In this document: positions 1 to 64,000 of the stretch, piece by piece | How positions within the stretch are numbered: position 1 is the first letter of the stretch | How the letters are laid out: every line of letters begins with the position of its first letter | Translations under genes and position numbers: made by a program | Notes under the pieces: generated by a model | The model's database searches: none | The model's input: the letters and a program-made list of their open reading frames with translations, nothing else | Told to the model about the DNA's origin: nothing | Assembly: GCA_017400135.1 (NCBI GenBank) | Contig: JAFPVJ010000019.1 | Location: forward strand, 186,001 to 250,000 | Source of the DNA: Bacteroidales bacterium | GTDB lineage: Bacteria; Bacteroidota; Bacteroidia; Bacteroidales; UBA932 | Reading direction: 5' to 3' | DNA length: 64,000 nucleotides

Positions 1-1395
1 GTTGTTGACCTTGCCGAAAAAGTGATTGTGATTCGCCTTGATGGACAGCTTGGTCGTCATGGGGCGGTCGTCGTCGCACATCGTATTGAACCAATATCCG
101 CCGGGAATGTACATCACCGGAGGAACTTCCCCTCCGGAATACGGAACGGCGATGTAATAGCCGTACTCCCGCCCGTGAAGGACGGTCTTGTTGACGGCGG
201 AAGAGTTGTAGGTCCGCTCGCGGCTTTCCTTATTGGAGTAGGACAATGAACCATTGAACTCCAGGTTGGTGATCCAAGGCTTGCTGAGCAGCCAGTTGAG
301 CGAGAAATTGGAACGGATGGCATTGTCGCGGGACAGGGACCAGGTCCCCTGAACTGCATCGGGATCGGCTTGGGAGTCCATTCCGCCCAGGTTTCCCGTC
401 ACACCCAGGCTGACGCGAAGGGGCGCTGTCGCGAATATCCCCGAATTGAGGGAATTCATATAAGACAAGGACAGCTGCTCCCGGCGATACGCCGTATAAG
501 GAGACATCTGCCGGGAGATGGACTGAGTGTATTCGACACTCGAGTTCAAGACGCCGCGCGACCGTCCGGAGCGGCCGGTACCCAGGCCGAAACCTTTCGA
601 CACGGATGTCTGTTTGGTGCTCGGGCTGGTCGAAAGCGTCAGCATCCAGGGCGTCTTGCCCTTTTTCAGGTTGACCTTCACCACGCCGGAGCCCATGTCT
701 CCGTACTCCACGGAAGGAACGCCCGTGATCACCTCGACCGACTCCACGTTGGTGGAGGCGATGTTGTTGGTGGCGACGCCCTTCATGGGTTTGGTATCGA
801 ATTCTGACGCCGTCAGGAAAGAAGCATTGTTGGACAGGCGTACGCCATCCACCTCGACGGCCGTGCCGAAGGAGGAAAAGCCCTTCTCACCGGAACCGGC
901 GCGAATGTTGAACTGCTTTTCGGAAGTCAGCGAAGGATCGACGGTCGCACCGCCGGGCAGCAGGCTGGACACATCCGCCACATTCATCATCTGTACGTGC
1001 TCCAGGGCCGTCTTGTCGATCATTCGGGAGGTCGTGGCCGAGTTGGCATCCTCCTGCGCGGTCACCGTGGCACCCTCCAGGGCCAGGTTGTCGGGATCCA
1101 GGGCAATGCTGAAATTCGTGATGTCTTTCTGGATCTGGATTTCACGGGACCAGGAGACATATCCGAGGCAGGATACGGTCACCCGGGTTTTCGCGGCAGG
1201 GACGTTCACGATCGTGAAACTGCCTTTTTCATCGGCCATCGCCCACTGGCCGGACCCTTCGATCACCACGGTGGCAAAATCGACAGGCTGTCCCGTGGAC
1301 TTGTCCGTCACCTTTCCGGAGAAAGTATACCTCTGCCCCGCAACCTGCCAGGCCGCCGAGAGCAAAAGAATCCATATCAAGAGCAGACGTTTCAC
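1..1395 (-). CDS. TonB-dependent receptor, N-terminal part (cut by window edge)
   Basis: Reading the minus strand from a GTG codon at 1395 gives an uninterrupted 465-codon frame that runs off the window edge. It begins with a short signal peptide (KRLLLIWILLLSAAWQVAGQ), then a carboxypeptidase-regulatory-like beta-sandwich (about residues 22-105, YTFSGKVTDKSTGQPVDFAT), then a plug domain (about 115-235, with EVDGVRLSNN and VESVEVITGVPSVEYGDMGS), then the start of the barrel. This is the usual architecture of Bacteroidota TonB-dependent outer-membrane receptors; the substrate cannot be told. No ATG lies upstream in frame, and a TTTTG-N18-TATTTTTG promoter sits just ahead, so GTG is the likely start. 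It diverges from the polyferredoxin gene. Confidence 0.88.
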   Translation of the reverse strand, partial: MKRLLLIWILLLSAAWQVAGQRYTFSGKVTDKSTGQPVDFATVVIEGSGQWAMADEKGSFTIVNVPAAKTRVTVSCLGYVSWSREIQIQKDITNFSIALDPDNLALEGATVTAQEDANSATTSRMIDKTALEHVQMMNVADVSSLLPGGATVDPSLTSEKQFNIRAGSGEKGFSSFGTAVEVDGVRLSNNASFLTASEFDTKPMKGVATNNIASTNVESVEVITGVPSVEYGDMGSGVVKVNLKKGKTPWMLTLSTSPSTKQTSVSKGFGLGTGRSGRSRGVLNSSVEYTQSISRQMSPYTAYRREQLSLSYMNSLNSGIFATAPLRVSLGVTGNLGGMDSQADPDAVQGTWSLSRDNAIRSNFSLNWLLSKPWITNLEFNGSLSYSNKESRERTYNSSAVNKTVLHGREYGYYIAVPYSGGEVPPVMYIPGGYWFNTMCDDDRPMTTKLSIKANHNHFFGKVNN

Positions 1396-1417
1396 CAACC
1401 GTACAATAACCTTTTTG

Positions 1418-1448
1418 CAAAAATAACAAACTAATCCAATATGCAAAA
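1418..1448 (-). promoter_or_regulatory. Bacteroidota-type promoter of the TonB receptor
   Basis: On the minus strand TTTTG (1448-1444) is followed after 18 bases by TATTTTTG (1425-1418), close to the phylum consensus TTTG-N19-21-TAnnTTTG. The box ends 22 bases before the GTG start. Confidence 0.6.
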
Positions 1449-1462
1449 TACCAATAATTGGT

Positions 1463-1470
1463 TATTTTTG
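1463..1470 (+). promoter_or_regulatory. -7 promoter box of the polyferredoxin gene
   Basis: TATTTTTG matches the Bacteroidota -7 element TAnnTTTG, 22 bases before the ATG at 1493. I see no matching TTTG at -33, so only the -7 half is supported. Confidence 0.5.
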
Positions 1471-1492
1471 TGAGAATACACATTGTTATTAT

Positions 1493-3517
1493 ATGAAACA
1501 CAGCCGATCCAACTGGCCCAAGAACCTCCTGCAGTGGGGTACTCTGGCCGCCCTGATCTTCTTCCTGTCCGGTCTCGCGGGCAAGCTTTTCCCCAAGATG
1601 GACGCCGTCGATCCCGAGCGTCTCTGCCCCTTCGGAGGCCTGCAGGCCCTGGCGACCTTCTTCCAGAGAGGGTCCCTCCCTTGCTCGATGAGTTCGCTCC
1701 AGATCATGATGGGCATCGCGCTCGCCGCGGCCGTCATCCTTTTCAGCAAGCTTTTCTGCGCCTATCTCTGCCCCGTCGGCACGGTCGAAGACCTGCTGAT
1801 ACGGCTGCGCAAGGCGCTGAAGATCAAGACGGTCCGCGTCGGTACGATCCTGGACAAGATCCTGCGTGTCGTCAAGTACGGCCTGCTCTTCTGGATCGTT
1901 TACATGACAGTCACTTCCAGCGAGCTGTTCTGCAAGAACCTGGATCCCTACTATGCCGTCGCGACCGGATTCAAGGGGGAAATCACCCTCTGGATGTCGA
2001 TCGTCACCGTGGGCATCGTGATCCTTCTGGGCCTGCTGATCGACCGATTCTGGTGCAAGTATGTCTGCCCGCTGGGCGCCATCTCCAACACCCTCAAGTT
2101 CTGGGTCTGGCTCGTGGTCCTCGCGCTGGTCTGGTGGGTCCTGAGCCTGCTGGGCGTTCACTTCAGCTGGGTTTGGTTGCTCGGCACTTTCTGTGTCGCG
2201 GGATACCTCCTGGAGATCGTGGACGGACGGCCGAAGCTTGAAGCGCTGCGCATCCTCAAGGATGAGGACGCCTGCACGCACTGCGGCCGCTGTTCCAAGG
2301 CCTGCCCCTACGGGATAGACATCAGCCAGAGCGAAGGCAGCGTGACGAACGTCGACTGCACGCTCTGCGGCGAATGCGTAGCCGCCTGTCCCGAGCAGGT
2401 TCTGCGCGTTGGCGTCTGCCCTTCCAATGCCAGCAAGCGCCGGAACTGGGCGAAATTCATCCCCGCCCTGCTCGCGGTCCTGCTGGTTGCCGGAGCCTGG
2501 TGGGCCGGCACGAAGTTCGAACTCCCGACCATCAATGAGACCTGGGGCATCGAAGACGGCATGAAACTCGAGACCCTCAAGATCAGCCCGCTCAAGAGCG
2601 TCAAGTGCTACGGCAGTTCGATGGCCTTCAAGGCCCGGATGGAGAAAGTCAAGGGCGTCCACGGCGTCAAGACATACGTCGGCAGCCACACCGTCGAGCT
2701 TGCATACGACCCGACCCAGACCACTGAAGACAAGATCCGCGAGGAAGTCTTCACCCCTTCGCATTTCCGCATCTGGACCCCCGATCCGGAAAAGGTCCCC
2801 GAACTCAAATGGGTCACTCTCCGCACGGAAAAGATGTATGACAAACTGGACCTCAACTACCTGGGTCTGCAGTTCCGTACCACGGGCAAGAGTATCTTCG
2901 GACTGGAGTCGGAATACAACTGCCCGCTCATCGTCCGCGTCTACATGGCTCCCGACGAGGAACTGGATGAGGCCTGGTTCAAGGAGGTCGTCAACCGCAA
3001 GGTCCTCGCGATGCCCGTCCACGGCGGCGGCGTCAAGGAAACCCCCGTCGACTTCGAGTTCGTCCGCCTGGATCCGGATACGGGCACCATCCCGGTTGCC
3101 GAGTATCTGGAGAAGATGTTTGACCCCTTCACGGCCGAGGTCAACGGCAAATTCACCGATGAGAACGGCGAAACCGTCGTCGAGAAGCGCAAGGACCACT
3201 ACAAGGGTCAGCCGCAGTACATCTACGAGATCGTGAACCAGAACTACGAGAAGCCCATCATCAAGCGGGCCCTCCCCTTCCTGAGCAACCACCTCTCCAC
3301 CCACGAAGGCTTCATCGGCCTGTACCTGCGCCTCAACAAGGACCTCAAGCCCGCCCTCCAGTTCCGTTTCGCGGAGCCGATGACCGGAGATGAGATCTGG
3401 AACCTGATCACGCAGGAGAAATGGACGATCACCTACGCCAAGGACGACGTCCGCGAAGAGAACGCCCGTCTGAGTTTCGAAGAGCCGGGCACCGTATACC
3501 CGTTTGAAGAAGAATAA
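1493..3517 (+). CDS. NapH/NosR-type membrane polyferredoxin with HMA-like domain
   Basis: A 674-residue integral membrane iron-sulfur protein. The N-terminal half has about six hydrophobic helices and the two CxxxCP motifs of the NapH/NosR/CcoG group (CAYLCPVG, CKYVCPLG). Two classical 4Fe-4S motifs follow: C261, C264, C267, C271 and C289, C292, C295, C299. After a last membrane helix near residues 325-345, residues about 360-425 resemble a heavy-metal-associated (HMA) ferredoxin-like fold (KVKGVHGVKTYVGSHTVEL) but carry one cysteine (VKCYGSS) instead of CxxC. The remaining 250 residues I cannot assign. Electron transfer across the membrane is the family role; donor and acceptor are unknown. 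The S46 peptidase gene starts 9 bases downstream. Confidence 0.8.
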   Translation: MKHSRSNWPKNLLQWGTLAALIFFLSGLAGKLFPKMDAVDPERLCPFGGLQALATFFQRGSLPCSMSSLQIMMGIALAAAVILFSKLFCAYLCPVGTVEDLLIRLRKALKIKTVRVGTILDKILRVVKYGLLFWIVYMTVTSSELFCKNLDPYYAVATGFKGEITLWMSIVTVGIVILLGLLIDRFWCKYVCPLGAISNTLKFWVWLVVLALVWWVLSLLGVHFSWVWLLGTFCVAGYLLEIVDGRPKLEALRILKDEDACTHCGRCSKACPYGIDISQSEGSVTNVDCTLCGECVAACPEQVLRVGVCPSNASKRRNWAKFIPALLAVLLVAGAWWAGTKFELPTINETWGIEDGMKLETLKISPLKSVKCYGSSMAFKARMEKVKGVHGVKTYVGSHTVELAYDPTQTTEDKIREEVFTPSHFRIWTPDPEKVPELKWVTLRTEKMYDKLDLNYLGLQFRTTGKSIFGLESEYNCPLIVRVYMAPDEELDEAWFKEVVNRKVLAMPVHGGGVKETPVDFEFVRLDPDTGTIPVAEYLEKMFDPFTAEVNGKFTDENGETVVEKRKDHYKGQPQYIYEIVNQNYEKPIIKRALPFLSNHLSTHEGFIGLYLRLNKDLKPALQFRFAEPMTGDEIWNLITQEKWTITYAKDDVREENARLSFEEPGTVYPFEEE

Positions 3518-3526
3518 GACGCTGAG

Positions 3527-5647
3527 ATGAAAAGGATACTGATAAGCGTGGCGGCGGCATTCCTGTGCTGGTATGCCGTTGCCGACGAGGGGATGTGGAT
3601 GGTCAACGCCATCAACCGGGCCCTGGAGCTCAAGATGCAGGAACGCGGCCTTCAGCTTTCCGCCGGCGAGATCTACAACGCCGAAACCCCGGGCGCCGGC
3701 ATCACGGACGCCGTGGTCTCGATGGATTTCGGTTGCACCGGCAGCGTGATTTCCGACCGGGGCCTGCTGGTCACCAACCACCACTGCGCCTATGCGGATG
3801 TGCACGCCCTCAGCGACGGGGAGCACAACTATCTCGAAGACGGATTCTGGGCCATGGACTCCTCGCAGGAGGTCCCCATCAAGGGCAAGAAAGTCCAGTT
3901 CCTGAGGCGGGTGATCGACGTTACGGACGAAGCGCTGCGCACCATCGAGGAGCAGCATATCAACACCCGCGGGATGGGGATGCGCAAGCTCAGTTTCCTC
4001 ATGGAAAAGAAGTATGCCGAAGAGACGGGTCTGGAGGCCTCGCTCTCGTCGATGTGGAGCGGTTCCAAGTTTTATATGGCGCTCTATGAGGAATACGCCG
4101 ACGTGCGGCTCGTCGCCGCGCCACCGGTAAGCATCGCGGCTTTCGGAGGAGACGTGGATAACTGGGAGTGGCCGCAGCACAAGTGCGACTTCGCCATGTA
4201 CCGGATCTACACGGCTCCGGACGGGAAACCCGCCCCCTATGCGGAGACCAATGTCCCGCTCAAGCCGCTCCGCCACCTGGCCGTCTCCCGCGCCGGATAT
4301 AAGGACGGGGACTTCACGATAATCATCGGCTACCCGGGACGTACGGACCGCTACAGTTCCTCCGCCAAGGTTGCCTTCCACAAAGATGTCACCCTGCCGG
4401 TCTCCACCGAGATCCGGGGTCGCCAGATGGAGATCATCTCGCGCTGGATGGATGTCGATCCCGCCATCCGCCTCAAATACTCCAACCGCTTCTTCGGCTT
4501 AAGCAATTTCCAGGAACTCCAGGCCGGTGAAGTGCTGTGCTACAATCGTTTCGACGTCGTCGGCGAGAAACGTGCGCAAGAAAAAGAACTGCAGGAATGG
4601 ATCGAGGCTTCCCCGGAACGCCGGGAGCAGTGGGGATCTTTGCTCGCCGACCTGGATGCCGTCTACAAGGCCATCGGGCCCGTCGAGAAATCCCTGACCT
4701 GTTACCGGGAAACGATGGTCCGGGCCACGCAGTACCATACGGTCGCCGCCCGCATCCGTTCGCTGGCCAACAGCAAATCGCCCGAAGCCCGCGCCCAATC
4801 CGTCAAATTCGTGCGGTCTGCCGTCGCCAAGACGCTGGAAGAGATTGATCCGCGAGTGGAAAAGGAGCTCTGGCGCTATGCCATCGAGCAGTTCTACGAG
4901 GGAGTGGACAGCTGCTGGTGGCAGCCGTTCGAGCGCGAGGTATTTGACTGCTATGGAAGGAATTACGATGCCCTGTGCGAAAACGTCTGGGGCCGCAGCT
5001 GGATTCCGGATCCTGCAAGGATGGAAGCTTTCCTGGCCTCCGACATGGATCTGACCGAAGCGGGTAAGGACACCCTCTTCCGCCTTCTGTCAGAAATCAA
5101 GGTTCTCAATTACAACCAGGCTATCGACCGCCTGTCCGGAGACAAACCCATCGGCGGTCTCGCCCGCCAGTACACCCATGCCCTGTATCAGATGCGCGAG
5201 GGAAAAGGCCGTGTCCAGTATCCCGATGCCAACAGCACGATGCGCCTGACCTACGGTGTCGTGGGCGGTTATGAGCCGCGGGACGGCGTCTGGTGCGACT
5301 GGAAGACTTCACCGGAGGGCCTGGTCGCCAAGCATGATCCGGCGGTCCATGATTTCTGTCTGAAGGAAGATTGGAAGACGCTCCTTGAGCGCGAGCAGCC
5401 GCAGATGCCGGTGGATTTCCTGACGGACAATGACATCACGGGCGGTAACTCCGGCTCCCCGGTCCTGAACGCCCGCGGCGAACTGATCGGCCTGGCCTTC
5501 GACGGCAACAAGGAGTCGCTCGCCAGCGATGCCTCCTACACGCCGCAGTACAACAAGTGCGTGTGCGCCGACATCCGTTTCGTCCTCTGGACGCTGGAGC
5601 GCTACGCCGGCATGGGCTACCTGCTGGACGAAATGGACCTGCGCTAA
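3527..5647 (+). CDS. S46 family dipeptidyl-peptidase (Dpp7/Dpp11 type)
   Basis: A 706-residue protein, the usual length of the S46 family. A signal peptide (MKRILISVAAAFLCWYAVA) targets it to the periplasm. The catalytic histidine lies in TNHHCAY (residues 85-86) and the nucleophile in GGNSGSPV (S642), matching the S46 active site. The family removes dipeptides from oligopeptides, feeding amino-acid fermentation in Bacteroidales; Dpp11 prefers Asp/Glu and Dpp7 hydrophobic residues, and I cannot decide between them by eye. It follows the polyferredoxin by 9 bases and probably shares its transcript. Its last four bases overlap the convergent nitroreductase gene. Confidence 0.92.
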   Translation: MKRILISVAAAFLCWYAVADEGMWMVNAINRALELKMQERGLQLSAGEIYNAETPGAGITDAVVSMDFGCTGSVISDRGLLVTNHHCAYADVHALSDGEHNYLEDGFWAMDSSQEVPIKGKKVQFLRRVIDVTDEALRTIEEQHINTRGMGMRKLSFLMEKKYAEETGLEASLSSMWSGSKFYMALYEEYADVRLVAAPPVSIAAFGGDVDNWEWPQHKCDFAMYRIYTAPDGKPAPYAETNVPLKPLRHLAVSRAGYKDGDFTIIIGYPGRTDRYSSSAKVAFHKDVTLPVSTEIRGRQMEIISRWMDVDPAIRLKYSNRFFGLSNFQELQAGEVLCYNRFDVVGEKRAQEKELQEWIEASPERREQWGSLLADLDAVYKAIGPVEKSLTCYRETMVRATQYHTVAARIRSLANSKSPEARAQSVKFVRSAVAKTLEEIDPRVEKELWRYAIEQFYEGVDSCWWQPFEREVFDCYGRNYDALCENVWGRSWIPDPARMEAFLASDMDLTEAGKDTLFRLLSEIKVLNYNQAIDRLSGDKPIGGLARQYTHALYQMREGKGRVQYPDANSTMRLTYGVVGGYEPRDGVWCDWKTSPEGLVAKHDPAVHDFCLKEDWKTLLEREQPQMPVDFLTDNDITGGNSGSPVLNARGELIGLAFDGNKESLASDASYTPQYNKCVCADIRFVLWTLERYAGMGYLLDEMDLR

Positions 5648-6117
5648 GCCTCGTAGCCGAGGGCGACGATGCACAGGGGCTTGAAACCGTCCTTGATGGC
5701 CAGAAGGTCGCGGACATAATCCTCCGCCAGGCCCTTCGACGGGTCGTGCTTGTCGCGTAGCCGGCCGTTCACGTGGACCCAGCAGCTGCCCAGTCCCAGA
5801 TTGGTCGCGCAGAGCTGGATGTAAGTTGCGCTGATCGCGGCATTCTCGATCCACAGGTCCGTCTTGGAGGTGTCACCCAGCACCACGACGGCACAGGCGG
5901 CATCCTTCAGCAAAGCCGAACCGCTGCTGCGCATCTCCGAAAGGGCCAGCAGCGTATCCTTGTCGTCGATGACCATGAACACCGAACTCCGGCTGTTCTT
6001 GGAAGACGGGGCGGTCGCCGTCTGGTCCAAGATGGCATCGATCACCTCCCGGTCCACCGGCTTGTCCTTGAAACTGCGCACGCTATGCCGCGCTGCGATA
6101 ACCTTCGAAAATTCCAT
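5644..6117 (-). CDS. Nitroreductase family FMN-dependent oxidoreductase
   Basis: A short 157-residue nitroreductase-fold protein. The N-terminal ARHSVRSFKDKPV is the typical FMN-phosphate-binding start of the family, and GLGSCWVHVNG near residue 112 is the conserved central turn. Members use NAD(P)H and FMN to reduce quinones, nitro compounds or unsaturated bonds; the substrate here is unknown. The ATG at 6117 has a TATATTTG box 17 bases upstream. The gene converges on the S46 peptidase with a 4-base stop-codon overlap. Confidence 0.85.
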   Translation of the reverse strand: MEFSKVIAARHSVRSFKDKPVDREVIDAILDQTATAPSSKNSRSSVFMVIDDKDTLLALSEMRSSGSALLKDAACAVVVLGDTSKTDLWIENAAISATYIQLCATNLGLGSCWVHVNGRLRDKHDPSKGLAEDYVRDLLAIKDGFKPLCIVALGYEA

Positions 6118-6134
6118 ACGCTAATGATTTATTG

Positions 6135-6142
6135 CAAATATA
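6135..6142 (-). promoter_or_regulatory. -7 promoter box of the nitroreductase gene
   Basis: The minus strand reads TATATTTG, fitting TAnnTTTG, 17 bases from the ATG. It is divergent from the gdhA box, so the 89-base gap holds two promoters. Confidence 0.5.
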
Positions 6143-6164
6143 ATCACTTTCAAAAAGGATTTCC

Positions 6165-6172
6165 TATCTTTG
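6165..6172 (+). promoter_or_regulatory. -7 promoter box of gdhA
   Basis: TATCTTTG matches the Bacteroidota -7 element exactly, giving a leader of about 30 bases before the ATG at 6207. Confidence 0.6.
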
Positions 6173-6206
6173 TGGACCGTTTGATAACAAACTGACTGAA
6201 ACTAAT

Positions 6207-7550
6207 ATGAAAACCAACGAAATCATGGCCCGTCTCCAGGCCAAGTACCCCGGCGAAAGCGAGTACCTGCAGGCCGTTCAGGAAGTCCTGGAATCCGTCG
6301 AAGAAGTCTACAACCAGCACCCGGAATTTGAAAAGGCGAAGATCGTCGAACGCATGGTCGAACCCGACCGCATCTTTACCTTCCGCGTGACCTGGGTGGA
6401 CGACAACGGCGACGTGCAGACCAACACCGGTTATCGCGTCCAGTTCAACAGCGCGATCGGTCCCTATAAGGGCGGTCTCCGTTTCCACCGTGCCGTGACC
6501 CCTTCGATGCTTAAATTCCTCGGCTTCGAGCAGACCTTCAAGAACGCCCTCACCACCCTGCCGATGGGCGGCGCCAAGGGAGGCAGCGACTTCGATCCCA
6601 AAGGCAAGTCCAACGAAGAGATCATGCGCTTCTGCCAGGCCTTCATGACCGAACTCTGGCAGTGCATCGGCCCCGACCAGGATATCCCGGCGGGCGACGT
6701 GGGCGTGGGTGGCCGTGAGATCGGCTACCTCTACGGCATGTACAAGAAGCTGGCCCGTGAATACAACACCGGCGTACTGACCGGCAAGGGTGCTACTTGG
6801 GGCGGCTCCATCCTTCGTCCCGAGGCCACCGGTTTCGGTGCCCTCTATTTCACCCAGGATCTCCTGCACAAGGCAGGCAAGGACATCGCCGGCTGCAAGG
6901 TCGCCATCTCAGGTTTCGGCAACGTCGCCTGGGGCGCCTGCACCAAGGCCCTGGAATTGGGCGCCAAGGTCGTGGCCATTTCCGGTCCCGACGGCGTCTG
7001 CGAGATTCCGGAAGGCATCACCAAGGAAATGATCGACTACATGCTGGTCATGCGTGCCTCCAACCGCGACCGCGTCGAGGATATGGCCGCCAAGTTCCCC
7101 GGCAAGGCGTTCTTTACGCCCGGCAAGAAAGCCTGGAGCGTGAAGTGCGACATCGCCCTGCCTTGCGCTTTCCAGAACGAACTGTCCGAGGAGGATGCGA
7201 AGGAGCTGAAGGCGAACGGCTGCTGGTGCTGCTGCGAAGTGTCCAACATGGGCTGCCAGCCCGGCGCCATCCATTTCTTCCAGCACAACGGGATGTATTT
7301 CGCGCCCGGCAAGGCGGTCAACGCCGGCGGCGTGGCCACTTCCGGCCTGGAAATGACCCAGAACGCCTCCCACATCAGCTGGAGCGGCAAGGAGGTCGAT
7401 GAGAAACTGCATTTCATCATGGATTCCATCCACGAGGCCTGCGTGAAGTACGGCACCCAGCCCGACGGCACCGTCGATTACGTCAAGGGCGCCAATATCG
7501 CCGGTTTCATGAAGGTCGCCACCGCCATGCTAGAGCAGGGCATCGTCTAG
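6207..7550 (+). CDS. gdhA: Glutamate dehydrogenase, hexameric class I
   Basis: A 447-residue protein, the standard size of hexameric bacterial GdhA, interconverting glutamate and 2-oxoglutarate plus ammonia in the cytoplasm. The glutamate-binding and catalytic stretch is clear: YKGGLRFH, then LPMGGAKGGSDFDPKGKS with the active lysine, then PAGDVGVGGREIGYLYG. The Rossmann domain shows the GFGNVAWG turn. Coenzyme preference (NADP or NAD) cannot be settled by eye. It stands alone behind its own promoter, and a large hairpin follows 33 bases after the stop. With the S46 peptidase and KorAB nearby it fits a peptide-glutamate-2-oxoglutarate route. Confidence 0.96.
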   Translation: MKTNEIMARLQAKYPGESEYLQAVQEVLESVEEVYNQHPEFEKAKIVERMVEPDRIFTFRVTWVDDNGDVQTNTGYRVQFNSAIGPYKGGLRFHRAVTPSMLKFLGFEQTFKNALTTLPMGGAKGGSDFDPKGKSNEEIMRFCQAFMTELWQCIGPDQDIPAGDVGVGGREIGYLYGMYKKLAREYNTGVLTGKGATWGGSILRPEATGFGALYFTQDLLHKAGKDIAGCKVAISGFGNVAWGACTKALELGAKVVAISGPDGVCEIPEGITKEMIDYMLVMRASNRDRVEDMAAKFPGKAFFTPGKKAWSVKCDIALPCAFQNELSEEDAKELKANGCWCCCEVSNMGCQPGAIHFFQHNGMYFAPGKAVNAGGVATSGLEMTQNASHISWSGKEVDEKLHFIMDSIHEACVKYGTQPDGTVDYVKGANIAGFMKVATAMLEQGIV

Positions 7551-7582
7551 CGGCACAATAAGGACAGGCCGGACTCCGGCCG

Positions 7583-7666
7583 AGAAAAGGCAGTCGCCGG
7601 TTTTTCGGGAGCGAAAGTTTTAACCCTTCGGGGAATGCTCCCAAAAACCCGGCGACTGCCTTTTCT
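7583..7666. terminator. Long hairpin, copy 1, between gdhA and the lipoprotein gene
   Basis: Arms 7583-7612 and 7637-7666 pair at 28 of 30 positions. The 24-base loop holds CCC-TTCG-GGG, a mini-stem with a UUCG tetraloop. The inner stem GGGAGC/GCTCCC and the loop core CCCTTCGGGGAAT recur in copy 2 at 10639-10719, while much of the outer stem differs in sequence but stays paired. On both strands the end is TTTTCT-like, and the element sits between two convergent stop codons, so a bidirectional terminator is the simplest reading. The stem is far longer than ordinary intrinsic terminators. Confidence 0.75.
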
Positions 7667-7679
7667 TGCCTACCGCGGT

Positions 7680-10523
7680 TTACGGAGCATTATATCCTTT
7701 GATCGTTACATCGTACTCGAATGTGAGTTTCTCCTGCCAAGGACTCTCGATATAGACGACCACCGGGATCGTGATGGTCCCCTGGAACTGGACCTCCGAG
7801 GTATAATCGTAAACAACGTACGGTGTCAGCGTCCCACCTTCGTTCTGCTTGGCCACAAAGGTCTCGCCGTCGGCGCTGAACTGCAGTGAAAGAAGACGGG
7901 TGAGCTCCTTTGGAACATTGTCAAAGAAGGAATCGTAGTTGACGGTGAGACTGAGACGATAGGCATCCTTGGACAAGACTCCTTCGCGATAACCGTTGCC
8001 ATCTGTGGGGGCGCCAGACCATGGATCAAGTTCGTTCACATTACCCTTGACCCACTCGCCATCCTCGATTACGTAGTAGGAAACACCCTGCGGACGATTG
8101 TCCTTGAGCTCCATACCCTTGAACAGAGGTACCCGGTAAATCTTATTCTCGTCAAGGACAATCGTGCTACCTTTGGCTACGGGCTCCTTGAACGGAATCC
8201 AGCGAACAACCGCATACGAGCTGTAATCCAGCATCACGTCCGGATGAAGGAAGGAAGCCTTCGGAGTATCAAAGCGGGTGGGGATCGGGAAATCACAACC
8301 GCCGGACTGGATTGTCAGGCTACCCTTGACAGGGATGAATTTCTTCTCATTCGTCCTATAATAGAGAACAGTATTGTCAACCCACAGGCTCTTGTAAGTC
8401 TTGAAAACAGGAACGAATTGATCCTCCGTCGGAAGACTCTTGTCGGCAAGTGTCTCATCTGCATAGAAGAACTTGGCGCTAAGGCCGAGATCTTCCATCT
8501 GTGCAGCCTCGAGTATGCTATCCTGTTCGTCAACGACGTTGAAGGCAAGTTCGGCGAGGTTGATGTAGGAAATATCGAAGTTGGCAAGGGCGTGACGGTA
8601 AGATATACCCTGCTGGATCTCATCCTCGGATTTACTCTCGTCAGCAGGCTCAATGAGGTAGGACGGGTAAACCTGGGACCACCAGAGGACGGAACCGTCG
8701 TTTTCTTCGAAGTCGTACTTTGTGATGAAACCTTCGACTTCCTTTTCCGGGTTGAAGGTGTAGTACATCAAGTGCAGGAAATCGTACTTCGGGACGCGGT
8801 AGCTGAGTCGGATGGGGATGATGACTTCCTGGCCGATGTAGGTCGTGATGCGACGGTCCAGGTCATTGCCGACGATACGGTACGGATCATCCGGATCCGC
8901 CTTTCCGCTGCTGCAGACTTCACCTTTCAGCACGCTAGCCTTAAAGTCAAAGGTAGTAGAGGGGCACGCTGTCTCTCGGGAGACTGTGACAAATTCTTTG
9001 GCACTCCCCGAGGAAGGGGCAGCCCTCACCTCATCTTCCACTTCCTCCTTGAAGAACTCATCCGCATTCGCGAAATCATCTTTCGTGATGACGCCGCCGT
9101 TCAGGTACGCTGCGTAGATGGCGTCTGTCAGCGGTTCACTTTCCCATTTATACCAACTGTCCTTAACGGGCTCCTTCTCAATGTATCCGAATCCGGTCTC
9201 CGAATCCAGTTTGTTGATATCGAAGGTGTATTCAGCAACGAGATCGAGGGTTACCGGCTCGCGCTTGCGGTCCACCGTCGTCAGGGAACCGTCGAGCGTC
9301 AGCTCGCTGCCGCTGAGAGCATACTCGACCGAGACTCCATAGACTTTGTCCCACAGGAAGCCTTCGACGTCGGCGACCAGATCGCCGTCTTTCAAGGTAA
9401 TGTTGGAGACCGTCACGTCATCCGCCGGCACGGTATCACCGGTTTCCGGGTCGGCGACCGTAACCGTGACCCCTTCCGGGGTAGCGGCCGCAATCTCTTC
9501 TCCGTATTTCGTAACGATCGAGGCGTCGACGCCCAGCGGGAGCGCCTCGCGGGAATACCGGGTCGTTCCCTCACTACCATAGAAAAGATTGTGGTCCACG
9601 TCGGCGTCATCGGCGTATGTCCAGGTGACTGACGCCGCAAAAGCGCCGTTGCTATGGCTCAGGCAAAGCGGATCCAGACGGTAAACCTCGCTCCGCTTAA
9701 TTTCGACCGCGCTGTCCTTCGTCTGTGACAGAAGCAAGTTCCCGTCGGCGTCCGTTACGGTCACCGTGAGGCCGTCCATGAAGGTCACCGGCATCAGCAC
9801 CAGCCAGAACTCCGTCGCTTCCTCTGCCGTCGCTCCGACCTTCACCGGCGTCTCTGCCACCAGCTTGACCTCATCGCTCGCACCGTCACCCCAATCTACC
9901 AGCCAGGGGATCTCGTCCTCCTCGACGCCCATCAGCACCGTGCCGGCGATCTGCTCGGCCATCGCACCCGTTACCTTGACTTCCTTGACCTCGGCGTCCT
10001 CGCCGTAGAACTGGAGCACCAGGTAGCCGCCCACATTGCGGAAGGGCATCTCCTTACCCGGATCCGATACGCCCACCATCGCGTTCGCCTTCGGATCGAA
10101 GGTTTTTTCCGTATAACTCTGCTCGGCAGGAATCGTGACCCACAGGCAGCCGTCTTCCAGCTTCACCTTCTCGTCATACGGGTAAGCGCCGTACACCTGG
10201 GGGAATTCATAGCCGAAAGAAAGGCCCGATGCGTAAGCGAACACGCCTTCCGGCTCACCGCCTTCACCCTTCAGCACATACTTCACGTTCATACTGTTCT
10301 TGAAGAACACAGAGAGTGCGTCGCCCGTGTTCCAGACGATCGGTCGTTTGCCGTCCACGGCCGGGCCCACCGACACCCTCGTCGCCGGGCTCTCCGCTAA
10401 TGTGACCGCCGTAATCGACGGCATGTCCGTCATCTGCGCTTCCGGCTCCTGCGCAGGCTCCTTCATACAAGACACCGCCAGCAGTCCAAACGCCGCCAGC
10501 AGCCATAAACCTTTCTTTTTCAT
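7680..10523 (-). CDS. Large surface lipoprotein with fimbrillin-like N-terminal domain
   Basis: A 947-residue protein with a lipoprotein signal (LLAVSC, lipid-bearing cysteine at residue 19). Residues about 35-290 look like the Bacteroidales fimbrillin/Mfa-like fold: PATRVSV, then IVWNTGDALSVFF, then GAYPYDEKV, then a second strand-rich half ending near EVYRLDPL. The remaining 650 residues are beta-rich, rich in Asp, Tyr and Thr, and I do not recognise them. It is probably exported as a fimbrial or surface-associated subunit. The 5' half looks as GC-rich as its neighbours, but the 3' half (about 7680-9100) looks more AT-rich, which hints at a mosaic or acquired origin. The gene is bracketed by two related hairpins. 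Confidence 0.75.
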   Translation of the reverse strand: MKKKGLWLLAAFGLLAVSCMKEPAQEPEAQMTDMPSITAVTLAESPATRVSVGPAVDGKRPIVWNTGDALSVFFKNSMNVKYVLKGEGGEPEGVFAYASGLSFGYEFPQVYGAYPYDEKVKLEDGCLWVTIPAEQSYTEKTFDPKANAMVGVSDPGKEMPFRNVGGYLVLQFYGEDAEVKEVKVTGAMAEQIAGTVLMGVEEDEIPWLVDWGDGASDEVKLVAETPVKVGATAEEATEFWLVLMPVTFMDGLTVTVTDADGNLLLSQTKDSAVEIKRSEVYRLDPLCLSHSNGAFAASVTWTYADDADVDHNLFYGSEGTTRYSREALPLGVDASIVTKYGEEIAAATPEGVTVTVADPETGDTVPADDVTVSNITLKDGDLVADVEGFLWDKVYGVSVEYALSGSELTLDGSLTTVDRKREPVTLDLVAEYTFDINKLDSETGFGYIEKEPVKDSWYKWESEPLTDAIYAAYLNGGVITKDDFANADEFFKEEVEDEVRAAPSSGSAKEFVTVSRETACPSTTFDFKASVLKGEVCSSGKADPDDPYRIVGNDLDRRITTYIGQEVIIPIRLSYRVPKYDFLHLMYYTFNPEKEVEGFITKYDFEENDGSVLWWSQVYPSYLIEPADESKSEDEIQQGISYRHALANFDISYINLAELAFNVVDEQDSILEAAQMEDLGLSAKFFYADETLADKSLPTEDQFVPVFKTYKSLWVDNTVLYYRTNEKKFIPVKGSLTIQSGGCDFPIPTRFDTPKASFLHPDVMLDYSSYAVVRWIPFKEPVAKGSTIVLDENKIYRVPLFKGMELKDNRPQGVSYYVIEDGEWVKGNVNELDPWSGAPTDGNGYREGVLSKDAYRLSLTVNYDSFFDNVPKELTRLLSLQFSADGETFVAKQNEGGTLTPYVVYDYTSEVQFQGTITIPVVVYIESPWQEKLTFEYDVTIKGYNAP

Positions 10524-10569
10524 ACTAAATAGATTTAGGAATTAATGATTTCGTGGGAAATGAGTACCC

Positions 10570-10577
10570 TAAATATA
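10570..10577 (-). promoter_or_regulatory. Possible -7 box of the lipoprotein gene
   Basis: The minus strand reads TATATTTA, one base off TAnnTTTG, about 46 bases before the ATG at 10523. No -33 match is visible, so support is weak. Confidence 0.3.
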
Positions 10578-10638
10578 CACAATTCTCTCAATTATTCCCA
10601 ACGACTTCCCTTTTTTACAACAAATCAGTCCATTCACC

Positions 10639-10719
10639 GAAACGGCAGCCCTCCAATTTTTGGGAGCGAGGATTTATCCCTTCGGGGAATGCTCCCAAAA
10701 ATTGGAGGGCTGCCGTTTC
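10639..10719. terminator. Long perfect hairpin, copy 2, downstream of korB
   Basis: Arms 10639-10667 and 10691-10719 are perfect 29-base inverted repeats around a 23-base loop containing CCC-TTCG-GGG. It lies 12 bases after the korB stop codon, as copy 1 lies 13 bases after the lipoprotein stop, which suggests a terminator on the minus strand. Sequence shared with copy 1 is GAAA, GGCAG, TTTTT, GGGAGC and the loop core; the rest of the stem differs with compensating changes. Confidence 0.75.
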
Positions 10720-10731
10720 TATGACGAGCTG

Positions 10732-11751
10732 CTATTTCACCTCCCAGGTCGAGCCGCTGTGCAGCAATTCGTCCACGGAATGGATGCGCGACTTGGCGGT
10801 CACCTCCAGCACCTGGTCGTGGACGCCGTCGTCGTAAGTAACCTGCTTGACATTGCGGATGACGCCCAGGGCGACCGGCAGTTCCGGGCCCTTCATCTCC
10901 GCCAGCATCATGTGCAGACCCATGTTGTCCGTATGCGCATCATGTACCAGGACATCATCCAGCGTGTAACCGTCCTCTCCGACCGTCACGGCCTTCAGGC
11001 CCATGCCTTCCAGCACCAGGCCCTTCTCCCGGTTCTTGCCGAAGAGCATCTTCTCGCCGTCCCGCAGAACGATCGTCCGGTCCGCCTTCACGGCCGGATC
11101 CGACAGTTCCTTGTGCGCGCCGTCGTTGAAGATCACGCAGTTGGTCAGCATCTCCACCACGGACGTGCCGTCGTGCAGGGCGGCCTGCGTCAGGATCTCC
11201 TCGTTGAGTTTCAGTTCCACGTCCAGCGAACGCGCAAAGAAGGTTCCCTTCGCGCCCAGCACCAGCGAACCCGGGTTGAAGGGCTGCTCCACGGTGCCGT
11301 AGGGCGAAGTCTTGGTGATCGCGCCGAACTTGGACGTCGGCGAGTACTGCCCCTTCGTCAAGCCGTAGATGCGGTTGTTGAAAAGGATGACGTTGATGTC
11401 GATGTTGCGCCGGATGGCGTGGATGAAATGGTTGCCGCCGATGGCGAGCGCGTCACCGTCTCCGCAGGCCTGCCAGACCGTCAGGGTCGGGTTGGCCACC
11501 TTGATGCCGGTGCTCACCGCCGTCGCGCGGCCGTGGATGCTGTGGAAACCGTAGGTATCCATATAGTAAGGAAGCCGGGAGGAACATCCGATGCCGGATA
11601 CCACCACGTAGCGTTCCTTCTCATAGCCCAGCGCGTGGCTCACCTGCGGGAGCGCCCGCTGCAGGGCGGCAAGGACGGCATGGTCGCCGCAACCGGGGCA
11701 CCAACGTACCGCCTGGTCGCTCTTGAAATCTTGAAAAGTCAGATTGGGCAT
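10732..11751 (-). CDS. korB: 2-oxoacid:ferredoxin oxidoreductase, beta subunit (2-oxoglutarate type)
   Basis: A 339-residue thiamine-diphosphate-binding subunit. RWCPGCGDHAVL near residue 18 and GDGDALAIGGNHFIHAIRRN near 98 are the KorB-type hallmarks; the second is the TPP/Mg motif, closed by ILFNN. With KorA it converts 2-oxoglutarate, CoA and oxidised ferredoxin to succinyl-CoA, CO2 and reduced ferredoxin in the cytoplasm. It starts 3 bases after the korA stop, so the two are translated from one message, and a long hairpin ends the transcript. 2-Oxoglutarate as substrate is inferred from similarity to Bacteroidota KorAB; another 2-oxoacid is possible. Confidence 0.9.
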   Translation of the reverse strand: MPNLTFQDFKSDQAVRWCPGCGDHAVLAALQRALPQVSHALGYEKERYVVVSGIGCSSRLPYYMDTYGFHSIHGRATAVSTGIKVANPTLTVWQACGDGDALAIGGNHFIHAIRRNIDINVILFNNRIYGLTKGQYSPTSKFGAITKTSPYGTVEQPFNPGSLVLGAKGTFFARSLDVELKLNEEILTQAALHDGTSVVEMLTNCVIFNDGAHKELSDPAVKADRTIVLRDGEKMLFGKNREKGLVLEGMGLKAVTVGEDGYTLDDVLVHDAHTDNMGLHMMLAEMKGPELPVALGVIRNVKQVTYDDGVHDQVLEVTAKSRIHSVDELLHSGSTWEVK

Positions 11752-11754
11752 AAC

Positions 11755-13602
11755 TCAGATCTCCTTTTTGATGGCTTCCTTGATCTCGCTCACGAGGAAC
11801 GGCTGACCCTGGACCTTGCCGAATTTCACATAATTGAACTGCGGATAGATGCCGCGCAGGTAGGACGCGAACTGGCCGCTGTTAAGCTCGCAGACCAGCA
11901 CCTTGTCAAAGCGGGCAAAGACCTCCTCCGTATTCGCCGGAAGCGGGTTGATATAGTCGAAATGCGCGTAGGAAACCTCCACGCCCTCGGCTTTCAGCTC
12001 GCTCACGGCTGTCGACAGATGGCCATACGTGCCACCCCAGCCCACCACCAGCAAGCCGCCGGAAGCGGGTCCGACAACCTCCAGGGCGGGCAGGTCGCGG
12101 GCGATGCGGGCGACTTTCTCGGCCCGCTCGGCCACCATCTGCGCATGATTCTCGGGATCCGTGGAAAGCACGCCGGCGTGGTTCTTCTCCAGACCGCCGA
12201 CCCTGTGCTCGAAACCCTTCTGTCCCGGCAGGGCCCATTGGGGAACCATCGTCTCGGGATCGCGCTCGAAAGGTTTGAACCGTTCCCCTTCAGCCAGCGC
12301 CCCCTTCACGAACGGAGGATGGATCTCCGGATAGTCCGCCATCGAAGGAATGCGCCAGGGCTCGGAACCGTTGCCCAGGAAGCCCTCCGACAGCAGGATG
12401 ACCGGCGTCAGATGTTCCAGGGCGATCTTGGCGGCCTGGAAGGCGGCGTCGAAACATCCTGCCGGAGAACGGGCCGCGATGACCGGCAGCGGGCATTCGC
12501 CGTTGCGGCCATAGAGGGCCTGGCTCAGGTCGGTCTGCTCCGTCTTGGTCGGCAGGCCCGTCGAAGGACCGCCGCGCTGCACGTCCACGACCACCAGCGG
12601 CAGTTCGACCATCACCGCCAATCCGAGCGCCTCGCTCTTCAGCGAAAGGCCGGGACCGGAAGTCGTCGTGACCGCCAGGTTGCCGGCGAAGGAGGCGCCG
12701 ATCGCGGTACAGATGCCCGCAATCTCGTCCTCGGCCTGCAAAGTCTTGGCACCCAGATTCTTATGGATGGCAAGCTCTTCCAGGATCGCCGTCGCCGGCG
12801 TGATGGGATATGAGCCGCAGAAGAGGGGCAGCCCCGACTTCTCGGAAGCCGCCAGCAGGCCCCAGGCCGTCGCCTGGTTGCCGGTGATGTTGCGGTACGT
12901 CCCTTTCGGCAGGTCGGAGACCGGCTCCACGACGTAGGTGTCGGGGATGGCCTGGATGTTGGCGGCATAGTTGAACCCGTCGTCCAGGACCTTCTTGTTG
13001 GGCGCGATCACCTCGGGGTGCTTCTTCGAGAACTTCTTCTCCAGATAGGCGTAGATCGGCTCCAGCGGACGGCTGTAGATATAGCACGCCATCCCGAGGG
13101 TGAACATGTTCTTGCACTTCAGGATGGCCTTCTGGTCCATGCCGGAGTCCTTCAGGCTCTCCTTGGTCAGGGATGTGATCGGAGCGACGATGAGCGCGCG
13201 ATCCTCCACGCCGAGTTCGGCGAAGGGGTTCTCCGTCGTGAAGCCCGCTTTTTTCAGGCCGGCCTCATCGAAGGCATCCTCGTCCACGAGGATCATCGCG
13301 GTGCGCTTGCACCATCTCGCGTTCGCCTTGAGCGCGGCGGGATTCATCGCGACCAGCAGGTCGCAGAAATCACCCGGCGTTGTAACCCGACCGCTGCCGA
13401 TGTGTACCTGAAAACCCGAAACGCCCGACACGGTTCCGTGGGGCGCCCGGATTTCGGCGGGATAGTCCGGGAAGGTCGAAAGACCGTTCCCGTAGATCGC
13501 CGAAGCATCAGCAAAAAGAGATCCGGTAAGCTGCATGCCATCTCCCGAATCTCCTGCAAATCTAATTACAACATCTTTTGTGTCAATGACTCTATGTTGC
13601 AT
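11755..13602 (-). CDS. korA: 2-oxoacid:ferredoxin oxidoreductase, fused gamma-alpha subunit
   Basis: A 615-residue subunit. Residues about 10-185 form the gamma domain (RFAGDSGDGMQLTGSLFA, then FPDYPAEIRAP). From about residue 230 comes the alpha/pyrimidine-binding domain (NITGNQATAWGLLAASE, FCGSYPITPAT, TTTSGPGLSLKSEALGLAV), then the C-terminal transketolase-like domain. The gamma-alpha fusion and length match the KorA type with two subunits. It pairs with korB 3 bases downstream. Generating reduced ferredoxin from 2-oxoglutarate links it to the gdhA product. Upstream, 21 bases separate it from the skp gene, so read-through from the bamA-skp operon is possible; I see no clear promoter box in that gap. 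Confidence 0.92.
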   Translation of the reverse strand: MQHRVIDTKDVVIRFAGDSGDGMQLTGSLFADASAIYGNGLSTFPDYPAEIRAPHGTVSGVSGFQVHIGSGRVTTPGDFCDLLVAMNPAALKANARWCKRTAMILVDEDAFDEAGLKKAGFTTENPFAELGVEDRALIVAPITSLTKESLKDSGMDQKAILKCKNMFTLGMACYIYSRPLEPIYAYLEKKFSKKHPEVIAPNKKVLDDGFNYAANIQAIPDTYVVEPVSDLPKGTYRNITGNQATAWGLLAASEKSGLPLFCGSYPITPATAILEELAIHKNLGAKTLQAEDEIAGICTAIGASFAGNLAVTTTSGPGLSLKSEALGLAVMVELPLVVVDVQRGGPSTGLPTKTEQTDLSQALYGRNGECPLPVIAARSPAGCFDAAFQAAKIALEHLTPVILLSEGFLGNGSEPWRIPSMADYPEIHPPFVKGALAEGERFKPFERDPETMVPQWALPGQKGFEHRVGGLEKNHAGVLSTDPENHAQMVAERAEKVARIARDLPALEVVGPASGGLLVVGWGGTYGHLSTAVSELKAEGVEVSYAHFDYINPLPANTEEVFARFDKVLVCELNSGQFASYLRGIYPQFNYVKFGKVQGQPFLVSEIKEAIKKEI

Positions 13603-13623
13603 TATAGATGTATGTGAGTTCTT

Positions 13624-14199
13624 TTATTTTGCCTGTGCGGCGGCCTCAGCCTCTGCAGCAGCCTGCAGTTCGGCCTGGAGGGTCTCGAGGGTCCTGCCGG
13701 CCGGGATGTTCAAAGCCTTGCGGGCCTCGGGGGTGATGTCGACGCTCTGGGCGGGATCGAAGTACAGGAAAGAACTCTCGTCCATCACATAGATATAACC
13801 ACCGGCTTTCGCGATCTTGTTGATCGTTTCCTGGGCCTTCTGATAGATCGGGGCCATCAGCTGCTGCTGTTGCTGCTGAAGCTCCTGCTGGATGGTCTGG
13901 TTGAACTCTTCGAGACGCTGCTGGATACCGGCGAGCTCTTTCTCCTTGCTCTCCTTGATGGCGGGAGTCCAGGTCGAAGCTTTCTGCTGGTACTGCTGCA
14001 CCTTGGTCTGGTACTCCTCGTACATGGACTGGAAGGTGTCGGAAGCCTCCTTCTGGGAAGCGTTCATCGTCTCACGGGCCTTGTCGGCCTCCGGCATCAG
14101 CTGGACGAGCTCGGTGAAATTGACGTGGGCGAACTTGGGCTGGGCGAAGCCAGTCAGAGTCACAAGCGCCATGACGGCGAACAAAACGGTCTTTTTCAT
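13624..14199 (-). CDS. OmpH/Skp-family periplasmic chaperone
   Basis: A 191-residue protein from the ATG at 14199. It has a signal peptide (MKKTVLFAVMALVTLTGFAQ), a conserved start FAHVNFTELVQLMPE, a long coiled-coil region (about residues 40-120, rich in Gln, Glu and Lys, with runs of glutamine) and a C-terminal beta part. This is the Skp/OmpH layout: a trimeric holdase that carries unfolded outer-membrane proteins through the periplasm. It lies 39 bases downstream of bamA, the classic partner. The Ala/Glu-rich tail (EAEAAAQAK) is an unusual low-complexity end. An upstream in-frame codon would add 11 residues without a signal-like start, so I reject it. Confidence 0.88.
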   Translation of the reverse strand: MKKTVLFAVMALVTLTGFAQPKFAHVNFTELVQLMPEADKARETMNASQKEASDTFQSMYEEYQTKVQQYQQKASTWTPAIKESKEKELAGIQQRLEEFNQTIQQELQQQQQQLMAPIYQKAQETINKIAKAGGYIYVMDESSFLYFDPAQSVDITPEARKALNIPAGRTLETLQAELQAAAEAEAAAQAK

Positions 14200-14238
14200 A
14201 TCAGTAAAAGATTTTAAATAATTATTAGTCAATGTTAT

Positions 14239-16821
14239 TTAGAACTGTTGTCCGATTACGAAGTGGAACTGGCTTCCGCCCTTGGTCGAATCGTCGAAGC
14301 CGTAACCCCAGTCGACGCCGAGCAGACCGACCATCGGCAGGAAGATACGCACGCCGATACCGGCGGAACGCTTGATCTGGAAGGGATTGAAGTCGCGGAT
14401 GTCCGCCCAGCAGTTACCGCCTTCGAGGAAGGCGAGGGCATAGATCGTGGACTGCGGCTGCAGGATGACGGGATAGCGCAACTCGACCGTAAACTTGTCA
14501 TAGACGTTACCCGCATACGCATAACCGTTGGAATTGTATTTGGAAGCCTGATAAGGGGTCAGGGAATAGTTCTCGTAACCACGCAGGGAGACGATTTCGG
14601 ATCCGTAGGTCGCATAGCCGGACATGCCGTCACCGCCGACGAGGAAGCCCTCGAACGGGGAATAGCCCCAGTTGCGGTTGTAATAGCCGAGGTATCCGAA
14701 CTGGGCCCGCGTCATCAGGACCAGGTCACCGACCAGGTTGGTGTAGGTCGCACCGGAAAGCTTCCACTTGTGGTACTCGATCCATTTGAAACGGTGTTTC
14801 GTATCCCAGTTGTCATAGTCGATGTCCCGCCAGCTGTTCACCGGCTTGGGATTGCCGGCGCTGTCCAGGTTGCCCCAGTCCTTCTTGCGGAAGAGGGAAT
14901 AAGGCGGGGTGAACTGCAGCGAGGCGGAGAACTCGGATCCCTTACGGGGATAGAGCTGCTGGTCGTAGGAGGTACGGGACAGGGCCAGGGTGTAGCTGAG
15001 GTTGTGCGCCAGGCCGTCGTCGAAGAAGAAGTATCCCGAGAACCAGTTGGTCAGCTTGTAGGATTGCCAGCTGAGGCCGTTATAGAGCACGAAATAGCTG
15101 TCGGGCCACTTCAGGCGGTTACCCAGGGATGCGGAGAATCCATAGATCTCCATCATCTTGTCGTGGCTCAGGATGTTCAGGTACAGGTAGGAGTCCGTCT
15201 GTCGGGTGTAGTAGGCCGACAGGTTGAGCGAGGTCGGCTTCTTGCCGAAGAGCCAGGGCTCCGAGAAACTGGCTGTCAGGGCCGTGTAGTAGGTACCGTT
15301 GGTCTGGAAACGGAAGGCCAGGTTCTGGGCGTCACCCAGCGGGACGGGCCGCCAGGCGCTCTTGTCGAACATCCGCTTCGTCGAGAAGTTGTTGAAACTC
15401 ACGCCGACCGTAGCGACGAAGGTGTTGCCGCCCCAGCCGCCGGACAGTTCCAGCTGGCTGGAAGGCTTCTCCGTGACATTGTAGACCACGTCCACGGTGT
15501 TGTTGAGCTCGTTCGGAATGATCGAATAACCCTTGGTACCGTCCATGATGGCCTCCGGGTCGAACTGGCCGAGGGAAGCGATTTCACGGATGGAGCGCTC
15601 GAAGTCGGACTGGGAGAAGAGATAGCCCGGGCGGGTGAACACCTGCCGGCGGACGACGTTCTCGTTGGTCAGGTCGTTGCCGTTGATGATGATGTTGTTG
15701 AGCGTGGCCTGCTTGCCTTCCCGGATGCGGAGCTCCACGTCGACAGAGTCGTTCTGGATGTTCATCTCGACCGGCGTGACCTGGAAGAACAGATAACCGT
15801 TGTCCCGGTACAACTTGGACACATCGTACTCCGTCTGCTTGCCGCCGCCCATCAGGCGCTTCTCCATCGTCACGACATCATAGACGTCACCCTTTTTAAT
15901 CTGGAGAATGTTGTTCAGCACATCGGTCGGATAGACCGAATTGCCCGTCCAGGAAATGTCCCGGAAGTAATACTTGTCGCCCTGGTCGAAGGTGAAGTCG
16001 ATCCCGAGGCGGTTGGGCTCCACATAGTAGATGGAATCCTTCAGCAGCCGCGCGTCGCGGTAGCCGGCCTCGTTGAAGGCGCTGATCAAGCCCTTCTTGT
16101 CGTTGTCGTATTCCTTGGGGTTGAACTTCTTGCTGCTGAAGAAGTTGTACCATTTGTTGGACTTGGTCTTCTTCATCGACTTCGCCAGCTTGTACTCCTT
16201 GACGTCGTCGTTGCCGATGAAATTGATGGTCTTGATCTTGACCTTCTTTCCCTTGTCGATGTCGAAGTTGACCCGGGTGGCGTTCTTGATCACCGTATCC
16301 ATCTGACTCTCGATCTTGACGGTGGCGTTGAGGAAGCCTTTCTCGTCATAGAACTTCTTGATGACATCGGTGGACGCCTCCTGGACATAGTCGGAGAACT
16401 CTCCGCCTCGGCGGAGATGCAGCTTGTCCATCAGCTCCTTCTGCTCTCCTTTCTTGATGCCGGAGAAAGTCCAGCGGGACACGCGGGGACGCTCTTCGAT
16501 ACACAGCTTGAGGAACACGCTGTCCCTGGCCTCGCTGAAACGGTCGATCTCGACCGACACGTCCTCGAAGAAACGCTGGGCCCAGAGACGGCTGACGATG
16601 GAAGAAATGGCGTCGCTCGGGATGGTGATCTCCATCCCCTCCTGCAAACCTGTAAGCTGGATGATCTGCTGGTCGGTGAAATAATGGTTTCCTTCGACGG
16701 AGATACCGCCGAGCAGATAATTCTGCGGCCGGCCATAGTCGACTTCAAACTCATTCTGCGCTCCGGCCGCGAACGGCAGAAGCAGCAGCAACGACATCAG
16801 ACAACGTTTTATATGATTCAT
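14239..16821 (-). CDS. bamA: Outer membrane assembly factor BamA
   Basis: An 860-residue Omp85 protein from the ATG at 16821. After the signal peptide (LMSLLLLLPFAAGAQ) five POTRA repeats run to about residue 450, for example GGISVEGNHYFTDQQIIQLTGLQ and IKTINFIGNDDVKEYKLAKS, followed by a C-terminal 16-strand barrel with GGWGGNTFVATVGVSFNNFS and a final phenylalanine (FVIGQQF). It inserts beta-barrel proteins into the outer membrane. It is flanked by uppS and skp in the order nadK-uppS-bamA-skp, and bamD lies elsewhere in this window. The length is typical for Bacteroidales BamA. Confidence 0.95.
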   Translation of the reverse strand: MNHIKRCLMSLLLLLPFAAGAQNEFEVDYGRPQNYLLGGISVEGNHYFTDQQIIQLTGLQEGMEITIPSDAISSIVSRLWAQRFFEDVSVEIDRFSEARDSVFLKLCIEERPRVSRWTFSGIKKGEQKELMDKLHLRRGGEFSDYVQEASTDVIKKFYDEKGFLNATVKIESQMDTVIKNATRVNFDIDKGKKVKIKTINFIGNDDVKEYKLAKSMKKTKSNKWYNFFSSKKFNPKEYDNDKKGLISAFNEAGYRDARLLKDSIYYVEPNRLGIDFTFDQGDKYYFRDISWTGNSVYPTDVLNNILQIKKGDVYDVVTMEKRLMGGGKQTEYDVSKLYRDNGYLFFQVTPVEMNIQNDSVDVELRIREGKQATLNNIIINGNDLTNENVVRRQVFTRPGYLFSQSDFERSIREIASLGQFDPEAIMDGTKGYSIIPNELNNTVDVVYNVTEKPSSQLELSGGWGGNTFVATVGVSFNNFSTKRMFDKSAWRPVPLGDAQNLAFRFQTNGTYYTALTASFSEPWLFGKKPTSLNLSAYYTRQTDSYLYLNILSHDKMMEIYGFSASLGNRLKWPDSYFVLYNGLSWQSYKLTNWFSGYFFFDDGLAHNLSYTLALSRTSYDQQLYPRKGSEFSASLQFTPPYSLFRKKDWGNLDSAGNPKPVNSWRDIDYDNWDTKHRFKWIEYHKWKLSGATYTNLVGDLVLMTRAQFGYLGYYNRNWGYSPFEGFLVGGDGMSGYATYGSEIVSLRGYENYSLTPYQASKYNSNGYAYAGNVYDKFTVELRYPVILQPQSTIYALAFLEGGNCWADIRDFNPFQIKRSAGIGVRIFLPMVGLLGVDWGYGFDDSTKGGSQFHFVIGQQF

Positions 16822-16860
16822 CAAAAAAATCGTCTATACAAGTTTGCAAATATAATACTA

Positions 16861-17562
16861 TTATTTGACTTTCCCATATCGGCGGTCCCGTTTGGCATAT
16901 TCCTCCAGGGCGCGCCGGAAGCTCTCCTCCCGGAAATCGGGCCACAGCTGCTCCACGAAAAGGAACTCAGAATAGGCCCCCTGCCAGAGCAGGTAATTGC
17001 TGATGCGCTGCTCCCCCGAAGTCCGGATGATCAGGTCCGGATCGGGATAGCCCGCCGTGACGAGGTATTGGTCAAAATCATTGATTGTAAGCTCTTTGGA
17101 AGGATCCCGGGCCAGCTCGGCGGCCATCTTGCGCGCAGCCTGGAAGATATCCCATTTGCCGCTGTAGCTCAGGAAGACGATCAGGGTCATCGCCCCGTTC
17201 TTTTCCGTCCTTTTCTCCAGGGCGGCGATGGCGGTCCGCAGGGTGGCGGAGAGCCGCTCGCGGTTGCCGAGCACCACGAAACGCACGCCATTGTCCATCA
17301 GGGTGGCCACCTCGTCGCGGATGGACGACATCATCAGCTGCATCAGGGCGTCCACCTCTTCGCGGGGGCGGCCCCAGTTCTCCTCGGAGAAAGCGAACAG
17401 CGAAAGGTATTTCACGCCCTGCCGGACGGCTTCCTCCGCACAGGCCCGCACGCTTTTTACGCCCTCGACATGCCCTTTCACACGCTCGAGGCCGCGTTCC
17501 CTGGCCCAACGGCCGTTTCCGTCCATGATGATGGAAACGTGGGTAGGTATCTGGTTTTCCAT
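16861..17562 (-). CDS. uppS: Isoprenyl transferase (undecaprenyl diphosphate synthase)
   Basis: A 233-residue cis-prenyltransferase. The N-terminal HVSIIMDGNGRWA carries the catalytic Asp and the Gly-rich diphosphate-binding turn; KYLSLFAFSEENWGRP and DLIIRTSGEQRISNYLLWQ (allylic and homoallylic sites) complete the family pattern. It makes the C55 lipid carrier for peptidoglycan and surface glycans from farnesyl diphosphate and isopentenyl diphosphate. It starts 5 bases after the nadK stop and precedes bamA by 39 bases, so it belongs to one envelope operon. Confidence 0.95.
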   Translation of the reverse strand: MENQIPTHVSIIMDGNGRWARERGLERVKGHVEGVKSVRACAEEAVRQGVKYLSLFAFSEENWGRPREEVDALMQLMMSSIRDEVATLMDNGVRFVVLGNRERLSATLRTAIAALEKRTEKNGAMTLIVFLSYSGKWDIFQAARKMAAELARDPSKELTINDFDQYLVTAGYPDPDLIIRTSGEQRISNYLLWQGAYSEFLFVEQLWPDFREESFRRALEEYAKRDRRYGKVK

Positions 17563-17567
17563 ATCCG

Positions 17568-18368
17568 CTACAACGCTTCGTTTCTTACGTCTTCGCCCCA
17601 GAACAACTTGCTTCGGAGTCCGCCGATGAAGTTGTTTTCCGGAAGCCGGACTCTTTTAAGCGAAAACTGTGCCACCGAAAGAGCGATGCGCGTCTCGCGA
17701 TCCACGGTGACGTGCCGGGTGTCGTGGGAAAGCATCACTTCCCTCTCCCGCGAACGCAGGGCAATGTCGATCCGGGCCGACGAAGGAACGATCAGCGGGC
17801 GGACGTTCAGGTTGTGCGGCGCGATCGGAGCGACGATCAGCACCGGAAGGTCGGGCGTGCAAATCGGCCCCCCGACGCTCAGCGAATAGGCCGTGGAACC
17901 GGAACTGGTCGACACCAGCAGTCCGTCGGCCCAGTAGGTCGGCAGTGCCACACCGTCCACTGTCACGTCTACGCCCAGCATCGCGGCCCCGATACGGGTC
18001 ACGGCAATCTCGTTGAGCGCATACTGCGGTTCTCCGCCGTCCACCACGGACTGCAGGACTTCGCGGTCTTCGATCACGAAACGTCCGGAAAGCAGGGCGG
18101 AAGCGACTTTCTCCGGGGGGCAGTCCGACAGGAAACCCAGCCGGCCGAAATTGACGCCCAGGACAGGAATGCCGGCCCGCGCAGCCATCTCGGAGGCAGA
18201 CAGATAGGTGCCGTCCCCGCCGATGCTGAGGATCAGGTCCGTGCCTTCCCGCAACCCTTCGCCGGAAACGGCCTCATACAGTTCACAGCCCCCCAGGGCC
18301 TCCACCATCCGGCGGTAGCGCTCGTCGGAGCGCAGGTGCGCTTTCGGGATATAAATGGCGATCTTCAT
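17568..18368 (-). CDS. nadK: NAD kinase
   Basis: A 266-residue protein with the diagnostic LSIGGDGTYLSASEMA (GGDGT) and the second motif VSTSSGSTAYSLSVGGPI. It phosphorylates NAD to NADP using ATP or polyphosphate in the cytoplasm. It is the first gene of the nadK-uppS-bamA-skp series and has a TAAATTTG box 25 bases upstream, divergent from pdxJ. Confidence 0.95.
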   Translation of the reverse strand: MKIAIYIPKAHLRSDERYRRMVEALGGCELYEAVSGEGLREGTDLILSIGGDGTYLSASEMAARAGIPVLGVNFGRLGFLSDCPPEKVASALLSGRFVIEDREVLQSVVDGGEPQYALNEIAVTRIGAAMLGVDVTVDGVALPTYWADGLLVSTSSGSTAYSLSVGGPICTPDLPVLIVAPIAPHNLNVRPLIVPSSARIDIALRSREREVMLSHDTRHVTVDRETRIALSVAQFSLKRVRLPENNFIGGLRSKLFWGEDVRNEAL

Positions 18369-18393
18369 TTCGCTAAGCTCTCAAAATAGATGT

Positions 18394-18401
18394 CAAATTT
18401 A
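18394..18401 (-). promoter_or_regulatory. -7 promoter box of the nadK operon
   Basis: The minus strand reads TAAATTTG (TAnnTTTG), 25 bases before the nadK ATG. It lies back to back with the pdxJ box, only 22 bases away. Confidence 0.5.
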
Positions 18402-18423
18402 ACCATTATTTATCAATTTTGGC

Positions 18424-18431
18424 TATTTTTG
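18424..18431 (+). promoter_or_regulatory. -7 promoter box of pdxJ
   Basis: TATTTTTG matches the Bacteroidota -7 box. It ends 8 bases before an ATG at 18440 and 20 bases before the preferred pdxJ ATG at 18452. Confidence 0.5.
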
Positions 18432-18451
18432 CCCCGTTAATGAGAAGAAAG

Positions 18452-19171
18452 ATGACCCGATTCAGTGTCAACATCAACAAGATAGCGACGATACGCAACG
18501 CGCGCGGCGGAAACATGCCCGACGTGGCCAAGGCCGCCCTCGCCATCGAGCGCTTCGGCGCGGAGGGCATCACCGTCCATCCCCGGCCGGACGAGCGGCA
18601 CATCCGTTATGCCGACGTGCGGCAGATCCGCCCCCTCGTCACGACCGAATTCAACATCGAAGGCAACCCGATCCCGTCCTTCATCGACCTCGTGCTGGAA
18701 GTCGTGCCGGACCAGGTGACCCTCGTCCCGGACGCGCACAACGCCATCACGTCCAACGCGGGCTGGGACATCCCCGCCCATGCGGAATTCCTCGCCGAAG
18801 TCTGCAAGGTCTTCCGGGAGAAGGGCATCCGGACCTCCATCTTCATCGATCCCAAACCGGAGATGGCCGCCGCCGCGAAGGCCGTCGGCGCAGACCGCGT
18901 GGAGCTGTACACGGCCGCATACGCCGAAGGATTCCCCTTCGACCCGGAAACGGCTGTGAGACCCTATCTGGAGACCGCCTGCGCCGTCCGCGCCTGCGGT
19001 CTGGGGCTCAACGCCGGCCACGACCTCAACCTGGACAACCTGGAGTACTACATCCGCACCATCCCCTGGACCGACGAGGTCTCGATCGGCCACGCCGTCA
19101 TCAGCGACGCCCTTTACCTGGGTCTGGAGAAAACTATTCAGGCCTATCTTTCGAAGATCAAGATTTTTTGA
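18452..19171 (+). CDS. pdxJ: Pyridoxine 5'-phosphate synthase
   Basis: A 239-residue TIM-barrel enzyme condensing 1-deoxyxylulose 5-phosphate with 3-amino-2-oxopropyl phosphate to form pyridoxine 5'-phosphate. Hallmarks are VNINKIATIRNARGG at the N-terminus, GITVHPRPDERHI, the TEFNIEGNP strand, and GLNAGHDLNLDNL near residue 195. I choose the ATG at 18452 (MTRFSVN), which gives the family's usual length and is preceded by a purine-rich AGAAGAAAG; ATG 18440 is also possible. The gene is divergent from nadK. Confidence 0.93.
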   Translation: MTRFSVNINKIATIRNARGGNMPDVAKAALAIERFGAEGITVHPRPDERHIRYADVRQIRPLVTTEFNIEGNPIPSFIDLVLEVVPDQVTLVPDAHNAITSNAGWDIPAHAEFLAEVCKVFREKGIRTSIFIDPKPEMAAAAKAVGADRVELYTAAYAEGFPFDPETAVRPYLETACAVRACGLGLNAGHDLNLDNLEYYIRTIPWTDEVSIGHAVISDALYLGLEKTIQAYLSKIKIF

Positions 19172-19172
19172 C

Positions 19173-19180
19173 TATCTTTG
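19173..19180 (+). promoter_or_regulatory. -7 promoter box of the Skp-like lipoprotein gene
   Basis: TATCTTTG fits the consensus exactly and starts 2 bases after the pdxJ stop. A TTTC 20 bases upstream partly fits the -33 element. The leader to ATG 19223 is about 40 bases. Confidence 0.55.
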
Positions 19181-19222
19181 TAAATTGCATAACGATTGAT
19201 TTTAATTCAACATCCAATAACA

Positions 19223-19846
19223 ATGAAAAAATCTACCCTTATCCTCGGCATCGCAGCCCTTTTCGGCGCGGCCGTCCTCTCCATTTCCTGCAACAACGCC
19301 AACGGCACCCAGGCTGCCGAAAACCAAGAAGAGACTCCCAACATGAAGGGCGCGATCGTCTTCTTCAACCTCGACACCGTCACGCAGGAATATGACATGG
19401 CCAACGACCTCCGCAGCGTCGTCGAGACCAAGATCAACAGCATCAGCGAAGAAGTCAACCGCAAGGGCAACCGCCTCCAGAAAGACGTCAACGATTTCCA
19501 GAACAAGATCGACAAGGGCCTCATGACCCGCTCCGTCGCCGAAGTCCAGAGCCAGAAGCTCCAGAAGCAGCAGGCCGATTTCCAGAACTATGCCGCCCAG
19601 AAGCAGCAGGAGATCAACGAGGAGCAGTCCGTCATGATGAACCAGATCGCCGACGCGATCAAGACCTTCGTCGACAAATATGCCGACGAGCAGGGCTTCG
19701 CGATGGTCCTCACCACCCAGGGTGAAATCCTTCCCGCCCCTGTCGTCTGCGGTGACCCCGACCTCGACATCACCCAGGCCATCATCGACGGCCTCAACGA
19801 GGAGTATGTCAAGGAAAAGGCCAAGACCGACAAGGAAAAGAAATAA
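19223..19846 (+). CDS. Lipid-anchored Skp/OmpH-like protein
   Basis: A 207-residue protein from ATG 19223. The N-terminal signal ends in LSISC, a lipobox-like site with cysteine at about residue 23, followed by a Gln/Glu/Asn linker. Residues about 43-185 follow the OmpH pattern: GAIVFFNLDTVTQEYDMAND, a coiled coil (KINSISEEVNRKGNRLQKDV onward) and a C-terminal KYADEQGFAMVLTTQGEILP strand pair. The family binds unfolded outer-membrane proteins. A lipid anchor would tether this one to a membrane, unlike the soluble Skp at 13624-14199. The next gene starts 9 bases downstream. Confidence 0.8.
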   Translation: MKKSTLILGIAALFGAAVLSISCNNANGTQAAENQEETPNMKGAIVFFNLDTVTQEYDMANDLRSVVETKINSISEEVNRKGNRLQKDVNDFQNKIDKGLMTRSVAEVQSQKLQKQQADFQNYAAQKQQEINEEQSVMMNQIADAIKTFVDKYADEQGFAMVLTTQGEILPAPVVCGDPDLDITQAIIDGLNEEYVKEKAKTDKEKK

Positions 19847-19855
19847 TCACCCGGA

Positions 19856-20980
19856 TTGAGAATCGCCATTCTTTCCTGCTTCTACCCTTACAGAGGAGGG
19901 ATCTCTCAGTTCAATGCAAGCATCTTCGGCGAACTGGGCAAGCGGCACGTTGTCAAGGCTTTCAATTTCAAGCGGCAATATCCCGAGTTCCTCTTTCCGG
20001 GCAAGACACAGTATGTGACCGATACTGATTCAGCCGTACCCGTGGAGTCCGTTTCGCTCCTGGATACGGCGAATCCTTTTTCGTACGGCCGTACCGCCCG
20101 GGAAATCGAAGCCTGGAAGCCGGACCTCCTGATCATGCGATACTGGATGTCCTGGTTCGCGCCTTCGCTGGGTTATGTGGCCCGGCGCCTGAAGTGGAAA
20201 GGATGCAAGGTGGTCTCGATCCTGGACAACGTCGTCCCGCACGAGCCGCACTTCTTCGACAAACCCTTCACCCGTTATTTCCTGACCGGACAGTCCGGCT
20301 GCGTCGTGATGTGCGACGAAGTGGCGAAGGATCTGCTGTCGATCCGCAGTGACATTCCCTACACGACCCTTCCGCACCCCCTCTATACCCACTTCGGGGA
20401 AAAGATGGACCGTGCCGAAGCCGAACGGGCCCTCGGTCTGGAAAGCGGGAAGAAAAACCTGCTGTTCTTCGGCCTCATCCGCCATTACAAGGGACTGGAC
20501 ATCCTGCTGGAGGCCTTCCGAGAGCTGGGGGACGACTACCAGCTGATCGTAGCCGGAGAGCCATACGGCTCCTTCGAACCCTATCAGAAGATTATTGACA
20601 GCCTCCCCGGCAAGGACCGGATCACCCTGGTCACGGATTACATTCCTGACTACGAGGTAAGCAAGTATTTCTCCGCCGCCGACGTGACGGTGCTCCCCTA
20701 CCGGAGCGCCACGCAGAGCGGCATCAGTTCCATCTCCTACCATTTCGAAGTCCCGATGATCGTCACGGCGGTCGGGGGCCTGACCGAGACCGTAGGCGGG
20801 CGGGGCACCGGCCTCGTCGCTGCCGAAGCCACTCCGGAAAGCGTCCTGCAGGAAATCCGCCGCTACTTCGGGGACCCGGAAGTCCGGGAGCAATGTATCC
20901 GCAACATCCGCCGGGAAAAGGAACGCCTCTCCTGGTCAAAGTTTTGCAGCGACCTCGTCGAGTTCGCAGAATCCCTCTGA
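19856..20980 (+). CDS. Glycosyltransferase, GT4-like
   Basis: A 374-residue GT-B glycosyltransferase. The N-terminal domain begins RIAILSCFYPYRGGISQFN; the C-terminal donor-sugar domain shows LLFFGLIRHYKGLDILLEAF, YSAADVTVLPYRSATQSGI-like sequence and VGGLTETV. It moves a sugar from a nucleotide donor to an unknown acceptor, probably on the cytoplasmic side. The frame opens with TTG at 19856, 9 bases after the previous stop; no in-frame ATG fits the conserved N-terminus, so TTG is the likely start. The LysM gene begins 2 bases after its stop. Confidence 0.85.
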   Translation: MRIAILSCFYPYRGGISQFNASIFGELGKRHVVKAFNFKRQYPEFLFPGKTQYVTDTDSAVPVESVSLLDTANPFSYGRTAREIEAWKPDLLIMRYWMSWFAPSLGYVARRLKWKGCKVVSILDNVVPHEPHFFDKPFTRYFLTGQSGCVVMCDEVAKDLLSIRSDIPYTTLPHPLYTHFGEKMDRAEAERALGLESGKKNLLFFGLIRHYKGLDILLEAFRELGDDYQLIVAGEPYGSFEPYQKIIDSLPGKDRITLVTDYIPDYEVSKYFSAADVTVLPYRSATQSGISSISYHFEVPMIVTAVGGLTETVGGRGTGLVAAEATPESVLQEIRRYFGDPEVREQCIRNIRREKERLSWSKFCSDLVEFAESL

Positions 20981-20982
20981 GT

Positions 20983-22737
20983 ATGAAAAGAATACTGACA
21001 CTGATGCTGACGGCCTTGTGCCTCGCCCCGATCCCTCTTGCCGCCCAGGCCTACAAGAGTACCCCCGTCACCATCTCCCAGGAAAAAGTCAGCAAGGACG
21101 GCAAAGTCTATTTCGCCCACAAGGTACTGGACCACCAGACCCTGTTCTCGATCTCACGGGCCTACAGCGTCACCTATCAGGATATCGTCGACGCCAACCC
21201 CGGATTGGACCTGTCAAGAGGGCAGATCCAGACCGGCCAGGTCCTGCTGATTCCTGAGAAAGAGATTCCGGCGGAATCCGTGGTCGCCCGGGGCGATGCC
21301 GTGGCTCCCGTACCGGAAAGCGCCCCCGTCGTCACGCAGAAACCCGCACAGGAAGCGCCCACCACGTCCGATTATACGGTTTATACGGCGAAATGGTACG
21401 AGACCCTTGACATGATCGCCGCCAAGCACAATGTCTCCAAGGATGTCCTGATGGCCTACAACGGCCTGACGAGCGAGCAGCTCTCCCGCCACCAGCGCCT
21501 CCGCATTCCCGCACATCCTGAGACGGTGGAAGTGCCCGTCACGACACCCGTGAAGCCGGCCGAAGTCGCCATCCTTCCCGAGACGGAGCCCGAGGAAGAG
21601 ACCCTTCCTGAGGAAACCGAAACGACGGTAGAGACCACGGAAAGCGTGGTCGACAGGATCGGCCTGTCCCTCAAGGACCTGTTCCGCCGCAAGCAGCTGG
21701 ATGACAAGGTCCGCGTCGGCATCATCCTTCCCTTCAACGCCAAGGGTCAGCTCGTCCATTCTTCCTTCGACCTCTACAGCGGCATGCTTCTCGCCGTCCG
21801 CGACCTGGGCAAGAGCGGCATCAAAGCCGAACTGACCGTCATCGACAGCAAGAATCCCGCGACGCCCGTGACCGCCGACAAACTCGACGGTTTCGACCTG
21901 GTCATCGGTCCCGTCGCGCCGGACGACCTCCAGGAAGTGCTGGACATCAGTCCCCGCACGACTGCCGTGGTCTCCCCGCTGGATCCCAAGGCCATCGAAC
22001 TGGCCGGGACCTATCCCAACTTCATCCAGGCACCCAGTCCCGCGGACGCCCAGTACGACGACATCGTAGATTGGGTCCGCGAAAGTTTCAAGCGCGGCGA
22101 CCGGATCCTGCTGGTCAAGGAAAAGGACGCCCCGCCGACCCCCGTCGCCGACCGCCTGGCCGAATCGGGTCTGGATTATTCAACGGTGGAATACACCACC
22201 CGCGAATCCCATTCCGCCCTCGAGCGGATGCGCACCCTGATGCCACCCTCCGGTACCTCGCACGTCATCCTGGCCGCCGACCGGGAAGGCTTCGTCAACG
22301 ATCTGGTCCGTAACCTGACTCTGCTCAGCTACAAGAACCTGGACATCATCCTCTACGGTCCCGCCAAGATCCGCACCTACGACATCATCGAAGTGGAGAA
22401 CCTCCACCGGGCCAACGCCCACCTGAGCTGCTCCTATTTCATCGATTACAACAACCCGCGCATCAAGGATTTCCTCCTGAGCTACCGCGCCCTCTTCGGT
22501 GCCGAGCCGACGCAGTTCGCCTACCAGGGTTACGACATCGCCTATTATTTCATCCGCAATTTCGCCACCTCCGAGCGTGACCGGGAGCGGATGACCCGCC
22601 TGGAAGACCGCAAGTACACGGGTCTCCAATCCAACTTCCTGATTTCGGACGATGGAAACGCCGGCCACGTCAACCGGGCCGTCAGAAGGGTGGTTTACGG
22701 AAAGGACTTTACGATTTCCCTGCTCAGCGATCTGTGA
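20983..22737 (+). CDS. LysM protein with type 1 periplasmic-binding fold
   Basis: A 584-residue exported protein (signal MKRILTLMLTALCLAPIPLAAQA). Two LysM peptidoglycan-binding domains are visible, about residues 45-90 (HQTLFSISRAYSVTYQDIVD) and 140-180 (YETLDMIAAKHNVSKDVLMA), then an acidic Pro/Glu/Thr linker, then about 235-575 a type 1 periplasmic-binding fold (VRVGIILPFNAKGQ, DLVIGPVAPDDLQEVLD, FAYQGYDIAYYFIRNF). Domain order resembles peptidoglycan-synthase activators such as LpoA (binding-protein fold) with LysM in place of TPR; that role is inference. Its end overlaps convergent recN by 14 bases. Confidence 0.82.
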   Translation: MKRILTLMLTALCLAPIPLAAQAYKSTPVTISQEKVSKDGKVYFAHKVLDHQTLFSISRAYSVTYQDIVDANPGLDLSRGQIQTGQVLLIPEKEIPAESVVARGDAVAPVPESAPVVTQKPAQEAPTTSDYTVYTAKWYETLDMIAAKHNVSKDVLMAYNGLTSEQLSRHQRLRIPAHPETVEVPVTTPVKPAEVAILPETEPEEETLPEETETTVETTESVVDRIGLSLKDLFRRKQLDDKVRVGIILPFNAKGQLVHSSFDLYSGMLLAVRDLGKSGIKAELTVIDSKNPATPVTADKLDGFDLVIGPVAPDDLQEVLDISPRTTAVVSPLDPKAIELAGTYPNFIQAPSPADAQYDDIVDWVRESFKRGDRILLVKEKDAPPTPVADRLAESGLDYSTVEYTTRESHSALERMRTLMPPSGTSHVILAADREGFVNDLVRNLTLLSYKNLDIILYGPAKIRTYDIIEVENLHRANAHLSCSYFIDYNNPRIKDFLLSYRALFGAEPTQFAYQGYDIAYYFIRNFATSERDRERMTRLEDRKYTGLQSNFLISDDGNAGHVNRAVRRVVYGKDFTISLLSDL

Positions 22738-24385
22738 GCAGGCGCCGGGCGTTGGCCACGGCTTCCTCTGAGACGACCGCTCCGCTCAGCATGCGGGCGA
22801 TTTCAAAGACTCTCTCCTCCGGGGAGAGTTTTTTGATGGTGGAGCCGCCTTCGCCGGAGGCGTCCTTGCTCACCAGGAAATGCGCCTGTCCCTTGGCAGC
22901 CACCTGCGGCAGGTGCGTGATGGCGAATACCTGCATCCTGTCCCCCATCGTGCAGATCATCGAACCCATCTTGTCGGCCGCGCTGCCGGACACGCCGGAA
23001 TCGATCTCGTCGAAGACCATCGTCGGCATCTCGGTCAGCGAAGCCAGCAGGGATTTCAGGGAAAGCATCATGCGGGACAGTTCACCGCCGGAGGCGCAGC
23101 GCGCGGCGTCCACGGGATTTTTGCCGGAAGCGGAAAAGAGGAAACGAACGGCATCGGCGCCGTTTTCCCCTGGCTGGGCAGGATCCACCGCCACCTCGAA
23201 CACCGAACGCTCCAACTCAAGAAAACGCAGGCGCTCCTCCAGCCGGGCGGCCAGTTTCGGCGCCGCTTCAGTACGGGCCCGGTGCAGGGCGGCATGAAGC
23301 TCTTCCAGCTTCCGCTCCGCCTGCGCGATCTCCCCGTCCAGCGCCTCCGCCCTTTCTTCCATCGCCGTGGAGTCATAGAGCAGGGAGGACAGGGCGTCCC
23401 GGGAGGCGATGAGCTCGCCTTCCGTGGAGCAGTTGTATTTCTTCAGCAGGTCGTAGAGCAGGCCCATCCGGTCCTCGACCGTTTCCAGCCGTTGCGGAGA
23501 CACGTCCACGGCCGCATCGAGACGGTCCAACTCGGAGGAGATGTCATCCAGCTCGATGCGTGCGGCATCCAGCCGGGACGCCAGCTCGCGGGCCTCCGGA
23601 ATGAAGGTCTCGGAGCGGGACAGCAGCCGGGACGCTTCCTTGAGAGTCGCGACCAGGCCCGGCCATTCCCCGTCGGAAGGGGAAAGCATTCCGCCGACGG
23701 CGGAAAGGGTTTCCTTGATCTCTTCCGCATTGGCCAGACGCGTCTGCTCGGCCTCCAGTTCCTCCAGCTCCCCTTCGCGCAGTTTCGCATCCTCCAGACG
23801 CTTGTAGCGGGCTTCGTTGTAGTCCCGCTCGGCGTCCAGGCGCTCCAGCTGCTCCCGGATGGTGCGCCGTTCGGAGCGCAGCGACAGGAGCCGGCGCCAG
23901 CCCGCACGGGAGGCATCCAGGGTCTCCCCGTCCCCGGCGAAAAGGTCCAGGACTTCCCGCTGGAACGCGGGATCGGACAGTACGAGATTCTGATGCTGCG
24001 AATGGATGTCCACCAGGCGGGAGGCCAGGGCCGACAGGACGCCCACCTGCACGGGGCAGTCGTTGACGAAGGAACGGGAACGCCCGGAACGATGGATGAC
24101 CCGCCGCACGAGCAGGCTCCCCTCCTCCCATTCCGCGCCGTTCTCTTCCAGGATGGCACGGACGGCAGGGTCGTCGGTCCGGAACTCGCCTTCCACGACA
24201 CAGTTGTCCGCCCCCTCGGAGATGACGGCGGCATCGGCCTTCGCCCCGGTCAGCAGGGACAGGGCGCCCATGAGGATGGACTTGCCCGCACCGGTCTGCC
24301 CGGTAATAATGATCAGACCCTCCGGAAATTCGATATCCAGAGAGTCTATCAGGATGTAATGGCTGATATGAAGGGCCCTAAGCAT
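22724..24385 (-). CDS. recN: DNA repair ATPase RecN
   Basis: A 553-residue SMC-like protein from ATG 24385. Walker A is IIITGQTGAGKSILMGAL at about residues 26-43; a central coiled coil spans about 160-370; the signature and Walker B region is CASGGELSRMMLSLK, then PTMVFDEIDSGVSGSAADKM; the D-loop/His switch ITHLPQVAAKG follows. It acts in double-strand break repair. Its start overlaps the stop of rpoZ by 8 bases, showing coupled translation in the trxB-bamD-rpoZ-recN cluster. Confidence 0.95.
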   Translation of the reverse strand: MLRALHISHYILIDSLDIEFPEGLIIITGQTGAGKSILMGALSLLTGAKADAAVISEGADNCVVEGEFRTDDPAVRAILEENGAEWEEGSLLVRRVIHRSGRSRSFVNDCPVQVGVLSALASRLVDIHSQHQNLVLSDPAFQREVLDLFAGDGETLDASRAGWRRLLSLRSERRTIREQLERLDAERDYNEARYKRLEDAKLREGELEELEAEQTRLANAEEIKETLSAVGGMLSPSDGEWPGLVATLKEASRLLSRSETFIPEARELASRLDAARIELDDISSELDRLDAAVDVSPQRLETVEDRMGLLYDLLKKYNCSTEGELIASRDALSSLLYDSTAMEERAEALDGEIAQAERKLEELHAALHRARTEAAPKLAARLEERLRFLELERSVFEVAVDPAQPGENGADAVRFLFSASGKNPVDAARCASGGELSRMMLSLKSLLASLTEMPTMVFDEIDSGVSGSAADKMGSMICTMGDRMQVFAITHLPQVAAKGQAHFLVSKDASGEGGSTIKKLSPEERVFEIARMLSGAVVSEEAVANARRLLTDR

Positions 24386-24704
24386 CCTCCTCGCCCGCCT
24401 TCCGGTAGAAGAGGTCTCCGTTTTCAAACTCGGAGATGGCTACCAGGTCCGGCTTCGGCTGTTTCTCGTAGTATTTGGAGATTTCGATCTGCTCCTTATT
24501 CTCGAAGACTTCGTCCATCGTGTCGCGCTCGTTGCGGAAATCCTCCAGCTTCTTGTTGAGTTCCTTCTTCTCCGCGAGGGCGATCTGGTTGGCCCGCTTG
24601 TACAGGACGACGACGGTCTCATAGATGTTGCCGGTCGGGGCAGCCAGGTTTTTCGTGTCCCGGGTGATGGTGTTGGTCGGGACTTTCTTTGTCTTGTTAT
24701 CCAT
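24378..24704 (-). CDS. rpoZ: RNA polymerase omega subunit, Bacteroidota type
   Basis: A 108-residue protein from ATG 24704 (MDNKTKKVPTNTITRD). The stretch APTGNIYETVVVLYKRANQI and the end FENKEQIEISKYYEKQPKPD are the pattern of the Bacteroidota RpoZ/Rpb6-like family, which is annotated as RNA polymerase omega and helps assemble the beta' subunit. It lies 61 bases after bamD, with a GNRA-loop hairpin between, and overlaps recN by 8 bases. Confidence 0.85.
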   Translation of the reverse strand: MDNKTKKVPTNTITRDTKNLAAPTGNIYETVVVLYKRANQIALAEKKELNKKLEDFRNERDTMDEVFENKEQIEISKYYEKQPKPDLVAISEFENGDLFYRKAGEEDA

Positions 24705-24734
24705 GGTGTTTTTGCTGTTTTCTAAAATAAATAC

Positions 24735-24752
24735 TCCCGCCTCGCGGCGGGA
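24735..24752 (-). terminator. GC-rich hairpin between bamD and rpoZ
   Basis: TCCCGCC and GGCGGGA (7 perfect pairs) enclose GCGA on the minus strand, a GNRA tetraloop. GTATTTATTTT follows, so it could be a weak terminator or attenuator, or an mRNA stability element. Confidence 0.5.
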
Positions 24753-24765
24753 AGTTTCAAAAGTT

Positions 24766-25656
24766 TTATTTCTTGTCCTTGCTTTCCTGGAGCAGTTGCT
24801 TGCGCTCCTTCTCGAAGTCTTTCTCCTCCTCGCCGGTATCTTCCTCATCCGGTCCGGTGTAGCGGCCCAGGGCCCGCTGCGCCCGTTTGTACAAGACATC
24901 CATCTCGCGCCGGTACACGGACGTTTCGTATTCGCCCACGAAGTTGAGATAGTCGTCGATGAAGGTCAGGTAACGTTCCTTCTGCTTCTCGGGTACGCTG
25001 AGCTGGGCATACTTGTAGGAAGACTTGGCCGCGTAGTAGAGGATCTCCTCCCGGAACTTGTTGTCCGCATCGTCCTTGAGCACGTTCTTCAGCGCGATCC
25101 GGGACGCCAGGTAATCCTCCATCTTGTAATAGAGTTTCGCGCCCTCGTAGGCCTTGCGGTCCATCCGTTCGCCGAGTTCGGTCAGGATGTCCCGGCAAGC
25201 GTCCAGGTGCTGAGTCTGGGGGTAATTGGTCAGGTACTCGCCGATCGCCGAGATGGTCTGCACGGACGAGGACTGGTCCAGCTCATAGCGCAGGGAGGAG
25301 TTGTACAGGCAGTCGATCCGCAGGAAACCCGCCTCCTCGGCGAAGGGGCTGCGAGGATACTTCTCGATAAACTCCTTGAAATTGGTCTCCGCCGTATAGT
25401 AATCCTTGAAGCGGTAGTTGCTCAGGCCCCAGTAGAACTGGATGGTATCGTCGCGCTCCGTGCCGTTGGTCGTCACGGACAGGCTCTCGAAGAGCTGGGC
25501 CGCCTTGGAAAACTTGCCCTGGTTGAAATAATCGAAAGCTGCCGCATACTTGGCTTCTTCGTCATATCCTTCCAGCAGCTGCTGGTACTCGGACTTGCAG
25601 GATGCCGCCGCCCAGAGGGCCAGGGTCACCGCCATAAATATTTTGAAATACTTCAT
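24766..25656 (-). CDS. bamD: Outer membrane assembly lipoprotein BamD
   Basis: A 296-residue lipoprotein (lipobox AAASC, cysteine at residue 20) with tandem TPR helices: AAFDYFNQGKFSKAAQLFESL, YYTAETNFKEFIEKYPRSPFAEEAGF and later repeats. It is the essential lipoprotein partner of BamA in the outer-membrane insertion machine. The C-terminal 40 residues are charged (EEDTGEEEKDFEKERKQLLQ). It begins 3 bases after the trxB stop. Confidence 0.9.
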   Translation of the reverse strand: MKYFKIFMAVTLALWAAASCKSEYQQLLEGYDEEAKYAAAFDYFNQGKFSKAAQLFESLSVTTNGTERDDTIQFYWGLSNYRFKDYYTAETNFKEFIEKYPRSPFAEEAGFLRIDCLYNSSLRYELDQSSSVQTISAIGEYLTNYPQTQHLDACRDILTELGERMDRKAYEGAKLYYKMEDYLASRIALKNVLKDDADNKFREEILYYAAKSSYKYAQLSVPEKQKERYLTFIDDYLNFVGEYETSVYRREMDVLYKRAQRALGRYTGPDEEDTGEEEKDFEKERKQLLQESKDKK

Positions 25657-25659
25657 ATC

Positions 25660-26583
25660 TTACTTCTGTTTCAGGAAGCGCTCCGCATCCAGGGCGGCCT
25701 TGCAGCCCGATGCCGCGGCGGTGATCGCCTGGCGGTATCGCGGATCCTGCACGTCGCCGGCGGCGAACACGCCTTCCACGTTGGTGCGGGAGGACTTCCC
25801 CTCCGTCACGATGTAGCCCTCCGCGTCCGTCTCGATCCAGCAGGAGAAGACTTCCGTGACGGGATGGTGGCCGATCGCGAGGAAAAAGCCGTCGAGTTCC
25901 ACATCAAAAACAGTACCATCCTTGCGCAGGAGACGGACTCCGGTGACCTTTTCTCCGTCGCCCAGGACTTCCTGCGTGTTGCAGTTCCAGAGAATCTCGA
26001 TGTTCTCCATCGAGCGCACCTTCTCCTGCATCGCCTCGGAGGCGCGCAGCACGTCCCGGCGCACGATCATATAGACCTTCCGGCACAGGCCGGCCAGATA
26101 GGTGGCCTCTTCGCAGGCGGTGTCTCCCCCGCCGACCACGGCGACCGTCTTCCTGCGGTAGAAAAAGCCGTCGCAGGTCGCGCAGGCGGACACGCCCCGG
26201 CCGCGGTATTCCGCTTCACTGGGCAGTCCCAGGTAACGGGCGGTCGCTCCGGTCGCAAGTATCAGAGACTCCGCCTCGATCTCCGTCCCGTTGTCGATCC
26301 GGAGCCGGAAAGGCCGGGAAGAGAGATCGGCCTCGACGACCGTGCCTCGGCGGATGTCCGCGCCGAAACGGGCGGCCTGCTTCTTCATCCCTTCCATCAG
26401 CGGATACGCCTCAATCCCTTCGGGAAATCCCGGATAGTTCTCCACCACGGTCGTGGTCATCAGCTGTCCGCCGGGCTCCATCCCTTCATAGAGGACGGGT
26501 GAAAGGGAGGCGCGGGAGGCATAGATCGCCGCCGTGTAACCGGCCGGGCCCCCGCCTATGATCATACATTTGACTTTTTCCAT
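25660..26583 (-). CDS. trxB: Thioredoxin reductase
   Basis: A 307-residue flavoprotein with FAD-binding GGGPAGYTAAIYASRASL at residues 9-26, the redox-active CATCDG pair near residue 135, the NADPH-binding VVGGGDTACEEATYL and the C-terminal FAAGDVQDPRYRQAITAAASG. It passes electrons from NADPH to thioredoxin. It is the first gene of the minus-strand cluster with bamD, rpoZ and recN, behind a TATATTTG box 20 bases upstream. Confidence 0.95.
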   Translation of the reverse strand: MEKVKCMIIGGGPAGYTAAIYASRASLSPVLYEGMEPGGQLMTTTVVENYPGFPEGIEAYPLMEGMKKQAARFGADIRRGTVVEADLSSRPFRLRIDNGTEIEAESLILATGATARYLGLPSEAEYRGRGVSACATCDGFFYRRKTVAVVGGGDTACEEATYLAGLCRKVYMIVRRDVLRASEAMQEKVRSMENIEILWNCNTQEVLGDGEKVTGVRLLRKDGTVFDVELDGFFLAIGHHPVTEVFSCWIETDAEGYIVTEGKSSRTNVEGVFAAGDVQDPRYRQAITAAASGCKAALDAERFLKQK

Positions 26584-26603
26584 TTTAGCAGTTTTGCAAC
26601 TGA

Positions 26604-26611
26604 CAAATATA
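26604..26611 (-). promoter_or_regulatory. -7 promoter box of the trxB-bamD cluster
   Basis: TATATTTG on the minus strand, 20 bases before the trxB ATG, divergent from the metallophosphoesterase box 12 bases away. Confidence 0.5.
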
Positions 26612-26623
26612 AGAAATAATGTG

Positions 26624-26631
26624 TATCTTTG
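26624..26631 (+). promoter_or_regulatory. -7 promoter box of the phosphoesterase-fur operon
   Basis: TATCTTTG matches the consensus. Transcription would start near 26636, which argues for ATG 26653 (or a leaderless start at 26635). Confidence 0.5.
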
Positions 26632-26652
26632 GAAATGTTTACGCGTATAACC

Positions 26653-27474
26653 ATGCTGAAACGACTATTTCTGACCCTGATCCTTGCCTTCGCCCTGCTT
26701 CCCGCCCGGGCGGCGAAGCCCTTCTTCTTCGTCCAGATCACGGATCCCCAGCTGGGATTCAAGGAGAAGGATTCCATGGTGGAGGGCGTCCGGCTGCTGA
26801 CCGAGACCGTCGAGGCGATCAACCGCATCCATCCGGCCTTCGTGGTCGTGACGGGCGACATGACCAACAACCGGTTCAACGAGGAGCAGTGGGCCGCGTA
26901 CCGGGAACTGATCGGCCGCATCGACAAGGACATCCCGGTCTGGCACGTGCCCGGCAACCATGACCTCAAACCCCGCGAGGAAGGCGACCTGCAGCATTAC
27001 CTGGACCGCTACGGCTACGACCGTTTCTGCTTCCGCTACGGAGGCTGCACCTTCGTCGGCATGAACACCTGCTTCCTGAAAGACGGGTGTTTCGGGGAGG
27101 AGCGCGAGCACTGCACCTGGCTGCTGCAGACGCTCGCCGCCAACCAGGGAGCGCGTTTCCTCTTCGTCTTCACGCACTGCCCCGTCGTCAAGGAGGCCGT
27201 GGATGAGAAGGAGGATTATTTCAATTTCCAGGCTCCCTACCGCCAGTTCTACCTGGAGCAGTTCTCCCGATACGGAGTCGACGCCGTCTTCTCCGGCCAC
27301 CTGCACCGTTCCCGTTTCTGCGAGAACGACGGCGTGCCCTATTACACCACCAGCGCCTCCGGCCTGACCCTCGGAGACGGCATTTCCGGCCTCAACATCG
27401 TCACGGTCTACAAGGACCATTTCACCGCCGAGTTCGTTCCGGCCGCCGAGGCCCGCAACCCGCTTACCCGATAG
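26653..27474 (+). CDS. Calcineurin-like metallophosphoesterase, CPPED1-like
   Basis: A 273-residue exported enzyme (signal MLKRLFLTLILAFALLPARA). All metal-binding blocks are present: ITDPQLG, VVTGDMTNNR, VPGNHDL, FVFTHCP and FSGHLHRS. The first block is DxQ rather than the usual DxH, as in the CPPED1/CSTP1 subgroup. It probably hydrolyses a phosphoester in the periplasm; the substrate is unknown. It leads a four-gene operon with a Fur-like regulator 4 bases downstream, a lipoprotein and a phosphate-ester transporter. Confidence 0.85.
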   Translation: MLKRLFLTLILAFALLPARAAKPFFFVQITDPQLGFKEKDSMVEGVRLLTETVEAINRIHPAFVVVTGDMTNNRFNEEQWAAYRELIGRIDKDIPVWHVPGNHDLKPREEGDLQHYLDRYGYDRFCFRYGGCTFVGMNTCFLKDGCFGEEREHCTWLLQTLAANQGARFLFVFTHCPVVKEAVDEKEDYFNFQAPYRQFYLEQFSRYGVDAVFSGHLHRSRFCENDGVPYYTTSASGLTLGDGISGLNIVTVYKDHFTAEFVPAAEARNPLTR

Positions 27475-27478
27475 TCCC

Positions 27479-27934
27479 ATGGCACAAAGCACCCACACTT
27501 CCACCCTGGAAGACTTCAAGAAATCGCTCAAGAGCCACGGTCTCAAGGCCACGGACCAGCGTCTCGCCATCCACGGAGCGATGATGGAGCTGGGACACGC
27601 CAGTGCCGACATGGTCCGGGAGTACATCGTCTCCCACGGCGGCAGGATCACGGTCGCCTCGGTGTACAACACCCTGACGCAGCTCGCCCTCCTGGGCATC
27701 TACAAGCACCGGCTCAGCGCCAACAACAAGATGTACTTTGACGTCAACACCGGCAAGCACATCCATCTCTATGACGTTTACAACAATTCCTATAAAGACA
27801 TCCTCGACGAGGAGCTCCTGATGACCGTGGAGACGGCCCTGAAACGCCGCCGCTTCAAGGGATTCCGGGTGGACGGCATCGACATCCAGATCCTCTGCCA
27901 CCCGTCCCACCGCAAGGCTCCCCGTTCCTTCTGA
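27479..27934 (+). CDS. Fur-family regulator lacking the zinc cysteines
   Basis: A 151-residue winged-helix protein of the Fur superfamily: DFKKSLKSHGLKATDQRLAI at the N-terminus, then RITVASVYNTLTQLALLGI, the recognition helix. The dimerisation domain has KHIHLYDVYNNS where classical Fur/PerR/Zur have HHHxxCxxC, and no second CxxC is found near the C-terminus. Structural zinc binding is therefore probably absent, while some metal-ligand histidines remain. It probably represses transcription in response to a metal or peroxide signal, but the altered sensor makes the ligand uncertain. It sits between the phosphoesterase and a lipoprotein gene. Confidence 0.82.
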   Translation: MAQSTHTSTLEDFKKSLKSHGLKATDQRLAIHGAMMELGHASADMVREYIVSHGGRITVASVYNTLTQLALLGIYKHRLSANNKMYFDVNTGKHIHLYDVYNNSYKDILDEELLMTVETALKRRRFKGFRVDGIDIQILCHPSHRKAPRSF

Positions 27935-27945
27935 TACCGTGAACC

Positions 27946-28662
27946 ATGAAAAAGTTTCCGATCCTTATCCTTTCCCTCCTCGGACTCGTCGCCTGCAACC
28001 CGCCCGAAAGCACTTTCTATTATGAAAACCTCTACGGCTTCGGAGAGGTCTCCGGCACGCAGATCCGGATCGAAGCAACCGGTGCCACGCTCAAGGTCAC
28101 CGAAGACCAGACCGACAGCAAGTGGATGCACGAGCAGACCATCTTCTTCCTTTGCGACCTGCTCGGCATGCCGGTACAGGGGGCCTACGAGACCCGCCTG
28201 AAAATGTATGAACCCGTAACGCGCAAGGCGGTCCTGGCCAAGAGTACCGCCGATCCCACCGTTTATGGCACCGACGCCGCCTGTTTTTACCAGGACTGGG
28301 GATCCTACCCGGCCAAGCACCTGCTCGACGTCGCTTGCCTCGTCACTTCGCTCAAGAATTCCGAGACGCCCCATACCGTCGACCTGGTCTGGGATGACAC
28401 CCGCTCCAACGCCGACACGCTTTTTCTCGAACTGCACCATCAGGGCCAGGGCGAATCTTTCGAAAACACGGACTATGATACGAAAGATTTCCAGGTGGAC
28501 ACGCACTACCTGCGATTCGACCTGTCCCGGGCCATTCCCTCCGATGCGGATGAATCCATCATCATCAGCCTCGAATGGGATTGGTTTGAGACCGAAGACA
28601 ACAACCTGCTCCGGGACAAACCCAGACATTACCAGGTCTTCGGAACCTTCGAACTGGAATAA
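27946..28662 (+). CDS. Lipoprotein, possibly NigD-like
   Basis: A 238-residue lipoprotein (lipobox LGLVAC, cysteine at residue 17). The body is beta-rich without catalytic motifs that I recognise. The C-terminal part, with HTVDLVWDDTRSNADTLFLE and LRFDLSRAIPSDADESII, loosely recalls NigD-like Bacteroidales lipoproteins, whose function is unknown. It lies 11 bases after the Fur-like gene and 12 bases before the transporter, so it is probably cotranscribed with both. Confidence 0.6.
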   Translation: MKKFPILILSLLGLVACNPPESTFYYENLYGFGEVSGTQIRIEATGATLKVTEDQTDSKWMHEQTIFFLCDLLGMPVQGAYETRLKMYEPVTRKAVLAKSTADPTVYGTDAACFYQDWGSYPAKHLLDVACLVTSLKNSETPHTVDLVWDDTRSNADTLFLELHHQGQGESFENTDYDTKDFQVDTHYLRFDLSRAIPSDADESIIISLEWDWFETEDNNLLRDKPRHYQVFGTFELE

Positions 28663-28674
28663 ACAGACTCCTCT

Positions 28675-30252
28675 ATGGATACACAGAAAAGGTACAATCT
28701 CTGGCAGTGGCGCATCATCATCGTTTCGATGGTGTGCTACGCCATCTTCTATTTTGTACGGAAGAATTTCTCCATCGCGATGCCGGGCCTCACGGCCGAA
28801 TACGGCATTTCCAACACCAGCTTCGGTATCATCATCGGTCTCGGATCGATCGTATACGGCCTGGCGCGCTTCATCAACGGTTTCATCGTCGACAAGGTCA
28901 GCACCAAGGTCTTCATGGCCATCGGCCTTTTCCTCTGCGCCCTGGCCAATTTCTGTTTCGGTTTCGGAGCGGACCTGAGCTACCTGATCACGGGCGTGCA
29001 TGACGGGCCCCAGTTCGTCAACATGCTCATCCTGGTGATGGGTGTCACGATCGTGCTGAACCAGTATTTCCAGGGAATGGGCTATCCGCCCTGCGCGAGG
29101 ATGCTGCCGACCTGGATTCCGCCGGGACAGCTGGCGACCAAGATGAGCATCTGGAACACTTCCCACTCCATCGGGGCCATCGCCGCCTCGGTCGTCTGCG
29201 GTCTGATCATGTCCAACATGGGCGCCGACATGACGGGAGATTCCTCCGTGGTCCACGCGATCACGCAGAACCTCGCCGGCAGCATCAAGGGCTGGGACGG
29301 CCTCTCCGCCGCGGAGCAGACCTCCCGCGTCCTCTCCTACGCCGGCCACTACGGCGCCTGGAGGTGGTGCTTCTGGATCCCGGCCCTTTTCGCCCTCGTG
29401 GGCGGCATCCTGATCCTGATCGGATTGAAGGACCGTCCCCAGGACGTGGGCCTGCCCGAGGTCGAAGGCACCCACACCGGCAAGGATGACACCGCCGGCC
29501 AGAAAGGCGCCCACAGCGCTTTCCTGCGCCACATGGTCTTCAAGAACCGCTGGGTCTGGACCCTGTCCATCGCCAACATCTTCGTCTACGTGCTGCGCGT
29601 CGGCGTGCTCGACTGGGGCCCGAAGTTCCTGACCGAGCACCGCGGCATGGACATCAAGTCCGCCGCCTGGTCCGTCGCTTTCTTCGAACTGCTGGCCATC
29701 TTCGGCACCATCTTCGCCGGCTGGGCCACCGACCATATCTTCAAGGGAAAGGCGCACCGGATGTGCGTGTTCAGCATGATCGGCGCCGTGGTCTTCTTCG
29801 GCCTCTTCGCCCTGCTGCCGAACATCAATCCGTTCCTCTCCATCTTCATCCTGGCCCTCGGCGGCTTCTGCATCTACGGTCCGCAGGCGCTGATCGGCAT
29901 CGGTGCGGCCAACCAGGCCACCAAGGAAGCCTCCGCGACGGCCAACGGCCTGACCGGCATCCTCGGCTACGTCGGCTCGGCCCTCGCAGCCATCGCCATC
30001 GGCCTCATCGCCGACAAGCTCGGCTGGAACGCCGTGTTCATGACCTTCATCTTCGTGGGCATCATCGGCGTGCTGATCTTCCTCTCGATGTGGAAAGCCC
30101 CGCGCGACGGTTACGCCCGCGCCCAGGCCTTCACCTCCTCCCTGATCGGAGAAGCCAAGGAGCTCGTCAGCGGCGCCAAGGCCCTCGACAAGGAGGTTGC
30201 CAAGGAAGAAAAGGAAGAAGAGATAATCCGCGAGCAGGAAGAGAATTCCTGA
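28675..30252 (+). CDS. MFS transporter, organophosphate:phosphate antiporter family
   Basis: A 525-residue membrane protein with 12 predicted helices and the UhpT/GlpT-type opening: WQWRIIIVSMVCYAIFYFVR, KNFSIAMPGLTAEYGIS, YGLARFINGFIVDKVSTKVF. The family exchanges sugar phosphates or glycerol 3-phosphate for inorganic phosphate; the exact substrate is unknown. A soluble charged tail (KALDKEVAKEEKEEEIIREQ) extends the usual 440-460 residues, and a loop insert sits near residues 185-215. It ends the phosphoesterase operon, which suggests phosphate-ester uptake. Its TGA abuts the convergent GT39 stop codon. Confidence 0.85.
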   Translation: MDTQKRYNLWQWRIIIVSMVCYAIFYFVRKNFSIAMPGLTAEYGISNTSFGIIIGLGSIVYGLARFINGFIVDKVSTKVFMAIGLFLCALANFCFGFGADLSYLITGVHDGPQFVNMLILVMGVTIVLNQYFQGMGYPPCARMLPTWIPPGQLATKMSIWNTSHSIGAIAASVVCGLIMSNMGADMTGDSSVVHAITQNLAGSIKGWDGLSAAEQTSRVLSYAGHYGAWRWCFWIPALFALVGGILILIGLKDRPQDVGLPEVEGTHTGKDDTAGQKGAHSAFLRHMVFKNRWVWTLSIANIFVYVLRVGVLDWGPKFLTEHRGMDIKSAAWSVAFFELLAIFGTIFAGWATDHIFKGKAHRMCVFSMIGAVVFFGLFALLPNINPFLSIFILALGGFCIYGPQALIGIGAANQATKEASATANGLTGILGYVGSALAAIAIGLIADKLGWNAVFMTFIFVGIIGVLIFLSMWKAPRDGYARAQAFTSSLIGEAKELVSGAKALDKEVAKEEKEEEIIREQEENS

Positions 30253-31854
30253 TTAGCGCCAGATCCGGTAGAGCCCGGCCGATGATTCGGTGCTGCGGCG
30301 GCCGGAAGCCTTCAAGATGCCGCCGTATCGTCCCGATGCGGCGGCATCTTTCTTTTGCGAGACAATCACGATCGCACCTGCCGGCAGCGAGGAAGGATCA
30401 TTCAGGAAGACCTCGGGATCCAGCACCTGGACGGGCCGGTGCAGGTACACGTCCATGTTCTCGGGGCGATAGAGCCCGAGGGTATAGATGTCGGCAGCGG
30501 GACGGGCCACGGCCCGGACATCCTCGCTGAGCTGCCGATAGCCGACCACCTCGTTGACCCGGGGCAGAAGCGGCGAAAAGAGCGGTACCAGCAGCAGAAG
30601 GGCCACACCCAGCACCAGTACGGGACGCTGCCAGCCGCGTTTCGACGCCATCAGCCCATAGATCCCAGCCGCAATCATCAGCACACCGCCCGGGAATAGT
30701 AACGGCGTGCGGGCGAAGCCGTATTCCGCAGGCAGCGGCAAATGGTCGAAGAAGCAATATCCGATGATGGCCGCCAGGCCGATCAGGGCGAACAGGATCG
30801 AGACGGCGCCCAGCGCGACCCGCATCCAAAGCCGCCAACCCAGGCGTTTCACCACCAGAACGAACACGCCGACCAGGAAAGGCAGCGCCGGCAGCAGATA
30901 AAGGGCCAGCTTGGAACTGAAGAGGGACAGGAGAACGACGGTCACGATCACCGTCCAGGCAAACAGGCGCTCGCGACGGGTCCGATGCGTTGGATTGCTG
31001 TGCCGGCGGGAGCCGCTTTTCTCGCGAAACGAGGCAATCATCGAAGGGACCGTCAGCACGCACCAGGGCGCCGCGACGCCCCAAATGACGGCCAGATAGA
31101 ACCAGACCGGTTCCTGGTGGACGCTGGCGTTGACCGCGCGGCCGACCGTCTGGCCGACGGTCAGGTTCAGCAGATACTCCGGTCCGCCCTCATAGTAAGC
31201 CATTCCCAGCCAGACAAGGCTCAGCGTGCCCAGGATGGCGAAGAAACGGCCGTTGAAGGTCTTGCCCAGGCTCCGCCAGTGGCCGGTGGCGACCAGGTAG
31301 GCGATAATGGAGAGCGGCGGCACCAGCAGCCCGACAGGGCCCTTGGTAAACAGGGCCAGGAAGGTCATCAGAGCCAGCCACCCGCTCTTCCCTTCCCAAT
31401 AGGCATAAAGGGCCAGCACGATCCAGAGGCACATCAGCATGTCCATCCGCACATAGACCGACATCGCCAGGAACAGGGCGGTCGTCAGCAGCATCATCGC
31501 GGCGGCGGCCCGGGTCAGCGGGCGCTCCTCCCGGAAAGCCATGCGGTCCATCGCAGCCACGATCCCGAAAGAGGGCAGCAGCGAAAACAGGCCCAGGGCC
31601 AGCATGCTGTGTTTCCCGAACAGCAGGCGGCACAGCATCACGATCCAGAAATAGAGCGGCGGCTTGTCGGCGTAGGGTTCCCCGTGGTTGGAGAAAGCGA
31701 ACCAGTGCCCGTCCGCCAGCGCCTCGTCGGCGATGCTCAGATAGCGGAGCTCGTTGGCGGGCGAGAAATCCCGCAGCGCGAGAACCGGCGCCACGCAAAG
31801 CAGCACCAGCAGCATCACGGAGGCGACGGGGAAACGTTTAAACCACTTTTTCAT
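30253..31854 (-). CDS. GT39-type polyprenyl-phosphate-sugar glycosyltransferase
   Basis: A 533-residue membrane protein with about 12 hydrophobic helices. ANELRYLSIADEALADGHWF, then NHGEPYADKPPLYFWIVMLC, is the first periplasmic loop of ArnT/PMT-like enzymes with the acidic residues that bind the lipid-phosphate sugar. ArnT adds 4-aminoarabinose to lipid A; the acceptor here is inferred from the LAB_N gene upstream. Start ATG 31854 overlaps the LAB_N stop by 17 bases, so the two are translationally coupled. Confidence 0.85.
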   Translation of the reverse strand: MKKWFKRFPVASVMLLVLLCVAPVLALRDFSPANELRYLSIADEALADGHWFAFSNHGEPYADKPPLYFWIVMLCRLLFGKHSMLALGLFSLLPSFGIVAAMDRMAFREERPLTRAAAAMMLLTTALFLAMSVYVRMDMLMCLWIVLALYAYWEGKSGWLALMTFLALFTKGPVGLLVPPLSIIAYLVATGHWRSLGKTFNGRFFAILGTLSLVWLGMAYYEGGPEYLLNLTVGQTVGRAVNASVHQEPVWFYLAVIWGVAAPWCVLTVPSMIASFREKSGSRRHSNPTHRTRRERLFAWTVIVTVVLLSLFSSKLALYLLPALPFLVGVFVLVVKRLGWRLWMRVALGAVSILFALIGLAAIIGYCFFDHLPLPAEYGFARTPLLFPGGVLMIAAGIYGLMASKRGWQRPVLVLGVALLLLVPLFSPLLPRVNEVVGYRQLSEDVRAVARPAADIYTLGLYRPENMDVYLHRPVQVLDPEVFLNDPSSLPAGAIVIVSQKKDAAASGRYGGILKASGRRSTESSAGLYRIWR

Positions 31855-32476
31855 CCGACTGACGGGCAAGGGAAATCATGATGTTGCGGACGGAGGCGAC
31901 GATGCCGACTTGGCCGGCGACCAGCACCCAGTCGTGCCGGATCAGGCCATAGACGATGATCATCAGCGAACCGACGACCGAAATGATCCAGAAGACCATG
32001 GGCAGCGAAGACTCTCCGTGACGGACGCTGTAGAACCACTGGACCAGGAAGCGCGACTTGAAGATGAGCTGGCCGGCGATGCCGAAGACCAGCAGCGGAC
32101 CGGACAGGTCGTCGCTTCGGAAGAAATCCGTGCTGAAAGAGGAGAAGTCCTTCAGCATCAGCGACAAAGCCACCAGGGGGATCAGACTGACCAAGACCGG
32201 CACCAGCTTCGGCGTCTTGTCGAACAGCCCTTTCGCCCGGAGGTTCCATAGATAAATGTAGTAGGAAATCAGTTCCCCGGTCAGGATGGCGAAGTCCTTG
32301 CGCAGCCAGCCGTAGAACAGCAGGATGAGGGAGCCCAGGATGCTGAAGAGCCAGAAGAGCATCGGCGACTCGACCTGCCGGTGCTTCTCGGACAGATACC
32401 ACTGGATCAGCACCCGGGCGGTGAAGAACACCTGGGCGCTGAAACCGATGCAGTAGATCCATAGCGGGCTGTCCAT
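31838..32476 (-). CDS. Membrane protein with two LAB_N (lipid A biosynthesis N-terminal) domains
   Basis: A 212-residue membrane protein built from two similar units of about 72 residues. Unit one (about 8-78) has FSAQVFFTARVLIQWYLSEK and FWLFSILGSLILLFYGWLRK; unit two (about 133-205) has GIAGQLIFKSRFLVQWFYSV and FWIISVVGSLMIIVYGLIRH. This domain is found at the N-terminus of some lipid-A-disaccharide synthases and as small stand-alone proteins. It lies between GT2 and GT39 genes, fitting a flippase or helper for lipid-linked sugars; that role is inference. Confidence 0.88.
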   Translation of the reverse strand: MDSPLWIYCIGFSAQVFFTARVLIQWYLSEKHRQVESPMLFWLFSILGSLILLFYGWLRKDFAILTGELISYYIYLWNLRAKGLFDKTPKLVPVLVSLIPLVALSLMLKDFSSFSTDFFRSDDLSGPLLVFGIAGQLIFKSRFLVQWFYSVRHGESSLPMVFWIISVVGSLMIIVYGLIRHDWVLVAGQVGIVASVRNIMISLARQSDEKVV

Positions 32477-32477
32477 C

Positions 32478-33209
32478 CTACTTCAAGTTAGTTTGCGTGA
32501 CGCGGTAGTCAATGTGCCGTTTCTTCATCCAGCGGTAGGCGAAACAGTCGGCGAATGGACCGGCCAGCCGGTTCCAAAGGTGGTACTTTGACTCCCCTGC
32601 CGTGCGCGGGAAATGGCGGACCGGTACCTGGGCGTAGGTCCCGCCCTCCAGCAGCACCAGCGCCGGCAGGAAACGGTGCATGCCCCGGAACATCGGGAGC
32701 CTACGGGCCATTTCCGTACGGAGAATCTTCAGCGGGCAGCCGGTATCGACGGCCCCGTCTTGGGTGAACATCCGGCGCCAGCCGTTCGCAAAACGGCTTT
32801 GGAAGCGCTTCCACGCCGTATCCTTGCGCCCGGTGCGGATGCCCGTGACCATATCATGGTCCGCGATGAGCGGCAGCAGCAGGTCGAAATCCTCCGGTGC
32901 GGTCTGCAGGTCCGCATCCATATAGCCGCAGAGCTCCGACTCCGCGAAATCAAATCCGGCCTTCAGCGCCGTGCTCAGCCCGTGGTTGCGCTCAAACTCC
33001 AGGTAAAAGAAATCCGTATGCCGCGTGCAAGCCTCCAGGATGCGCGCCGCACTCCCGTCCGTCGACCCGTCGTTGACGAACAATACGCAAGCCTTCACCG
33101 GGCACACCGGCAGATAGGCCGCGAGCCGCTCCTCCAGCGCCGGCAGTCCCTCCTGCTCGTTGTACACGGGCACGATGATCGTCAGCTGATAGTCTGCGGT
33201 GGGGTTCAT
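32478..33209 (-). CDS. Family 2 glycosyltransferase, dolichol-phosphate-mannose-synthase-like
   Basis: A 243-residue GT-A enzyme from ATG 33209. LTIIVPVYNEQEGLPALEER is the nucleotide-sugar opening, FVNDGSTDGS and GYMDADLQTAPEDFD carry the DxD metal site, and NHGLSTALKAGFDFA matches the ArnC/DPM1 pattern. It would transfer a sugar from a nucleotide donor to a polyprenyl phosphate, supplying the GT39 enzyme. Its ATG shares one base with the TAA of the upstream glycosidase gene. No C-terminal membrane helices are seen. Confidence 0.88.
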   Translation of the reverse strand: MNPTADYQLTIIVPVYNEQEGLPALEERLAAYLPVCPVKACVLFVNDGSTDGSAARILEACTRHTDFFYLEFERNHGLSTALKAGFDFAESELCGYMDADLQTAPEDFDLLLPLIADHDMVTGIRTGRKDTAWKRFQSRFANGWRRMFTQDGAVDTGCPLKILRTEMARRLPMFRGMHRFLPALVLLEGGTYAQVPVRHFPRTAGESKYHLWNRLAGPFADCFAYRWMKKRHIDYRVTQTNLK

Positions 33210-34522
33210 TACTTCGATTCCAGTTTCTGCCGGGCGGCGACGCGGAGCATTTCGTCGGCTTTGAAAAGGACGCCGGCGGCGCCGCGGTAGGTACCGGAGC
33301 CGACGGGCGTTCCGTCCAGTTTGTACCATTCGTAGAAGCCGCCCTGGTCTGCGACGCGCTGCAGCATGGGCCGCAGCTCGTCGTATGCTTCATGCAGAAA
33401 ACCGTACTGCACCAGAGCCTGGATCATCCGCGCCCCGAACCAGGTCCAGTCGCCACCGTTCTGATACTGCCAGGCACCCATCATCGGGTTGGCAAAGGAA
33501 CCGGACGGATAGGCCGGATACAGGGTCAGGCCGATGCTCTGGGCACCGGCGGCCTCCACATTCTCCAGCATCCGGGCGTTGGCCTCGGCCACTTCCTCAC
33601 GGGTCAGGATGCCCGCCAGGGCCGCCACCGCGGTTCCTCCGTGGTAATAGATCGCCTCCTCGTCCAGGTCCTCCGGGAAGGGCGAACCGTCCAGATAGAT
33701 ATGGGGATGGAATTTGTGCCGTTCGGAGTCCCAGAGGTGCTTCCGCACATTCGCCGTGATCTCCTCCCTGAGCGCAAGCCACGGCGTGCCCAGGCTGTCC
33801 GCGCCTGCAATCTGGAACAGTTCGACCAGGTCGCCGAGAGCCAGAACATACATCGCGTTGTCATAGATGTCGATGGCGTAGTGCGTGTTGTCGTCGATCT
33901 CCACGCCCCATCCGTGCTCGGGCTGCACGTCGCCCCAGTCGGCTGTCGTGGCACCGGTGATCAGGCCGTAGTCCTCGTTCCATTTGCGGTTACGGAGATA
34001 GGACATCGCACCCTCCAGGTGCTGCAGGACGGTCTTGCCGCCGCGTTTCGAGGCAAGCCAGGTCGTATCGCCGGTCAGCTTCACATACTGGCAGGCGGCC
34101 TGGACCAGGGAAGACTCCTGATCCGTCTCGACGGTGTTCTTGTGGGCGGCCATGCGGGGCCGCGCCCGGCTGTACCGGTAGCGATAAGGCACGGCGGAGG
34201 TGTCCACGTTCGACACAAACGCATCCGGGATGTCCCCTTCCGTCCCCTGGAAATCCAGGAACGTATTCAGCGCGTCACGGACCTCAGCCGTATCGACCAC
34301 CTGCAGGGACAGCGCGATGAAGGTATTGAAATCCCGGATCCAGACCTCCTTGTAGCCGTCGCCGGCATTGAAGCCCGTCGCCGCGACGGCACGCGCCATC
34401 GAGTCCACCTGCGCCATCAAAGGATCGTCCAGGATCCCTTTCAGGAACAGGGTCTCCTCATCCTCCCGTACGCAGGAGAGCGCCAGGAACGGAATCAGCA
34501 GCAGAAGCAGCCGGCGTTTCAT
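33209..34522 (-). CDS. Lipoprotein with (alpha/alpha)6-barrel glycosidase fold
   Basis: A 437-residue lipoprotein (lipobox LALSC, cysteine at residue 17). The pattern YKEVWIRDFNTFIALSLQV, KNTVETDQESSLVQAACQYV, ATTADWGDVQPEHGWG and GGDWTWFGARMIQAL is that of six-hairpin glycosidases (GH15/37/63/125-like clan). I cannot fix the family or the substrate. It is probably anchored in a membrane facing the periplasm or outside, and it shares an operon with a ROK kinase and glycosyltransferases. Confidence 0.72.
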   Translation of the reverse strand: MKRRLLLLLIPFLALSCVREDEETLFLKGILDDPLMAQVDSMARAVAATGFNAGDGYKEVWIRDFNTFIALSLQVVDTAEVRDALNTFLDFQGTEGDIPDAFVSNVDTSAVPYRYRYSRARPRMAAHKNTVETDQESSLVQAACQYVKLTGDTTWLASKRGGKTVLQHLEGAMSYLRNRKWNEDYGLITGATTADWGDVQPEHGWGVEIDDNTHYAIDIYDNAMYVLALGDLVELFQIAGADSLGTPWLALREEITANVRKHLWDSERHKFHPHIYLDGSPFPEDLDEEAIYYHGGTAVAALAGILTREEVAEANARMLENVEAAGAQSIGLTLYPAYPSGSFANPMMGAWQYQNGGDWTWFGARMIQALVQYGFLHEAYDELRPMLQRVADQGGFYEWYKLDGTPVGSGTYRGAAGVLFKADEMLRVAARQKLESK

Positions 34523-34526
34523 ACGC

Positions 34527-35402
34527 TTACTCCTTGAACAGCGACGCGGCGCCGATCATGGCGGCCTGGTCCAGCAGGGTCGAGGTACGGACCTCCACGC
34601 CCTCGGGGATGCCGGCGAGCAGGGTCTCGCTGAAATGCGGGAAATTGCGGGAAATGTTGCCGCCGAGCACCAGGGTGTCGGCGCCGAACTTCTTCAGCCA
34701 GGGCGTGACAAACGTCGCCAGGCGTGCGCCGTATTCGCGGAACAGCTGCCGGGCTTCGGGCTCGGTCGGAACGGCCTGAGAGACCTCTTTCGCCCCGGGC
34801 ACATCCTTGCCGGTCAGTTCCTTGTAGCGCTTCACGACCCAGCGGGTGGAGAAGCTGGCATCCACGATGGTATCCTCGAAAGGCAGGTTCCAGACCTCTC
34901 CCCCTTCGGGCACGCGCTCGGAATGCTCGTCCAGCTTGCCGTCCGCGACAAAGCCGGAGCCCACGCCTGTCCCCAGGGTCAGGGCGATCACCCGCTTGCG
35001 GTCTTTGCCGCTGCCGCAGAAGCATTCGCCGAGAGCGAAAGCCGAGGCGTCGTTGATGAACTTGAACTGGATCTTGGGGCTGTCCAGCTGCTTCCGGAGC
35101 TCCTTCGGCATATCCATGCCGTAGAGATGCTGGAACTTCTGCTCCATCCACGGGATGCCCTTCTCATAGTCGAAGGGGCCCGGGAAGGCGAGGCCGATCT
35201 TGCTGACCTTGCGGCCGAATACCTTCATCGTGCCGAGCAGGTTCTCCTTGAAACAAGCGAGGATCGCGTCAGCGGGGCCGCTGCTGTCCATCGGGGTCAG
35301 GACGGGAGCGGTACAAAGTTCTTTCCGGTCGAGATCGATGACGGCGGAGCAAAGGTGGGAGCCTCCCACATCCACGCCGATTGCGCATTTGTTCGGATTC
35401 AT
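34527..35402 (-). CDS. ROK-family sugar kinase or glucokinase-like protein
   Basis: A 291-residue ROK/ASKHA protein. AIGVDVGGSHLCSAVIDLDR is the ATP phosphate-1 loop, ALTLGTGVGSGFVADGKL the second phosphate site, and TLVLGGNISRNFPHF the adenosine loop. The HxCxCGxxGC zinc cluster of many ROK kinases is absent (a lone CFCGSG lies elsewhere). It probably phosphorylates a hexose or amino sugar. It leads the five-gene minus-strand operon behind a very good promoter, and the glycosidase starts 4 bases after its stop. Confidence 0.87.
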   Translation of the reverse strand: MNPNKCAIGVDVGGSHLCSAVIDLDRKELCTAPVLTPMDSSGPADAILACFKENLLGTMKVFGRKVSKIGLAFPGPFDYEKGIPWMEQKFQHLYGMDMPKELRKQLDSPKIQFKFINDASAFALGECFCGSGKDRKRVIALTLGTGVGSGFVADGKLDEHSERVPEGGEVWNLPFEDTIVDASFSTRWVVKRYKELTGKDVPGAKEVSQAVPTEPEARQLFREYGARLATFVTPWLKKFGADTLVLGGNISRNFPHFSETLLAGIPEGVEVRTSTLLDQAAMIGAASLFKE

Positions 35403-35430
35403 ATTGGTTTTGTTTTTAGTGTCTAATTAA

Positions 35431-35462
35431 CAAAGATACGAACTTTCCGCAACGATTGCAAA
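35431..35462 (-). promoter_or_regulatory. Promoter of the ROK-glycosidase-GT operon
   Basis: On the minus strand TTTG (35462-35459), 20 bases, then TATCTTTG (35438-35431): both elements and the spacing fit the Bacteroidota consensus. The leader to ATG 35402 is about 25 bases. Confidence 0.75.
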
Positions 35463-35522
35463 CAAGAGGCCCCCCTGTTAGAATCCCAATAAATGGGGAT
35501 TGGACCGGACGGAAGAAATCTG

Positions 35523-35530
35523 TAATTTTG
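35523..35530 (+). promoter_or_regulatory. -7 promoter box of the RidA-like gene
   Basis: TAATTTTG lies only 4 bases before ATG 35535, so a transcript from it would be leaderless or nearly so. Confidence 0.45.
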
Positions 35531-35534
35531 TATG

Positions 35535-36286
35535 ATGGACAAATACGAAATACTGCGCTCGGGGCCCGGCGCTACCTGTTCCACAGTCTGCGTCTCCGGG
35601 AAGACGAGGCGCAGGGCCGGGACTCCTACGCCCAGGCGCGTCTCCTCTTCGACAAGTATCTGGGGCTCATCCGCCCGCTCGGACTGGAACTCAAGACCCA
35701 CTGCGTACGCACCTGGATCTACGTGCGCGACATCGACGCCAACTATGCCGGCCTCGTCAAGGCCCGCAACGACGTCTTCGCCGAAGAAGGGCTCAGCCTC
35801 GACACGCACTACATCGCCTCCACCGGCATCGGAGGGGCCACGGACGGCCGCAGCTCCGTCGTGGCGATCGATTTCCTGACCCGTCCTGATATCCGGGAAT
35901 CCGACAAAACCTACCTGAAAGCGCTCTCGCATCTCAGCCCGACGCACGACTATGGTGTCTCTTTCGAGCGGGGCGTCCGGCTGAGCGACGGACATATCTA
36001 TATCAGCGGCACCGCCAGCATCGACCGCTGCGGACGAGTGGTCAACGAAGGAAACGTCCTCGCCCAGGCGGACCGCCTGTTGGAAAACATCGACCAACTC
36101 CTCCGGGAAGGAGGATCTAGCCTGGATAAAGTACCGTATTTCATTGTCTATCTGCGGGATATCTCAGATTATCCGCTGGTGGACGCCTACATGCAGCGGC
36201 GCTTCCACTACCTCCCGCGCGTCATCCTCGAAGCCCGGGTCTGCCGCCCCGCCTGGCTGATCGAGATGGAGTGCGAGGTCAGATGA
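35535..36286 (+). pseudogene. RidA/YjgF-like two-domain protein with apparent 1-base frameshift
   Basis: The long frame (through 36286) has no ATG before the conserved GARRYLFHSLRLRE. The only well-placed start, ATG 35535 (MDKYEILRSG), is one frame off and reaches a GGGG run at 35561-35564; deleting one G there, or restoring a lost one, would join MDKYEILRSG to ARRYLFHSL. I therefore read it as one gene with a frameshift. The C-terminal half (about 150-245) is a clear RidA domain (GHIYISGTASIDRCGRVV, FIVYLRDISDYPLVD, RVILEARVCRPAWLIEMECE), and the N-terminal half looks like a degenerate copy (KTHCVRTWIYVRDIDANYA). RidA proteins hydrolyse reactive enamines; a two-domain form also recalls chorismatases. 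A TTG start at 35528 is the intact alternative. The end overlaps the S41 gene by 8 bases. Confidence 0.6.
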
Positions 36287-37886
36287 GCGGCGAGACCAGC
36301 GCCTTCTTCAGCTGGTCGTCATAGCGCAGGCGCACCTTGACGCCCGCCTCCTGGAAGTAATAACGGATCGCAAGTTCCTCCTCGATGAAAGGAACGATCT
36401 CGTCCTTCTTCAGCCGCAGGAAAGTCTCCTTATCCATGTCCAGAGCCTTCTCCACCGCTTCCAGGCGATCCTTCATCGCATCGGCGAGGCCGTCCTTCTC
36501 CAAATCCTTCTTCATCAGGTCGAAATGCGTCCGGGCGCTGGAGCGGTAGTCGAATTTCTTGTCCTTCGCGAAAGCGATGAAGTCCTCGAAATCCGCATCG
36601 GTGAAATGGAAATTCTCCAGGGCCGGAATGCTTTCGTGCCGGCGCACATAATCCAGGGCATACTGCTCCAGGATGCCGCCGTAGACCAGGGAATAGACCA
36701 GGCGGCTGTATTCCTTGGAGGGGAGCTCCACGTCGGGCGTGATGCCGCCGCCGTCCCGCACCGTGCGTCCGTGGGTGGTCTGGAAGGTGTGCGTCAGCGA
36801 ATCGGGAATGTGTCCCACGCTGCCGTCCTCGTTGCGGTGACTGTAGTCGATGGCCTGCACGCAGCGACCGCTGGGCGTATAGTATTTCGCGGTCGTGACC
36901 TTCATCGAACCGTTGTAGGGCAGCGGCCGGATGCTCTGCACCAGGCCCTTGCCGTAGGTACGGCGGCCCATGATGGTCGCGCGGTCATAATCCTGCAGGG
37001 CGCCGGACACGATTTCCGAAGAAGAGGCAGTCCCGGAATCCACCAGCACGATGACGGGCATTTCGGTGTCGACGGGATCGAAGGTGGTCTTGTAGGCCAT
37101 CTCCTGGCCCAGGTTGTTCTTGGCCGTGACGACCACCGACCCTTTGGGAATGAAAAGGGACACGATGTTGACGGCTTCGCCGAGCAGGCCGCCGCCGTTG
37201 CCGCGCAGGTCCAGCACCAGACGCTTCATACCCTGCTCCTTGAGACTCTGGAAGGCATTGCGGACCTCGTTGGAGACCTTCTCCGTGAAACCGGTCTGGG
37301 AAATGTATCCGGTCGTATCGTCCAGCATCCCGAAATACTCGACGTCCGGAAGATGGATGCGCTCGCGCGTGACGGCCACATCCACGGTATCGGCAGAGCG
37401 CACTTTCCGAATCTTGAAACGGACCGTGGTGCCGGGTTTTCCTTTCATCCGGTCGCTGCATTCCTTGGTCTCGAGGCCCCTGACGCTTACGCCGTCGATC
37501 TCCCAGATCTCGTCGCCGCAGGTCAGGCCGGACTTGACCGCCGGCGAGCCGGCGTAGGGCTCGTTGATGAAGACGGGGCCGTCCTTTTCGGGTTTGTAAA
37601 TGATCGCCCCGATGCCGCCGTAGGTCTTGTTGAGCATCATCTGGAGGTCTTCGGTCTCCTCCTCGGGAATATAGACCGTATAGGGATCCAACTCTTCGAG
37701 CATCGCGTCGATGCCCGCCCGCTCGATCCGTCCGATCGGCAGGGAATCCACGTAGGAACGGTTCAGCTCCTTCAGGATGGCATTCTGGATCTCGGTCCAT
37801 TTACCCAGTTCGAAACCCTTGGTCTGTGCGGAAGCGGCCGTCGCGCCCAGAAGGAGCAGCACCGCAAGTATCGTGATTTTCTTCAT
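36279..37886 (-). CDS. S41 family C-terminal-processing peptidase
   Basis: A 535-residue exported protease (signal MKKITILAVLLLLGATAASA; start ATG 37886). A PDZ domain (about 80-165, GGIGAIIYKPEKDGPVFINE and GDEIWEIDGVSVRGLET) precedes the tail-specific protease core: LVLDLRGNGGGLLGEAV, then LVDSGTASSSEIVSGAL with the serine nucleophile, then GRRTYGKGLVQ with the catalytic lysine. The C-terminal 120 residues are charged and helical. It processes or degrades periplasmic proteins. A longer frame upstream is rejected because it lacks a signal and crosses rdgB. It is divergent from rdgB and convergent on the RidA-like gene. Confidence 0.92.
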   Translation of the reverse strand: MKKITILAVLLLLGATAASAQTKGFELGKWTEIQNAILKELNRSYVDSLPIGRIERAGIDAMLEELDPYTVYIPEEETEDLQMMLNKTYGGIGAIIYKPEKDGPVFINEPYAGSPAVKSGLTCGDEIWEIDGVSVRGLETKECSDRMKGKPGTTVRFKIRKVRSADTVDVAVTRERIHLPDVEYFGMLDDTTGYISQTGFTEKVSNEVRNAFQSLKEQGMKRLVLDLRGNGGGLLGEAVNIVSLFIPKGSVVVTAKNNLGQEMAYKTTFDPVDTEMPVIVLVDSGTASSSEIVSGALQDYDRATIMGRRTYGKGLVQSIRPLPYNGSMKVTTAKYYTPSGRCVQAIDYSHRNEDGSVGHIPDSLTHTFQTTHGRTVRDGGGITPDVELPSKEYSRLVYSLVYGGILEQYALDYVRRHESIPALENFHFTDADFEDFIAFAKDKKFDYRSSARTHFDLMKKDLEKDGLADAMKDRLEAVEKALDMDKETFLRLKKDEIVPFIEEELAIRYYFQEAGVKVRLRYDDQLKKALVSPLI

Positions 37887-37931
37887 ACGCAAGTTGCCTA
37901 GCAAAAACTGTACGAAGTTAGGTAAAATTCG

Positions 37932-37939
37932 TATTTTTG
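37932..37939 (+). promoter_or_regulatory. -7 promoter box of rdgB-recO-U32
   Basis: TATTTTTG ends just 5 bases before the rdgB ATG at 37945, which implies a leaderless mRNA. Confidence 0.5.
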
Positions 37940-37944
37940 TATGT

Positions 37945-38547
37945 ATGAAAATTATTTTTGCGACGGCCAACCGCGGAAAACTCCGCGAGGCATCCGAAAT
38001 CCTGGGCGAGCGTTTCACGCTGCTGACCCCGCACGACCTGGGCATCGACGAAGACATCCCGGAGACGGGCGAGACGCTGAAGGAGAATTCCATCCAGAAG
38101 GCGATGTACCTGTATGAGCGCTTCGGCTGCGACTGTTTCGCCGATGACACCGGTCTGGAGGTGGATGCCCTGAACGGCGCGCCCGGCGTCCACAGCGCCC
38201 GCTTTGCCGGCGAGGGGCACGATTTCGACGCCAACATCCGCAAGCTCCTGTTTGAATTGCGCGACGTCCCCTACGATGAGCGGACGGCCCGCTTCAAGAA
38301 TGTCGTGACCCTGATCATCGGCGGGGAAATGCATTTCTTCGAAGGCTGCCTGGAGGGCCACATCGCCCTGGAACGCGGCGGCACGCAGGGTTTCGGCTAC
38401 GATCCCGTCTTCGTCCCGGACGAATTCCCGGACCGGACCGTCGCCCAGCTCGGCGAGGAGGTCAAGAACGCCATTTCGCACCGCGGCAAGTCCCTGCGGG
38501 CGATGGCCGCCTGGCTGAAGGAAAACCTGCCGGAAACGGAAGCCTGA
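37945..38547 (+). CDS. rdgB: XTP/dITP pyrophosphatase (non-canonical purine NTP)
   Basis: A 200-residue HAM1/RdgB protein. MKIIFATANRGKLREASEIL is the substrate-binding N-terminus, CFADDTGLEVDALNGAPGVHSARFAG the catalytic block, GGTQGFGYDPVFVPDE and ISHRGKSLRAM the C-terminal signatures. It cleaves XTP, ITP and dITP to monophosphates, keeping deaminated purines out of DNA. The start is fixed by the conserved N-terminus. recO starts 3 bases downstream. Confidence 0.95.
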   Translation: MKIIFATANRGKLREASEILGERFTLLTPHDLGIDEDIPETGETLKENSIQKAMYLYERFGCDCFADDTGLEVDALNGAPGVHSARFAGEGHDFDANIRKLLFELRDVPYDERTARFKNVVTLIIGGEMHFFEGCLEGHIALERGGTQGFGYDPVFVPDEFPDRTVAQLGEEVKNAISHRGKSLRAMAAWLKENLPETEA

Positions 38548-38550
38548 CCC

Positions 38551-39198
38551 ATGACCCACAACGCGCGTCTCATCATCCTCCGGTACACCAAGATCAAGGA
38601 CTCGGCCATCGTCGTCCATACGCTGAGCCGGGAATGGGGGCGCCGCAGCTTCATCGTCCATCTCGGGAAGGGAGCCTCGATGGCGATGTTCCAGCCCCTG
38701 GGCATCGTGGAAGCCGACATTTCGGAGAATCCCAAGTCCGAACTCTGGCGCGCATCCCGTTTCACGCAGGCCTGGCCCCTGATGAGCTTGCGGACGGATC
38801 CCTCCAAGAACGCCATCACCCTCTTCATGAGCGAAGTCCTCTACCGGGCCGTCACGGACGGAACGGCCGAAGACGGGCTGTACGACTGGTGTGAACGGAG
38901 CATCCTGACCCTGGAGGCCCTGGAGAAGGACTACGCCAACTTCCACCTGCGCTGGCTCCTCGAACTGGCCGCCGCGATGGGTTTCGAGCCCTCCCTGGAA
39001 GACCTTTCTCCCTTCGCCGGGGAGCGTTTCGCCGAAGTGAAAGCCCTGCTGGGCGCGTCCTTCGAAGAAGCGATGCTGCTGCCCCTGTCCGGCGAACGCC
39101 GCAGCGAACTCTGCGAGGTTTTCATCCGTTATCTCTCCCACCACAGCGAGTCCACCCTGGACATCCGATCGCTGCGAGTGTTGAAGGAACTGTTTTGA
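38551..39198 (+). CDS. recO: DNA repair protein RecO
   Basis: A 215-residue protein with an OB-fold N-terminus (RLIILRYTKIKDSAIVVHTL, then RRSFIVHLGKGASMAMFQPL) and a helical C-terminal domain ending LSHHSESTLDIRSLRVLKEL, as in Bacteroidota RecO. It helps RecFOR load RecA on SSB-coated gaps. It is somewhat shorter than the usual 235-250 residues, and the four-cysteine zinc motif of many RecO proteins is missing. It lies 3 bases after rdgB and 1 base before the U32 gene. Confidence 0.88.
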   Translation: MTHNARLIILRYTKIKDSAIVVHTLSREWGRRSFIVHLGKGASMAMFQPLGIVEADISENPKSELWRASRFTQAWPLMSLRTDPSKNAITLFMSEVLYRAVTDGTAEDGLYDWCERSILTLEALEKDYANFHLRWLLELAAAMGFEPSLEDLSPFAGERFAEVKALLGASFEEAMLLPLSGERRSELCEVFIRYLSHHSESTLDIRSLRVLKELF

Positions 39199-39199
39199 A

Positions 39200-40459
39200 A
39201 TGGATAGGAAAGAATTGGAAATCATGGCCCCGGCGGGCAGTTTCGACTGCCTGCAGGCCGCCATCCAGGGCGGGGCGGACTCCGTCTATTTCGGGGTGGG
39301 ACGACTCAACATGCGTTCCCATTCGGCGAACAATTTCGCCGCGGAAGACCTGCCCGAAGTCACGCGCATCTGCCGCGAGGCGGGCATCAAGAGTTACCTG
39401 ACGCTCAATATCGTCCTGTATGAGAATGACTTGCAGGATGCGTACCGGACGCTGGACGCCGCCCGGGAGGCCGGCGTGACGGCGGTAATCGCTTCCGACA
39501 TGGCGGCGATCGCCTACTGCCGCAAGATCGGCCTGGAAGTACACGCTTCCACCCAGCTCAACGTATCGAACATCGAGGCCCTGCGCTTCTGGGCGCAATG
39601 GTGCGACGTCATCGTGCTGGCACGCGAACTGGACCTGTTCCAGGTAAAGGAGATCCACGACGCCATCGTCCGCGAAGGGATCAAGGGTCCTTCCGGGGAA
39701 CTGGTCCGGATCGAGATGTTCGCCCACGGGGCGCTGTGCATGGCGGTTTCCGGCAAATGCTACCTCAGCCTGCAGGCGACGGGATCTTCGGCCAACCGGG
39801 GCGCGTGCATGCAAATCTGCCGCCGCGGCTACGAGGTGACCGACCTGGAGACCGGTTACCAGCTGGACATCGACAACGAATATATCATGTCCCCCAAGGA
39901 CCTCTGCACCATTGAATTTCTGGACAAGATCGTGGGCGCCGGCGTCAGGGTCTTCAAGATCGAAGGCCGCGCCCGCAGCGCGGAATATGTCGCCCGGACG
40001 GCGTCGTGTTACCGCCGGGCCGCGGACGCCGTCTGCGACGGGACCTACACGCCCGAACTGGCCGCCACCCTGAAGACGGAGCTGGCCGAAGTATTCAACC
40101 GGGGCTTCTGGGACGGATACTACCAGGGCGCCCGCCTGGGCGAATGGAGCGAAGTGTACGGCAGCCACGCGACCAAGATGAAGATCTACTGCGGCAAGGT
40201 CAGCAACTGGTTCGACCGCATCAACGTGGCTGAAATCACGGTCGAGACGCGGCCGCTGCGGGTCGGAGACGAGGTGATGGTGATCGGGGCGACGACGGGC
40301 GTGGTGCAGTTTACCGTGGAGGACATGCGGGTGGATTTCGAGCCCGTGAAGGAGGCCGGAAAGGGCGTCCGATGCTCCGTGGCAGTCCCTTCCGGCATGA
40401 AAGTCCGGCGTGGCGACAAGCTCTACATCTGGGCCGATTCGGGGCGGGGCGGCTGTTGA
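39200..40459 (+). CDS. U32 family peptidase-like protein (TrhP/RlhA type)
   Basis: A 419-residue protein: LEIMAPAGSFDCLQAAIQGG, ADSVYFGVGRLNMRSHSANN, then LEVHASTQLNVSN and the signature EMFAHGALCMAVSGKCYLS followed by GACMQICRR. U32 proteins such as TrhP and RlhA act with prephenate-derived cofactors in hydroxylating tRNA or 23S rRNA; the older label is collagenase PrtC. Which RNA is the target is unknown. It starts one base after the recO stop and is followed by a terminator. Confidence 0.9.
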   Translation: MDRKELEIMAPAGSFDCLQAAIQGGADSVYFGVGRLNMRSHSANNFAAEDLPEVTRICREAGIKSYLTLNIVLYENDLQDAYRTLDAAREAGVTAVIASDMAAIAYCRKIGLEVHASTQLNVSNIEALRFWAQWCDVIVLARELDLFQVKEIHDAIVREGIKGPSGELVRIEMFAHGALCMAVSGKCYLSLQATGSSANRGACMQICRRGYEVTDLETGYQLDIDNEYIMSPKDLCTIEFLDKIVGAGVRVFKIEGRARSAEYVARTASCYRRAADAVCDGTYTPELAATLKTELAEVFNRGFWDGYYQGARLGEWSEVYGSHATKMKIYCGKVSNWFDRINVAEITVETRPLRVGDEVMVIGATTGVVQFTVEDMRVDFEPVKEAGKGVRCSVAVPSGMKVRRGDKLYIWADSGRGGC

Positions 40460-40481
40460 TAAAGTTGTCGAAAAGTTGAAT

Positions 40482-40510
40482 GGACGGGACGGGAATCCCG
40501 TCCGTTTTTC
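40482..40510 (+). terminator. Intrinsic terminator after the U32 gene
   Basis: GGACGGGA (40482-40489) and TCCCGTCC (40496-40503) form 8 perfect pairs with a 6-base loop, followed by GTTTTTC. Confidence 0.85.
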
Positions 40511-40512
40511 TT

Positions 40513-40520
40513 TAAATTTG
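40513..40520 (+). promoter_or_regulatory. -7 promoter box of the nucleobase/nucleoside uptake pair
   Basis: TAAATTTG lies 37 bases before ATG 40558, immediately after the terminator of the preceding operon. Confidence 0.5.
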
Positions 40521-40557
40521 TAAACGGGAAACTATTTTTCTAACGATATACTATCTT

Positions 40558-41277
40558 ATGAAAAAATCTTTCATCCTGGTGGCGCTCGCCACGCTCGCCT
40601 TCGCTTTCACCGCCAAGGCACAGACCAACTTCCAAACCTTCTACGACTTCGGTCGTAAGCACTTCACCACCACCATGGAGGGCTTCCATGTGGACAAGTG
40701 GGGCAACACCTTCTTCTTCATCGATTACGATTACAACAATCGGGATGCAAACGGCAAGGTGATCTCCCCCAACAACACCTATTTCGAGATCGCCCGCTGC
40801 CTCAACTTCTGGCAGGACAGCGCTCTCGCACCGATTTCCCTCCAGGTCGAGTACAACGGCGGTTTCGGCACGTGGGGCGATCTGAGCGGCGTCCCCGGAG
40901 TGGGATATGGAGCCTTCCCGGTCAACAGCGCATTCCTGGTGGGTTTGGACTGGTTCCTGCACACGAAGGATTTCAGCAGCACGCTCAATTTCAAGCTGTT
41001 GTACAAGCAGTTCGTCGGACTGCCCAGTAAGGTGCCGTTCCAGTTCACGACGGTTTGGGGCAGCCAGGATGTCTTCGGCATCAAAGGTTTCCGCTTCTCC
41101 GGTTTCCTCGATGTTTGGTGCGAGTATGAGCATGTCGTCGTCCTCTCCGAGCCTCAGCTCTGGTTCGGCTTCGGCGACCACTTCAACATCGGCGGCGAGG
41201 TCGAGTTCAGCTACAACTTCGCCGGCATGGAAGGCTTCAACGTGATGCCTTGCCTGGGTTGGAAATGGGTTTTCTAA
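40558..41277 (+). CDS. Tsx-like outer-membrane nucleoside channel (DUF5020 type)
   Basis: A 239-residue protein with signal MKKSFILVALATLAFAFTAKAQ and a small beta-barrel ending in an aromatic residue (CLGWKWVF), typical for outer-membrane sorting. NFQTFYDFGRKHFTTTMEGF and DKWGNTFFFIDYDYNN match the Bacteroidales Tsx-like family. Tsx is a nucleoside-specific channel; the specificity here is inferred from fold and from the purine permease that starts 13 bases downstream. Confidence 0.82.
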   Translation: MKKSFILVALATLAFAFTAKAQTNFQTFYDFGRKHFTTTMEGFHVDKWGNTFFFIDYDYNNRDANGKVISPNNTYFEIARCLNFWQDSALAPISLQVEYNGGFGTWGDLSGVPGVGYGAFPVNSAFLVGLDWFLHTKDFSSTLNFKLLYKQFVGLPSKVPFQFTTVWGSQDVFGIKGFRFSGFLDVWCEYEHVVVLSEPQLWFGFGDHFNIGGEVEFSYNFAGMEGFNVMPCLGWKWVF

Positions 41278-41290
41278 AGTTTCCTGAGAT

Positions 41291-42607
41291 ATGAGTACGT
41301 TCCTGCAGAAAGTGTTCGGCTTTGATGCGGAGCAGCACAAAGTCCGCACGGAGATTGTGGCGGGTATCACCACGTTCCTGACGATGGCGTATATCCTCGC
41401 CGTCAATCCCAGCATCTTCAGCGCCCTGGACATGCCGAAGGGTTCCGTCTTCACGGCCACCGCGCTGGCCGCCATCATCGGTACGCTGGTGATGGCGATC
41501 TACGCCAAGAAACCGTTCGCCCTCGCCCCCGGCATGGGCCTCAACGCTTTCTTCGTGTTCACGGTGTGCCTGACGATGGGTCACAGCTGGCAGTTCGCCC
41601 TGACCGCCGTATTCCTCGAGGGTCTCCTCTTCATCATTCTCACGCTCACCAAGGTCCGTTCGTGGATCCTGAACGCGATCCCGCTCTCGCTCAAGCATGC
41701 GATCGGAGCGGGTATCGGCCTGTTCATCGCCTTCATCGGCCTGCAGAATGCCGGCATCATCGCCAACAACGACGCCACCCTCGTCTCCCTCGGTGACCTC
41801 ACCCACGGTGCGGCTCTCCTCGGCGTCATCGGCATCGTCATCACCGGCGCCCTGGTCATCCTGAAGGTCCGCGGCGGCATCCTGCTCGGCATCCTCATCA
41901 CGACGCTCATCGGTCTCTTCATCAAGGGACCGGACGGCGCGGCCCTTACCCAGTTCAACGGTTTCATCTCCGCTCCGGACAGCGTGGCTCCCATCTTCTG
42001 CCAGTTCGAATGGGGCAGCATCCTGAGCTGGGACATGCTCGCCGTGGTCTTCACCTTCCTCTTCATCGACATGTTCGACACGATGGGCACCGTCATCGGC
42101 GTGTCCCAGAAGGCCGGCATGGTGGATGAGCAGGGCAACGTGGACGGCATCGACAAGATGTTCATGGCCGACTCCATCGCCACCGTCTGCGGCGCCTGCC
42201 TGGGTACTTCCACCACCACGACCTACGTCGAGAGCGCTTCCGGCGTGGGTGAAGGCGGTCGCACCGGCCTGACGGCCTTCACGGTCGCGATCCTCTTCGC
42301 CCTGGCCCTGCTGTTCTCGCCCGTGTTCCTCGCCATCCCTGGCGCCGCCACCGCTCCCGCCCTCGTGATCGTCGGTGTGATGATGATGGCTCCGGTCGCG
42401 AAGATCGACTGGGAGAACTACTCCGAGAGCATCCCTGCGTTCATCACCGTCCTGATGATGCCCGTCGCCTATTCCATCTCCGACGGTATCCTCCTCGGCG
42501 TGATCTCCTACGTGCTCCTCAACGCCTGCGCGGGCAAGTTTAAGAAGATCTCCGTCACGATGTGGATCCTGGCTGCGCTGTTCATCTGCAAATACATCTT
42601 CATCTAA
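41291..42607 (+). CDS. NCS2 purine permease (adenine/guanine/hypoxanthine type)
   Basis: A 438-residue inner-membrane protein of the AzgA/GhxP branch of NCS2: EIVAGITTFLTMAYILAVNP at the start, ALAPGMGLNAFFVFTVCLTM, VFTFLFIDMFDTMGTVIGV and TTTTYVESASGVGEGGRTGL are the signatures, with about 12-14 membrane segments. It imports purine bases by proton symport. It is probably cotranscribed with the Tsx-like channel, giving an outer-plus-inner-membrane uptake route, and a terminator follows. The exact purine is not decidable by eye. Confidence 0.9.
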   Translation: MSTFLQKVFGFDAEQHKVRTEIVAGITTFLTMAYILAVNPSIFSALDMPKGSVFTATALAAIIGTLVMAIYAKKPFALAPGMGLNAFFVFTVCLTMGHSWQFALTAVFLEGLLFIILTLTKVRSWILNAIPLSLKHAIGAGIGLFIAFIGLQNAGIIANNDATLVSLGDLTHGAALLGVIGIVITGALVILKVRGGILLGILITTLIGLFIKGPDGAALTQFNGFISAPDSVAPIFCQFEWGSILSWDMLAVVFTFLFIDMFDTMGTVIGVSQKAGMVDEQGNVDGIDKMFMADSIATVCGACLGTSTTTTYVESASGVGEGGRTGLTAFTVAILFALALLFSPVFLAIPGAATAPALVIVGVMMMAPVAKIDWENYSESIPAFITVLMMPVAYSISDGILLGVISYVLLNACAGKFKKISVTMWILAALFICKYIFI

Positions 42608-42656
42608 GTTGCCCATTTTTTCGCAACTAGTTGAGATATAACATTTTAATTAAAAG

Positions 42657-42687
42657 CCTCTCTCCGTTTTGGGGAGAGGTTTTTCTT
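42657..42687 (+). terminator. Intrinsic terminator after the purine permease
   Basis: CCTCTCTCC (42657-42665) and GGGGAGAGG (42671-42679) pair with one G-T wobble across a 5-base loop, followed by TTTTTCTTT. Confidence 0.88.
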
Positions 42688-42716
42688 TGGGGATATCAAA
42701 AAAATGATTAACTTTA
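42686..42716 (+). promoter_or_regulatory. Probable promoter of the mannosidase pair
   Basis: TTTG (42686-42689), 19 bases, then TAACTTTA (42709-42716), one base off TAnnTTTG. The -33 element overlaps the T-tract of the preceding terminator. Confidence 0.45.
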
Positions 42717-42755
42717 TGGATTAGTAAAACACGGATAATCAAAATATTCCCCATA

Positions 42756-45700
42756 ATGAAAAAACTGCTCTCCAGTATCCTTCTTGCGGCCCTCGCCGCC
42801 CTGATCCTGATCTCCTGCGACGCCCGGAAATCCGCGACCCGGTCCGACGACCTGGCTGCATGCGTCGATCCCTTCATCGGCAGCGGCGGCCACGGCCATG
42901 TTTTCGTCGGCGCCTGCGTGCCCTTCGGTCTCGTCCAGCTCGGTCCCACCAGCATTCCCCAGGAATGGGACTGGTGCTCAGGCTACCACCAGAGTGACTC
43001 CAGCGTCATCGGATTCTCCCATACGCACATCAGCGGTTCCGGCATCGGCGACCTCTTCGACGTCACGGTCATGCCTGTCGTCGGCACGGAACTGACTTAC
43101 GCCCGCGGCAACGGGGACGATCCCGCCTCCGGCCTCTGGTCTCCCGCCGACCGCACGAAGGAGGTCTGCACGCCCGGCTACTACAGCGTCCCCCTGACGC
43201 GCTACGGCGTCATCGCCGAAATGACCGCCACCGAGCGGGTCGGATTCCATCGTTACACCTTCCCCGCCGCCCAGAGCGCCGCCCTGGTCTTCGACCTGGA
43301 GAATGGCGGCTGCTGGGACAAGGCGACGGAAACGCACATCGAGTCCGACGGCAAGCGCATCAAGGGATGGCGCTATTCCCACGGCTGGGCCAAGGATCAG
43401 AAAATCTGGTTCGTCGCAGAATGCGACAAGCCCTTCACCTTCGAAGCCATCAACGACCGCTACGCCCGCCTCAACTTCAAGACCGCCAAGGATGAAAAGG
43501 TCCAGTTGAAGGTCGCCCTTTCCGTCACCGGAATCGAAGGGGCGGAGAAGAACCTGGAAGCCGAACTGCCCGGCTGGGACTTCAAGGCCACCTGCACCGC
43601 CGCCCGGGCCAAGTGGAACGAGGAACTCTCCAAGGTCCAGGTCACGACCTCCGACGAGAAGAACCGCAAGATCTTCTACACGGCTCTCTACCACGCTTTC
43701 ATCGCCCCCGCACTCTTCTGCGACAACGGAGCAGATCCCGAATATACGATCTTCTCCCTTTGGGACACCTACCGCGCCGCGATGCCACTCTACACCATCC
43801 TCCAGCCCGGGCGTGAAAGCGATTTCATGAAGAGTTTCCTCAAGATCTACGGGCGCCAGGGCAAGTTGCCCGTCTGGCACCTGCACGGCAACGAGACCGA
43901 CTGCATGGTCGGCAACCCGGGCGTCGCCGCCATGGCGGACGCCGTCACCAAGGACATTCCCGGATTCGACCCGGAGCAAGCCTTCGAGGCCATGAAGGCA
44001 TCCGCCCTCCGTCCCGACCGCGGACAGGACCTGCGGATGAAATACGGCTACATCCCCGCCGACCTTTACAACCAGTCCCTGGCCTTCGACATGGAATATG
44101 CCGTTGCCGACTGGGCTCTTGCCCAGGCCGCCCAAAAACTCGGCAAGGACGCGGATTATGATTATTTCCTCGAGCGCAGTCATAGCTACCGCAACTTCTT
44201 CGATCCCTCCGTCGGCTTCATGCGCGGAAAGGACAGCCGCGGCCGCTTCGTAGAGCCGTTCAACCCCTATTTCTCCGACCACAGCCGCTCTCCCTACACC
44301 GAAGGCAACGCCTGGCAGTACACCTGGCTGGTTCCCCACGACCTGAAAGGCCTGACCGAATGCTTCGGCTCCAAACGGGCGCTCCTCCGGAAACTCGACT
44401 CCCTCTTCGTCGTCTCTTCCGAGATCCAGGGCGAAAACGCTTCCTCGGACATCTCCGGCCTGATCGGCCAGTATGCCCACGGCAACGAGCCCAGCCACCA
44501 CATCCTCTACTTCTACACAATGCTCGGCAAGCCCTGGAAGACCGCCGACCTTGTCCGTCAGGTCATGTCCGAACTCTACACCGACCAGCCCGACGGCCTC
44601 TCCGGCAACGAAGATGTGGGCCAGATGTCCTCCTGGTACATCCTTTCCGCGATGGGCTTCTACCAGGTCGAACCGGCCGGCGGCCGCTACTGGTTCGGCT
44701 CTCCCCTCTTCGACCGGATGGACCTGAAACTGGAGAACGGACAGACTTTCACGGTCAAGGCCCCCGGCGTGAGTGCGGACAACAAATACATCCGCCGCGT
44801 CTGGCTCAACGGCCAGCCCTATACCAAGCCCTTCATCCGCTACCAGGACATCATGGCCGGCGGCGAACTCGTCTTCGAAATGGGCGCCGAAAAGATGGTC
44901 TGGTACTGCCCCGACGAGCCGGAGGCATACGTGGATCAGCGCCCCGCTCCCGAGAACCGGCTCTTCACGGCGCCAGCCGTCGAGGCCAAGATCGAGGAAG
45001 TCAAGGGCCTGCTGACTAACCCGCGCCTCGCCTGGATGTTCGGCAACTGTTTCCCCAACACCCTGGACACCACCGTCCATTTCACCGAGGACGACGGGAA
45101 CGGGCATCCCGACACCTTCGTCTACACGGGTGACATCCACGCGATGTGGCTGCGGGACAGCGGCGCCCAGGTATGGCCCTACCTGCGCTTTGCGACCGAG
45201 GACGAACTCGTCCGCAAGATGCTCGAGGGTACGATCCGGCGGCAGTTCCTCTGCCTGACCATCGACCCCTACGCCAATGCCTTCAACATCGGTCCCACCG
45301 GCAGCGAATGGGAGTCCGACAACACCAAGATGAATCCTTACGACCACGAGCGCAAATGGGAGATCGACTCGCAGTGCTATCCCATCCGCCTCGCTTACGA
45401 ATACTGGAAGCGGACCGGCGACGGCAGCGTCTTCGACGAGACCTGGACCACGGCCATGGACAACATCCTGCGCGTGCTCAAGGAGCAGCAGCGCAAGAAC
45501 GGCCACGGTTCCTACCGATTCACGCGCGTGACCGACCGCCAGTTCGACACCAAGAGCTGCGACGGCCTGGGCAATCCGGTCAAGCCGGTCGGCCTGATTG
45601 CCTCCGCCTTCCGTCCTTCCGACGACGCCACGGTCTTCGAGTTCCTGGTGCCCTCCAACTTCTTCGCCGTCACCTCTTTGCGCAAGGCCGCAGAGATTCT

Positions 45701-46271
45701 CGAGGAAGTCAACCAGCAGCCCGCCAAGGCTCAGGAATGCCGCGCCCTGGCCGACGAGGTGGAGCAGGCGCTCCGCAAATACGCCGTCTATGACCACCCG
45801 AAATACGGCAAGATATACGCCTTCGAGGTGGACGGTTTCGGCAACCAGCTGCTCGGCGACGACTCCAACGTCCCGTCCCTGCTCGCCATGCCTTATCTGG
45901 GCGACGTCCCCGCCGACGACCCGATTTGGAAAAACACCCGCCGCTATGTCTGGAGCGAGGACAATCCCTGGTTCTTCAAGGGCACGGCCGGCGAAGGCAT
46001 CGGCGGCCCGCACATCGGCCACGGCTTCATCTGGCCCATGTCCATCATGATGAAGGCCTTCACCTCCGATGACGACGAAGAGATCCGCGACTGCATCATC
46101 AGCCTGATGAACACGGACGCCGGCACCGGCTTCATGCACGAATCCTTCCAGCGCAACGACGCCTCCCACTTCACGCGTTCCTGGTTCGCCTGGCAGAACA
46201 CCCTTTTCGGCGAGCTGATCCTCAAGCTCATCGACGACGGACGTCTCGACCTTCTCAATTCGATTAACTAA
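42756..46271 (+). CDS. Fused GH92 alpha-mannosidase and GH125 exo-alpha-1,6-mannosidase, lipoprotein
   Basis: An 1171-residue lipoprotein (lipobox LISC, cysteine near residue 22). Residues about 30-725 are GH92: VDPFIGSGGHGHVFVGACVP, GFSHTHISGSGIGDL, a central WDTYRAAMPLYTI, and GQYAHGNEPSHHILYFY (H575). Residues about 735-1171 are GH125: RLAWMFGNCFPNTLDTTVHF, GDIHAMWLRDSGAQVWPYLR near 797, WEIDSQCYPIRLAYEYWKRT near 868, HGFIWPMSIMMKAF and TGFMHESFQRND near 1127. GH92 enzymes are calcium-dependent exo-mannosidases on alpha-1,2/1,3/1,4/1,6 links; GH125 removes alpha-1,6-mannose. Both are full length, so one surface or periplasmic enzyme could trim branched N-glycan or mannan cores. A second GH92 follows 14 bases later. 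Confidence 0.92.
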   Translation: MKKLLSSILLAALAALILISCDARKSATRSDDLAACVDPFIGSGGHGHVFVGACVPFGLVQLGPTSIPQEWDWCSGYHQSDSSVIGFSHTHISGSGIGDLFDVTVMPVVGTELTYARGNGDDPASGLWSPADRTKEVCTPGYYSVPLTRYGVIAEMTATERVGFHRYTFPAAQSAALVFDLENGGCWDKATETHIESDGKRIKGWRYSHGWAKDQKIWFVAECDKPFTFEAINDRYARLNFKTAKDEKVQLKVALSVTGIEGAEKNLEAELPGWDFKATCTAARAKWNEELSKVQVTTSDEKNRKIFYTALYHAFIAPALFCDNGADPEYTIFSLWDTYRAAMPLYTILQPGRESDFMKSFLKIYGRQGKLPVWHLHGNETDCMVGNPGVAAMADAVTKDIPGFDPEQAFEAMKASALRPDRGQDLRMKYGYIPADLYNQSLAFDMEYAVADWALAQAAQKLGKDADYDYFLERSHSYRNFFDPSVGFMRGKDSRGRFVEPFNPYFSDHSRSPYTEGNAWQYTWLVPHDLKGLTECFGSKRALLRKLDSLFVVSSEIQGENASSDISGLIGQYAHGNEPSHHILYFYTMLGKPWKTADLVRQVMSELYTDQPDGLSGNEDVGQMSSWYILSAMGFYQVEPAGGRYWFGSPLFDRMDLKLENGQTFTVKAPGVSADNKYIRRVWLNGQPYTKPFIRYQDIMAGGELVFEMGAEKMVWYCPDEPEAYVDQRPAPENRLFTAPAVEAKIEEVKGLLTNPRLAWMFGNCFPNTLDTTVHFTEDDGNGHPDTFVYTGDIHAMWLRDSGAQVWPYLRFATEDELVRKMLEGTIRRQFLCLTIDPYANAFNIGPTGSEWESDNTKMNPYDHERKWEIDSQCYPIRLAYEYWKRTGDGSVFDETWTTAMDNILRVLKEQQRKNGHGSYRFTRVTDRQFDTKSCDGLGNPVKPVGLIASAFRPSDDATVFEFLVPSNFFAVTSLRKAAEILEEVNQQPAKAQECRALADEVEQALRKYAVYDHPKYGKIYAFEVDGFGNQLLGDDSNVPSLLAMPYLGDVPADDPIWKNTRRYVWSEDNPWFFKGTAGEGIGGPHIGHGFIWPMSIMMKAFTSDDDEEIRDCIISLMNTDAGTGFMHESFQRNDASHFTRSWFAWQNTLFGELILKLIDDGRLDLLNSIN

Positions 46272-46285
46272 AACCTGACTGCGAT

Positions 46286-48520
46286 ATGCGTAAAACGATC
46301 CTTTGCCTCCTCGCCCTCTGCGTCCTGGCCCTCAGCGCCCCGGCGGCGCAGAAGGATTTCAACCCCGAAGAGTATGTGTCAACCCTGGTGGGCAGCCTGT
46401 CCGATCCCAGTTTCTCCACCGGCAACCTTTACCCGGCCCTGGCCCTGCCCTGGGGCATGAACTTCTGGACGCCCCAGACCGCCAAGAACGGAGACGGATG
46501 GCTCTACGCCTACCAGGCCAAGAAGATACGCGGTTTCCGCCAGACCCATCAGCCCAGCCCCTGGATCAACGACTATGGCTGCTTCAGCGTGATGCCGGTG
46601 TGCGATACCGCCCTCTTCGACCAGGAGGCCCGTGCCAGCTGGTTCTCCCATAAGAACGAGGAAGCGCGCCCGTACTACTACCAGGTCTATCTCTGCGATC
46701 CCGACGTCAACGTCGAGATGACCCCGACCGAGCGGGCCGCGGCGATGCGCTTCACCTATCCCGACAGCCGGACCGCCGGCTTCGTCGTGGATCCCATGTC
46801 GGAAGGCGTGGAACTGAAGGTTGTCGACGAGCGGACGATTTCCGGCTTCACGACCTACAACCGCGGCGGCGTGCCGGAGGGCTTCCGCAACTGGTTCATC
46901 GTCCGCTGTGACAAGCCCTTCGCCGGGGTGTGCGTCAAGGGCGGCGTGGCCGTCATCCATTTCGACACGAAACGCGGCGAGCAGGTCCAGCTCAACCTCG
47001 CCTCCTCCTTCATCTCCCCCGAACAGGCGGAACGCAACCTGGAGGAAATCGGCGACCGTTCCTTCGATGAAGTCTGTGCGGCGGCCAAGGCGGCCTGGCA
47101 CAAGGTGTTGAGCCGCGTGGAAGTCAGCGGCGGCAGCATCGACCAGCTGCGCACCTTCTACTCCTGCCTGTACCGAAGCACCCTCTTCCCGCACAAGTTC
47201 TACGAGATCGGGGAAGACGGCGAGCCCGTGCATTACAGCCCCTTCAACGGAGAGATCCGCAAAGGCTATCTGTACACCGACAGCGGCTTCTGGGACGTGT
47301 TCCGCGCCCAGATTCCCCTGCTCGACCTGCTCTATCCCTCGACCAGCCACGAGATCCAGGAGGGCCTCGCCTGCATCGCCGAGGAGAATGACTTCCTGCC
47401 CGAATGGGCCAGCCCGGGCCACCGCGGCTGCATGGTCGGCAACAATTCCGCCTCGGTCGTCGCCGGGACCTACTTGAAGGGCCTGGGCACGGAGCGCATC
47501 GACACGCTCTACCAGACCCTGGTCTATGCCACGGAGCATCTCCATCCGACGGCACATTCGTCCGGCCGCATGGGGCACGAGTATTACAATTCCCTGGGCT
47601 ATATTCCGTACAACGTCGGCATCAATGAGAATGTCGCCCGCACCCTGGAGTACGCCTACGACGACTGGTGCCTGCTGCAGCTGGCCCGCAAGCTCGGCCG
47701 CCCGCAGGAGGAACTCGACAAGTGGGCCGCCCGCGCGATGAATTACAAGAACGTCTACGACCCGTCCGTGCGCCTGATGCGCGGCCGCAACGAGGATGGC
47801 AGTTTCCAGGAACCTTTCAGCCCTTACAAATGGGGTGACGCCTACACCGAGGGCAACGCCTGGCACTACACCTGGTCCGTCTTCCACGACCCGCAGGGCC
47901 TGATCGACCTGATGGGTGGTCCGGAATCCTTCGTGCAGATGCTGGATTCGGTCTGGGTGGTGCCGTCGATCTATGACGACAGCTACTATCACGCCCGTAT
48001 CCACGAGATCACGGAGATGCAGGTCGCGAACATGGGCAACTACGCCCACGGCAACCAGCCGGCCCAGCATATCATATATCTGTATGACTGGGCGGGACAG
48101 CCCTGGAAGACGCAGATGCGGGCCCGGGAAGTGATGGACAAGCTCTATCGCTGCACGCCGGACGGCTACTGCGGCGACGAGGACAACGGCCAGACTTCGG
48201 CCTGGTACATCCTGTCTGCGCTGGGATTCTATTCCGTCAATCCTTCTGCCGACGAGTATGCGATCGGTTCGCCGCTGTTCGAAAAGGCGGTGGTTCATCT
48301 GGAGAACGGCCGCGACATCGTCATCAAGGCGAAGGGCAACGGTCCGAAGAACGTTTACATCGCTTCCGCCAGGCTGAATGGCCGGAACTGGACGCGAAAC
48401 TATCTGAAATACGAGGACTTGCTGAAGGGTGCCCACATCACTTATAAGATGTCGGACAAGCCCGTCAAGACGCGCGGCACGGCCCCGGAAGACGCCCCCT
48501 ACTCCTTCAGCCGAGAGTAA
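46286..48520 (+). CDS. GH92 family alpha-mannosidase
   Basis: A 744-residue exported protein with a cleavable signal (MRKTILCLLALCVLALSAPA) rather than a lipobox. The fold markers are GNLYPALALPWGMNFWTPQT, FRQTHQPSPWINDYGCF, SGFWDVFRAQIPLLDLLYPS and NYAHGNQPAQHIIYLY (H588). It carries HEITEM (H573-E574), a pair that in characterised GH92 enzymes is linked to alpha-1,2 specificity, whereas the GH92 domain of the preceding gene lacks it; that reading is inference. It probably acts with the fused enzyme on the same glycan. Confidence 0.9.
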   Translation: MRKTILCLLALCVLALSAPAAQKDFNPEEYVSTLVGSLSDPSFSTGNLYPALALPWGMNFWTPQTAKNGDGWLYAYQAKKIRGFRQTHQPSPWINDYGCFSVMPVCDTALFDQEARASWFSHKNEEARPYYYQVYLCDPDVNVEMTPTERAAAMRFTYPDSRTAGFVVDPMSEGVELKVVDERTISGFTTYNRGGVPEGFRNWFIVRCDKPFAGVCVKGGVAVIHFDTKRGEQVQLNLASSFISPEQAERNLEEIGDRSFDEVCAAAKAAWHKVLSRVEVSGGSIDQLRTFYSCLYRSTLFPHKFYEIGEDGEPVHYSPFNGEIRKGYLYTDSGFWDVFRAQIPLLDLLYPSTSHEIQEGLACIAEENDFLPEWASPGHRGCMVGNNSASVVAGTYLKGLGTERIDTLYQTLVYATEHLHPTAHSSGRMGHEYYNSLGYIPYNVGINENVARTLEYAYDDWCLLQLARKLGRPQEELDKWAARAMNYKNVYDPSVRLMRGRNEDGSFQEPFSPYKWGDAYTEGNAWHYTWSVFHDPQGLIDLMGGPESFVQMLDSVWVVPSIYDDSYYHARIHEITEMQVANMGNYAHGNQPAQHIIYLYDWAGQPWKTQMRAREVMDKLYRCTPDGYCGDEDNGQTSAWYILSALGFYSVNPSADEYAIGSPLFEKAVVHLENGRDIVIKAKGNGPKNVYIASARLNGRNWTRNYLKYEDLLKGAHITYKMSDKPVKTRGTAPEDAPYSFSRE

Positions 48521-48534
48521 CCGGATTTTTGTAA

Positions 48535-48939
48535 TTAGAGGATAACGGAGAGCCGCTGGCAGATGGATCGGATGCCGGCGGTGATGCGTTGTTGCATGGC
48601 GGGACGGGGATGGCGTTGCCCGTTGGCATAATGGCTAAGCTGGGCTTCGGCGATGCCCGTTTCGCGGGCGAGGGCTTTCCGGGAAATGTAATTCCCGGAG
48701 TACTTCAACTGAGCGCGGGTGGTAAGGACGAATTCCGGTTCCCATTCTCCTTGCAGTTCTTCCGGAATGGGATCGCCATCTTCGAGCATTCCTTCCACGT
48801 GAAACTGGAGAGCCTCAACGATGTTCTTCTTGATTTCCTCCAACGTCGATCCCGTGGAAACGCAGGCTATATCCTCATTGGCAGGAGCGGCTCCATAATT
48901 ATTGGGGACCCAATCGATGATGATTCTGACTTTATTCAT
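48535..48939 (-). CDS. hicB: HicB-family antitoxin with C-terminal HTH
   Basis: A 134-residue protein from ATG 48939. The N-terminal partial RNase-H-like fold (VRIIIDWVPNNYGAAPANED, ACVSTGSTLEEIKKNIVEAL) neutralises HicA, and the C-terminal helix-turn-helix (SRKALARETGIAEAQLSHYA) binds operator DNA, so it can autorepress. It lies 10 bases after hicA; the order toxin then antitoxin is usual for hicAB. A TTG start 9 bases upstream is possible but less likely. Confidence 0.88.
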   Translation of the reverse strand: MNKVRIIIDWVPNNYGAAPANEDIACVSTGSTLEEIKKNIVEALQFHVEGMLEDGDPIPEELQGEWEPEFVLTTRAQLKYSGNYISRKALARETGIAEAQLSHYANGQRHPRPAMQQRITAGIRSICQRLSVIL

Positions 48940-48949
48940 TTTTGACAAT

Positions 48950-49144
48950 CTATTTCCATCCGGCCTGCTTCCAGATACTATTCAACAATTCTTGACTCAA
49001 CACTTCTCCTTCCTTACCATTCACGGTAACAGTACCACTCTTTTTGTCATTACAAAATTGACGGTGATCCCCTCTCATCCGAACCAAGTACCAGCCATCG
49101 CGCCGGAGCAATCGGATCACTTGTCTGACTTTTAATCTTTTCAT
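48950..49144 (-). CDS. hicA: HicA-family mRNA interferase toxin
   Basis: A 64-residue double-stranded-RNA-binding-fold toxin: RQVIRLLRRDGWYLVRMRGD with the catalytic histidine in RGDHRQF, a short strand pair, then LSQELLNSIWKQAGW. HicA cleaves mRNA to stop growth. It is first in the operon, with a consensus promoter ending 16 bases upstream and a possible HicB operator over the -33 box. Confidence 0.88.
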   Translation of the reverse strand: MKRLKVRQVIRLLRRDGWYLVRMRGDHRQFCNDKKSGTVTVNGKEGEVLSQELLNSIWKQAGWK

Positions 49145-49160
49145 TTGGATTCAGACTCTG

Positions 49161-49191
49161 CAAAGATATAGAATTATTTATCATTTTCAAA
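49161..49191 (-). promoter_or_regulatory. Consensus promoter of hicAB
   Basis: On the minus strand TTTG (49191-49188), exactly 19 bases, then TATCTTTG (49168-49161): a textbook Bacteroidota promoter, 16 bases before hicA. Confidence 0.85.
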
Positions 49192-49231
49192 CAAGATCCT
49201 ATCATCCTTTCGATAATTACCCGCTTGTTTG
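49188..49231. promoter_or_regulatory. Candidate HicB operator (inverted repeat)
   Basis: CAAACAAG (49188-49195) and CTTGTTTG (49224-49231) are perfect 8-base inverted repeats 28 bases apart. The first covers the -33 element of the hicA promoter, the position expected for autorepression by HicB. Confidence 0.5.
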
Positions 49232-49273
49232 CACGACAATATATTCCTCGTCTCTGACATGAGAAAGGATCCA

Positions 49274-49306
49274 TAAAAAAAGAAACGCAGTTTTTTACGT
49301 TTCTTT
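49274..49306 (-). terminator. Intrinsic terminator of the sphingolipid-locus operon
   Basis: On the minus strand AAAGAAACG and CGTTTCTTT form 9 perfect pairs around a 10-base loop, continuing into TTTT. It lies 16 bases after the stop of the beta-barrel gene. Confidence 0.85.
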
Positions 49307-49322
49307 CAGGTTTTGCATTTTA

Positions 49323-50426
49323 TTAATAACCGGAGGCGTGATGTCCCAGCGGGGCGCCGAGGTCGAAGCGGAGGCCGGCGACTTGCTGCCAGCCTTCGAA
49401 GCCGGCGGAGGAGAAGTGGGCGCGTATGCCCAGGTGCAGGGAGACGCCAGAGCCGATGCGGGGATCCCAGCTCAGGGCCAGGCGATCGTAGAAACCGGTA
49501 TAGAGGCGGTGGCCGAAATAGAGATTGTCGGCGTAGGGACGGCCTGCCAGGTCCACCCCGTCATACAGCGGAAGCAGGTCGCTGCCAAAATAGGCATTGT
49601 TTTCCAAAGTGACGTTCCAGCGACGGAGGAGCAGGTTCAGTTCCCCGCCGCAAGGCGTTGAAGGCTGCTCCGCCCGACGCCGGTCCCACTGGTAAGACAG
49701 CAGGGCGCCGGCGCGCAGCGAAAGTTCCTGCCAGTCGGTCCCGGGAGCCAGGTCCACCTTCGCCCAAGGTTCCAGCAGGCCGTGATCCACGACGCCCGGG
49801 GCCACCTGGGACCCGGCATAATGGTAATAGTCCGCCGTCCAACCCAAGGCCAGCCAGGGCGTGAGGGCCCAAGTCCCGGCGCTGAGTATCTGGAAACGCT
49901 CCTTGCTGTCATAGCCCTTCTTCCCCAGCCAGTCCAGGGCCGCCTCCGTGTAAAAGCGTTCGCCGCGCCACTTCAACAGCACCCCCTCGAAATTGCGGTC
50001 GAGGAAGAGATTCCGGTCCGAGAAAAAGGCCTCGGAATACCAGCCCTGCATCAGCCGGCGCGGATAAATGCCGGCAACGCCTTCGAAAACGCCTGTCCGT
50101 GTCCGGACCCGTGCATCATAGTACAGGATCCCCTCCCGCGGCAGGTCGCACCAGGTCCGGGAGCCCATATCGTGCTGCAGATCCACACCCAAGGTCAGGC
50201 TGTGCACGACTCCCCGTCCCCACACCTGCGCGCTCACGGTCGGTGTCAGCACCGCAGCATGGATCGTCCCCGACGTCATCAGCTCCGTCTTCGAAGCATC
50301 CCACTCCCCATTGTCGAAATAGTAGTGGAAATCCACGTCGTAGCACCACCGCACTGGCCGCTCCTGCGCGAAAGCGGTCAGCGCCAGCGCCATCCAGACA
50401 ATACAAGTAACGAATGGACGTCGCAT
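49323..50426 (-). CDS. Predicted outer-membrane beta-barrel protein, unknown function
   Basis: A 367-residue protein with a signal peptide (FVTCIVWMALALTAFAQ). The rest is a series of amphipathic strands rich in Tyr, Trp and Gly with alternating polarity (VDFHYYFDNGEWDASKTEL, LALGWTADYYHYAG, VSLHLGIRAHFSSAG), as in outer-membrane barrels. I recognise no named family. It starts 2 bases after the SDR gene, so it probably belongs to the sphingolipid-type operon. Confidence 0.65.
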   Translation of the reverse strand: MRRPFVTCIVWMALALTAFAQERPVRWCYDVDFHYYFDNGEWDASKTELMTSGTIHAAVLTPTVSAQVWGRGVVHSLTLGVDLQHDMGSRTWCDLPREGILYYDARVRTRTGVFEGVAGIYPRRLMQGWYSEAFFSDRNLFLDRNFEGVLLKWRGERFYTEAALDWLGKKGYDSKERFQILSAGTWALTPWLALGWTADYYHYAGSQVAPGVVDHGLLEPWAKVDLAPGTDWQELSLRAGALLSYQWDRRRAEQPSTPCGGELNLLLRRWNVTLENNAYFGSDLLPLYDGVDLAGRPYADNLYFGHRLYTGFYDRLALSWDPRIGSGVSLHLGIRAHFSSAGFEGWQQVAGLRFDLGAPLGHHASGY

Positions 50427-50428
50427 CC

Positions 50429-51223
50429 TTACAGCTTGTAATAACTCCCCAGGATCTTGGCGAACCAGGAGGGCGGGAGGATCTTCTTCAGCGTCACTGA
50501 CAAGCGCTGCTCCAGGGTCGAGATGACGTAGTTGTAGCGCGGCCGTTTCTTCTTCACAATCCGCGCGACTTTCTCCGCGAGATACTCCGGCTTCAGGCCG
50601 CCGGTCTCATCCTTTTCGATCGAAGCCAGGGCACGGGCCCAGGCCGGATAGGCGGCATCCGCCTCCGGATCGGAGACACTCTTGCGACTGGCCGTAAAGG
50701 AAGTCGCGAAGTCGCCCGGCTCGATCACGACGACCTGCAGACCCCAGCCGCGGGTCTCCAGCCTCAGTGCCTCGCAATATCCCTCGATGGCGAACTTGGA
50801 AGCGGAATACAGGCCCTGGAAAGGCAGCCCCATCAGGCCGCCGATCGAGCTGAAACACAGCACCTTGCCACCGCCCTGGGAACGCATCACCGGCAACACG
50901 AAGTGCAGCATCCGGACCATTCCCATCCAGTTGACGTCCATCTGTTTCTGTGCATCCTCCAGGGAGGAGAACTCCAACGGACCACCGATGCCCATACCAG
51001 CGTTGTTGATGAAGACGTCCAGACGCCCCTCGGCCTCCACGACCTTCTTCACGACGTTCTCACAGTCGGTCGGATAAGCGACATCCGCGCGCAGATAAAC
51101 GACGCCGGGAAGCCTTTCAGACTCCCGGCGATAAGTACCATAGACCTTGTGTCCGTCGGCGGCGAGCCGCTCCGCCATCGCCCGGCCGAAACCTGACGTT
51201 ATGCCCGTGATGAGGATAACCAT
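50429..51223 (-). CDS. Short-chain dehydrogenase, candidate 3-ketosphinganine reductase
   Basis: A 264-residue SDR: cofactor turn ILITGITSGFGRAMAERLAA, the NNAGMGIGG motif, catalytic serine in CFSSIGG and YSASKFAIEGY (Tyr-x-x-x-Lys). It reduces or oxidises a hydroxyl or ketone with NAD(P)H. It starts 1 base after the stop of a serine-palmitoyltransferase-like gene, so the likeliest substrate is 3-ketosphinganine, the product of that enzyme; this is inference from context. Confidence 0.85.
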   Translation of the reverse strand: MVILITGITSGFGRAMAERLAADGHKVYGTYRRESERLPGVVYLRADVAYPTDCENVVKKVVEAEGRLDVFINNAGMGIGGPLEFSSLEDAQKQMDVNWMGMVRMLHFVLPVMRSQGGGKVLCFSSIGGLMGLPFQGLYSASKFAIEGYCEALRLETRGWGLQVVVIEPGDFATSFTASRKSVSDPEADAAYPAWARALASIEKDETGGLKPEYLAEKVARIVKKKRPRYNYVISTLEQRLSVTLKKILPPSWFAKILGSYYKL

Positions 51224-51224
51224 A

Positions 51225-52421
51225 CTATGCGATAATGCCCAGTTCCTTGAAAATGCCGGTCAGCACGTCCACCGCCTCGTCCACCTGCGCGATCGAATGC
51301 GTCGCCATCAGGGCGAAACGGATCAGCACATCCTTCTCCGGCACCGCCGGCGCAATCACGGGCGTGATGAAAACGCCCTTTTCGTAGGCCAGCTTGACCA
51401 CCGTCATTGCCTTGATCGTGTCCCGCACGAAGAGCGGGATGATCGGAGACTGCGTGTGGCCGATGTCGAAACCGGCGGCGCGGAAAGCCTCCTGCGCATG
51501 GTGCGTCAGCTCCCACAGGTGCTCCCGGCGCTCCGGCTCATTGATCATGATGTCCAGCGCCGTCAGGGCGGCCGCCGTGGCGGCAGGCGTCATCGAAGCG
51601 CTGAAAATCAGCGAACGCGAATTGTGCTTGATGAAGTCGATGACCGTATGGTCGCCCGCGATGAAGCCGCCCAGCGAACCGAAACTCTTGGAGAAGGTGC
51701 CCATGATCAGGTCCGTCTCCTTCGTCAGACCGAAATGGCTGGCGGTGCCGGAACCGTTCTCACCGATGACGCCCAGCGCGTGCGCGTCGTCCACCATCAC
51801 GGATGCGTTGTATTTCTTGCACAACTCCACGATCTGCGGCAGCGGCGCGATGTCGCCCTCCATCGAATAGATGCCGTCTACGACGATCAGCTTTTGTGCG
51901 TGACGAGGCGTCCCCCGGAGCCGGCGCTCCAGCACGGCCATGTCATTGTGGGGAAACTTGCGCACGTCGGCGAAGCCCAGGCGGCTGCCGTCGATGATGC
52001 AGGCGTGGTCCAGGGCGTCCAGGAACACGTAACTCCCGCGGGGCGACAGACAGCTCACCACGCCCAGATTGACCTGGAAACCGGTGCTGTAGGTGACGGC
52101 TTCCTCCTTTCCCACGAAACGGGCCAGCTTGGCCTCCAACTCTTCGTGGAGATCCAGCGTCCCGTTGAGAAAACGGCTGCCAGAGCAGCTGGTCCCATAT
52201 TTCTCGATGGCCTTGACCGCGGCTTCCTTCAGACGCGGGTCATCAGAGAGGCCGAGATAAGAGTTGGAGCCGAACATCAGCACGTCCTTCCCGTCCGACA
52301 TCCGGACGAGGGGATCCTGACCCGAGGAAATGGGGCGGTAATAAGGATAGACTCCTTGCGCCCGCACCTCGTCAGCGAGGGTATAGCGGGCGCAGTTGTC
52401 TTTCAGCGTTGTATTCTTCAT
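51225..52421 (-). CDS. Serine palmitoyltransferase-like alpha-oxoamine synthase
   Basis: A 398-residue PLP enzyme: MFGSNSYLGLSDDPRLKEAA, TSCSGSRFLNGTLDLHEELE, DALDHACIIDGSRLG, VDDAHALGVIGENGSG and the PLP lysine in MGTFSKSFGSLGGFIAG. These fit the alpha-oxoamine synthase family; the sequence and start resemble Bacteroidota serine palmitoyltransferase, which condenses serine with palmitoyl-CoA to begin sphingolipid synthesis. 2-Amino-3-ketobutyrate CoA ligase is the main alternative. It is followed by the SDR 1 base later and preceded by a uracil permease 3 bases upstream. Confidence 0.85.
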   Translation of the reverse strand: MKNTTLKDNCARYTLADEVRAQGVYPYYRPISSGQDPLVRMSDGKDVLMFGSNSYLGLSDDPRLKEAAVKAIEKYGTSCSGSRFLNGTLDLHEELEAKLARFVGKEEAVTYSTGFQVNLGVVSCLSPRGSYVFLDALDHACIIDGSRLGFADVRKFPHNDMAVLERRLRGTPRHAQKLIVVDGIYSMEGDIAPLPQIVELCKKYNASVMVDDAHALGVIGENGSGTASHFGLTKETDLIMGTFSKSFGSLGGFIAGDHTVIDFIKHNSRSLIFSASMTPAATAAALTALDIMINEPERREHLWELTHHAQEAFRAAGFDIGHTQSPIIPLFVRDTIKAMTVVKLAYEKGVFITPVIAPAVPEKDVLIRFALMATHSIAQVDEAVDVLTGIFKELGIIA

Positions 52422-52424
52422 CTT

Positions 52425-53762
52425 TTATTTGTGGTCGGGGTCGCCGAAATTGACGGCGGCATCCCCTTCCTTGCGGGAGCCGAACTCATAGTCCTTGCCC
52501 GGAAGGATGGCATTGAGGATGATGCCCACCAGCGCCGCGACGGCCAGGCCGCTCAGGCTGGTGAAGCCGATCGAAATCGCATCGCCCGCACCGTACTTGA
52601 TACCGATCGCGAGGACCAGGATCAGGGCGGCGACGATGACGTTGCGGGAGTTGGTGAAGTCCACGCGGTTCTCAACGATGTTGCGCACACCGACCGCTGA
52701 GATCATACCGTAGAGGATCAGGGAGATACCGCCGATCGTAGCGGCCGGCATCGAGCTCACGACGGCCGCGAATTTCGGGCTGAAGGAGAACAGGATGGCA
52801 AACACGGCCGCGATGCGGATCACGCGCGGGTCAAACACCTTGGTCAGGTTCAGCACGCCGGTATTCTCGCCGTAGGTCGTGTTGGCAGGAGCGCCGAAGA
52901 GAGAGGCCAGGATCGTGGCGGCGCCGTCACCCATCAGGGTCCGGTGCAGGCCCGGGTCCTCAAGATAGTTGATCCCCGTCGTGGAGGAAATGGCGCAGAT
53001 GTCACCGATGTGCTCGACCATCGTGGCCAGGGCGATCGGCATGATCGTGAAGATGGCACCCCAGAGCAAAGCGCTGTCCGGGCGCTGGAACACCGACAGG
53101 ACGGTATCCTCACCCTTGAACGGCAGGCCGATCCAGGCAGCCTCGCGCACGGCGGAGAAGTCCACCTGGCCGATGCAGGCGGCGAAGATATACGACACGA
53201 CGACACCCAGCAGGATGGGGACGATCTTGATCATTCCCTTGCCCCAGATATTGCAGATCACGACGGTGGCCAGGGCCACGAGAGCCACCCACCAGTTGGC
53301 GTTACAGTTGGAGATGGCGCTGCCGGACAGGGTCAGACCGATGGCGATGATGATCGGGCCGGTCACGACGGGCGGGAAGAAACGCATCACCTTCTTGATG
53401 CCGAAAGCGCGGATCAGGCCGGCCAGCACGAAATACAGCAAGCCTGCGCAGCAAACGCCGACACACGCATACGGGAGCGCCTGTGCGGCAGGGAGCCCCG
53501 TCTTGGCGCCCATCTCGACCACGGCGGCGTAACCGCCGAGGAAGGCGAAGGATGATCCCAGGAAGGCGGGCACCTTGAACTTCGTGATCCAGTGGAAGAG
53601 CAGCGTGCCGAGGCCGGCGAAGAGGAGCGTAGCCGACACGGAAAGACCCGTGATCGCAGGAACGAGGACCGTGGCTCCGAACATCGCGAACATGTGCTGG
53701 AGTCCGAGGACCGTCATTTTGCCTTTGCCCAACTGACGGGCGTCATAAATACCTTGTGCCAT
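52425..53762 (-). CDS. uraA: NCS2 uracil/xanthine permease
   Basis: A 445-residue membrane protein of the UraA branch: GLQHMFAMFGATVLVPAITG at the N-terminus, FLGSSFAFLGGYAAVV, FPPVVTGPIIIAIGLTLSGS and GAPANTTYGENTGVLNLTKV are diagnostic, with about 14 membrane segments. It imports uracil by proton symport. It begins the uraA-spt-SDR-barrel series, with only 3 bases before the next start, so a pyrimidine carrier and lipid enzymes share a message. No promoter box is clear in the 41 bases upstream. Confidence 0.92.
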   Translation of the reverse strand: MAQGIYDARQLGKGKMTVLGLQHMFAMFGATVLVPAITGLSVSATLLFAGLGTLLFHWITKFKVPAFLGSSFAFLGGYAAVVEMGAKTGLPAAQALPYACVGVCCAGLLYFVLAGLIRAFGIKKVMRFFPPVVTGPIIIAIGLTLSGSAISNCNANWWVALVALATVVICNIWGKGMIKIVPILLGVVVSYIFAACIGQVDFSAVREAAWIGLPFKGEDTVLSVFQRPDSALLWGAIFTIMPIALATMVEHIGDICAISSTTGINYLEDPGLHRTLMGDGAATILASLFGAPANTTYGENTGVLNLTKVFDPRVIRIAAVFAILFSFSPKFAAVVSSMPAATIGGISLILYGMISAVGVRNIVENRVDFTNSRNVIVAALILVLAIGIKYGAGDAISIGFTSLSGLAVAALVGIILNAILPGKDYEFGSRKEGDAAVNFGDPDHK

Positions 53763-53803
53763 AATGTGTTGTTAAGATTTGGATTTAGTTACGTTTCGGG
53801 ATC

Positions 53804-56041
53804 CTACTCGGCCGGGGCCTCTTCCACGGCGGCCTCCACGGCTTCCGCGGCCTCGACGACCGCCTCCTCCGCAGCTTCGGGCGCTTCTTCTACCGCCTCG
53901 ACTTTCGGTTTGCGCTCGATGCCCATCCACTTCAGGTTATTGGTGAAGTACAGGCAGCCGAACGCGATGAGGAGCAGGGCGACCAGCCAGCCCAGGACCT
54001 TGGGCCACACCGGAGCGCGATAGGGATCACGACCCTTGACGGCCGGGTATTTCGCCACCGAAGTGAGCGTCTTGCCGAAGAGGATGTTGACGAGGGACTT
54101 GGAGTTGACGGCCCAGCCGTTGGCATTGAGGAGCGGACCCAGGTTGCGGCGGCGGAGCTTACGCCAGGCGATAAAGCAGGCCGGAGCGGAGATGATCAGC
54201 AAGATCGCGACGATCACGAGCAGCAGCTGCCACCACTTCAAGGCGAAGATGCCCTTGAACAGGGCGGCCAGGGCCACGCCCAAGGCGCCGACAGCCATGC
54301 CGATGGCGGCGAAGATACCGGCAAACTTGGCGATGTCGAAAGGCTGCTTGCCGCCGGCCGGAGCACCCGGCACACCGGTATCAGCCTTGGTCTGCAAGTT
54401 CGCCACGGCGGCGCTGTCCTTCTCGGACGCATTCTTGTCGATCTTGCTGGAAATGAAGTTCGCCAGCTTGCGGTAAGGGCTCCAGAAGGCCTTGCGGATA
54501 CTGATGGGATTGTCCACCACTTTGGTCACGACGGCATCCCAGTCCCCACCGTGAAGGTCATAGAACAGGGCGTTCTTGCCGGGACGCAGGTCATCGGTGT
54601 CGCCGGCGGTCATCGCCGCGACGACATTCATCGTCTTGCCCGTAGCCTTCTGCGTGCAGGTGCAGTAGATGAGGAACATGTTGCTCAGGCCGGCCATGTC
54701 GCCGTGCTTACCCATATCCTCCACGCGGACGCAGAAGTTGCAGCAGCGCTCGTCGATGTAGAGTTTACCCGCCTCGAAGATGGCGGCCGGCTCGCCGTTG
54801 CGGCCGTAATACTCGGAGAAATTGACATAGTTGCGCAGCAGGCGGTAGAAGTCGCGGTTCAGGTGCGTGAGCTTGTCCACCGCATCGATCCCAGCCGCCT
54901 CCTCCTCGAGCGCCTTGTCCGCGGCGATCAGCTCCAGCAGGGCGGCCTTCCTGTCCTCCTTGAGCAGGGCGCGGATGCCGTCGGCGCCCAGAGGCTCCAC
55001 CTCGGAACCCTTCTTGGCATCCATCCAGGCCGTGTAGGGTTTGAATTTGTCCAGGATTGCCAGCCAATCGCTCTCGCTGAGTTCGTCCTTGCCCGGGAAA
55101 TCCTTGTCCAGCACCAGGCCCTTGAGCGTCGTGAAAGCCGCCTGCCAGGCGGGGTTGAGGGCCTTCAACGGCAGCACGGGCTCCTTGTCCGGGCGAGCCA
55201 GCGGATAGGTCGCGATCTCGGCCTCGTTGGCGACCAGGTCGGTCCCGCTGATGGCGCTTACCTTTTCCACGGAGACATCCAGGGCTTCAGACACGGCCTC
55301 GTCGAAGTTGATGAGCTTGCAGCGCATGAAGTAGTCAGCCACCTTGTCCCGGACCGCATTGACGGCGTCCAGGGCGGCGGAAGTGTCCGCACCGTAGGGC
55401 TGCACGGCCTCCAGATCCGCTTCCGCGGCATCCAGCCACGCAGCGTAGTCGGCCAGGGCCTCGTAGAACTTGTTGACGATCTCCTCGTTGACACCTTCCT
55501 CACCGCTGCGGTCGGTCGCACTGCCGACCGTGGTGACGATGGTCTCGATCGTCTTTTTCAGATCTTCGTCATCGGTCGAAGCCGGGGTGACGATGCCGTC
55601 GCCGTTGAGTTTGGTTTTGGCAAAAATGGCCACACTGTCGGAAGTATCCGCCACGGAAATGCTGTCCTTCTCGAGACCGAGGTTCGCAAGGATCTGCTTC
55701 GCGGAATCGAAGAGCTTCTTGCCGGCCTCGCAGTCGGTATTGATCTGCGCGAGCGGGAGGGTGTCTTCTCCTTTGAGAATGGCGTCCTTGTCTTTCAGGA
55801 CGGAGGTCAGCCACTCGGCGGCGGCGACGATTTCCGCGACACGGACACGGCCGTCCCCGTCGGTATCGATCATCGAGAGGGTCTTCTCGTCGAACTCGAG
55901 CCCCTTGACCGGGCAGCTCAGGACGGTCCATTTCTTCTGGTCCAGCTCACCGAGATGGGCGATGTCTTCGCCACTGCCGATCTGGACGCGGGGAACGCCT
56001 CCCAGGGAGACGTACTTCCAATCGTATGTTTTCTTGGCCAT
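53804..56041 (-). CDS. Uncharacterised EF-hand membrane protein
   Basis: A 745-residue protein with no signal peptide. Residues 59-70 (DTDGDGRVRVAE) form a complete EF-hand loop with D59, D61, D63 and E70; KLNGDGIVTPAS near residue 145 is a degenerate second loop. A helical middle region (about 180-440) follows, then a Cys-rich patch (DERCCNFCVRV, IYCTCT) near 435-470. Three membrane helices lie at about 573-595, 603-626 and 682-699, and the tail is a run of Glu and Ala (EAPEAAEEAVVEAAEAVEAA). I recognise no named family. It may sense calcium or act as a scaffold; this is only inference. Confidence 0.7.
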   Translation of the reverse strand: MAKKTYDWKYVSLGGVPRVQIGSGEDIAHLGELDQKKWTVLSCPVKGLEFDEKTLSMIDTDGDGRVRVAEIVAAAEWLTSVLKDKDAILKGEDTLPLAQINTDCEAGKKLFDSAKQILANLGLEKDSISVADTSDSVAIFAKTKLNGDGIVTPASTDDEDLKKTIETIVTTVGSATDRSGEEGVNEEIVNKFYEALADYAAWLDAAEADLEAVQPYGADTSAALDAVNAVRDKVADYFMRCKLINFDEAVSEALDVSVEKVSAISGTDLVANEAEIATYPLARPDKEPVLPLKALNPAWQAAFTTLKGLVLDKDFPGKDELSESDWLAILDKFKPYTAWMDAKKGSEVEPLGADGIRALLKEDRKAALLELIAADKALEEEAAGIDAVDKLTHLNRDFYRLLRNYVNFSEYYGRNGEPAAIFEAGKLYIDERCCNFCVRVEDMGKHGDMAGLSNMFLIYCTCTQKATGKTMNVVAAMTAGDTDDLRPGKNALFYDLHGGDWDAVVTKVVDNPISIRKAFWSPYRKLANFISSKIDKNASEKDSAAVANLQTKADTGVPGAPAGGKQPFDIAKFAGIFAAIGMAVGALGVALAALFKGIFALKWWQLLLVIVAILLIISAPACFIAWRKLRRRNLGPLLNANGWAVNSKSLVNILFGKTLTSVAKYPAVKGRDPYRAPVWPKVLGWLVALLLIAFGCLYFTNNLKWMGIERKPKVEAVEEAPEAAEEAVVEAAEAVEAAVEEAPAE

Positions 56042-56087
56042 AGGTATTAGTTTTTATTTCGTTAAATATAACGATTTTTTTTGAGTT

Positions 56088-56930
56088 TCAGCGGGCGTCG
56101 TGCTTTTTCTCTTCGCTCGGCGGATAGCCGAAGCGCGCCTTGTAGACACGGGAAAAATGGGAGAAGTTGCAGAAGCCGGCATCCGCCATCGCATCCTGGA
56201 CCCGGACATCCCCTTTTGCCAGCAGTTCCCGGGCCAGTTCCAGCCGCCTGCGTATCAGCCATTTCTGCGGTGGTTCCCCGAAAATGCGACGGAAATCCCG
56301 GTTGAACGCCGAAAGGCTCCGGCCTGAAAAATGGGCGAAATCCGGGAGCGAAAGCTCCATCATGTAGTTTTCTTCCATGAATTCCCGGAGGTCGATTTTC
56401 CACCGGCTAGTGAAGTCGAACAGGGAGGCGTACAGGTTGGCGTCGGTCTTCAGGAGACAGCGCAAACCTTCCGTTTTCTTCATGTCCGCCCATTCCCGGT
56501 CCGGTTTTTCTTCCGACCAGAAATAAGGCAGCAGCGACTGGAACAGGCCCGACACGTCCGGACGCGCCGGGATCTTGCGCAGCGGATTCTCCGGGCGCAC
56601 CGCGCTGACCGGCCCGATCTCGGGTCTCGAACGGCGGTAATAGCCGAGCAGGAAACTTCGCTCAAAGATCATCGCCACGGCTTTGAAAGGTTCGCCTGCG
56701 GGACCGCAGGACTTCGCCAGGGTGATGTTGCAATCCTTCCGCACGAAAATGCACTCCCCCGGCGACAGCCGGATAGTCCGTCCCGGTCCGGCGATCTCCA
56801 GGATGCCGCCGATCAGATGAATCAGGGCGTGGTCTTTCAGTGAAACGGTTTCGCGCAGCGTCTCGTCGTGGATGCAGGAGAAGAAGATGCCGTGGTACTC
56901 CAGGACCCGGGAATCTCGATAGGATGGCAT
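56088..56930 (-). CDS. AraC-family transcriptional regulator
   Basis: A 280-residue regulator from ATG 56930. The N-terminal cupin-like sensor (about 10-100, HALIHLIGGILEIAG, LSPGECIFVRKDCNITL) precedes two helix-turn-helix units: SLPDFAHFSGRSLSAFNRDF and VQDAMADAGFCNFSHFSRVY, ending RFGYPPSEEKK. The ligand is unknown. It is divergent from the TonB receptor at 57013 and probably controls it; a TAATTTTG box 28 bases upstream serves its own gene. A TTG 9 bases earlier is an alternative start. Confidence 0.88.
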   Translation of the reverse strand: MPSYRDSRVLEYHGIFFSCIHDETLRETVSLKDHALIHLIGGILEIAGPGRTIRLSPGECIFVRKDCNITLAKSCGPAGEPFKAVAMIFERSFLLGYYRRSRPEIGPVSAVRPENPLRKIPARPDVSGLFQSLLPYFWSEEKPDREWADMKKTEGLRCLLKTDANLYASLFDFTSRWKIDLREFMEENYMMELSLPDFAHFSGRSLSAFNRDFRRIFGEPPQKWLIRRRLELARELLAKGDVRVQDAMADAGFCNFSHFSRVYKARFGYPPSEEKKHDAR

Positions 56931-56958
56931 GCTCAGCAAAATGATTTGGTACGCAGAG

Positions 56959-56966
56959 CAAAATTA
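56959..56966 (-). promoter_or_regulatory. -7 promoter box of the AraC-family gene
   Basis: TAATTTTG on the minus strand, 28 bases before ATG 56930, in the 82-base gap shared with the TonB receptor. Confidence 0.45.
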
Positions 56967-56983
56967 CAATAATATTTCGATTG

Positions 56984-56991
56984 TTTCTTTG
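56984..56991 (+). promoter_or_regulatory. Weak -7 box of the TonB receptor
   Basis: TTTCTTTG differs by one base from TAnnTTTG and lies 21 bases before ATG 57013. A weak box would fit dependence on the divergent AraC-type activator. Confidence 0.3.
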
Positions 56992-57012
56992 CATTCGAGT
57001 AATAATTGTAAG

Positions 57013-58866
57013 ATGAAAAGATTCGCCCTGATTCTCGGCGGCCTGACCCTCTGCGCCGGCCTTTTTGCCTCTGAAACCGTCCCTGCGACCGATACCCTCC
57101 GCACCTCCGTCGTGACCGGAACCCGCGTCAGCGCCCTGCGCGACCAGATTCCCGCCCCCATCAGCGTCGTGGGCCGGGAAACCCTCGAAACCAGCGACGA
57201 GAACGTCCTGATGCCCGCCCTCATGGAGCAGGTCCCGGGACTCTTCGTCACCTCGCGCGGCGTTACGGGCTATAGTGTCTCCAACGGTGCGGCCGGAGCC
57301 ATCTCTCTTCGCGGATTCGGAGCCGGCAACGGACGCGTAGCCATCCTGATCGACGGCCATCCCCAGTTCGAATCCATCTATGGCCATCCCGTCGCTGACG
57401 AATATCTGGCAGCCAACGCGGCCCGCGTGGAAGTCTCCCGCGGCGCCGCTTCCGTCCTGTACGGGTCCAACGCCCTGGGCGGCGCGATCAACATTATCAC
57501 CCGTCAGCCCGTCCACGATGGCAACGAACTGGGAGTCAAGCTGATGGGCGGCTCGTACGGAACGTACCGCGGCATCCTCAACGACAGCTACAAGAAGGGA
57601 CGATTCACGATGAGCGCCTCCCTGAGCGCCGACCGCACCGCCGGCCACCGGGTCAATTCCGCCTTCAATTCCCTCGGGGGAATGCTGAACGCCGGCTACC
57701 AGATCTCCGACGTCTGGAAGGCCAAGGCCCGAGTCAGCCTGTCCGACGCCTGGTCCCAGAATCCCGGTCCCGTTTCCGCCCCCATCCTGGACGGCACGGC
57801 CAACACGATCCGCGGCATGGCCGGCCTCGCCCTGGAGAATCGGTCCGAGCGTCTCTCCGGCGCCTTTGACCTGTTCTGCAACTGGGGCAACCACATCATC
57901 AACGATGGCCACACGGCGGACAAGCCCGCCCAGGAATACCTTTTCCATGGCACCGACTATACCGCGGGTTTGACCGCCTACCAGACGGCTTCTTTATGGG
58001 ACGGCAACGCCCTGACCGCCGGACTGGATCTGCTTTATTACGGCGGCAATGCCTACCGCAATCCCGTCAAGGAGATCTATGCCGACCACAAATGTCTCAA
58101 TGAAGAGGCCGTCTACCTCCTGGACAAGCAGACCTTCGGCCCCATCACGCTGAGCGCAGGCCTGCGCCTGGACCGCCACAGCGCCTACGGCCTGGAATGG
58201 ATTCCCCAGTTCGGAGCCACCTGGACGCCCGAGACCGGCACCACCGTCAAACTCTCCGCCTCCAAGGGCTTCCGCATGCCCAACATGCGCGAACTCTACA
58301 TGTACGCCGTGGCCAACGAGGCCCTTCTGCCCGAAAAAGCATGGAGCTACGACTTCACCGTCGGACAGCACTTCCTGGACGGGCGGCTGAACGTCGAAGC
58401 CACCGCCTTCTACACCAAGGGCTCCAACATCATCGAGGTCAATGTCGTGGACGGCATCCGCCAGAACCGGAATGTCGGCGCATTCGCCAATACCGGCGCT
58501 GAATTCGCCGCCGACTGGAAAGTCTGCCAGACGCTTTCCTTCAACGCCAACTACAGCTATCTCCACATGGAGAAGATCTACACCGGCGCCCCCATCCACA
58601 AAGCCTGGCTGGGCGGCCGCTGGACCCCGGGCCGCTGGTCCGTCGATCTGGGTGCAATGGGTATTTCCGGCCTGTACCTGACGACCGGAGAGAACGCCCG
58701 CACGGCGCAGTATGTAGACCTGAAGGCCCGCGTGGGCTGCCGGGTGACCAAGGGCCTGGAACTCTTCGTCCGCGGCGCCAACCTCCTCAACCAGACCTAC
58801 GAGACCATGGACGGCTTCCCCGAGCCCGGTATTGTCGTCCTCGGCGGACTCAGTCTGAAAATCTGA
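57013..58866 (+). CDS. TonB-dependent outer-membrane receptor (vitamin/siderophore type)
   Basis: A 617-residue receptor with a signal peptide (MKRFALILGGLTLCAGLFAS), TonB-box-like TLRTSVVTGTRV, a plug domain (about 35-150: QIPAPISVVGRETLE, VPGLFVTSRGVTG, RVAILIDGHPQFESIYGHPV) and the plug-barrel hallmark ARVEVSRGAASVLYGSNALG, then a 22-strand barrel ending with LGGLSLKI. It lacks the carboxypeptidase-like domain of SusC-type receptors and looks like BtuB/FecA-type carriers for small metal chelates or vitamins. It is divergent from an AraC-family gene and convergent on polyprenyl synthetase with a 14-base gap. Confidence 0.93.
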   Translation: MKRFALILGGLTLCAGLFASETVPATDTLRTSVVTGTRVSALRDQIPAPISVVGRETLETSDENVLMPALMEQVPGLFVTSRGVTGYSVSNGAAGAISLRGFGAGNGRVAILIDGHPQFESIYGHPVADEYLAANAARVEVSRGAASVLYGSNALGGAINIITRQPVHDGNELGVKLMGGSYGTYRGILNDSYKKGRFTMSASLSADRTAGHRVNSAFNSLGGMLNAGYQISDVWKAKARVSLSDAWSQNPGPVSAPILDGTANTIRGMAGLALENRSERLSGAFDLFCNWGNHIINDGHTADKPAQEYLFHGTDYTAGLTAYQTASLWDGNALTAGLDLLYYGGNAYRNPVKEIYADHKCLNEEAVYLLDKQTFGPITLSAGLRLDRHSAYGLEWIPQFGATWTPETGTTVKLSASKGFRMPNMRELYMYAVANEALLPEKAWSYDFTVGQHFLDGRLNVEATAFYTKGSNIIEVNVVDGIRQNRNVGAFANTGAEFAADWKVCQTLSFNANYSYLHMEKIYTGAPIHKAWLGGRWTPGRWSVDLGAMGISGLYLTTGENARTAQYVDLKARVGCRVTKGLELFVRGANLLNQTYETMDGFPEPGIVVLGGLSLKI

Positions 58867-58880
58867 AGACTTACAGGCTG

Positions 58881-59876
58881 CTATTTCGCGCGGGAGACGA
58901 GGCGGTCGGCGAAGGTGCGCAGGGCGTCGAAGGCGGTTGTGCCGGTGAGGCCGATGGCGGCGTCGAGGCCGTCGATGGCGGCCAGGGCTTCGTCGCTGAG
59001 GCGGCGGACTTCTGCACGGGCGTCTTCACCGACGGAGGCGGCGTCGTAGATGGCGCGCACGGCCGCGATCTTGGCGGCCTGCTCGTCGGCGGTTTCCACC
59101 GGGAGTTCCATCGCCTTCAGCAGGGCATCCTTGCAGGCGAGTTTCTCCAAAGCCCGGGTCAGCAGCCAGCTTTTCTTGTTATTGACGATGTCTCCGCCGA
59201 TGGGCTTGCCGAAGACGGCCGCGTCACCGTAGGTGTCGAGGTAGTCGTCGGCGACCTGGAAGGCCAGTCCGAGACGGTAGCCGTATTCATACAACCGCTT
59301 CGCGACGGCATCCGAGGCGCCTCCGATCAGGGCGCCCATCTGGGCCGCGCAGGCGATCAGGACGCCGGTCTTCAGCCCGATCATCTGCATGTAATCGGCC
59401 ATCGGTACCTGCGGGACCGATTCGAAGTCCATGTCCATCTGCTGGCCCTCGCAGACCTCGGCGGCCGTTTTGGTAAAGAGGGCCAGGACACGTCCCAGCA
59501 CCTCCGGAGGGGCCTGGGCGATGCGCCGATAACTGTCGATGCACATCACGTCGCCGGAGAGGATGGCGGTGTCTTCGTTCCATTTCTTCCAGACGGTGTC
59601 GCAGCCGCGCCGCATCGGCGAACGGTCCATGATGTCGTCGTGGATCAGGGTGAAGGTGTGGAAGACTTCCAGTCCCGCGGCCGGCTCCAACACGGACGCG
59701 TCCAGCGTATCCTTGAAAAGCGAATAAGTCAGCAGGCAGAGTTTCGGGCGCAGGCGCTTGCCGCCGATGGCGATCATGTAGCGCAAGGGGTCATAGAGCC
59801 CGGCGGGCTCCTGCGGAAAAGTGATATCGGCGAACAGGGCGGTGACGGCCCGGTCCAGGATGCGGTCTTCGATCAT
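58881..59876 (-). CDS. Polyprenyl (trans-isoprenyl) diphosphate synthase
   Basis: A 331-residue enzyme from ATG 59876. The first Asp-rich motif is HTFTLIHDDIMDRSPMRRG and the second is GLAFQVADDYLDTYGD; IAIGGKRLRPKLCLLTY at the N-terminus binds the homoallylic diphosphate. It elongates allylic diphosphates with isopentenyl diphosphate; chain length (farnesyl, geranylgeranyl or octaprenyl) cannot be told. A longer frame upstream lacks conserved sequence and crosses rsgA, so it is rejected. A TATATTTG box lies 19 bases upstream. Confidence 0.9.
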   Translation of the reverse strand: MIEDRILDRAVTALFADITFPQEPAGLYDPLRYMIAIGGKRLRPKLCLLTYSLFKDTLDASVLEPAAGLEVFHTFTLIHDDIMDRSPMRRGCDTVWKKWNEDTAILSGDVMCIDSYRRIAQAPPEVLGRVLALFTKTAAEVCEGQQMDMDFESVPQVPMADYMQMIGLKTGVLIACAAQMGALIGGASDAVAKRLYEYGYRLGLAFQVADDYLDTYGDAAVFGKPIGGDIVNNKKSWLLTRALEKLACKDALLKAMELPVETADEQAAKIAAVRAIYDAASVGEDARAEVRRLSDEALAAIDGLDAAIGLTGTTAFDALRTFADRLVSRAK

Positions 59877-59895
59877 GGGGCAAAAGTTAGCATTA

Positions 59896-59903
59896 CAAAT
59901 ATA
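59896..59903 (-). promoter_or_regulatory. -7 promoter box of the polyprenyl synthetase gene
   Basis: TATATTTG on the minus strand, 19 bases before ATG 59876, divergent from the rsgA box 13 bases away. Confidence 0.5.
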
Positions 59904-59916
59904 AGCAGAAAACTCG

Positions 59917-59924
59917 TATCTTTG
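59917..59924 (+). promoter_or_regulatory. -7 promoter box of rsgA
   Basis: TATCTTTG ends 6 bases before the rsgA ATG at 59931, implying a leaderless or near-leaderless transcript. Confidence 0.55.
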
Positions 59925-59930
59925 CACGGT

Positions 59931-60875
59931 ATGGAAAGGAGCGGAATCGCGACGGTCGTCAAGAACACGGGCAGCCAGTACCTGCTCAGCGAGCTGCCGG
60001 AATGGAATCTCATCCCGGCGGTACTGCGGGGCCGTATCCGGCTGAAGGGCGGCGTCGCCACCAATCCGGTGGCAGTCGGCGACCGGGTTCGTTACTCCTT
60101 CGATGAAGATCCGACGCCCGAGCATCCGGCGACCATCCTGGAGGTACTCCCGCGCAAGAATTACGTCATCCGCCGCTCCACCAACCTTTCCCGCCAGGCC
60201 CATGTCATCGCAGCCAACATCGACGAGGCCTTCCTCATCGTGTCGCTGTATTTCCCGGAAATCAAATTGCCATTTCTGGACCGGCTGCTGGTCACCTGTG
60301 AAGTGTACGGCGTGCCCGTGACCCTGGTGCTCAACAAGGTGGACCTGTATTGCAGCGAGGTCCCGGAGCAGATATCGGCTTTCCGGCGCATCTACGAGAG
60401 CGCGGGCTACCGCGTGATCGAGACCTCCGCCGTCACCGGCGAAGGGGTGGATGCCCTGCGGGAAGCCGTGCGCGGCAAGGTGTGCCTGCTTTCCGGTGAA
60501 TCAGGCGTGGGCAAGTCGAGCCTGATCCGCGCCATCGACCCGTCCCTGGACCCGAAGGTCGGGGAGATCTCCGAAGTGCACCTCCAGGGCAAGCACACCA
60601 CTTCCCTGTACGAGATGTACCGGGCCTGCGGCGACGCCTATCTCATCGATACCCCGGGCCTGCGTGGCTTTGGCCTGGTAGACCTGAAAAAGGAAGAGAT
60701 CGCCCTCTATTTCCCCGAGATGCTGAAGGCGTCCCGCGACTGCCGTTTCACCCCCTGCACGCATACCCACGAGCCTGGCTGCGCGGTCAAGGCCGCCGTC
60801 GACGAGGGCCGGATCAGCGCCGAGCGTTACAATTCCTACCTGGGCATGCTGGAGGAGGATACCAAGTTCAGATAG
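59931..60875 (+). CDS. rsgA: Small-subunit biogenesis GTPase RsgA
   Basis: A 314-residue circularly permuted GTPase. An N-terminal OB-fold (RGRIRLKGGVATNPVAVGDR) precedes the permuted G motifs: LVLNKVDLY (G4), SAVTGEGVDAL (G5), LLSGESGVGKSSLIRAID (G1), HTTSLYEMY (G2) and IDTPGLRGFG (G3). A C-terminal zinc-binding knuckle holds CRFTPCTHTHEPGC. It aids maturation of the 30S subunit. The MATE gene begins on the base after its stop codon. Confidence 0.95.
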   Translation: MERSGIATVVKNTGSQYLLSELPEWNLIPAVLRGRIRLKGGVATNPVAVGDRVRYSFDEDPTPEHPATILEVLPRKNYVIRRSTNLSRQAHVIAANIDEAFLIVSLYFPEIKLPFLDRLLVTCEVYGVPVTLVLNKVDLYCSEVPEQISAFRRIYESAGYRVIETSAVTGEGVDALREAVRGKVCLLSGESGVGKSSLIRAIDPSLDPKVGEISEVHLQGKHTTSLYEMYRACGDAYLIDTPGLRGFGLVDLKKEEIALYFPEMLKASRDCRFTPCTHTHEPGCAVKAAVDEGRISAERYNSYLGMLEEDTKFR

Positions 60876-62255
60876 ATGAAAGCCCTCGACCGGGAAATCC
60901 TGCGCATCGCCCTGCCCAGCATCCTGGCGGGCATCACCGTGCCTCTCGTGGGCATGGTGGACATTGCCGTCGCGGGACATCTGAATGGGGGTGCGGCTGC
61001 TTTCATCGGCGGTATCTCCGTCGGCTCGATGCTCTTCGACCTGCTGTACTGGAACTTTTACTTCCTCCGGGCGGGAACGGGCGGAATGACCGCCCAGGCC
61101 TACGGGCGCGGGGACAGGAAGGAATGTGCCCGGCTCCTGGTCCGGGGCGTGGGTCTGGCCCTGGCCATCGCATTGCTGGTCCTTACGATCCAATGGCCCT
61201 TCACGAAACTCGCCTTCCTGCTGATCGATTGCACGCCCGAGGTCAAGGCGCTGGCTCTGAAATACTTCTTCATCCGGGTCTGGGCCGCTCCGGCCACCCT
61301 GGCCCTGATGGCTTTCAGGGGCTGGTTCATCGGAATGCAGGACTCCGTCAGTTCGATGCTGACCGATCTGGTGGTCAATGGTTTGAATGTTATCTTGAGC
61401 ATTGTGCTGGCCCTGGGCGTCGGCCGCTGGGAGGGGATGGGGTTCCCGGGCGTGGCCGTGGGGACGCTGATTGCGCAATATACCGGTCTGCTCTTCGCCG
61501 TGACCGTCGTGGCTTTCAAGTACGGTGGCGTCTTCGCCGGCTTCGATGCTACGGATATGCGGGCGGCTTTTCACGGGAAAGAGATCCGGCGTTTCTTTGT
61601 CCTCAACACGGACTTGTTCTTTCGCTCGATTGCCATCACGGCCATATACATCGGCTTCACGATGATTTCCGCGGGATACGGCGACCTGACGCTGGCTGCC
61701 GGCGCGATCCTGATGAAACTGCTGATGCTCTTCTCCTTCATTACCGACGGATTCGCCTACGCCGGCCAGGCGCTGGTGGGCAAGTATATCGGAATGCAGA
61801 AACAGGATATGACACGGGCATCCGTGCGCCGGGTCTTTTTCTGGAGCATGGTGATCGCCGGGGCGTTCCTGTTCATCTATGGTTTCGGAGGGATCCCGCT
61901 GCTGCGCGTGATGACCTCCGACGCAAGCGTGGTAGAGGCCTGCCGCCCTTTCCTGCCCTGGCTGATCCTGATGCCGCCGCTGGGCTGCGCGGCCTTCGCC
62001 TGGGACGGCATCTATGAAGGCGCGACGGCCTCCCGTCCGATGCGGGACGCGATGGTAGCCGCGATGGTCGGCTTCTTTGCGCTATGGTTCGCGCTGAAAG
62101 GGTTGATTCCTGGCACCTCAGAGCATCCAGCCCTGGCACTCCATTTCCTGATGGCCGCCTACTTCGTGCACCTGCTCGTCCGCACCGTCTGGCTCAGCGT
62201 CCTCTACCGCCGCTCCGTCGTGGAACGGCCCTTCGGCCTAGATCAGGCGATATAG
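60876..62255 (+). CDS. MATE-family efflux transporter
   Basis: A 459-residue membrane protein with two homologous bundles of six helices. REILRIALPSILAGITVPLV, GMVDIAVAGHLNGGAAAFIG and YWNFYFLRAGTGGMTAQAYG are characteristic of the DinF/NorM group. It exports organic cations or other small molecules with Na+ or H+. It follows rsgA with no gap. Its last 13 bases overlap the convergent manA. Confidence 0.9.
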   Translation: MKALDREILRIALPSILAGITVPLVGMVDIAVAGHLNGGAAAFIGGISVGSMLFDLLYWNFYFLRAGTGGMTAQAYGRGDRKECARLLVRGVGLALAIALLVLTIQWPFTKLAFLLIDCTPEVKALALKYFFIRVWAAPATLALMAFRGWFIGMQDSVSSMLTDLVVNGLNVILSIVLALGVGRWEGMGFPGVAVGTLIAQYTGLLFAVTVVAFKYGGVFAGFDATDMRAAFHGKEIRRFFVLNTDLFFRSIAITAIYIGFTMISAGYGDLTLAAGAILMKLLMLFSFITDGFAYAGQALVGKYIGMQKQDMTRASVRRVFFWSMVIAGAFLFIYGFGGIPLLRVMTSDASVVEACRPFLPWLILMPPLGCAAFAWDGIYEGATASRPMRDAMVAAMVGFFALWFALKGLIPGTSEHPALALHFLMAAYFVHLLVRTVWLSVLYRRSVVERPFGLDQAI

Positions 62256-63280
62256 CTGGTCAGCAGCTTGAAGTGCCCGTCCGGAATGAACTGCAAGGAA
62301 TCCACGCAAGCCGGCACCAGCACCGTCTCACCTTGCCGCACCGGCATCTCCACCAGCTGCGGCCCGGAAAGCGCCTTCGCCCGCCGCGTAAAACCGAAAC
62401 ACTTCCGCTCCCGCATCGGCGCCGGCTCCACGCAACGCAGCGTGCCCGAGCCCTCGACACAAATCACCGTCACGAACGAATCGATGTTATGCAGATCCTT
62501 CTCCAAAGGCTCCGTCAGATCATATAAGGACGTAGTGAAATACGGACAACGCACCAGCACGCTCTCCCGGTTCACACACTTCTGATACCCCGTCCGGTAA
62601 TCCGGCTTCACCGAGAAATCGATCGCATCCTTCGCCAGCTCCGTATGCAGCTCGCGCGGCTTCCCGTCCAGGCCCAGCCGGCCGTAATCATAGATCCGGT
62701 ACGTGATGTCCGACGTCTGCTGGATCTCCGCCACGAAGCAACCCGCCCCGATCGCATGGATACGCCCCGCCGGGATGAAAAACACATCCCCCGGCGCCAC
62801 CGGATAATCGCACAAGACGTCCGTAATCGTCCCCTCAGCCACCCGCGACACATACTCCTCCGGCGTGATCTTCTGGGACAGGCCCGACATCAGATGCGCC
62901 CCCTCGGACGCCCCGACGACATACCACATCTCCGTCTTGCCCTTCGAACCGTCGTGTCTCGAAAAGGCCAGCTTGTCATCCGGATGCACCTGGATGCTCA
63001 AGTCCGACTGCGCGTCGATGAACTTGATCAGCAGCGGAAACTCCGTCCCCGTGCGCTCGTACACCTTCGCGCCCAGCAGCCACTCCTTGCGGGCGGCGCA
63101 AAGCTCCGTGACGGTCTTGCCGTCATACTCCCCGCCGTCGATCACGGACTCGTGGCCCTTTACCCCGGAAAGCTCCCAGCTCTCGCCGATGTGCTCCTGC
63201 TTGGTTTCGATTCCCTTGAACGGGGCGATCTTCTCCCCGCCCCAGACGACCGTCTTCAGATAAGGCTTGAACTTGTACAT
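62243..63280 (-). CDS. manA: Mannose-6-phosphate isomerase, class I
   Basis: A 345-residue cupin enzyme: LLIKFIDAQSDLSIQVHPDD supplies zinc ligands, KTEMWYVVGASEGAHL the glutamate, and GDVFFIPAGRIHAIGAGCFV the last histidine and active loop. It interconverts mannose 6-phosphate and fructose 6-phosphate. It would let mannose released by the GH92/GH125 enzymes enter glycolysis, or supply GDP-mannose. It starts 5 bases after the gpmI stop and overlaps the MATE gene at its end. Confidence 0.92.
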   Translation of the reverse strand: MYKFKPYLKTVVWGGEKIAPFKGIETKQEHIGESWELSGVKGHESVIDGGEYDGKTVTELCAARKEWLLGAKVYERTGTEFPLLIKFIDAQSDLSIQVHPDDKLAFSRHDGSKGKTEMWYVVGASEGAHLMSGLSQKITPEEYVSRVAEGTITDVLCDYPVAPGDVFFIPAGRIHAIGAGCFVAEIQQTSDITYRIYDYGRLGLDGKPRELHTELAKDAIDFSVKPDYRTGYQKCVNRESVLVRCPYFTTSLYDLTEPLEKDLHNIDSFVTVICVEGSGTLRCVEPAPMRERKCFGFTRRAKALSGPQLVEMPVRQGETVLVPACVDSLQFIPDGHFKLLTSYIA

Positions 63281-63285
63281 AATGA

Positions 63286-64000
63286 CTAAATCAAAGGTTC
63301 AGCGGTCATCGCAGCCGGCTGCGGGATGCCCATCAGCTTCAGGATGGTCGGCGCGACGTTGCACAGGGCGCCGTCCTTCACGGTCTTCACCGCATCCCCA
63401 GCATTGATCACCACAAACTGCACCGTATTCAGGGAATGGGCCGTGTTGGGCGTACCGTCGGGATTCACCTCGAAATCGGCGTTGCCGTGGTCCGCCGTGA
63501 GCAGCACCACGTAACCGTGCGCGATGGCCTCGTCCACCACCCTCTTCACCAGCTTGTCGATGCAGGCGACCGTCTGGGTCACGGCGGTGTACACGCCGGT
63601 ATGGCCCACCATGTCCCCGTTCGCGAAATTCAGGATGATCATGTCCTGCTTCTCGCTCTGGATCTGGGCGATGAGCTTCTCAGCCACCTCGGGCGCACTC
63701 ATCTGCGGCAGCAGGTCGTAGGTCGGGACCTTCGGGCTGTTGACCAGGATGCGGTCCTCGTTCTCGAACACCGTCTCCCGGCCGCCGTTGAAGAAGAACG
63801 TCACATGGGCGTATTTCTCCGTCTCCGCGATGCGGAGCTGATGCTTGCCGGCCTTGGAGACCGTCTCGCCCAGGGTATCCTGCACCAGTTCCTTGTCGAA
63901 AAGGATGTGGACGCCGGTGAAGGAAGCGTCGTAGGGAGTCAGGCAGCAGTAATACAGCGGAATCGTGTGCATCCCTTCCTCGGGCATGTCCTTCTGGGTC
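63286..64000 (-). CDS. gpmI: Cofactor-independent phosphoglycerate mutase, C-terminal part (cut by window edge)
   Basis: The frame runs off the window edge; about 238 residues of the usual 505-515 are present. [20 protein letters not shown] and [20 protein letters not shown] carry the alkaline-phosphatase-superfamily metal ligands, and the end has [16 protein letters not shown]. It interconverts 3- and 2-phosphoglycerate with two Mn ions. The missing N-terminus holds the catalytic serine. manA follows 5 bases downstream. Confidence 0.92.

Follow-up and report, generated by a model that had tools for sequence, protein, structure and literature searches.

A GH92–GH125 fusion lipoprotein of Bacteroidales, predicted to trim two mannose linkages of N-glycan oligosaccharides

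We examined a 64,000-nucleotide stretch of a Bacteroidales genome (assembly GCA_017400135.1, contig JAFPVJ010000019.1), hereafter the window. It contains an open reading frame of 1171 amino acids that runs from ATG to stop with no internal stop codon (Table 1). We confirmed that this single frame holds a lipobox, a full-length GH92 domain, a short linker and a full-length GH125 domain; all three Pfam matches were well over the curated cut-offs. An earlier note, made from the sequence alone, had described the same arrangement and placed the halves at residues 30–725 and 735–1171; the domains stand as described, while the joint was slightly off and really lies at about residues 712 to 725. In phmmer comparisons with 3on6 and 2p0v (BT3781), the GH125 homology reached back to residue 725. 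A 1063-residue frame on the opposite strand (42978–46169) probably only reflects codon composition.

Table 1. Features of the fused gene and of the gene that follows it, in window positions.
Feature	Position	Strand	Evidence
Fused GH92–GH125 open reading frame	42756..46271	+	ATG to stop
Signal peptide with lipobox LISC, lipidated Cys21	42756..42818	+	Motif
GH92 N-terminal beta-sandwich domain, residues 37–256	42864..43523	+	Pfam PF17678, profile 2–236/236, 229.8 bits, E 5.3e-68
GH92 catalytic domain, residues 262–710	43539..44885	+	Pfam PF07971, profile 1–463/464, 559.6 bits, E 8.2e-168
Linker, residues ~713–725, with junction signature WYCPDEPEAY (716–725)	44892..44930	+	WYC/WYN in 39/42 fused frames
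GH125 domain, residues 725–1171	44928..46268	+	Pfam PF06824 at 755–1156, profile 1–414/414, 555.9 bits, E 7.2e-167
Next gene, GH92 of BT3990 (alpha-1,2) type	46286..48520	+	1044 bits to 2wvx/2wzs

Both halves carry the catalytic residues of their families as well as full-length domains. In the GH92 half, the acid E516 and the base D620 aligned with E535 and D637 of BT3130, and in the GH125 half the acid D956 and the base E1129 matched D220 of 2nvp and Glu393, whose catalytic roles are described in PMC9425025. The two pairs were invariant in all the rows of our alignment A1 that covered them (39 of the 57 rows for E516/D620 and 46 of the 57 for D956/E1129); the remaining rows had gaps because single-domain relatives were in the alignment. 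The intact catalytic acids on which the earlier note had counted are thus present in both domains.

The gene run in the window consists of the fused gene and the BT3990-type GH92 gene only, with no third GH92 adjoining them. According to an alignment counted by hand, W93, H573 and E574 of the neighbour correspond to W88, H584 and E585 of BT3990. A Pfam scan of 31 window ORFs gave one TonB receptor (56929–58866) and no SusD model, and showed no SusC/SusD pair beside the gene. The three GH130 matches of the source genome sit on other contigs, none of them beside the fused gene. We considered GH18 as the genome's own endoglycosidase and set it aside: the MAG, which is 88.6% complete, has two GH18 genes, and by eye the two resembled chitinases, so the enzyme for the glycan-release step was not found in it. 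The source bacterium is probably from a gut.

The fusion is common to many Bacteroidales. We examined 42 fused frames from many assemblies (the window and near-duplicates included), and in all of them GH92 came first and GH125 last. The junction read WYC or WYN in 39 of the 42, and the linker had 10–16 residues in 32 (range 8–34). The same fusion was found in L032, L033 and L034 (86, 78 and 85% identity, respectively) and in remoter relatives, and is therefore no local frameshift or contig-join artefact; no stop codon separates the halves.

There were at least two independent fusion events, and probably three. The Prevotella sequences L053 and L060 combine the same GH92 type with GH125 in the same order, but their junction (FGT..DRP) is unlike that of the window, and this difference argues for a separate fusion; a shared origin with the main fused group was disfavoured, though not formally rejected (AU p 0.063). 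In Prevotella sp. P6B1 (L075) the order is again the same, but the GH92 is of the other, BT3990 type and the linker is lysine-rich, with 25 residues. A domain swap or second fusion for the window's own group, suggested by a quick GH125 tree that set the window group apart from the main fused group, was not upheld: the tree joining the two groups outscored the free tree (AU p 0.668), and both groups have WYC/WYN. Stop-codon readthrough was considered for split loci in which two genes abut in frame with a single stop (11 loci examined), and was rejected because every GH125 downstream starts with a Met of its own and, as judged by eye, carries a signal-peptide-like stretch. The in-frame abutment itself may have been favoured by the ranking of tblastn hits.

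We then compared the linkages predicted for the two halves. In all 106 fused-type GH92 sequences, G, S/T and G stood in place of the BT3990 triad W88/H584/E585, while W, H and E were kept in all 68 sequences of the downstream type (near-copies included in both counts). The best solved relative of the GH92 half was 7zgm (579 bits), described as an alpha-1,3-mannosidase active on plant N-glycan (PMC9522356), and the second was BT3130. The clade of BT3130 is described as alpha-1,3 or mixed, BT3965 excepted, and BT3130 itself as strong on yeast mannan and weak on alpha-1,3-mannobiose (PMC5930347). A conserved alpha-1,3 motif is not reported in PMC9522356. These residues and relatives set the GH92 half apart from the alpha-1,2 type and place it nearest to alpha-1,3 enzymes; we infer an alpha-1,3 linkage for it from the relatives and the missing triad. 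On the other side, a Xanthomonas GH125 is described as having beta-1,4-galactosidase activity too (PMC9425025), so the family name GH125 alone does not settle the linkage. The division of labour by linkage that the earlier note had proposed fits the sequence and its context, namely a GH92 half of non-alpha-1,2 type, a GH125 half from an alpha-1,6 family and a neighbour of alpha-1,2 type.

The same note had also called the protein a surface enzyme, and this part was not supported. A lipobox indicates lipidation only. The surface-export consensus is described as acidic residues at about +2 to +6 (PMC5080379), which may not be the rule in this lineage; here these positions read DARKS, with one acidic residue, so that of the Bacteroidota surface-lipoprotein signature the lipobox is present and the acidic signal is absent. 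Among 31 complete fused proteins, 28 had a lipobox, and 2 of these 28 had at least two acidic residues at +2 to +6. Comparable mannosidases of B. thetaiotaomicron are described as periplasmic (PMC11180146).

The gene neighbourhoods of many relatives would point to N-glycans. A GH130 gene was present within ~9.5 kb of 15 of the 34 non-redundant fused loci, compared with 4 of the 36 loci where GH125 is unfused (Fisher p 0.003, the loci not being independent); the figure of 36 is slightly too large, as it takes in the rear fragments of fused genes that are broken (L120, L121, L123), and L075-type frames were counted in neither group. No GH130 was found near the fused gene at the other 19 of the 34 loci, and in L043 it lies further off. 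ROK kinase and MFS transporter genes were found at 10 and 7 of the 34 fused loci, respectively. The GH130 beside the fused gene of L037 was closest to Uhgb_MP (598 bits), a beta-1,4-mannosyl-N-glycan phosphorylase according to PMC8950772 and PMC10619541, and GH130 and GH92 genes are named near plant N-glycan PNGases in PMC9522356. GH130 also adjoins GH92 genes where GH125 is missing (e.g. L072, L076); it is therefore evidence for the substrate of the operon and not for the fusion itself.

On these grounds, we consider the fused protein to be, on balance, probably a lipoprotein with two exo-alpha-mannosidase active sites. It would free N-glycan oligosaccharides of their alpha-1,3- and alpha-1,6-linked mannose, after which the core would undergo phosphorolysis. 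The substrate would be an oligosaccharide released from N-glycan, and the site probably the periplasm. Alpha-1,2 mannose would be taken off by the BT3990-type neighbour and alpha-1,3 mannose by the GH92 half, and the alpha-1,6 mannose still present would fall to the GH125 half; the leftover Man-beta-1,4-GlcNAc would be imported by the MFS protein and then cleaved by GH130. Through the fusion, the alpha-1,6 step would obtain the promoter, stoichiometry and secretion signal of the alpha-1,3 step.

The comparison of fused and free GH125 genes also speaks largely for this reading. No other GH125 was found in 12 of the 13 chosen genomes with the fusion, while 8 of the 12 chosen genomes with an unfused GH92 ortholog had a free GH125 elsewhere; against this, fused and free genes occurred together in L039 (among the 13) and in G217 (from the family sample). 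In other genomes of the order, GH125 lay within the 1.5-kb flank of 4 of the 29 best GH92 orthologs (L145, L147, L149 and L151 of L145–L173). The fusion may have no kinetic meaning and simply make it easy to express and secrete together a pair of exo-enzymes that work in sequence but independently, a reading that we hold to be quite plausible, if short of an even chance. It agrees with the large extent to which fused and free GH125 substitute for one another across genomes and with split neighbours that have separate signal peptides in related loci (L056, L057, L092, L102). Fission or loss is also suggested by L079, which stops soon after the linker, and by the GH125 of L099, L103 and L104, which group within the main clade of fused sequences (support values 92 and 93, not starred). 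Against it, repeated fusion with the order constant in all 42 frames and linkers mostly of 10–16 residues would fit a fixed arrangement, without showing cooperation. A stronger proposal, which we regard as tentative and rather doubtful, is a repeatedly evolved two-site enzyme for the N-glycan core, in which the short linker hands a branched Man5–Man3 arm between the alpha-1,3 and alpha-1,6 sites and the fusion has brought the genome's only GH125-family alpha-1,6-mannosidase into the N-glycan operon. If true, the fusion would add a step missing from the PUL72 operon of B. thetaiotaomicron.

The N-glycan assignment has itself to be weighed against fungal alpha-mannan, on which the GH92 half would remove the alpha-1,3 caps and the neighbour the alpha-1,2 branches, and GH125 would shorten the bared alpha-1,6 backbone fragments made by GH76. 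The source genome has two GH76 matches on contig C10, where a GH92 adjoins them; the solved GH92 that ranks second in closeness, BT3130, is strong on yeast alpha-mannan (PMC5930347), and in B. thetaiotaomicron GH125 is described as finishing GH76 products (PMC10154615). Moreover, of 22 genomes drawn from the 52 of the same family with a free GH125, 5 (G201, G183, G165, G041, G177) had that gene no more than ~15 kb from a GH76, as had G217 for its free copy. However, no GH76 match was found within 25 kb of the fused gene in any of 10 fused genomes, 6 of the 10 had no GH76 match at all, and the Uhgb_MP-kind GH130 in the relatives' operon would point to N-glycan cores. GH76 linkage was rejected as a means to discriminate free from fused GH125, as the contrast (0/10 vs 5/22) was not significant (Fisher p 0.15). 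We judge a fungal-mannan role improbable, though a real alternative to the N-glycan one. It is very improbable that either half has lost its catalytic activity and acts solely in binding or folding: nothing was found in favour of this, the acid and base of both halves are invariant in the rows that cover them, and the fused GH125 is the only one found in the source genome. A frameshift or assembly artefact joining two genes has a negligible chance: the source assembly is fragmented (28 contigs, 88.6% complete), but the 42 frames come from many assemblies, 39 share the junction signature, and their carriers include RefSeq entries whose titles do not call them a MAG (L041, Alistipes sp. An66; L075, Prevotella sp. 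P6B1).

The GH125 half resembles BT3781 (2p0v) and 3on6, GH125 chains of the Bacteroides kind. It aligned with them over ~445 residues (~737 bits), and the catalytic Asp and Glu agreed; in the PDB these two chains hold a single domain each (461 and 489 residues), whereas here GH125 is a C-terminal half without its own signal peptide. B035DRAFT_03340 (7zgm) shares the catalytic residues and a type II signal peptide with the fused protein, but has no GH125 domain and differs in the loop credited with binding of the +1 sugar. The high-mannose N-glycan locus PUL72 of B. thetaiotaomicron (GH18 BT3987 and three GH92, of which we take BT3990 to be one), like the relatives' loci, holds several GH92s of differing specificity, including the type closest to BT3990. 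According to PMC11180146, a trisaccharide remains after PUL72 has acted and is passed to enzymes with genes at other sites; unlike PUL72, the loci studied here have GH125 within the gene run through the fusion, and those of relatives often have a GH130 alongside. Among the GH130 phosphorylases of N-glycan cores (BT1033, Uhgb_MP), the L037 protein is closest to Uhgb_MP, while the window has no adjacent GH130.

We found no GH92/GH125 fusion in the titles and abstract openings of the literature searched, and the phrases GH92-GH125 and GH125-GH92 were absent from the papers searched for them; the architecture may already stand in CAZy or InterPro lists. Judging from its sequence, the protein is probably no new kind of enzyme but a two-step sugar trimmer made of known families in a new architecture. 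By joining two families of alpha-mannosidases in a single chain, it predicts which free genes act in sequence. As a predicted ready-made enzyme for two linkages, it could be of use in N-glycan analysis. The same pair, fused repeatedly in the same order, offers natural replicates for asking whether tethered exo-enzymes do better on branched glycans, and gives a hint of a pathway in little-studied Bacteroidales from the guts of herbivores and poultry.

The window carried a single uninterrupted open frame of 1171 amino acids at 42756-46271 (+), with a lipobox and both a GH92 and a GH125 domain (see table), as the earlier note had claimed in placing the two enzymes in one lipoprotein. Homology to solved GH125 chains began at residue 725, and the linker therefore spans about 10–15 residues. 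The BT3990-like GH92 gene that follows also sits downstream of the fused gene in many relatives. Very long minus-strand open frames (42978-46169 and 46379-48436) were antisense to the two GH92 genes and are likely a product of codon composition.

Features of the fused gene, its neighbour and the Prevotella fusion
Feature	Position	Strand	Remarks
Lipoprotein signal	LISC, Cys21	+	lipobox motif
GH92 N-terminal domain	residues 37-256	+	Pfam
GH92 catalytic domain	residues 262-710	+	Pfam; profile covered nearly end to end
GH125 domain	residues 755-1156	+	Pfam; profile covered nearly end to end
Second GH92, BT3990-like	46286-48520	+	14 bases after fused gene
L075 fusion, Prevotella sp. P6B1	L075:7869-11546		BT3990-type GH92 + GH125

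The catalytic acids, whose loss from either domain had been named as grounds for doubt, were kept in both halves. E516 and D620 of the GH92 half aligned with E535 and D637, the acid and base of BT3130 (PMC5930347, in excerpt), and D956 and E1129 of the GH125 half with the acid D220 of structure 2nvp and the base E393 (PMC9425025, in excerpt). Among 57 aligned rows, hand-picked among fused, split and free relatives, the first pair was invariant in all covering rows (39/39) and so was the second (46/46).

The alpha-1,2 specificity of BT3990 is ascribed to Trp88, His584 and Glu585 in the excerpted text of PMC5930347. Fused-type GH92 domains had Gly, Ser/Thr and Gly at these sites in 106/106 cases (40 fused, 66 single), and downstream-type domains had Trp, His and Glu in 68/68 (67 free, 1 fused), both sets including near-copies. 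By these residues the fused GH92 half lies outside the BT3990 type. The downstream gene was BT3990-like also by overall score (1044 bits to structure 2wvx). The solved structures nearest to the fused GH92 were 7zgm, an alpha-1,3 enzyme (PMC9522356, in excerpt), and then BT3130, whose linkage is uncertain, likely alpha-1,3 (PMC5930347, in excerpt); alpha-1,3 mannose would thus be the target of this half. GH125 members are described as acting on alpha-1,6 linkages only (excerpt of PMC10154615), with the exception of one that has additional beta-1,4-galactosidase activity (excerpt of PMC9425025). The split of linkages between the halves proposed in the earlier note is plausible.

We counted at least 42 fused frames among the best 80 of at least 588 confirmed relatives and in further stretches, the window, near-duplicates and partial copies included, but leaving out another two copies of the window's gene; 31 were complete by a test that covered the initial set of stretches. 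Gut sources named in the record titles of the best 80 included roe deer, goat, sheep, water buffalo and yak. Within the window's family GH125 was present in 62/249 genomes, eight of which, the window's own included, had a fused frame of >1100 aa, interrupted in one case by an in-frame TAA; in two more, G035 and G053, contig ends or frame breaks split the fused gene. Apart from the window's own genome, no such frame was found in the order sample (393 genomes, 77 with GH125) or the phylum sample (395 genomes, 65 with GH125), which contain few members of the lineages among the best 80; from these counts the fusion seems peculiar to certain Bacteroidales. Two interrupted copies, L120 (G026; in-frame stop) and L121 (G053; frame breaks), reflect decay or assembly error.

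In a check of 32 hand-chosen genomes, 12 of the 13 fused genomes outside the Prevotella group had no second GH125, the exception (L039) having one more; the three Prevotella fusions were likewise without another. Genomes with an unfused GH92 ortholog had a free GH125 elsewhere in 8/12 cases, and in the remaining four, titled Muribaculaceae or Bacteroidales, none was found. One genome of the family sample (G217) combined one fused and one free GH125. None was found besides the fused one in the window's own assembly (88.6% complete).

The junction WYC or WYN was common to 39/42 fused frames, including the window. A single origin is best taken for the window group and the main fused group, which share this junction (one origin, AU p 0.668), although the unconstrained GH125 tree placed them apart. 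The Prevotella frames L053 and L060 had the junction FGT..DRP and are probably a further separate fusion: they grouped with split relatives in the GH92 tree (SH-aLRT 98), and a common origin with the main group had AU p 0.063. In L075, which has a 25-residue lysine-rich linker, the GH92 belongs to another type, and this fusion is therefore independent of the others. GH92 and GH125 were adjacent in four unfused Prevotella-like loci (L056, L057, L092, L102), each with its own signal peptide, and in reversed order in five others (L110, L145, L147, L149, L151). L079 ends soon after the linker, and the clade of the main fused group also takes in the free GH125 of L099/L103/L104 (supports 92 and 93, neither starred), which suggests loss or splitting of the fusion. 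Separately, L124:2-2500 (G162), cut at the contig start, joined peptidase M3 and GH125 domains in one frame, which could represent either a fusion or a joint made during assembly. In other families, unfused GH92 orthologs (L154, L157, L158, L160-L163, L165, L166, L168-L170, L172, L173) had C-terminal extensions of ~170-280 aa, and stretches resembling IYYTLDGSKP occurred in several of them.

A possible gene run in relatives was (GH97)-MFS-GH130-GH92-GH92::GH125-GH92-(ROK). In 34 non-redundant fused loci, with a flank of at least 6 kb required, we found GH130 in 15, MFS in 7 and ROK in 10. GH130 was near 4/36 unfused GH125 loci (Fisher p 0.003 against the fused loci, indicative only as loci are related). 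The GH130 of L037 was nearest to Uhgb_MP (598 bits), a beta-1,4-mannosyl-N-glycan phosphorylase (PMC8950772 and PMC10619541, in excerpt). This GH130 also adjoined GH92 genes in runs without GH125 (L072, L076, L081, L101); its presence therefore points to what the operon acts on rather than to the fusion. The window locus had two GH92 genes only, with an adjoining permease that L032 and L034 share, and its genome's GH130 matches were on contigs C9 and C19, not beside the fused gene. That genome (2.3 Mb assembly) had ~17 GH92 frames. A mannose-6-phosphate isomerase-like gene was present at 62243-63280, and another in L061 after ROK, directly behind the fused operon. GH130 matches within open frames of ~990-1280 aa (G189:C1, G183:C11, G222:C1, G118:C12, G177:C6, G041:C24) are possible further GH130 fusions.

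The 'surface' location of the earlier note was unsupported: at least two acidic residues at +2 to +6 occurred in only 2/28 fused lipoproteins. Since, moreover, the three comparable GH92 enzymes of PUL72, the B. thetaiotaomicron high-mannose N-glycan locus, are termed periplasmic (PMC11180146, in excerpt), the fused lipoprotein probably faces the periplasm, held at the outer membrane.

Fungal alpha-mannan as the substrate would need the same alpha-1,3, alpha-1,2 and alpha-1,6 steps; BT3130 is strongly active on yeast mannan (PMC5930347, in excerpt), and in the window's genome two GH76 matches lie on contig C10, beside a GH92. GH76 was near 0/10 fused genes versus 5/22 free GH125 (p 0.15, not significant). 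We consider this substrate unlikely.

The fused gene is a recurrent new architecture from known families in an N-glycan-like setting; no GH92-GH125 fusion was found in the open-access literature searched for the pair, domain-architecture catalogues lying outside that search. Beyond the intact state of both domains, we infer a pathway in which the lipid anchor would keep the enzyme at the outer membrane, the neighbouring GH92 would take off alpha-1,2 mannose, the fused GH92 half alpha-1,3 and the GH125 half alpha-1,6 mannose, and the core disaccharide would be handed on to MFS and then GH130. PUL72 is described as leaving a trisaccharide for enzymes encoded elsewhere (PMC11180146, in excerpt); at the fused gene, unlike in PUL72, that later step would be built in.
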